Positions 1 to 25,021 of a stretch of DNA of 25,021 nucleotides are shown piece after piece. Under the pieces are notes generated by a model. It was not told where the DNA came from and made no database searches. It worked only from the letters and a program-made list of their open reading frames with translations. The number at the start of each line of letters is the position of its first letter. Position 1 is the first letter of the stretch. Location of the stretch: NCBI GenBank assembly GCA_023132135.1, contig JAGLYR010000001.1:1-25021 (forward strand), read 5' to 3'. The DNA comes from Candidatus Eiseniibacteriota bacterium (GTDB lineage Bacteria; Arandabacterota; Arandabacteria; JAGLYR01). The position numbers and the translations under genes were made by a program.

Positions 1-104
1 CCCGAAGGCGTAGCCGTGGCTACGTTGAGGAAGCGACAAGGGAAAAGGCTCCTAGCGGCCCATGGACCGGAGCCGTAGCAGAAAACTGGTGAGAAATGCA
101 GGCT
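1..104. other. Structured intergenic segment at the left edge
   Basis: This segment follows the 3' end of the barrel gene (which is on the minus strand) and contains two clear inverted repeats. CGTAGCC (9-15) faces GGCTACG (18-24), and GGCTCC (47-52) faces GGAGCC (69-74). The remaining 30 nt up to the barrel stop codon are unpaired and A-rich. No coding region or T-tract is visible, so I do not call a terminator. The segment is cut by the window edge. From memory the sequence resembles an intergenic repeat seen in other environmental genomes, but I cannot verify that. Confidence 0.35.
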
Positions 105-941
105 CTAGAAGGCGTAGAAGCGCAGTCCGAAGAAGAAATTGATTCCGCCGAAGTCCAGCTTCATCACATCGCCGGCGGGGGTGTAGATGACCTTCTCCCC
201 TTCCTCTGGGAACGGGATCCCCTCGAAAATACCCGGAAAGTCCTCTTGGGCGCCGCCCTCCCAGAAACCCTGCAACGTCTCAGTCTCGCCGCTGACGCTG
301 CGGTAGGTGAGGTCCCCCATGCTGGTGTAACGGTAGAAAACCTCGCCGACCAGGCTCAAACGGTCCAACACCGGGTAGTCGATCTCCGCCAGTCCATGAA
401 GCTGGAATCCCCGTGAGGTCGCCCGGGCGGTCAAGTGATTATCCAGCGGGACATAGAACTCGAACTTGTATATGCCCCGCATCACGGGTCCGCCGCCCAC
501 GCCCAGATTGACGGTGGCTCTGCGGAAGGGACCGGGGAGAATTCCCGGGAACTGGTACAGTGCGGTCAGCGTAATGGGCGCTCCCGCTGCCGAGAACTCG
601 TTGCCGAAAACCACGGCCAGAGTCGAGGAATTGTCCGTCAGGTACTCCAGGCGCAAAGACAGCAGGAACCTCCGCCCCAGGCGGTAGCGGATATCGCCCA
701 TGAGTGAGTAACCGATTCCAATGTCTTCCGCGTGGGCATACCCGACCCGCGGATCTTCCGAGGCCGCGTCCATCCACGCGTTCCACGTGCTGATTATCTG
801 CTTGAGGTCCCCGAGATCCTGGTACGCCCGACCTACATTGCAGGTGATCGATAGTTGGTCGTTTTCCCGAGCCAGACCATCGCCCACGCCAACGGTCCCG
901 GCAACCATCACGGTAATTATCATGAGAGTCAGCTTGCGCAA
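105..941 (-). CDS. Predicted outer-membrane beta-barrel protein
   Basis: The product is a 278-residue exported protein. I place the start at TTG 941 because GGAGG (954-950) sits 8 nt upstream and translation then opens directly into a signal peptide: a short basic start (RK), a hydrophobic core of isoleucine, valine and methionine, and a likely cut after GDGLA near residue 24. A GTG further upstream in frame lacks such a site. The mature part alternates polar and hydrophobic residues in strands, with many Gly/Tyr/Phe turns, and ends in FFFGLRFYAF; a terminal aromatic residue is typical of outer-membrane barrels. I see no named family motif, so the function (porin-like or structural) is unknown. 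It has its own promoter at 1004-1032 and lies 95 nt after rsgA, so it is probably a separate unit. Confidence 0.75.
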   Translation of the reverse strand: MRKLTLMIITVMVAGTVGVGDGLARENDQLSITCNVGRAYQDLGDLKQIISTWNAWMDAASEDPRVGYAHAEDIGIGYSLMGDIRYRLGRRFLLSLRLEYLTDNSSTLAVVFGNEFSAAGAPITLTALYQFPGILPGPFRRATVNLGVGGGPVMRGIYKFEFYVPLDNHLTARATSRGFQLHGLAEIDYPVLDRLSLVGEVFYRYTSMGDLTYRSVSGETETLQGFWEGGAQEDFPGIFEGIPFPEEGEKVIYTPAGDVMKLDFGGINFFFGLRFYAF

Positions 942-1003
942 AATCGCCACCTCCGTACCATTTCCGCCCCAGACCCACAGGTTCACCTGAATCAACAGTG
1001 GAC

Positions 1004-1032
1004 ACCTTACCAACGGGTCTTCAGGTTTGCAA
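1004..1032 (-). promoter_or_regulatory. Predicted sigma-70-type promoter of the barrel gene
   Basis: On the minus strand, TTGCAA (1032-1027) and TAAGGT (1009-1004) are separated by exactly 17 nt. The predicted start of transcription is near 997, giving a leader of about 56 nt before the TTG start at 941. The -35 box lies just outside the 3' end of rsgA (1037). Confidence 0.45.
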
Positions 1033-1036
1033 GTGA

Positions 1037-1951
1037 TTAATGCGGCTCCCTGAGAGACTGCAGAATCCTGAGGTAGCTGTCATACCGGGCCCCACGGATC
1101 CGGCCTTCCTCCACCGCAGCCGCCACACCACATCCCGGCTCGTGCGAGTGAGTGCAGGTCGCGAAACGGCACCCGGCGGCAAAGGTCTCGAACTCGCGGA
1201 AGTAGCCGGCCAGATCCGCCTCACCCACGCCCCACAGACCCAGTTCCCTCAGACCCGGCGTGTCGCCCACCCAACCCCCATCGTCCAGGGGAAACAGCTC
1301 CACCGAAGAGGTCGTGTGCTTTCCCCTGGACCATTTCCGCGACACTTCCTGTACCCTCAGCCCCAGACCAGGCTGGATGCAGTTGAGCAGCGTACTCTTC
1401 CCGACACCCGAGGGTCCCACCAGAATGGAGATCTCACCGGCCAGAACTTTCCGGAATTCCTCCACCCCCTCGCAGCGAATGGCGGTGGTCAGAAGAACTT
1501 CCAGATCCAGATCGCGATAGAGCGCTGCTGTTTCGAGGGCTTCGCCGCCGCGGTCCAGATCCATCTTGTTGATGCAGATGACGGGCCGCAGGCCGCCGAT
1601 TTCCGCCATCACGAGGTACCGGTCTATCGAGGTGTTCTTGACCCGGGGGTCCCTCGCTGATTGGCAGATGATCAGCTGCGTGGCGTTGGCGACGATGACT
1701 TGCTCGATATTGGGCCGGCCCGCTGCCGGCCTGGAGAATCTGGACGTGCGAGGCTCTATGCTTTCGATCACGCCCGAACCGTCGAGCCCGAGCGTAACCT
1801 CAACCCAATCCCCCACCGCCACCAGGTCTACGGACGCAAGCTTCTCCTTCTTGAGTATGCCCCGGAGAACACAGTCGATCCGGCCCTGTGGAGTCTCGAC
1901 CTGGCAATGTTTTCCCCTCGCCACCACAACCCTGCCCCGAAGCCGGCCCAT
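1037..1951 (-). CDS. rsgA: Small-ribosomal-subunit biogenesis GTPase RsgA
   Basis: RsgA is a circularly permuted GTPase that checks late assembly of the 30S subunit. The 304-residue product shows the permuted motif order: G4 NKMD (128-131), then G1 GPSGVGKS (179-186), G2 KHTTS (211-215) and G3 DTPG (230-233). The C-terminal zinc site follows (C261, C266, H268, C274), and the N-terminal OB-fold precedes the G domain. Length and motif order match the family. The ATG at 1951 is preceded by GGAGGGAG, which lies inside the last codons of the polyferredoxin gene. That gene stops only 4 nt upstream, so the two are probably translationally coupled. The frame stays open upstream of 1951, but that part is antisense-like and arginine/serine rich, so I exclude it. 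Finding rsgA as the third gene of a redox operon is unusual; nothing in the protein suggests a changed function. Confidence 0.96.
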   Translation of the reverse strand: MGRLRGRVVVARGKHCQVETPQGRIDCVLRGILKKEKLASVDLVAVGDWVEVTLGLDGSGVIESIEPRTSRFSRPAAGRPNIEQVIVANATQLIICQSARDPRVKNTSIDRYLVMAEIGGLRPVICINKMDLDRGGEALETAALYRDLDLEVLLTTAIRCEGVEEFRKVLAGEISILVGPSGVGKSTLLNCIQPGLGLRVQEVSRKWSRGKHTTSSVELFPLDDGGWVGDTPGLRELGLWGVGEADLAGYFREFETFAAGCRFATCTHSHEPGCGVAAAVEEGRIRGARYDSYLRILQSLREPH

Positions 1952-1955
1952 GCCT

Positions 1956-3608
1956 CTACTCTCCCTCCATGAAACCCGGCGGCAGGTCCGCAGACTCTGA
2001 CTCTGCAGGAACCAGACACTCCCCACTTCCCTGAACCGGCCGGAAGTAGTCCCTCTCCCGGTCGGTTTCCGGTTCCCGCGCTCTACGGACCTCTTCGGTG
2101 ATGTACGATCCGGTCTCCAGCCGCATTTCTCCATCGGCATGGATGACGATGGCTGACTCACCTCCGACCGGGCAGTTCTGCTCGCATAGCCCGCAGCCCG
2201 TGCACTTGATCTCCTCGACGAAGGGCCGTTTGCCGGTTCCGCACTCGTTGACGACCACGCGGAAGTCGATAGCGTTGTACGGGCAAGCCTCATCGCAGAT
2301 CAGGCACTCCTTGTTCTGTTCCCAGGCAATGCACCGACTCCGGTCGATCACGGCAGTGCCGATCCTGGCAAACTGTTTCTCCTCCAGAGACAGGGCCCGA
2401 ATCGCCCGCGTCGGGCACACGTGCCCGCAGACGTTGCACCTTTCCTCACACCCGGCGTGCCGGCAGTTGAGCCTGGGCGTCCAGATCCCTTCCCATCCGG
2501 ATTCCAGGAAACATGGCTGGAGAACATTCGTGAGACAGGCTTTCATACACTCCCCGCACCTGACGCACGTCTCGAGAAAACGATCCTCCGGCAGCGCGCC
2601 CGGGGGACGGATCAGGCGTCTCCGTCCCGGCTCCGCCAGCGCCTGCTTCCCCATCACGCCCAGCGTGATTCCCATGATTCCTGCGGTAACCACACCCCGG
2701 CGCGTGACATCAACCGGTCCTCCGACACGCGCCCGGCTCCAGCCCGAATGCGTGAACTCGACCGCGCCCTCCGGACACACCTCCTCGCAGCTCCGGCAGA
2801 CAAGACACTCCCCGGCCATAGCGCCATGGCCGTTGCCGGACAGCGCACCGGCCGGACAGACCTGCCTGCAGATTCCGCAATCGGTGCAGTCCTCTGTGAC
2901 AACCCGCTGGAGAAGGCGCAGGCGGCCGACGAGAGCCAGCAGCGCTCCCAGGGGGCACAGGTTGCGACACCAGAACCGTCGCTCCCACAGCTGCAGTATC
3001 ACAAGCCCGGCCAGAAGCAGAAGCGTGGGCAGCATCATGGAGAAGCTGGCGGGGCCCAGGCGAGCATACGCAAGAGATGAGCCGGATTCCACCAGAAGGG
3101 GCCGGAGCAGCTGGAGAATCCCGTTGACCGCAGCCACAACCACCGGGTAGATCACGAGGGTGTAGAAGCGGGTCGCCAGCGACACGGGATCGAAGATGAA
3201 CAGGAAAGTGGTCCCGGCGAGACAGGAAAGCAGAAGGCCGGCGAGAACGTAGTACTTCCACCGCAGTCGCCGCCCCTTGGAGTCCGCTCCGGCCTTCTCC
3301 TTCTTGCGATATCGGGCGGTGATGCCCTCATCCAGCAGGTCCAGCGTTGTTCCCAGAGGGCAGACGTATCCGCAGAAGAACCGTCCCAGCCACAGTGTGG
3401 CCGCCACCAGAACCAGGGATGCGACCAGAAGGCCAAGGGGCAGACGGTGAGCCGACAGGAACGTTCCCAGAGCAATCAGCGGGTCCAGTTTCAGGAAGAG
3501 ATCCGGAGGAACAGGAAGGATGAGCGGGTACGTAGCCGAAGCCAGAAGAACCAGGAAAACGCCCAGCGAAATGAGCTGGATGATCCTACTGGTTTTTCTG
3601 ATCTTCAT
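1956..3608 (-). CDS. NapH-NapG-like fused membrane polyferredoxin
   Basis: This 550-residue iron-sulfur protein looks like a fusion of a NapH/CcoG-type membrane ferredoxin and a NapG-type soluble ferredoxin. Residues 1-235 hold membrane segments (about 11-30, 45-73, 120-138, 150-168, 190-207) and the CxxxCP motifs CGYVCP (79-84) and CRNLCP (214-219). Two 4Fe-4S motifs follow (C241-C251 and C268-C278). A twin-arginine-like TRRGVVTAG stretch at 302-310 sits mid-protein, as at the start of NapG, and is followed by more cysteine clusters (348-358, 382-398, 426-442 and 469-479). Such proteins pass electrons between quinol and extracytoplasmic partners. The ATG at 3608 overlaps the end of the DUF362 gene by 23 nt; the longer frame upstream is rejected as antisense. 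Its partner here is probably the DUF362 protein; no nitrate reductase genes are present. Confidence 0.85.
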   Translation of the reverse strand: MKIRKTSRIIQLISLGVFLVLLASATYPLILPVPPDLFLKLDPLIALGTFLSAHRLPLGLLVASLVLVAATLWLGRFFCGYVCPLGTTLDLLDEGITARYRKKEKAGADSKGRRLRWKYYVLAGLLLSCLAGTTFLFIFDPVSLATRFYTLVIYPVVVAAVNGILQLLRPLLVESGSSLAYARLGPASFSMMLPTLLLLAGLVILQLWERRFWCRNLCPLGALLALVGRLRLLQRVVTEDCTDCGICRQVCPAGALSGNGHGAMAGECLVCRSCEEVCPEGAVEFTHSGWSRARVGGPVDVTRRGVVTAGIMGITLGVMGKQALAEPGRRRLIRPPGALPEDRFLETCVRCGECMKACLTNVLQPCFLESGWEGIWTPRLNCRHAGCEERCNVCGHVCPTRAIRALSLEEKQFARIGTAVIDRSRCIAWEQNKECLICDEACPYNAIDFRVVVNECGTGKRPFVEEIKCTGCGLCEQNCPVGGESAIVIHADGEMRLETGSYITEEVRRAREPETDRERDYFRPVQGSGECLVPAESESADLPPGFMEGE

Positions 3609-4566
3609 CCCCGTCTGAGACCTCTCCAGTGGTAGCAATGCGGAGTTTCCCCGTGTCGATCTCACCCAACCCCATTTCGCTGGCCGCCACGAAGTGCCTG
3701 ACCTGCCGGGCCGTGAACCTGCGGTTGTACCATTTTGTCAGCGACAGGGTGTAACTATCTACCGCCAATGGATCTGTCCCCGCGACGATCCGGTCCAAGA
3801 CCTCCGTGCGCCCCGGCCCCGAAGGACCCCCCTGGACCAGCGCCCTGGTGGCATCCATAATGGTCAGATCCGCCCGGATCACGGTTCCAAGATCGGCGAT
3901 GGACTGGTGGAGATCTCCGGTGTGAAATACCTTCCGGTCCCAGACCAGACCCATCAGGTTCTTAATTCCAAAAGCCACGCCCGCGCCGGAGTGAGACTTG
4001 GCCACCGGAAGATTGATCAGAACGTCTGCGCGCAGCACATCGCGCGCGATCTGGGTTGTCCTGAGAACCTTCCCCTCGGGAATTGGGATTCGCGTGTACT
4101 GGGTTTCGTCGTTCAGGGCCACGACGTTAGTCCTGTCGAGTCCGGCGCACGCAGCCTGGATGCCCGTGTATTCCAGGCATACCTTCGACGCCCGGATCGT
4201 GTGGTCCGCCACCAGAACCCGCCTGGCGCCGGCGTCAACGCACATCGCTGCGACGGCGGCAACCACTTCGGGATGGGTTGTCGCACCCATCTCCGGCGGA
4301 GTTGCGAAGGACATGTTGGGCTTGAGGAGCACGAAATCGCCCGCCTTCACAAACCGCCCGATGCCCCCGAGGAGCTCCAGTGCTCCTCTCACGCCGGCCC
4401 GCGGAGTACCTGTGGCCACAGCCAGGTCGATGGCCCGCGCAGCTTCCCTGGGCTCTCCAGCGAGCAGCGGGCCCACGGAACCTGCCAATGGACCGGCCAG
4501 ACCCACCACCGCCGCAGTCCCGATCCCCAACTTCAGGAAGTCACGCCTTGAACATTCCTTCCCCAC
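3586..4566 (-). CDS. Tat-exported DUF362 family protein
   Basis: This 326-residue DUF362 protein has a twin-arginine signal, SRRDFLKLG (6-14), followed by a Gly/Ala-rich hydrophobic stretch, so it is probably exported folded or as part of a redox complex. DUF362 hallmarks are LLKPNMSF (80-87), the HPEVVAAV run (98-105), the INLPVAKSHSG run (184-194), GIKNLMG (200-206) and GTDPLAVDSY (263-272). I choose GTG 4566 because GGGAGG (4580-4575) lies 8 nt before it and the Tat signal follows at once; the upstream in-frame region contains short tandem arrays and a promoter. DUF362 proteins are often encoded next to ferredoxins and may bind an iron-sulfur cluster or act on a redox substrate; the exact reaction is unknown. 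It is the first gene of an operon with the polyferredoxin and rsgA. Confidence 0.88.
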   Translation of the reverse strand: MGKECSRRDFLKLGIGTAAVVGLAGPLAGSVGPLLAGEPREAARAIDLAVATGTPRAGVRGALELLGGIGRFVKAGDFVLLKPNMSFATPPEMGATTHPEVVAAVAAMCVDAGARRVLVADHTIRASKVCLEYTGIQAACAGLDRTNVVALNDETQYTRIPIPEGKVLRTTQIARDVLRADVLINLPVAKSHSGAGVAFGIKNLMGLVWDRKVFHTGDLHQSIADLGTVIRADLTIMDATRALVQGGPSGPGRTEVLDRIVAGTDPLAVDSYTLSLTKWYNRRFTARQVRHFVAASEMGLGEIDTGKLRIATTGEVSDGDEDQKNQ

Positions 4567-4594
4567 GGTGTTTGCCTCCCTCGGACGTCTTTCC

Positions 4595-4623
4595 AACTTA
4601 TCATCGGCCCGCGCGCGTGTCAA
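4595..4623 (-). promoter_or_regulatory. Predicted sigma-70-type promoter of the DUF362-polyferredoxin-rsgA operon
   Basis: TTGACA (4623-4618) and TAAGTT (4600-4595) on the minus strand are spaced by 17 nt. Transcription should start near 4588, giving a leader of about 22 nt that contains the GGGAGG ribosome-binding site before GTG 4566. Confidence 0.6.
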
Positions 4624-4637
4624 GGAGCCTCCGACGT

Positions 4638-4685
4638 GGCGAGAGCGCGAGGGGGCGACGAGGTGACGGCGTGACAGGGTGACCC
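4638..4685. repeat. Degenerate 8-nt period tandem array
   Basis: Six successive octamers follow a shared pattern: GGCGAGAG, CGCGAGGG, GGCGACGA, GGTGACGG, CGTGACAG, GGTGACCC. The core (C/T)GA is kept in every unit while the flanking bases vary. The array lies just upstream of the DUF362 promoter. Confidence 0.6.
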
Positions 4686-4711
4686 TTAGGGGCGACCTTG
4701 TGGTGACGAAA

Positions 4712-4732
4712 GCCGAGAGCCGAGAGCCGACC
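4712..4732. repeat. 7-nt period array (GCCGAGA/GCCGAGA/GCCGACC)
   Basis: Three heptamers in tandem, two identical and one with two changes. It lies in the same gene-free stretch (4567-4866) as the octamer array and a second heptad array at 4854-4874. The rest of that stretch holds short inverted repeats at 4765-4778 and 4821-4838 and no gene. Confidence 0.55.
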
Positions 4733-4853
4733 GCAATGGAGCACACTCTGTCGATGACGGCCCCGGGCCACATGGCCCCGCACTGGTGGATTGGTCTATT
4801 GCTCCGCCTGAATTCTGTGTGAACGCCGGTCGGCGTTCATGCATAATCCAAGC

Positions 4854-4874
4854 TAGGGACTACGGACTAGGTAC
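4854..4874. repeat. 7-nt period array, inverted copy of the AGTCC family
   Basis: Heptamers TAGGGAC, TACGGAC and TAGGTAC. Read on the minus strand the units are of the form AGTCCNT, matching the core of the arrays at 9885-9910 and 21284-21309. The TAG stop codon of the mannosyltransferase-like gene (4869-4867) lies inside the array. The adjacent TTCATGCATAATCCAAGCT (4836-4854) closely resembles a segment at 21330-21348. Confidence 0.6.
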
Positions 4875-5979
4875 TGCTTCTCCGCAGTTCCTCCAACCTC
4901 TCATCGTAGTCGTCGATCCTCCGGCTCCAGTCGTGTTGGGCTGCGGCTTCGCGGAGCGCGGGGTCCGGCTCGATGGGACAGTTTCTCAACAGAGCCCGAA
5001 GCTTCGTCCGCAGGTTGTCCCGGTGGAGGTAAAGATGCCTGCCGCGGAGCTCCCCGGGGATGTGCTCCGGATACGACAGGCGGTTGGGCAGGACCGGGTA
5101 GCAGCCGCAGTACATGGCCTCGATAACAGCCACGCCGAAGAAATCGTGGTCGGATGTCGAGACAGCGACATCTGCTGCCCAAAGGGCGGCAGCGTATTCC
5201 GCCCCCGACGGCAGGGGCCCGAAGGAGAGAATCTGATCCTTCAACCGATCGAGAGCTTCATCGAACACAGCCGGCCACCGGGTGGATCTTCCACCGGCGA
5301 CGATGAGTCGGAAATCGATCCCTTCCTCCCTGAGCCGGAACAGGGTCTGGAAAAAATCCTCCGGATTCTTGTCGAACTCCCACCGGTGGTTCCAGAGAAC
5401 GATGGGCGCGCCCGCGGACTGACGCAGGGACAGCCCGCGCTCGCGGCCCGCATCCAGCGAGGCGAGGTCGCAGGCAAGGGTCAGGACCTCGGATTTCCCC
5501 CGGATCCGGCCGGCCGCGAACCGCGGCAGATAGTCGGGGAAGCGCTTGACGAACCGCGGCAGCTCTTCAAAGAATTCATCCCGGTGATAGGGGGAATTGA
5601 AATACACCCGGTCCGACGCCAGGCAGGAAACCAGGTTCGTGATCCCGAAGTGGTAGTCCAACCTCTCACCGGGGGCAACGGGATAGGTCAGCTGATTCTC
5701 GTGCATGTACAGGGCCACCGGCAGATCCCGGTAGCCGGGCGGGGCGAGACAAAGGAAGTCGGTCACCGCAAGGTAATCGGAACAGAAGAGCAGATCGGCG
5801 GGCAGGGGATCTTCTTCCAGGCGATGCGCCAGCGAGATGGCCCCGCCCCGCATTCTCCATTTCCAATGAAAGGGAGCCAGGGACAGGATCCGGACCTCGT
5901 GCCGGCTGTTACCCTGGAATCCTTCCCAGAACTGCCGGTGCGATCCGCCATGGAAGGGTTCGACGACGAGGATTCGCAT
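4867..5979 (-). CDS. tRNA-queuosine alpha-mannosyltransferase (QTMAN/GTDC1)-like glycosyltransferase
   Basis: This 370-residue GT-B glycosyltransferase carries the N-terminal DUF3524 domain that defines the QTMAN/GTDC1 family: residues 1-18 read VVEPFHGGSH then RQFWEG, and FHWKWRMRGGA follows at 37-47. YMHENQLTYP (91-100) and a DYHFGITN run (109-116) are also family-like. The C-terminal half has WNHRWEFDKNPEDFF (196-210), IVAGG (226-230) and the donor-site region SDHDFFGVAVIEAM (276-289) with GCYPVLP after it. The human enzyme adds mannose to queuosine in tRNA-Asp; transfer of that role to this protein is inference, as no queuosine synthesis genes are nearby. The ATG at 5979 has no good ribosome-binding site but lies 7 nt after a 36-codon gene that has a strong one, so translation is probably coupled. 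Confidence 0.85.
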   Translation of the reverse strand: MRILVVEPFHGGSHRQFWEGFQGNSRHEVRILSLAPFHWKWRMRGGAISLAHRLEEDPLPADLLFCSDYLAVTDFLCLAPPGYRDLPVALYMHENQLTYPVAPGERLDYHFGITNLVSCLASDRVYFNSPYHRDEFFEELPRFVKRFPDYLPRFAAGRIRGKSEVLTLACDLASLDAGRERGLSLRQSAGAPIVLWNHRWEFDKNPEDFFQTLFRLREEGIDFRLIVAGGRSTRWPAVFDEALDRLKDQILSFGPLPSGAEYAAALWAADVAVSTSDHDFFGVAVIEAMYCGCYPVLPNRLSYPEHIPGELRGRHLYLHRDNLRTKLRALLRNCPIEPDPALREAAAQHDWSRRIDDYDERLEELRRSST

Positions 5980-5986
5980 GGTTCGT

Positions 5987-6097
5987 CTACGGCTGTTCTT
6001 TCTGTGCCTTCTTCTCCTTCTTCGCCTGGCGTTTCTCCTTCAGTGACTTCTTCGGTGGTTTCTGGACCTCATGGCGAATCTTGTCCTTGGATGCCAT
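5987..6097 (-). CDS. Small lysine-rich basic protein (36 residues)
   Basis: A 36-codon gene. ATG 6097 follows GAAGGAGG with about 8 nt spacing, the strongest ribosome-binding site in the window, and the frame ends with TAG at 5987, 7 nt before the mannosyltransferase-like ATG. The peptide begins MASKDKIRHEVQKPP, continues KKSLKEKRQAKKEKK, and ends AQKEQP. Fourteen of 36 residues are lysine or arginine, with no hydrophobic stretch, so it is a cytoplasmic, highly charged and probably RNA- or ribosome-interacting peptide (inference from charge). I recall short basic proteins with a PKKSLKEKR-like motif in other bacteria, without known function; this is unverified. A promoter at 6143-6171 would make it the first gene of a two-gene operon. 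Confidence 0.72.
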   Translation of the reverse strand: MASKDKIRHEVQKPPKKSLKEKRQAKKEKKAQKEQP

Positions 6098-6142
6098 CCG
6101 CACAACCTCCTTCGCAAGAGCCATCCCAGTAGCGCGCATTTG

Positions 6143-6171
6143 AGGTTACGCGCATCGGCTGCGCCAGTCAA
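6143..6171 (-). promoter_or_regulatory. Predicted promoter of the small-protein/mannosyltransferase operon
   Basis: TTGACT (6171-6166) and TAACCT (6148-6143) on the minus strand are spaced by 17 nt, between the peptidase stop (6188) and the 36-codon gene. The -10 box is weak. The expected leader is about 38 nt. Confidence 0.4.
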
Positions 6172-6187
6172 ACGCTTTCGCCGAAAC

Positions 6188-9100
6188 CTACTGCAGCCTG
6201 ATGATCTTTCTGACCGCTTCGCTGTTCCCGGCGCGGAGTCTCAGGAAAAAGACACCCGCCGGCGCGCGGGCTCCACGCTCTGTCCGGCCGTTCCACCGGA
6301 ACTCGTGATCTCCTCCCGTCATGAAGCCGTCAGCGAGCGTTGTGACCAGTCTTCCCCTCGCATCATAGATGTGAGCGCTCACATGGCCCGCGCCGGGCAG
6401 TGAGAGCCTCCAGCAGGTCTCGTCGCCCATGGGGTTCGGAGACGTACACCTCAGCGAGAAGGAAATCGCACCCGCCTCGCACCCGCCGGGCGTTTCCACG
6501 GCCGTCATCTGCCCGCCCAGCGACATGATGACAACGTCGTCCACGTAGAATCCCTCGGCGGTGTCCGTCCCATCGGTCTTCAGCCAGAATCGGACCTGCG
6601 CCGTGCTGCCCGGGGCGAACTCACTCAGATCGTACGCCTGCTCCGCCCAGTCACAGACGAAGAGCGTGGAATCAAGGGCGCCACCGCTTCCGATGTAATC
6701 CAGCCGGTGCCACTCGCCCCCGTTCCAGAGCTCCACGAACATTCCGTCCACACCGTAGATGGTGACATCAAAATAGCACCAGAATGAGAAATGCCCGCTG
6801 TCGGGGACCACGAATTCCGGTGTGAAAAGCGCTGCATTCGTATTGTTCTGGTACTGGTGCCCGGCCGTTCCGCAGTACCAGCTGTGCGTTCCCGAGTGAC
6901 ATCTGTGGTCGGTCAGGTGCCACAGATCGTTGGTCCCGGCGTGAGTCCATCCGCCCTCGCCACTCTCCATGTCGTCCTCAAGACCCGCCTGCCCGACGGC
7001 CAGAAGGAAAGTGTCGTCATCATTGCCGCCGCCGTGGGAAAAAGCAATGTCCAACAACCCGTAGGTGGTCTCGGGACACCACGACTCAACCCGGACCTCG
7101 AACGACGGACTCAGGACGGCCACTTCCCCGGGTTCCATGCTTCCACCTGTCGAGGCCGAACCCTGCGTGACGGCCAGGTTCACGTCCGTAGTGCCCAGGG
7201 ACGCCGACACCGGACCCGTGTCTCCGCCGCCATCATTCCGGATGTAGACCGTGAGCGTGACGGTCTCGCCCGGCTCGATGATCCCGTCGCCATCGCCGGA
7301 TGCCTCGAAAGCAACGTAGTGGTCGAAGCCAGGCCCCGGCGCCACCACGATGACAGGCAGCAGGGCCACCCAGCTTGCCGATCCATCATCCTGGAAGAGG
7401 ATTTCGACATCGACAGCCTCGCCTTCCGGGCACCCCGGCAACACCTCAAACACAAAGGGCGCGCCGTTGGCCACGTCGTCCCCTCCCGGCACCGTACCGT
7501 AGGAAGCCACGTCTTCCACAACGGTCACCCATGGACTCGTCTCCGAGAGAGTCCCTGTCACTCCCGTAGCATCCGATCCACCACAGTTCCGCACGGTCAC
7601 GAAGAACTCGACCGTCTCTCCCGCAGCGGCCCTCCCGTCGCCGTTGCCCGACGAAGGCGCGATGCCGTCATCATCAACCGTCGTAGACACAACCGCCAGG
7701 AAGGGATCATTCCCGGCCGCCGTGATGGCGGCTTCCGCGTGGATGTGGTTCGCGGCCGTGGCTGTCAACGTGAGTGCCAGCGCGCCGGGCAGATCCAGGC
7801 TGAACATCAACTGACCTGCGTTGTCCGTCAAACCCACCTGGTACACATCCGACCCGGCCAGGCAGAGACGCGCGCCCTCCACCGGCCCGTTCGCATCCGT
7901 CACGGTCGCCGTAAAACCGGTGGAGCCGATGGGGATAGTCGTTGGCGAGTCCAACACCATTGCACTGATCTCCGCCGTGTGACACATCATCTCCGGATCG
8001 CCGAGCAGATTCACCTGGTACTGGTGCCACCGGTAGACGTTCGCATCCTGGGAGTACGGGATGCGGAGGATTTTCGCCCAGGCTACCGCCGCACCGAACT
8101 GCGTCAGCCCTTCGCTCAGGATCGCTCCGTAGAAATCCGTATCAAATGTCTCCGAGTAGCCCCACCCGGGATTGCCGGGTGAACCCCAACCGTAGCGGGA
8201 ATTGCCCACGAAGGCCACGGCGGCGCCGTTGCCGTTCACGATGAAGTACTCTCCTATGCACCCGTAGTCAAAGGCCGCCGCCCAGCACCCGATTGAGTAG
8301 AGAGCAAAGTAGCGCGGGCCGTTGGTCAGCGCCTCGACAGCGTCGCGACCGAGGTAGCCGTCGCCGCATCCCATCACGGCATAGTTGGCGTGCCCGGCAT
8401 GATTGGCCAGGTGAGGTCCCCAGTTGAGGTAGCTGATCACGGAGCTCACCGACTCGTTTCCCAGGGATTCGTACTGCCTCTCGATGGGATCGTAGGCCGC
8501 GCTGAAGTGCCGGTCGGCAATCATGTCCTTGCCGACTCCCGAATCGGTGTAGGGATCCGACCACAGGATCTCGGCGAAGTAGAACGCTTCCATTGCGTAT
8601 CCCACAGGCGGCGTCTTCTCGTAGGTCAGGAACTTGTTCACGGTGGCGGTCGCCTCGGAAAGATCATCTGTGGGAGAGCGCCCGACCAGAATGTCGGGGT
8701 AGAAGTCAATCCCGTCATCCACCTCCCCGAAGATACTGTTGCCATTGGCGTCCCACGTCCCGTCCAGATCGCTGTAGTAGAGATCTGCATAAAGATCGTT
8801 CTCGTCCGGGTAGAACCCGGCCTCGCAGTCGAATGCCCAGGAGACCCGCGACGGGACGATGTGTTCATCCCCACCGAGCAGTACGTACGATGTTCCCCAT
8901 TCGTCGACCGCCTCAATTATGAAGTTCCGGATTCTCTCGGCCAGGTCCCGCCCCGCGTAGTTTGCGTCTATCCACTCGACGGTGACCACAGTGGCGGGTA
9001 CACCCTTGGCCGTCTTCCAGTCGGCGTAGGTCTGGTATGCGCTCTCCTGCGCCTCGCTGGTCACGATGACATACTGGTAGTCCGACGGGTTCACATCCCA

Positions 9101-9751
9101 CGCCTGTCCCCGTTCCCACTCCCGTGGAAGATTCTCTGCGCCGCGCATTCGGCTCCCTAGAATCTTCTGCGTGACACGATCGAGATCCCGGTGGACCCCT
9201 GTCCCGGGCGCTGCGGCCGGGTCCGGTTCCAGATCAAAACTCACCGTGACTGCTGTATGGAGGACAACATCGCCGGTAGCCGGGTCGTACTGAACCGGAT
9301 GCACTTCGCAGGATGCCACGGGCAGCCCCCCGAAGTGCCCACACCCGCGGAAGGCAACCACCTCATGGGGGTACAGTTCCGTCCCCTCGTACACGGCCAG
9401 ATCCGGCAGGACAATAGCAGGTTGTACGCGCTCGACACCAATGGGGCCGAGGATCGCCGGGGGCTGGGCCGGACGGATGAGCCCGCAAGGGATGCGGACG
9501 GATGTGACGTCCACTACCTCGATCCCTGCAGCAACGGTTCCCCGAGGCAGCACTACCTGCTCGCCGAACACGGGCAGCGCCGGCGCACCGGGGCACTGGA
9601 GCAGTTCACAACCGGGCAGGCGGACGTCAACGAAGCCATCCCGTTCCGCAACAGTCAGCTGCGGATATTCCAGGGTTATCTCCATCGTCTCGGCGAAGAC
9701 CATTGTCGTCATCAGACAAAAGGCTACGAATAGACCCATCCGCTTTGCCAT
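6188..9751 (-). CDS. Secreted gingipain-family (C25) cysteine peptidase with C-terminal FlgD-like domain
   Basis: The 1187-residue product starts at ATG 9751, 6 nt after GGAGG, and opens with a signal peptide (1-20, cut after VFA). Residues 21-170 resemble the C25 propeptide. The C25 catalytic region spans about 220-590, with the likely catalytic histidine in NHAGHANY (H454) and cysteine in YSIGCWAAAFD (C489), matching the GH...C dyad of gingipains. After it come Ig-like and CARDB-like repeats (about 600-920), with calcium-type DGDG stretches (SGNGDGRAAAGE 701-712, SGDGDGIIEPGE 818-829). A jelly-roll-like region (about 925-1080) follows, then a FlgD-like/T9SS-type C-terminal domain (1095-1187) with VSAHIYDARGRLV, EFRWNGR and APAGVFFLRL. 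Such tails sort or anchor secreted proteins in FCB bacteria. The likely role is cell-surface or extracellular proteolysis. A longer start is open but lies upstream of the ribosome-binding site. Confidence 0.93.
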   Translation of the reverse strand: MAKRMGLFVAFCLMTTMVFAETMEITLEYPQLTVAERDGFVDVRLPGCELLQCPGAPALPVFGEQVVLPRGTVAAGIEVVDVTSVRIPCGLIRPAQPPAILGPIGVERVQPAIVLPDLAVYEGTELYPHEVVAFRGCGHFGGLPVASCEVHPVQYDPATGDVVLHTAVTVSFDLEPDPAAAPGTGVHRDLDRVTQKILGSRMRGAENLPREWERGQAWDVNPSDYQYVIVTSEAQESAYQTYADWKTAKGVPATVVTVEWIDANYAGRDLAERIRNFIIEAVDEWGTSYVLLGGDEHIVPSRVSWAFDCEAGFYPDENDLYADLYYSDLDGTWDANGNSIFGEVDDGIDFYPDILVGRSPTDDLSEATATVNKFLTYEKTPPVGYAMEAFYFAEILWSDPYTDSGVGKDMIADRHFSAAYDPIERQYESLGNESVSSVISYLNWGPHLANHAGHANYAVMGCGDGYLGRDAVEALTNGPRYFALYSIGCWAAAFDYGCIGEYFIVNGNGAAVAFVGNSRYGWGSPGNPGWGYSETFDTDFYGAILSEGLTQFGAAVAWAKILRIPYSQDANVYRWHQYQVNLLGDPEMMCHTAEISAMVLDSPTTIPIGSTGFTATVTDANGPVEGARLCLAGSDVYQVGLTDNAGQLMFSLDLPGALALTLTATAANHIHAEAAITAAGNDPFLAVVSTTVDDDGIAPSSGNGDGRAAAGETVEFFVTVRNCGGSDATGVTGTLSETSPWVTVVEDVASYGTVPGGDDVANGAPFVFEVLPGCPEGEAVDVEILFQDDGSASWVALLPVIVVAPGPGFDHYVAFEASGDGDGIIEPGETVTLTVYIRNDGGGDTGPVSASLGTTDVNLAVTQGSASTGGSMEPGEVAVLSPSFEVRVESWCPETTYGLLDIAFSHGGGNDDDTFLLAVGQAGLEDDMESGEGGWTHAGTNDLWHLTDHRCHSGTHSWYCGTAGHQYQNNTNAALFTPEFVVPDSGHFSFWCYFDVTIYGVDGMFVELWNGGEWHRLDYIGSGGALDSTLFVCDWAEQAYDLSEFAPGSTAQVRFWLKTDGTDTAEGFYVDDVVIMSLGGQMTAVETPGGCEAGAISFSLRCTSPNPMGDETCWRLSLPGAGHVSAHIYDARGRLVTTLADGFMTGGDHEFRWNGRTERGARAPAGVFFLRLRAGNSEAVRKIIRLQ

Positions 9752-9828
9752 TTCACTCCTCCAGGAAGGAAATTGCTGATACGTGCCTCGTTTCACATGG
9801 CCATGCGCCATAATGATCTGCTTTTGCA

Positions 9829-9857
9829 ATCATACCAGAAAAGACGAGAGTAGTCTA
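9829..9857 (-). promoter_or_regulatory. Predicted promoter of the C25 peptidase gene
   Basis: TAGACT (9857-9852) and TATGAT (9834-9829) on the minus strand are 17 nt apart. Transcription would start near 9822, with a leader of about 70 nt before ATG 9751. The -35 box is only a fair match. Confidence 0.4.
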
Positions 9858-9867
9858 GAAACCTGGG

Positions 9868-9930
9868 GGAAAGGCATGAGAGACAGTCCCTAGTCCGTAG
9901 TCCCTAGTCCAAGGAGAAAGGCATGAGAAC
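9868..9930. repeat. Composite repeat: conserved box, AGTCC heptad array, conserved box
   Basis: A box GAAAGGCATGAGAGAC (9869-9884) is followed by AGTCCCT, AGTCCGT, AGTCCCT and AGTCC (9885-9910). A second box, AAGGAGAAAGGCATGAGAAC (9911-9930), closes it. The same arrangement recurs at 21261-21329. Each box reads like a ribosome-binding site plus ATG; after the first, the reading frame ends within five codons inside the array. It lies in the gene-free stretch 9752-10058, which otherwise holds the two divergent promoters and the inverted repeat at 9936-9962. Confidence 0.7.
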
Positions 9931-9935
9931 CCAAA

Positions 9936-9962
9936 CCGTTCGTCCTGAGCCCGTCGAAGGAC
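9936..9962. repeat. Short dispersed-type palindromic repeat
   Basis: CCGTTCGTCCTGAG followed by CCCGTCGAAGGACA. The core TTCGTCCTGAGC...GTCGAAGGA is one I recognise as a common intergenic element in many environmental and alphaproteobacterial genomes. It directly follows the composite heptad repeat. Only one copy is in this window, so its repeated nature rests on memory. Confidence 0.45.
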
Positions 9963-10022
9963 ACCAACACTGCCGCTTTCGCGTACCAACCAAATGACAA
10001 TCGGCTTCGCGCCCTCGCGCCC

Positions 10023-10051
10023 TTGACATCCCCAGGACCCCCAGCTATACT
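10023..10051 (+). promoter_or_regulatory. Strong sigma-70-type promoter predicting a leaderless NSS transporter mRNA
   Basis: TTGACA (10023-10028) and TATACT (10046-10051) are separated by exactly 17 nt. Transcription starting 7-8 nt after the -10 box would fall on or just before the A of ATG 10059. No ribosome-binding site lies between the -10 box and the start codon. Confidence 0.7.
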
Positions 10052-10058
10052 GCGCGTC

Positions 10059-11603
10059 ATGACTACTGACCGCGGCCAGTGGAAATCGAAGATGGGGTTC
10101 ATCCTGGCTGCATCGGGTTCCGCTATCGGCCTCGGTAACATCGTCTTCTTCTCCGCCAACGCCTACCGCTTCGGCGGCGGGGCCTTCTACCTTCCCTACT
10201 TCATTGCCCTGTTTCTCGTGGGAATCCCGGTGATGATTCTCGAGTTTGCGCTCGGGCACTCCACGCGGCGGGCCTTCCCCCAGTCCATGTACCTTGCAGC
10301 AGGCAGCAAGGGCGAGTTCCTGGGGTGGTGGGCCATCTTCAACGCCTCATTCATCACCATGTACTACATCACCATACTGGCCTGGGTCGTGGGGATGTTC
10401 TTTGGAGCACTGGGCAATCTCTGGAAACCGACCGTCCCGGTCCCGTGGTTCGAGGGAGACCTGCCCAATCCGGCCGCCTTCTTCTTCGGCCTCATTTCGT
10501 CGTGGAAAACCATCGCCTGCGTCCTGTTCGTCTGGTCCGTCAACGCCTGGGTGGTGCGCCGCGGCGCGAGATCCATCGAGGCCGCCGTCAGGGTTTTCGT
10601 CCCCCTGATGTGGGTTTTCATGCTGGTCCTCCTGGTCCGCGGTGTCACGCTGGACCACGGCGGACAAGGTGTCTTGTTCCTGTTCACTCCAAACGTGGAG
10701 GTGATGAAACATCCCGACGTCTGGCAGGGCGCCTTTTCCCAGATCTTCTTCTCGCTGTCGCTGGGCTTCGGGATTCTTACGGCCTACGCCAGCTACCTCC
10801 CGCGCAAGTCGGATCAGGTAAACAACGCCATTCTGACTTCAACACTGAATTGCGGTTTTGAGTACATTGCCGGGGTCGCCGTATTCGCAATCCTGTTTGC
10901 CTTTGCCATGGTCCCCCAGGCCAGCACCCTGGGCATGATGTTCTTCATCGTGCCCCAGGGGATTTCCCAGCTGCCGGGCGGTTCGGTCGGCGTAATTGGC
11001 TTTGGCCTGATGTTCTTTCTGCTCCTGTTCCTGGCCGGACTCTCGTCATCCGTCTCGCTGGTCGAGGCTCTGGTCTCTGCTATCGTGGACAAGTTCAAGA
11101 CCAGCAGGAGAAAAGCCATCATCGGTTTTTCCATCATCGGAGCGCTGGGGAGTCTCTGTTTTTCCCTGCCCATCGTGATTGACCGCGGGCTCCAAGGTGA
11201 CGGTACCCTGGGATTCACTCTCCTGGATCTGTTTGATCACTGGGCCTTCTCCCACGGCCTTCTGGTGGTGGTCCTGCTGGAGTGCATTCTGGTCGGCTGG
11301 GTGTTCGGAATACGTCGTCTTGAGGATCATATCCATGCAACTTCGAAATTCCGGCTCGGACCAGTGTATCCGTGGTTGATCAAGGTCGTGATCCCGGCCC
11401 TGATTACCGCCCTCCTCGTGTTCTCAGTGAGAGATGAGTTCAGGAATGGACTCTATGGCGGGAAACTGATCCCGGAGGACGGCGCGGGCTGGTTGTCGAT
11501 CCTCCCAATCTTCGCCGTGCTGTTCTGGATTGGAGCTTCCGTCGTGGCCGCTGCCGTGTTCACTCTGAAAGGGCGGTATGAGGAAGCAGGAAATGGGAAA
11601 TAG
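10059..11603 (+). CDS. Neurotransmitter:sodium symporter (NSS/SNF) family transporter
   Basis: The 514-residue inner-membrane protein belongs to the LeuT-like sodium-coupled amino-acid transporter family. The first segment has the family signature region: MGFILAASGSAIGLGNI (12-28), then YRFGGGAFYLPYF (36-48), where backbone groups form the sodium and substrate sites. About 11-12 further hydrophobic segments fill the protein. The usual WRFP after GLGN is replaced here by VFFSAN. The substrate is unknown. I use ATG 10059 (MTTDRGQWKSKMG); the in-frame TTG at 10023 is the -35 box of the promoter and not a start. The last codons (EEAGNGK) and the TAG stop lie inside a heptad array. A small exported protein is encoded 27 nt downstream and may be its partner. 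Confidence 0.93.
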   Translation: MTTDRGQWKSKMGFILAASGSAIGLGNIVFFSANAYRFGGGAFYLPYFIALFLVGIPVMILEFALGHSTRRAFPQSMYLAAGSKGEFLGWWAIFNASFITMYYITILAWVVGMFFGALGNLWKPTVPVPWFEGDLPNPAAFFFGLISSWKTIACVLFVWSVNAWVVRRGARSIEAAVRVFVPLMWVFMLVLLVRGVTLDHGGQGVLFLFTPNVEVMKHPDVWQGAFSQIFFSLSLGFGILTAYASYLPRKSDQVNNAILTSTLNCGFEYIAGVAVFAILFAFAMVPQASTLGMMFFIVPQGISQLPGGSVGVIGFGLMFFLLLFLAGLSSSVSLVEALVSAIVDKFKTSRRKAIIGFSIIGALGSLCFSLPIVIDRGLQGDGTLGFTLLDLFDHWAFSHGLLVVVLLECILVGWVFGIRRLEDHIHATSKFRLGPVYPWLIKVVIPALITALLVFSVRDEFRNGLYGGKLIPEDGAGWLSILPIFAVLFWIGASVVAAAVFTLKGRYEEAGNGK

Positions 11604-11630
11604 CGAATAGGGAATTGGAAAACCGGGAAT
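11582..11630. repeat. Degenerate 7-nt period array across a gene junction
   Basis: Seven consecutive heptamers follow a G-GAA-like pattern: GGAAGCA, GGAAATG, GGAAATA, GCGAATA, GGGAATT, GGAAAAC, CGGGAAT. The array encodes the C-terminus and stop of the transporter and ends directly at the ATG (11631) of the next gene, supplying the only purine-rich sequence that could act as its ribosome-binding site. Confidence 0.65.
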
Positions 11631-12086
11631 ATGATACCAATGAGAATCCGAAGCTGCCGTCTGGTGATCCTCGGTCTGGGTGTGATTCTCGTCGCGTGCA
11701 GTTCGTCTGCGCAAGCAGATGAAATCCATGTGACTGAGCCGGTCCCTACCAAGGGCCGGCCAACCGAGGTTGTTGTTGAGACCGCCGGCGGATTTCCCCA
11801 AGCCGGCGCGGAAGTCAGCGTCGTCTATCGGCCGGGAAGTGAGGTTGAGCACTGCGGGTCGCTGGGAATCACGGCCGCCGGGGGCAGCGTACCTTGGACG
11901 CCCAAGGAAGCCGGCATAGCGCGGCTCAGCGCAGCCTGGGCGGATTCCGCGGGCAACCACAATCCGGCGGTCAATGTCTCCATCCGGTTTCACAGCGTTC
12001 CGCTGAGCGGGGTTATCGTGGCGATCCTGGCAGGGTTGATCCTTTACGGGACAGTCGCGTACGGCTTTCGGAAGCTAAGGTCGTAG
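11631..12086 (+). CDS. Small exported protein with C-terminal membrane anchor
   Basis: A 151-residue protein (or 148 if ATG 11640 is used) of unknown function. The N-terminus is a signal peptide with a possible lipobox, ILVAC (about residues 19-23), followed by SSSAQA, where a type I cut is also possible. The middle (about 30-120) looks like a single Ig-like beta domain (PTEVVVETAGGFPQAGAEVSV, then a PWTPKEAGIARLSAAW stretch). The end is a membrane helix (about 124-146, GVIVAILAGLILYGTVAYGF) and a short basic tail. It lies 27 nt after the NSS transporter, so it is probably co-transcribed and may be an accessory subunit (inference). Its 3' end is 10 nt from the end of the convergent release-factor-like gene, and no terminator is visible between them. 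Confidence 0.7.
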   Translation: MIPMRIRSCRLVILGLGVILVACSSSAQADEIHVTEPVPTKGRPTEVVVETAGGFPQAGAEVSVVYRPGSEVEHCGSLGITAAGGSVPWTPKEAGIARLSAAWADSAGNHNPAVNVSIRFHSVPLSGVIVAILAGLILYGTVAYGFRKLRS

Positions 12087-12096
12087 AGAAAAGCGG

Positions 12097-12492
12097 CTAG
12101 TCATCCTCTACTTTCCTCATCCTCTTTTTCTGCGAGCGGCGCGCTTTGTCCGTGAGTCGCCTCTCCTCAGCAGCCCGGGGACGGCGCGTGGGGCGCCGGG
12201 GTCTGGGGCGGTGGTTCAGCTTCTCGAGTTTGACTTTCAGTCTTTCAAATGCTGTTCGCCGATTCTGCGCCTGGGAGCGCCTCTCAGACGCGGTCACTGT
12301 GACTCCCGACGGACGATGGAAGAGCCGAACTCCGGTTTCCACCTTGTCCCGCCGTTGCCCACCGGGCCGGGACGATCGATACGTCGTGAGAACGACTGAG
12401 CGTTCCAGCGTGTACCGATCCGTCCTGTACTTCCGGGGTGTTTCTCCCGCTCCCGAAGGACGCCTGTTTGCCTCTTCTTCTTTAGCTGCCAT
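12097..12492 (-). CDS. RF-1-domain (GGQ) release-factor-like protein
   Basis: A 131-residue protein built on the RF-1 catalytic domain. The motif SSRPGGQRRDKVETGVRL (40-57) has the universal GGQ (44-46) that triggers peptidyl-tRNA hydrolysis, and VTVTASERRSQAQNR (64-78) matches the conserved region after it. There are no codon-recognition domains. The C-terminus is a long Arg/Lys/Pro-rich tail (about 93-131), as in ArfB and the mitochondrial C12orf65/MTRFR group, where the basic tail enters the empty mRNA channel of stalled ribosomes. A ribosome-rescue role is therefore likely but inferred; it could also be an RF-H-like variant. ATG 12492 has only a weak AGGG upstream. Transcription probably comes from the minus-strand promoter at 12521-12550. 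Confidence 0.85.
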   Translation of the reverse strand: MAAKEEEANRRPSGAGETPRKYRTDRYTLERSVVLTTYRSSRPGGQRRDKVETGVRLFHRPSGVTVTASERRSQAQNRRTAFERLKVKLEKLNHRPRPRRPTRRPRAAEERRLTDKARRSQKKRMRKVEDD

Positions 12493-12520
12493 TGTACCCT
12501 AACTCATTGGCATAGCATCA

Positions 12521-12550
12521 GTTAAAAAATTCCCAAGTTTCTCTTGACAA
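12521..12550 (-). promoter_or_regulatory. Possible promoter of the release-factor-like gene
   Basis: TTGTCA (12550-12545) and TTTAAC (12526-12521) on the minus strand are 18 nt apart. The -35 box overlaps the -35 box of the plus-strand promoter, because CTTGACAAG reads as a -35 box on both strands. The -10 match is moderate. Confidence 0.35.
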
Positions 12551-12572
12551 GCCATGGGGGACATGGTAGCAT
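12544..12572 (+). promoter_or_regulatory. Promoter of the candidate small RNA
   Basis: TTGACA (12544-12549) and TAGCAT (12567-12572) are spaced by 17 nt on the plus strand. No open reading frame with a ribosome-binding site follows before the terminator at 12652-12684. The predicted transcription start is near 12579. Confidence 0.55.
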
Positions 12573-12578
12573 GACTCT

Positions 12579-12684
12579 GTCCATTGTGAGAGCGCGAGCG
12601 CGTTGTCCAGGCTTTTTGATCTTTTGAGCCTGACAGCTATCTCGCCCCCCGGCAGGCGCCTTCCACCCGAAGGCGTCTGCTTTT
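12579..12684 (+). ncRNA. Candidate structured small RNA (about 106 nt)
   Basis: The unit is bounded by a good promoter and a strong intrinsic terminator in a 253-nt gap between two minus-strand genes. Inside it, TGTC-C-AGGCT (12604-12613) pairs with AGCCTGACA (12627-12635), a 9-bp stem with one bulge and a T-rich loop. A GAGAGC (12588-12593)/GCTATCTC (12636-12643) pairing could close the structure around it. It does not show the conserved apical loop of SRP RNA and is too short for tmRNA, RNase P or a typical 6S RNA, so I cannot assign a family. Start and end are predicted only. Confidence 0.5.
12652..12684 (+). terminator. Rho-independent terminator
   Basis: A 12-bp stem (12652-12663 with 12669-12680, one G-T pair) and a 5-nt loop CACCC are followed by TTTTC. 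The T-tract lies on the plus side, so it ends the plus-strand transcript and not the neighbouring minus-strand operon. Confidence 0.8.
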
Positions 12685-12745
12685 CTATGGTCTCATGGCA
12701 CCGAAATCGTGAAATGGTCCACCTTCATTACGTACACAGGGCAAA

Positions 12746-14191
12746 CTACCGCGACTCGAAAGGCTTCTCCAGGCCCACCCCTGCAATCTCCCTGGCGTTC
12801 ATGTATGTGCTGCCTGTCTCCACAGCCGACCGGTACGCCCTGAGAGCACTCTGCCGATTCCCGGCAAGATCCTCGATCCATCCGATGCGGATCCAGCTCC
12901 ACGCCACAACCCATTCCTCGTCCGGATTGACGGCAATCGCCCGGTTCAGCACTTCCAGCGCGTCATCGTAGCGTTCCTGAGTGTAGAGAAGACTCCCATA
13001 CCCATAGTTGGCCCGCGGGTTGTCGGGATCGGCTTCCAGGATCTCCCGGTACCGGATCAGGGCATCGGTAAGGCGGCCCTGTCGGCGGTCCAGATCCGCC
13101 TGGAAGATGGTCAGCCATCGCTGCCTCTCTGTCTCGCTCCCCCTCCAGCGCTCGGTTTCCTGCTTCACATGAACAGCCCCCAGAACGCGACCCACCAGTT
13201 CTGACGGGCTCCGGGCGCTGCCGAGCGCCATCTCGTGATAGAATACCCCGACCAGAATGTAGCCCCGCGCGTACAGGCGATCCAGCTCTCCCCGCACCCA
13301 CTGCTCCTCTTCCCCGCAGACCTGCAGCCAGGCCGCCCAGACCAGGCACTCCGTGACAAGATCATTGAACGCATCGCAGCACGACTCGATTCGTTCCTGA
13401 TCCCTCACCAGGTCGAAGAGATCCCGCCGGGCGCGGATTGCCAGCAGGTGTTCCTCCACAGCCTCCGCAAACACGGCCTCCAGCAGTGCCCGGATCAGGA
13501 GCGATGGGTCGGGCTCCACACCAGGTCCAATAACTACGTGTGGTTTCCCTTCGTACGAAAACCTCGAATTGCTCCAGTAGGGGGCCAGAAGGTTGATAAT
13601 GACCCGGACCCGGCTCGGTAGATTCTCTTTGCCCTCGATTCCTATTGATGCAAACGCTGTGCGCGCCTTTCGGTCGGCCACCCTTGCCAGCTCCTGCGCG
13701 ACATGTTCATACTCGGGCCGGGCGCTCTCCCAGATGGCCCCTATCTCCACCTCCCGGTAGAAAACCGAGAGAGAGGAGCTTAACCCCACTTCCCTTCCTT
13801 CCTCCACCAGCCGCCGGGTTTCCACCGAGTAAGACCCTGTGTCGGCGACATTGAATAAAGGTGGTCCCTCGCCGGCCAGGATATACCGTGATAGAGCGAA
13901 CGCCCCGCCGTGATGTCCCAACTCGTGAGCTGCATGCGCGATATTGTGTGTGGTTTCCTCCAGTCCTTCCTTCGCGGCCAGGGTCTGCCGGATGTCGGCC
14001 CTCAGCGGGTACATCCCCAGGAAGTTGGTCACCTGGTTATAGCCGCCCAAGTTCATGGCTGCGTATAGGGCAAAGATGCCCTCATCCAGGACAAAATCGA
14101 AGTACGGCGACTCCGGGGCTGTCCCGGCGGCCGGCGCCGCCGCGCCCAGGATCCAGAAACCCGCAATAGCCGCTGTGAGTACTCGCCTCAA
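12746..14191 (-). CDS. Exported protein with N-terminal HExxH and C-terminal TPR repeats
   Basis: The 481-residue product begins with a signal peptide (cut near residue 22-23). An N-terminal alpha-rich domain contains HELGHH (89-94), which fits the HExxH zinc-peptidase pattern. A central domain (about 200-320) resembles the DUF4932-type putative metallopeptidase layout, but at the place where that family has its HExxH I see VFAEAVEE, so I do not claim activity. Residues 355-470 form two to three TPR units (YREILEADPDNPRANYGYG and YDDALEVLNRAIAVNPDEE). The start is TTG 14191: it overlaps the TGA of the upstream gene (TTGA), and AAAGGAGAG lies just upstream. It is the last gene of the six-gene block. 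TPR proteins of this kind often scaffold envelope complexes; the specific role is unknown. Confidence 0.78.
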   Translation of the reverse strand: MRRVLTAAIAGFWILGAAAPAAGTAPESPYFDFVLDEGIFALYAAMNLGGYNQVTNFLGMYPLRADIRQTLAAKEGLEETTHNIAHAAHELGHHGGAFALSRYILAGEGPPLFNVADTGSYSVETRRLVEEGREVGLSSSLSVFYREVEIGAIWESARPEYEHVAQELARVADRKARTAFASIGIEGKENLPSRVRVIINLLAPYWSNSRFSYEGKPHVVIGPGVEPDPSLLIRALLEAVFAEAVEEHLLAIRARRDLFDLVRDQERIESCCDAFNDLVTECLVWAAWLQVCGEEEQWVRGELDRLYARGYILVGVFYHEMALGSARSPSELVGRVLGAVHVKQETERWRGSETERQRWLTIFQADLDRRQGRLTDALIRYREILEADPDNPRANYGYGSLLYTQERYDDALEVLNRAIAVNPDEEWVVAWSWIRIGWIEDLAGNRQSALRAYRSAVETGSTYMNAREIAGVGLEKPFESR

Positions 14192-15678
14192 TCCTGCTCT
14201 CCTTTCGTCTTGGACACCTTAATCTGGCAACGCTCGTCCGAGGCTCTCGCGTACCCGAGAGAGAGAACCGCCGCCGGATCGTAAACCGGCACCTTCAGAG
14301 AGGTCACGGCCCCCTTGGGATATCGCCAGTAGGTCCACGGCAACCGGACCAGCTTCCGCAGCATCAGTTGCCGGAAGTGCTCGGGCGCCTCTTCAAACAA
14401 CTCTCCTCCGTCAGCTTCCAGATCCTCAATTTGCTCCCGGTAGTCACGAAAGCGGTCCCGCCTGGGCCGCCTTCCCAGAGCCTTGATAATGCGCATCAGC
14501 CCGCCGGGGACCTTGCCGTTAGATCTCCTTGCCGCAAACACTCCCCTCACATCCGGGGTGTGCCACAGGAAGTCCATGTCGTACTCCACCACCCAGCTGA
14601 AGGGCGGGCCGTCCGGGATCATGGACTCGTGGAGAAGCGCCGCGTTCCGCTGCCGGCCTCTCTTTGTGGTTTCGCAATCGTACCGGAACCAAAGCTCCCG
14701 GTAGTGGCAATCCGTCACGATCCACTCGATTTGCCCCGCTTTCTCTCCCGGGTCCGCCCGGACCCAGACCTCCACCCGTTCCCAGTCCTTCTCCCAGAAT
14801 TTCATGATCTCGGCCGGCGCCAGGACTACGAATCGCCACACCCAGTAGTGCGAGCCCTTCAGCCAGTAGGGCTCATGACCCTCGCCATAGGGATAAATCT
14901 CGCTTGACGGATCGTTCACGTAGAGGAACAGGGACGGCAGCGTGCTCCTGGGGATGAAGAACCACTCCACCAGGTAGAACAGAAGGGCAACCCCCGCCAT
15001 CGCCAGGAAGAACTCGGGGATTCCACCCGACACACTGAAGAGCCATCGGGCTCCAAGGGCGGGCAGGGGCGCCAGACAGGCAGTCCAGATATCCCGGAAC
15101 ACCCCGTAGAGACCCAGGAGAAGCAGCGGATACAGGAGCAGTGAGAGGGCCGGATAACGGACGAACACCGGATGGATCTCAGGCAGTTGCGGAATCGCCA
15201 CCATGATGACGAGAATCGCCAGCAGCGCAGCCACGAGCACTTTGTACATAGGGAAAAACAGCCCTGTCGCCACGGATACGTGGGCTGGGTTGAGAATCTT
15301 CGGGGCGACGGTGCGGCCTTTCGATGAGACCCCCACCCAGCGGGAATCGGTGGGATCGGCGTCCAGCTGGAGCGTGTAGTCGGCCAGCTTGCGGTCCACC
15401 TTGGGGAACAGGCTTTTCTTTTCCGACTTCGGTTTGAACAGGAGAGCCAGAGTGAAAACCAGCTTGTAGGGAATCATCCCCGGGCCCAGCATGAACGCGA
15501 GGATGTAGTACCGGAGCTTGGGCATCCGGGTCCTGGGCCGGTCGAGACCCTTGCGGAACAGATCGAATGAAACATGCCCGCCGGAGACGAGCCGCTCGCT
15601 GGCCACCCCCCGAAGCCGCAGCACGGTTGCCCAGTAATCACAAAATGGAAACGGACCACTCAGACCTTCCAGCTTCAA
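14188..15678 (-). CDS. Polytopic membrane protein of unknown function
   Basis: A 496-residue protein with hydrophobic segments at about 56-81, 146-164, 174-194 and 222-243. A large soluble C-terminal domain (about 260-496) is rich in Trp, Tyr and Arg (HYWVWRFVVLAPAEIMKFWE, then a WIVTDCHYRELWFRYD stretch). I recognise no family. TTG 15678 overlaps the TGA of the M48 gene by the sequence TTGA, with GGAGGAG about 8-10 nt upstream, and the same arrangement occurs at its own 3' end. A shorter start at ATG 15525 (before PKLRYYILAF) is possible but has no clear ribosome-binding site. Tight coupling with the M48 and TPR genes suggests one envelope-related assembly; this is inference. Confidence 0.72.
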   Translation of the reverse strand: MKLEGLSGPFPFCDYWATVLRLRGVASERLVSGGHVSFDLFRKGLDRPRTRMPKLRYYILAFMLGPGMIPYKLVFTLALLFKPKSEKKSLFPKVDRKLADYTLQLDADPTDSRWVGVSSKGRTVAPKILNPAHVSVATGLFFPMYKVLVAALLAILVIMVAIPQLPEIHPVFVRYPALSLLLYPLLLLGLYGVFRDIWTACLAPLPALGARWLFSVSGGIPEFFLAMAGVALLFYLVEWFFIPRSTLPSLFLYVNDPSSEIYPYGEGHEPYWLKGSHYWVWRFVVLAPAEIMKFWEKDWERVEVWVRADPGEKAGQIEWIVTDCHYRELWFRYDCETTKRGRQRNAALLHESMIPDGPPFSWVVEYDMDFLWHTPDVRGVFAARRSNGKVPGGLMRIIKALGRRPRRDRFRDYREQIEDLEADGGELFEEAPEHFRQLMLRKLVRLPWTYWRYPKGAVTSLKVPVYDPAAVLSLGYARASDERCQIKVSKTKGEQD

Positions 15679-16556
15679 CCTTGACTCTCCTCCCCATCCT
15701 GATCCGGCAGAACTTCGGGCAGATGTTCCTTCATCCTGCAGAAATCCAGAGAATCCTTTCGCAGCCGCGAGAGACCCTGAACCTCCGCCACCGTTGCCCG
15801 CGCCGTGGCCAGGCGCTCTTCCGTTGGCGGATGCGTTGCGAAGAACCGCTCCACCGCGCCGGGCGTCCGTTTCTGCAGGTCGCGGATTTTCTCGAAGAAG
15901 ATCACCAACCCCTCCGGGTGATACTCAGCGCCTACCATCTCCTCGATGGCATAGGCGTCCGCCTCCCTCTCGGCCTCGCGGCTATAGTGCATCATGGCGC
16001 CCATGGACAGGACATTGGCCACCAGCGACTCCCACATCCTGGGGTTTTCTCCAATGACCAGTTGGGCGACCATGGCGAGTCCCAGCTGCTTGCTGATATG
16101 CTTGGCCGAATGGCGGCCGACAATATGGCCGATCTCGTGGCCGCAAACTCCGGCAAGCTCCGCCTCGGTCCCTGCCGCCCGGAGCAACCCCACATTGAAG
16201 TACATGAAACCGCCCATGACAGCGAAGGCGTTGATCTCCTCGCTCCGGACTACCTTGACCCGGTACCCAATGTCCTGCCGCCCGCAGTGGCGCACCAGAT
16301 TCTGGCACACGGAGTTCACATACGCTGTCACTTCCGCATCGTCCAGGATTTCCAGCTGCTTCTCAATCTCGATGGAGAACTTTCTCCCCATTTCGACCTC
16401 TTCTGCGGTCGAGATGAGGTTGATCTGTCCGATAGTTCTGGAAACCCCCGCGCACCCCGTGAGTTCCATCGCCCCCAGGATCAAGGCAACGCACACGAGA
16501 CCGACTGCAACCCAAGGGTAGAAAACCGACCACACGAATCGCCCGAACCTTCGCAT
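15675..16556 (-). CDS. M48-family zinc metallopeptidase, probable lipoprotein (BepA/LoiP-like)
   Basis: A 293-residue M48 peptidase. The active site is HEIGH (140-144), with the glutamate ligand in SREAEREAD (192-200) and a family-typical THPPTEERL (241-249). The N-terminus is a hydrophobic segment (12-30) ending in a lipobox-like LTGC (32-35), so the protein is probably exported and lipid-anchored. It probably acts in envelope quality control, like BepA or LoiP. ATG 16556 follows AAAGGAG with good spacing; the longer in-frame start at 16655 would put about 33 unrelated residues ahead of the signal. It lies 100 nt after the permease gene, the loosest junction of the block, and overlaps the next gene by 4 nt. 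A late cysteine (C273) near the C-terminus is not part of the motif. Confidence 0.9.
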   Translation of the reverse strand: MRRFGRFVWSVFYPWVAVGLVCVALILGAMELTGCAGVSRTIGQINLISTAEEVEMGRKFSIEIEKQLEILDDAEVTAYVNSVCQNLVRHCGRQDIGYRVKVVRSEEINAFAVMGGFMYFNVGLLRAAGTEAELAGVCGHEIGHIVGRHSAKHISKQLGLAMVAQLVIGENPRMWESLVANVLSMGAMMHYSREAEREADAYAIEEMVGAEYHPEGLVIFFEKIRDLQKRTPGAVERFFATHPPTEERLATARATVAEVQGLSRLRKDSLDFCRMKEHLPEVLPDQDGEESQG

Positions 16557-16656
16557 AACCCGGCTCCTTTGCACTCCTTGATTTGTCCCTCTGGACCTGG
16601 ACGCGCCATCGCGGCGTCGAAGATCGTCCTTCTGATTGAGAAAAGCAATCTGCATG

Positions 16657-17481
16657 TCACGCAGATTCCACGACCAATGTCTCTCGCCGGAAACGCTTCA
16701 CGGCCAAGTGGGCAAAGCCCACGACCAGAAGAGCGAAGAACAACACAGTTCCACCCAGGATCTCGTGCCAGCTTCTGCCCCACGGCCCGAACCCCACGAC
16801 CGAGCACCCGATCACGAGCGCCGGAGCCCCGGAGAACAGGTTCAGCAGATACGCACCCCGCACATTCCGAACCCGAAGGGAAATCAGCACACCCACTACC
16901 GAGGCAAAACTCGCAACCGACAGGGGCAACAGGAACATGAATGGCACCAGCTCGGGCCGGCTCTGGTAGAACAGCCAGCCTCCGTCCTGAGCGCGGCTCA
17001 CCACGTTGATTGTCGCCACATGCAGCGCGCCTGCCGCCGTGATCATGGCCGCCGTGAACAGGACGATACTCGCTACCTTCCCCAGAAACAGATTACGGTC
17101 ACTGATGCGTGTGCACAGAAGGCTTGCCAGCGTCCGGTTCTCCCGCTCCCCGGCAAAGGACCGGGCTGTCTGAGACGAAGCCAAAACAACGGCCAGCAGC
17201 GAAAAAACCAGGAGCGGGCGGCTGAAATCGCCCGCAGCGATCTCCATCCCCACATCCATCAGGATAAAGCCGCCAAAGATCAGGACGATGACTCCATAGC
17301 CCAGAAGCACGGAACCCCGGTTGCTCAACAGAGCTCGTGCCTCTTTCCAGATCACCGTCCGGATATCTGCCGTGCACCCTCCACCGCCATCTGCCCAGAC
17401 AGATGCCATGCACCCTCCACCGCCATCTGCCCAGACAGATGCCATGCACCCTCCACCGCCATCTGCCCGGATACTTGTCAC
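16657..17481 (-). CDS. ABC-2-type transporter permease with repeated N-terminus
   Basis: A 274-residue inner-membrane permease with about six hydrophobic segments. The SFAGERENRTLASLLCTRIS run and LFLGK (about 107-133) are typical of NatB/ABC-2 permeases. It pairs with the ATPase encoded just upstream. GTG 17481 overlaps the ATPase TGA (GTGA), with GGAGGAGG 4-7 nt upstream. The conserved family N-terminus (ADIRTVIWKEARALLSNRG) begins only at residue 38. Before it lie three repeats of a 12-residue unit, (S/A)(V/I)(W/R)ADGGGGC-type, coded by a 36-bp tandem repeat. In-frame ATGs at 17445 and 17409, each with its own GGAGG four bases upstream, are equally possible starts. The substrate is unknown; the context with MEMO-AMMECR1 and envelope peptidases gives no clear hint. 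Confidence 0.85.
   Translation of the reverse strand: MTSIRADGGGGCMASVWADGGGGCMASVWADGGGGCTADIRTVIWKEARALLSNRGSVLLGYGVIVLIFGGFILMDVGMEIAAGDFSRPLLVFSLLAVVLASSQTARSFAGERENRTLASLLCTRISDRNLFLGKVASIVLFTAAMITAAGALHVATINVVSRAQDGGWLFYQSRPELVPFMFLLPLSVASFASVVGVLISLRVRNVRGAYLLNLFSGAPALVIGCSVVGFGPWGRSWHEILGGTVLFFALLVVGFAHLAVKRFRRETLVVESA
17373..17469. repeat. 36-bp tandem repeat in the permease start region
   Basis: Copies at 17373-17408 and 17409-17444 are identical, and 17445-17469 is a partial copy. On the minus strand each unit holds GGTGGAGGGTGC directly before ATG (or ACG in the innermost copy) and codes for the frame-preserving peptide MASVWADGGGGC. A more divergent copy can be traced back into the ATPase stop/permease GTG junction (about 17470-17493), where GGAGGAGGATGC precedes GTG. 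Confidence 0.85.
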
Positions 17482-18410
17482 GCATCCTCCTCCACAATCC
17501 GGAGGAACACTTCTTCCAGAGATGCCCGGTCCTCGCGAACTTCCGAGACGGCCACCCCTTCGCCCACCAGGAACTGGACCAGATCCGAAGGCTTGGCGCC
17601 ATCTCCCAGGACAGCGCGAATCTCGCCATCCCTCGCGCTCATCTTCTCCACACCCACCAGATTGCGCATCCGTTCCATAACAGCCGCCGGGATACCTCCT
17701 GTGCGAATCACCACTGAACCGCGCGAGGACCGGGCCTTGACCTCCTGGGGACTGCCGAAGGCAAGGAGTCTTCCCCCTTTGATAATGCCCACCCGGTTGG
17801 AGACCCGTTCCACCTCGTCGAGATTGTGGGTGTTCAGAAACACAGTGATGTCCTCTTCACTCGCCAGCTCACGGATGGTCTCCCTCACGCTTCGAGTCGC
17901 GCCCGGGTCGAGCCCGCTCGTGGGCTCATCCAGAAACATGATTCGGGGCCGGGCGATCATCGCCCGGGCCAGAGCGAGGCGCTGCTTCATACCCCTGGAG
18001 AACGTGCGGACCCGTTCCCCCCGCCGTTCCCAGAGACCGTGTTTCTCCAGAAGGGTTCGGATGCGATCGCTCCGGTCAGGGTTCGGGATCCGGTTCAGCC
18101 GCCCGTAGAACTCCATGTTGTCGTATGCCGTCAGCTCCTCGTACAGCCCGTGGTCTTCAAGGAGAACTCCGATCCGGCTTCGAACGGCTTCTCCATCCAT
18201 CTGCGGATCCAGTCCCAGGACCCTGGCGGATCCGGCCGTCGGCGCAAGCAGGCCAATGAGGAGCTGAAGGGTCGTGGTCTTTCCCGCCCCGTTGGGACCG
18301 AGGAAGGCGAAGATCGTTCCCGGCTCGATCTCGAGGTCCAGACCATCCACAGCCCGCAGATCGCGGAAATCCCGGGTTAGATTCTCACATTGGATGGCAA
18401 GATGTGTCAT
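17478..18410 (-). CDS. ABC transporter ATP-binding protein
   Basis: A 310-residue ABC ATPase of the NatA/CcmA-like type. It has Walker A GPNGAGKT (38-45), signature FSRGM (138-142), Walker B IMFLDEPTSGLDP (157-169) and an H-loop histidine in THNLDE (194-199). At the Q-loop the sequence reads LLEDHGLYEELT (83-94), with glutamate where glutamine is usual, a variant I associate with this subgroup. The C-terminal 80 residues form an extra regulatory-like domain. ATG 18410 is immediately preceded by GGGGGAG, a very close spacing, but the sequence after it matches the family N-terminus. It lies 27 nt after the MEMO-AMMECR1 gene and overlaps the permease by 4 nt, so it forms a transporter with that permease. 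Confidence 0.93.
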   Translation of the reverse strand: MTHLAIQCENLTRDFRDLRAVDGLDLEIEPGTIFAFLGPNGAGKTTTLQLLIGLLAPTAGSARVLGLDPQMDGEAVRSRIGVLLEDHGLYEELTAYDNMEFYGRLNRIPNPDRSDRIRTLLEKHGLWERRGERVRTFSRGMKQRLALARAMIARPRIMFLDEPTSGLDPGATRSVRETIRELASEEDITVFLNTHNLDEVERVSNRVGIIKGGRLLAFGSPQEVKARSSRGSVVIRTGGIPAAVMERMRNLVGVEKMSARDGEIRAVLGDGAKPSDLVQFLVGEGVAVSEVREDRASLEEVFLRIVEEDA

Positions 18411-18437
18411 CTCCCCCGACCCACTCCAATTATCAGC

Positions 18438-19943
18438 TTACTCATGAAATACCTGTGCGCTGAACACGGAGAACTCCGCCCCATCCCTCCAACCATCGGC
18501 TGGAAGGCCCGCCTTCATCGAGAGATGAGTCAAGGTCTCTTCCACATCCCAACCCTGTTCGGGCGCAACCTGAGGAAGATACACGGCGGAGTGGGAGCCC
18601 TTTTCCAAGATCACCCCATGCTTGCCGATGACGATCTCATCGGGTGACGAGACTTTCCGGGGCACGGTCAGGACGGAAACCTCGATCTGGAGATCCGGGA
18701 TTTCCGATTCCCGCAACTGTGGGAACCGGTGGTCCCGCCATCCGGCGTTGAAGGCGTTTTCGATCACACCCTGGTACAACGGGAACCGCGGGATGATATG
18801 ACCAATGCACCCCCGGAGCCGACCGTGCGTGTTCAGAGTGACGAACACACCGCGTCTTGATTTTAGAAGCTCCGTCAGGCGGGGATCGTCCGTCGCGAGC
18901 ACCGGCAACTTGCCGGTCTGCGCGTAGGTCTCGAGAGTTTCCCTGGCCAGGTTGAGAAGGACTTCCTGTTCCAGCCCGGAAAGCCCGCCATCATGCTCAC
19001 CGGACTGCCGCGGCTCGAACAGTGCCATGGACACGTAGCTGACGGAACTGTCCCATTCCCCCGTCACATCTCCGCTGGTATAGTATGTCAGGGTTTTGCC
19101 CACTGCAGCCTCCGGCAGGGTCCCGATCAGCAACGCAATGGCGGCCGCCCCGCAGATGGTCGCTCCCGTCTCGGCCTTGTAATCCAGGAACCCTTCCCGG
19201 TCTTTCTTCTCGATCAAGTCCACCGCGCCCATGTCCAGCTTGCGCAGGTTCTCCTGCACATTGTCTCTGAAGGGAAGATAGCCAAAGCGGTCACCATAGT
19301 GGGTGAAGTCCGAAGAGGCAACGATGAGAGTGTTCTCATCCACTATCGAGCGGATTGCATCGGACAGCCCGGGATACTCGGAGCGGCGGAGATTTCCCAC
19401 CACCATGGGGACCAGTTCGAAATCCCCCAGGACCCGCTGCAGAAACGGAAGCTGGATTTCCAGGGAATGCTCCTGGGCGTGCGCCTGAGCGACGGTGGAA
19501 AAGCCCTCCATCTCCAGCAATTTGCGGCAATTCTTCACATCCAGGGGAATCTTCCCCAATGGAGTTTCGTAGTGAGTCACATCGAGAATCGAGATTCCCC
19601 CGAAGCTGAACCGGTGACTCGGCGCAATCACGATCACGCGATTGTAGGACTTGCCCTTGATCTGAGCATACCCGTACGCCGCGGCCTGACCTGAGTAGAA
19701 GTAGCCCGCATGCGGCGAGATGAGACCAAGAATCCGCCCACCGATCTCACTGGGAGTCACCTTTTCGAGGTACCCATCCACCTGCGCCGCCAGCCCCTTC
19801 TTGTTCCCCTCGTACCAGCTTCCGGCCAGGATGGATTTCCGAACTTCTTCTGAAACGGCATCCCCATAGCTCATCATGGCGCTCACACTCGCGATTATGG
19901 CCAACATACCCAAGGATCGGAACTTCATCTTCTTCCACCCCAT
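18438..19943 (-). CDS. Fused AmmeMemoRadiSam protein B (MEMO1) and protein A (AMMECR1) with signal peptide
   Basis: A 501-residue fusion. Residues 35-310 are a MEMO1-like domain with the three metal-site residues: H78 in SPHAGYFYSG, H110 in APSHRFSFGG and C264 in TICGAAAI. Residues 320-500 are an AMMECR1 domain with the signature LRGCIG (376-381). In many prokaryotes these two and a radical SAM enzyme (AmrS) form the AmmeMemoRadiSam system, whose reaction is unknown; AmrS is not in this window. Unusually, the MEMO domain is preceded by a signal-like segment (KKMKFRSLGMLAIIASV, then SAMMSYGDA), which suggests export or membrane anchoring. ATG 19943 or ATG 19928 could be the start; neither has a strong ribosome-binding site. 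It heads the six-gene block, with a promoter at 19958-19995. Confidence 0.9.
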   Translation of the reverse strand: MGWKKMKFRSLGMLAIIASVSAMMSYGDAVSEEVRKSILAGSWYEGNKKGLAAQVDGYLEKVTPSEIGGRILGLISPHAGYFYSGQAAAYGYAQIKGKSYNRVIVIAPSHRFSFGGISILDVTHYETPLGKIPLDVKNCRKLLEMEGFSTVAQAHAQEHSLEIQLPFLQRVLGDFELVPMVVGNLRRSEYPGLSDAIRSIVDENTLIVASSDFTHYGDRFGYLPFRDNVQENLRKLDMGAVDLIEKKDREGFLDYKAETGATICGAAAIALLIGTLPEAAVGKTLTYYTSGDVTGEWDSSVSYVSMALFEPRQSGEHDGGLSGLEQEVLLNLARETLETYAQTGKLPVLATDDPRLTELLKSRRGVFVTLNTHGRLRGCIGHIIPRFPLYQGVIENAFNAGWRDHRFPQLRESEIPDLQIEVSVLTVPRKVSSPDEIVIGKHGVILEKGSHSAVYLPQVAPEQGWDVEETLTHLSMKAGLPADGWRDGAEFSVFSAQVFHE

Positions 19944-19957
19944 TCCAAGTACATCGG

Positions 19958-19995
19958 AGCATACCAGAGCATACCAGAGGGTTGTTCGCGGTCAA
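19958..19995 (-). promoter_or_regulatory. Promoter with duplicated -10 element
   Basis: TTGACC (19995-19990) is followed after 16 nt by TATGCT (19973-19968), preceded by TGG as in extended -10 promoters. The 10-bp unit CTGGTATGCT is duplicated, giving a second TATGCT at 19963-19958. A start from the first box gives a leader of about 20 nt to ATG 19943, and a start from the second about 10 nt. Confidence 0.45.
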
Positions 19996-20029
19996 GCGTA
20001 AACCCGCCTGGGGCAAACCCGCGCGCAAA

Positions 20030-20054
20030 GGGCGCAGCCTTTCGGGCCGCGCCC
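20030..20054 (-). terminator. Possible weak terminator after the lipoprotein gene
   Basis: GGGCGC (20030-20035) pairs with GCGCCC (20049-20054), with partial inner pairing. On the minus strand only TTT follows, so efficiency is doubtful. Confidence 0.25.
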
Positions 20055-20091
20055 CCGGTCACCAGCAGTTCCGGCTCTGGACAGATACTCC

Positions 20092-20982
20092 CTACCTTCC
20101 CGCCAGCTTCCCATCGACAAAGGTCAGAGTCTCGCCTCTCAATGCATAGGTCCACACTTCCTTGACACCGTCGTTGCTGAGCTCGCCACGGCGGCGATCG
20201 GGTGCGCCCCACGCCGCAACAACATCTTCCCGGCTCGTTCCCGCGGGAAGTCCGTCCGGAGCAAGTACGCACGCGTCCGCGGTCACAACTTCGCCCAGCT
20301 GGTTATACCACTCGGTGTAGCTGCGCATGGGAACATCGAGGAACACCGCCACGGTGCTTCCCTCACCATCGGAGAGGTAGACCCGGCGGGTGATCGTCCG
20401 ACCACTTACACCCTCGCTCACCACAACTGAGCCGTCCACCAAAGCCACTTCTGTCCTGGCCGGGAGAAAACTCCGCTTCGAGCCCTCCACACACGGAACA
20501 TCCCGGACCAGCCACAGCGGGCGGGAGGCGAATTCCTCCACGAAAAGCCCGATCTTGACCGCGTGAGCTTCTGCCGGTGTGACGCCCCACGGGAGTGCCT
20601 CTGCCGGCCGAGGCGCGTTCAGAACCAGAACCTCGTTCAGTTCCAGAAGGAAGTGCTCCTTGAAACGGGCCGTGAGCCCGAGTTTGAACTTGGTGCCGGT
20701 CGCATCCACGATCTCCACCAGGCCGGTCGCCCTCGGAAAACGGTTCGGGCGGAACCGAATGTCCGTGACCGTTACCTGAGTCCCGGCCGGGAACACCATC
20801 TCCCCGGTCTTCGCATCCAGAACATCGCCCCGGACAACGGCCGTCTTGTTCAGATAGTACAACCGGAGCTCCTGATCAGCCCGGTACTCACCCATGGGCT
20901 GTCCAAAGAAATCGGACATGGCCGCACACCCGGATCCCAACAGCAATACGCCCGCCAGACAGAGAACCATACCTTTCGACAT
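20092..20982 (-). CDS. Lipoprotein with SmpA/BamE-like C-terminal domain
   Basis: A 296-residue lipoprotein with lipobox LGSGC (C19) after a short signal. I choose ATG 20982 because AAAGGAGG lies about 10 nt upstream; the longer GTG start at 21006 would place that site inside the coding region. The central part (about 35-235) is beta-rich and not recognised. The C-terminal 50 residues read TSREDVVAAWGAPDRRRG (249-266), then VKEVWTYALRGETLTFVDGKL (273-293), the pattern of small SmpA/BamE-like modules (G.s..dV...wG.P...... VW.Y.....l.F..g.L). Such modules occur in envelope lipoproteins of several functions, so I do not call it BamE. It has a long leader (about 190 nt) from the promoter at 21174-21202 and is probably a single-gene unit. 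Confidence 0.8.
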   Translation of the reverse strand: MSKGMVLCLAGVLLLGSGCAAMSDFFGQPMGEYRADQELRLYYLNKTAVVRGDVLDAKTGEMVFPAGTQVTVTDIRFRPNRFPRATGLVEIVDATGTKFKLGLTARFKEHFLLELNEVLVLNAPRPAEALPWGVTPAEAHAVKIGLFVEEFASRPLWLVRDVPCVEGSKRSFLPARTEVALVDGSVVVSEGVSGRTITRRVYLSDGEGSTVAVFLDVPMRSYTEWYNQLGEVVTADACVLAPDGLPAGTSREDVVAAWGAPDRRRGELSNDGVKEVWTYALRGETLTFVDGKLAGR

Positions 20983-21173
20983 AGAAACCAACCTCCTTTT
21001 CCTCACCGAATTGCTCCGCCCGGCAGACCCTGTTCAGGGAACTGCAAACACGGGCGATAGATTCGCCAAGAATGGGTTTTCATGAGCGGAACTCGGCAGG
21101 AAAAACACCGCGGTCGGAAAACAAACTTGGTATGAAGTCCTGATCGGTCGGAGTAATCTCAACTGGTGAATCC

Positions 21174-21202
21174 AGTGTAGCACATCTGCGCCGGGAAGTA
21201 AA
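21174..21202 (-). promoter_or_regulatory. Predicted promoter of the lipoprotein gene
   Basis: TTTACT (21202-21197) and TACACT (21179-21174), with an extended TGC before the -10 box, are spaced by 17 nt on the minus strand. The predicted leader is about 185-190 nt; I see no known riboswitch in it. The gene-free stretch 20983-21330 contains only this leader and promoter and the composite repeat. Confidence 0.4.
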
Positions 21203-21207
21203 CCCTG

Positions 21208-21329
21208 AAAAGGAGAAGGGCATCAGAGACGTGCCCCGTGCTTCGTGCTCCGTGCTCCGTTCAAGGAGAAGGGCATGAGAGACAGTCCCTAGTCCGTAGT
21301 CCATAGTCCAAGGAGAAAGGCATCAGGGA
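21208..21329. repeat. Composite repeat with three conserved boxes and two heptad arrays
   Basis: The order is: box (21208-21230), GTGCYYC-type heptads GTGCCCC, GTGCTTC, GTGCTCC, GTGCTCC (21231-21258), box (21261-21283), AGTCC-type heptads AGTCCCT, AGTCCGT, AGTCCAT, AGTCC (21284-21309), and box (21310-21329). Each box contains AAGGAGAARGGCATSAG. The second half matches 9868-9930 closely. The array ends 1 nt before the stop codon of the COG3044-type gene. Confidence 0.75.
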
Positions 21330-21330
21330 T

Positions 21331-23040
21331 TCATGAATAATCCAGGCTGATTTCCAGCGTCCGCAATCTATTCAGAGCCGCCGCCAGTTCGAGCGCCCGG
21401 AATTCCGCGTAGTCTCCAATCCGCCGCGGATCGATGGTGTCCAGACCGCCCTGCCGGATTTGTTCCTCCACAGCATGAGCAATCTCTCGCACGGACCGAC
21501 GGCCATCCATCAAGTTCTCCCGGGCGTAGTAGAGAGCCTGCCCGATGGCGTTGAGCTGCCCTTCATCCACCAGCTGCTCGACCGCCGTGAGGTCGATAGC
21601 GTGTTTGCCGAAGAGAATGGTCTTCAAACCGCGGGCACCGATCTTGACCCCCCGTTTCCCCTTGCCCGGATCCAGGCTGCCACGGACGGGAATCCGGGGC
21701 CGCACTTCTCCAAAGCCTTCCCCTCCTTCAGACGCTCTCTCGGAAGCGTACTTCTCCGAGATAGCCCTGGCCTCGGCCGTCACATCCCTCGCAGCGTAGG
21801 ATTCCATGGCGATGACGGTGTCAGCCGATTCGAAGTAGTCACCTGAGCCTCCCATTACGAGAACCGTGGATATACCGAGGTCCCCGTACAGCTGCCGGAC
21901 TTTGTCCACGAACGGAACGATGGGCTCGTTTGCCTTGGCGATGAGCTCCTGCATCCGATGGTCCCGGATCATGAAGTTGGTTGCCGACGTATCCTCGTCC
22001 ACCAGAAGGACATCCGCCCCAACCTCCAGGGCTTCGATGATGTTGGCCGCCTGCGACGTCGATCCGCTGGCATCGTCCGTGGAGAACCGCCCTGTATCCC
22101 GCCCGAAGGGAAGATGGCTGATGAAAGGATCAATTCCCACTTTCTCGATCCGCCGGCCATCCTCTGCGCGGATCTTGCAGGCGGTCCGCGTGGTCACGAC
22201 CCACTCCCGCCCGTCCCCGGGGATGTGATTGTAGACTCCGGCCTCCAATGCCGAGAGCAACGTCGACTTCCCGTGGAACCCTCCCCCCACAATGAGGGTC
22301 ACGCCCTCGAGAATCCCCATCCCGGAAACGGTGCTCCCCGACGGGAGCGTGAAACTCCTCCGCAGGGACTGCGGCGAGTGGAAAGGCACCACATGTCCTT
22401 CCACCATGGGGCGATCATCGACGCCGGAGCGTCTTGGGAGAACGGCGCCGTCCGCCACAAAGGCCACCAATCCCGCCTCCTCCAGTTGTTCCCGGAGCCG
22501 GTCGGCATCTTCGTTGGTCTGGAGGTGCGTTTCCAGCGCCCGCGCCTCGAGCGAAGCAAAGGATAGGGAACGCTCCACAATCTCGGGCAGGTGCTCACAC
22601 AACATGCTCACCGCCGCGCGTCCCAGTACCCGGCGGCCTGCGGCCGGAAGTCCGCCGTAGAAGCGAGCTTCTATGAAACCAGCCTCTATGCGGATTGAGC
22701 TCCGATCCAGGATTTCCTGACCCGGCCGGACCATCGAGATTTCCCCGCTCTTCCCCGAGCCCCTCCTCTCCGAGAACCGGCGGCACTCCACCGCAAAGCG
22801 CCGGGCAAGGAAATCCCCGAGCGCCACGATTCGGGATCGGCTCGCGAAGCAGGACGCCGGGAATCCGGCGCGGTCGCGTGGAACCCGGACCCTCAGGCGT
22901 GATGGCCGCGCGAAGGGATCCCCCTGCACGTGATCGACAATGAGCTCAAACCCGGGGAACCGGTAGTCGCCCCTGAGATCCTGGTACGCCCTGTATCCCC
23001 TGCCATCGATCCGCTCGCAGGTTTGCCTCAATCTCTCCAC
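21331..23040 (-). CDS. Predicted ATPase of the ABC class (COG3044-type)
   Basis: A 569-residue soluble P-loop protein matching the predicted ABC-class ATPase family. The N-terminal domain has IDGRGYRAYQDLRGDY (11-26) and VDHVQGDPFARPSR (35-48), the most conserved part of the family. The ATPase core follows: Walker A GGGFHGKST (252-260), a signature-like SGSTSQA (325-331) and Walker B VLLVDEDTSA (344-353). No membrane segment or transporter partner is present, so it is not a transport ATPase; the family function is unknown. I place the start at GTG 23040 with GGGAGG (23052-23047) 6 nt upstream, because the family N-terminus begins here; ATG 23046 overlaps that site. The gene stands alone; its 5' side abuts copy 1 of a two-hairpin repeat. 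Confidence 0.88.
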   Translation of the reverse strand: MERLRQTCERIDGRGYRAYQDLRGDYRFPGFELIVDHVQGDPFARPSRLRVRVPRDRAGFPASCFASRSRIVALGDFLARRFAVECRRFSERRGSGKSGEISMVRPGQEILDRSSIRIEAGFIEARFYGGLPAAGRRVLGRAAVSMLCEHLPEIVERSLSFASLEARALETHLQTNEDADRLREQLEEAGLVAFVADGAVLPRRSGVDDRPMVEGHVVPFHSPQSLRRSFTLPSGSTVSGMGILEGVTLIVGGGFHGKSTLLSALEAGVYNHIPGDGREWVVTTRTACKIRAEDGRRIEKVGIDPFISHLPFGRDTGRFSTDDASGSTSQAANIIEALEVGADVLLVDEDTSATNFMIRDHRMQELIAKANEPIVPFVDKVRQLYGDLGISTVLVMGGSGDYFESADTVIAMESYAARDVTAEARAISEKYASERASEGGEGFGEVRPRIPVRGSLDPGKGKRGVKIGARGLKTILFGKHAIDLTAVEQLVDEGQLNAIGQALYYARENLMDGRRSVREIAHAVEEQIRQGGLDTIDPRRIGDYAEFRALELAAALNRLRTLEISLDYS

Positions 23041-23066
23041 AGTCATCCTCCCGGCCATCATCTCTC

Positions 23067-23170
23067 GATGCGGACGGCGTGGAAGCCGTCCCTCCAGTCT
23101 GAACGTGCGCATTGCCTATATATGGAGGGTCGGGTTCAACCCCGACCATTCCCCGACCATTATCCCTGGC
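23067..23170. repeat. Two-hairpin dispersed repeat, copy 1
   Basis: It contains GGACGGC (23072-23078) pairing with GCCGTCC (23085-23091), and GGTCGGG (23128-23134) pairing with CCCGACC (23141-23147). Between the two stems is a conserved linker with CTCCAGTCTGAACGTGCGCA. It lies within 30 nt of the ribosome-binding site of the ABC-class ATPase gene, so it is in that gene's leader or promoter region. Confidence 0.8.
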
Positions 23171-23392
23171 TAAAAACCGGCCATTCCGGTGACTACTATT
23201 CAGCCTTCGATTCCCCGAAGGGGAAATTCCCACTTCCGCGGAAGTTCTAACCGATTTGCGAGTATTCAATTACGACATTGACGAATACTGAGCATGACTG
23301 GCATAGCAGTTGCTCAGATCAGGAGTGTTCGTCGTCTGCCGGGATACGTACTACGGCGCCGCAGCAGGTGGCTGATGAGAAACGCGGCTTGG
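23171..23392. other. Gene-free spacer with small palindromes
   Basis: Between the two copies of the two-hairpin repeat are ACCGG...CCGGT (23176-23190), TTCCCCGAAGGGGAA (23211-23225) and the perfect palindrome CTTCCGCGGAAG (23233-23244). I see no coding region or convincing promoter. Confidence 0.5.
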
Positions 23393-23493
23393 GATGTGGA
23401 CGGCGTGGAAGCCTTCCCTCCAGTCTGAACGTGCGCATTGCCCATATGGAGGGTCGGGCTCCACCCCGACCATCCCGCGGCCCTTATCCCGGC
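23393..23493. repeat. Two-hairpin dispersed repeat, copy 2
   Basis: It matches copy 1 over about 100 bp with roughly 88% identity by eye. The second stem (GGTCGGG/CCCGACC) is kept with a changed loop (CTCCAC for TTCAAC). The first stem has one mismatch (GCCTTCC). It is in direct orientation, about 325 bp from copy 1. Confidence 0.8.
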
Positions 23494-23807
23494 GATACAT
23501 GAAAGGAGCCCCATGCTGATCCGGCGAGACCGGAGGCCAGAGACAACCGGAGATACAGGTTCTAAGGAACCGCTCCCGACAAAGCGCAATGGGAACGGGA
23601 TCCGCGTCGTGACTACCCTCTTCAGGCGTACCGGTTCGGACCGTGCAAGTGCGCGGGTCGTCCGGTGCGCCTACCATAGCGGGGCCCAGCGACAGGCCAA
23701 CACGCCGCTGACACGGGTCGTGAACGCCCGCCCGTCTCGATCCAGATAGAGCCGTTAGCAATGCAATTTGACCCAAGCCAGCGCCTCGACTTGACCTGAG
23801 GACTCAA
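23494..23807. other. Gene-free stretch after the DUF1848 gene
   Basis: I find no convincing gene, tRNA or terminator here. A plus-strand ATG at 23513 has AAAGGAG upstream and opens 78 basic, low-complexity codons (to 23749), but codon use and lack of recognisable sequence make it doubtful. A small hairpin GGTTC-TAAG-GAACC is also present. Confidence 0.4.
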
Positions 23808-24629
23808 CTAGCGGAGTCTTCCCCACTCTCCCGGCGCTGGCTTGCGGAACAAGGGGTTGGCATAGCAGTACAGGCAACCATGGACACACGGGCCGTACCA
23901 GCCGATGTCGATGGAGTGAGTGCATCCGCAGAGATCTCTCTGCCCCTTTGCCCTGGCCCGAGAGCACCGCTCCCGGGCCGGGTGAATCTGCCCCAGCACC
24001 GCGCCGTCGATGCACTTGCCCCTGGGCCAGCCCGGAACACAGCACCCTTGCAGGTGCAGACCCATTTGTTCCGAGACCCGGCGAAGGCGCTTCGCTTCGG
24101 CTGCCCGCCTTGCAGAGACGGGCTCCTTCACCTCCACCCCCACTCTCGCCAACCGCGTCTCCACCTTGCGATAGATCTGCATCCAGGACACGATGATCCT
24201 CCGGATCCCATGACGGGCGGCACCCTGCGCCACAGTTTCGAAATGGTCGAGGTTGCAGTATTCTCTCCCGTCCGGAAGCCGAAGATGAACGATGGGGTCG
24301 AATCGAACAGCCAGATGCTCCGGCCCGGAAACCAGATCCGCCAGATCAGCCAGAATCCCGAGGCTGTCCTCCATAGGGGGAACCCTGGGTTCAAGAGGAC
24401 TTGCCCCCATCCCCGTGATGGTCACGTGCAGGAAGACCGAAGTGTATCTCGCTATGCAGCGTCTGAGGATCGCATTGTCGACGAGGAGACGGGGGGCCTT
24501 GGTCCAGATCACAACTGTGTGCGTCTGCTCCGGTGGGAACCTCTCGGCAAGAATTGCCAGCAGACGATCCGGGCAGCTGGCAACCATGTCGATTCGTCGG
24601 GAAGCGGAGACAACGGGTTTCAGTGGCAT
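23808..24629 (-). CDS. DUF1848 family radical-SAM-like protein
   Basis: A 273-residue protein of the DUF1848 family. Family landmarks are VVSASRRIDMVA (6-17), IWTKAP (41-46), TITGMGASPLEP (70-81), VRFDPIVH (108-115) and the cysteine-rich end CGCTHSIDIGWYGPC (234-248). That end leads into CVHGCLYC (248-255), which has the CX3CX2C spacing of radical SAM 4Fe-4S sites but lies at the C-terminus. The chemistry is unknown. I use ATG 24629, 13 nt after the stop of the upstream gene, because the family N-terminus begins there; the ribosome-binding site is weak, so coupling to the upstream gene is likely. It could share an operon with the partial beta-propeller gene. The frame from 24686 would add 19 unrelated residues. 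Confidence 0.85.
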   Translation of the reverse strand: MPLKPVVSASRRIDMVASCPDRLLAILAERFPPEQTHTVVIWTKAPRLLVDNAILRRCIARYTSVFLHVTITGMGASPLEPRVPPMEDSLGILADLADLVSGPEHLAVRFDPIVHLRLPDGREYCNLDHFETVAQGAARHGIRRIIVSWMQIYRKVETRLARVGVEVKEPVSARRAAEAKRLRRVSEQMGLHLQGCCVPGWPRGKCIDGAVLGQIHPARERCSRARAKGQRDLCGCTHSIDIGWYGPCVHGCLYCYANPLFRKPAPGEWGRLR

Positions 24630-24642
24630 GGCTGCCCGGCAC

Positions 24643-25021
24643 TCACTGCTCAGATGCATGGATGTGATACAGATACGCGCTGCCACAGGTCACGAACAGA
24701 ACCTCGTCCCCAGACTCGGACAGCCTGAGATCACGCGACATCCCGAAGCAGCGGGAATTCTTCCTTCTCCAGATCATGGTTCCGTCTTCGTCGTAGACGG
24801 CGATACCGCCGGCGGGTGGGTCACCCATACTGAAGGAGAGAAGTCCGATCATCTTCCCATCACCGGAAAAGACCACCCGGTCGGGGGCCATGGCCGGATC
24901 TCCCAGATCCTCCCCCGCGTTGCTTGTCCAGAGGAGTTCCCCCTTTTCCCCATCGAAGAGCGCCAACACGTAGGATCGGACGTCTCCTCTCACCGCCCAA
25001 CCCACTGCAACGCGGGTTCCG
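24643..25021 (-). CDS. Partial beta-propeller (PQQ/WD-like) protein, C-terminal end
   Basis: About 125 C-terminal residues are present; the frame stays open to the window edge (GTRVAVGWAVRGD...), so the start is missing. Blade-like repeats include YVLALFDGEKGELLWTS and IAVYDEDGTMIWRRKN, with DG/GD turns and W-ending strands as in PQQ or Kelch-type propellers. The protein ends in SAYLYHIHASEQ. The TGA (24645-24643) is 13 nt before the DUF1848 ATG. Its function and location in the cell cannot be judged from this fragment. Confidence 0.7.
   Translation of the reverse strand, partial: GTRVAVGWAVRGDVRSYVLALFDGEKGELLWTSNAGEDLGDPAMAPDRVVFSGDGKMIGLLSFSMGDPPAGGIAVYDEDGTMIWRRKNSRCFGMSRDLRLSESGDEVLFVTCGSAYLYHIHASEQ

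Follow-up and report, generated by a model that had tools for sequence, protein, structure and literature searches.

A candidate small RNA gene with its own promoter and terminator between two genes of Candidatus Eiseniibacteriota

Positions 12544–12684 of a stretch of 25,021 nucleotides from Candidatus Eiseniibacteriota (the window) probably constitute an intergenic small RNA (sRNA) gene that is transcribed on its own, is restricted to its lineage and has a product of about 106 nt. The transcription signals, their spacing, the strand, the predicted fold and the lack of a credible reading frame can be read from the sequence itself, and their interpretation as an sRNA gene, ordinary in kind, is plausible. 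An earlier sequence-only reading had proposed a new small RNA at this place; in view of the signals, the fold, the missing frame and the exclusion of housekeeping RNAs, an sRNA gene is indeed the best reading, but the locus remains a candidate. Bacteria commonly possess intergenic sRNAs, many of which are lineage-specific, and the discovery as such is therefore an ordinary one. If transcribed, the RNA would nevertheless represent an sRNA of a poorly sampled phylum (eight genomes examined) in which Hfq was undetected, and thus a test case for regulation without the usual chaperone.

The locus shows the features by which intergenic sRNA genes are recognized, namely a co-oriented promoter and terminator of its own located between genes and no protein-coding frame. 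In a published screen that confirmed the expression of dozens of candidate sRNA loci, the top-scoring criterion was a promoter and a terminator in the same orientation and 40–500 bp apart (PMC2573895). According to the model favoured here, a sigma-70-type promoter with an extended −10 region would start an RNA near position 12579, and its structured, non-coding body would be ended by an intrinsic terminator at 12684.

Promoter and terminator

The predicted elements of the locus are the following:

12544–12572, plus strand: sigma-70-type promoter TTGACA-N17-TAGCAT with an extended −10 TG, 10 of 12 consensus matches
12579–12684, plus strand: predicted transcript of about 106 nt, delimited by promoter and terminator, with its start 7 nt after the −10 hexamer
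12594–12645, plus strand: internal irregular hairpin of the predicted fold, whose three helices total 17 pairs, with UUUUGAUCUUU (12615–12625) as apical loop
12646–12650, plus strand: CCCCC linker, unpaired in the predicted fold, a possible pairing site for G-rich or Shine-Dalgarno sequences
12651–12684, plus strand: intrinsic terminator according to predicted fold and background count, a hairpin in which 13 pairs enclose the loop CACCC, followed by TTTT

The −35 hexamer TTGACA (12544–12549) and the −10 hexamer TAGCAT (12567–12572) are separated by a spacer of 17 nt, exactly as the earlier reading had it, and the extended −10 TG is an additional feature that it had missed. Both promoter and terminator were called by consensus, and 640 kb of the source genome, sampled by regions, served as background for the chance tests. 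Promoters with at least 10 of 12 matches occur 44 times in this sample, compared to 14–18 times per shuffle, and those that also carry the TG extension 12 times, compared to 0–3 times per shuffle. An inverted repeat in the promoter spacer, CCATG-N5-CATGG, was attributed to chance, as it has five copies per 640 kb, the others of which are located outside comparable promoters.

The terminator, previously described as a 12-bp hairpin with TTTT, is present; its arms (12651–12663 and 12669–12681) form 12 bp, or 13 if the closing G-U pair is counted, and the TTTT occupies 12681–12684. Hairpins of at least nine perfect pairs directly followed by TTTT are represented by about nine distinct examples in the 640 kb and by none in one first-order Markov copy, a hairpin that was reported repeatedly, in nested form or on both strands, being counted once. 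Within 300 nt upstream of the other eight sampled terminators, no promoter with at least 10 of 12 matches was found. The sampled terminators L101, L130 (15379) and L143 are located 26–57 nt past a gene end, whereas no co-directional gene precedes the candidate's terminator.

Assuming independent placement of the 12 TG-extended promoters and the nine terminators, about 0.013 co-oriented pairs no more than 150 nt apart are expected by chance per 640 kb according to our estimate (12 × 9 × 150/1.28 million), and about 0.001 if the shuffle rate of promoters is used instead. The reading as an sRNA gene is supported because promoter and terminator each exceed chance, are co-oriented and lie 78 nt apart (from the −10 hexamer to the terminator stem), and because the fold of the transcript has a z-score of −5.1. 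Points against it are the lack of a homologue in the genomes searched, and with it of covariation, a U tract of only four bases and a negative target scan.

Predicted fold of the transcript

The segment 12578–12688 folds at −47.7 kcal/mol, the z-score given above being relative to shuffles. The fold alone is unconvincing, because 35 of 1246 windows of this G+C-rich contig reach an equally low energy and the value is therefore unexceptional. For the 5′ part without the terminator, an energy of −24.0 was obtained, compared to −16.3 ± 2.7 for shuffles, of which 5 of 500 were as good. This part contains the internal hairpin, which is composed of helices of 5, 6 and 6 pairs, separated by a single-nucleotide bulge and by an internal loop, and is capped by the U-rich apical loop. 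The stem, given as 9 bp with a T-rich loop in the earlier reading, is thus an irregular one of 17 pairs.

Coding potential, neighbouring genes and alternative explanations

The locus is situated in a 253-bp gap (12493–12745) between two genes which are both encoded on the minus strand, so that the RNA, as had been claimed, runs opposite to its two neighbours:

12097–12492, minus strand: GGQ-containing stand-alone protein with an RF-1 domain (PF00472, E 2.5e-19), similar to ArfB/peptidyl-tRNA hydrolase and divergent from the RNA
12746–14191, minus strand: TPR-repeat protein (TPR_16, E 2.1e-12), convergent with the RNA

No ATG is present within the transcript (12579–12684), and its body contains a single closed frame, which begins with GTG at 12586, comprises 13 codons and has no ribosome-binding site, in agreement with the statement that the RNA has no coding frame. 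An antisense-toxin pair was also considered and rejected, since the opposite strand has no plausible small hydrophobic frame.

The position relative to the convergent TPR gene is relevant for a possible, though unlikely, alternative, in which the locus serves as a transcription boundary: a spurious or antisense-directed promoter on the plus strand would give rise to a functionless RNA, which is stopped before it would extend antisense into the 3′ end of the TPR gene. The terminator is indeed located about 60 bp before the stop codon of this gene, and the RNA was not found in the relatives searched; however, the fold of the 5′ part, too, is better than that of shuffles, and a promoter of this quality would be unusual as a chance occurrence. 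We consider it quite improbable that promoter-like and hairpin sequences were assembled by chance and are not transcribed at all, or that the hairpin protects the end of the minus-strand TPR messenger. These two possibilities are consistent with the missing conservation of the locus and with the fact that the hairpin folds on the minus strand, too, but on that strand it is followed by CGGGGGG instead of U, and the combination of promoter and terminator is rare compared to shuffles. A 5′ leader that attenuates a plus-strand gene by means of a riboswitch or a leader peptide, to which the order of internal hairpin and terminator and the 13-codon frame would correspond, is very improbable, as no plus-strand gene follows (the minus-strand TPR gene fills 12746–14191), the two hairpins are separate in the predicted fold with no evident anti-terminator, the short frame lacks a ribosome-binding site and no riboswitch of Rfam matched the locus.

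With respect to the sRNA gene, which remains the preferred interpretation, the neighbours are of little help for comparative purposes. The same-class matches to the RF-1 domain protein are open frames of 344–429 amino acids, which were read as likely RF1/RF2, and no stand-alone counterpart was found in the seven class relatives. For the TPR protein, no full-length relative was found and the matches were generic TPR proteins. With true orthologues of both neighbours missing from the relatives, synteny is unable to lead to a diverged copy of the RNA. The best promoter-like site of the RF-1 domain gene shares the palindromic CTTGACAAG with the −35 region of the RNA, on the other strand.

Known RNA families and conservation

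Comparison with Rfam, which had been suggested as a check of the candidate, revealed no match anywhere in the window at the Rfam thresholds; at the locus, neither gathering nor permissive thresholds gave a match, and scores were at chance level only. The exclusion of SRP RNA, tmRNA and 6S RNA in the earlier reading holds, as none of them gave a covariance match at the locus and matches to them are located elsewhere in the source genome: SRP RNA (RF00169) on contig C124 with 65.7 bits and 6S RNA (RF00013) on contig C41 with 81 bits, both over the cut-off, and the best, partial matches to tmRNA (RF00023) on other contigs. The candidate resembles 6S RNA and the bacterial small SRP RNA in being a stand-alone structured RNA gene of broadly similar size, but matches neither of them. 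6C RNA (RF01066) was rejected, as its score was 17 bits compared to a gathering threshold of 47 bits (E 5.3). In this weak alignment, a G+C-rich hairpin with a U tail comes after a C-run, whereas the first 6C hairpin is missing from the candidate.

Many bacterial sRNAs are genus-specific, and the source genome is the sole member of its family in the comparison set, in which the phylum is represented by eight genomes including seven same-class relatives. No homologue was found in these seven or in 90 more distant genomes. A BLAST search with the 151-bp locus against 98 genomes gave only short matches of 15–37 nt, which were judged to be due to chance; this applies also to the best of them (E 2.8e-4), which was found in a genome outside the class and covers 22 nt of the C-run/terminator region only. 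With a single-sequence covariance model, the best non-self match in the phylum had an E-value of 0.29, and the two top matches were dismissed as chance since they were read as coding DNA. A search of the phylum genomes with a loop pattern allowing three mismatches yielded no relative. A loop pattern gave two matches in GTDB, close to the number estimated by chance, and one in IMG/VR; their flanks contain no matching terminator and they were judged unrelated. Given the large evolutionary distances involved, the missing homologue amounts to absence of evidence and does not refute the sRNA.

Possible function of the RNA

None of the eight phylum genomes yielded a match to Hfq (PF17209), whereas five controls were detected, and regulation in trans by the RNA, if any, is therefore probably Hfq-independent. 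In such a mechanism, one of the C-rich segments (linker or terminator loop) or the apical loop with its U-rich sequence might pair with mRNAs near their ribosome-binding sites. When the unpaired segments were scanned for duplexes with 372 start regions of the source genome, they paired no better than shuffled segments beyond noise, which is a weak test since the start regions were predicted. These regions are GGAGG-rich, and start choice itself favoured such sites.

An Hfq-independent sRNA with C-rich loops, the 115-nt sX13, was described in Xanthomonas and discussed alongside RNAs with UCCC loops of Staphylococcus (PMC3771888). Like sX13, the candidate is intergenic and of similar size (about 106 nt), has stable stems downstream of an unstructured 5′ end and possesses C-rich unpaired stretches, and sX13 needs no Hfq (PMC3771888). 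The two RNAs differ in the number of hairpins (two in the candidate, three in sX13) and in the position of the main C run, which in the candidate is located in the linker rather than in a loop, its largest loop being U-rich. The likeness is one of anatomy, with no known sequence relation; C-rich unpaired segments are present in the candidate, and above-chance pairing to G-rich start regions was not observed in the scan. It is rather doubtful that the candidate represents a new lineage-specific family of regulatory RNAs which, in a phylum where Hfq was undetected, would use a C-rich or U-rich seed on mRNAs, possibly including that of the divergent ribosome-rescue-type gene.

Other transcription signals in the window and the source genome

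A near-perfect promoter, TTGACA-17-TATACT (10023–10051), is located about 7 nt before the likely ATG (10059) of a gene for a sodium:neurotransmitter symporter, and this spacing suggests a leaderless messenger. About 13–14 near-identical copies of the hairpin GGGCGACCCGGTGGGTCGCCC-TTTT occur in the source genome, its 14 pattern matches including L106:612–636, L130:15376–15400 and L143:12304–12328, and none was found in the seven class relatives; this hairpin is a lineage-specific repeated terminator-like element, some copies of which are located just past genes.
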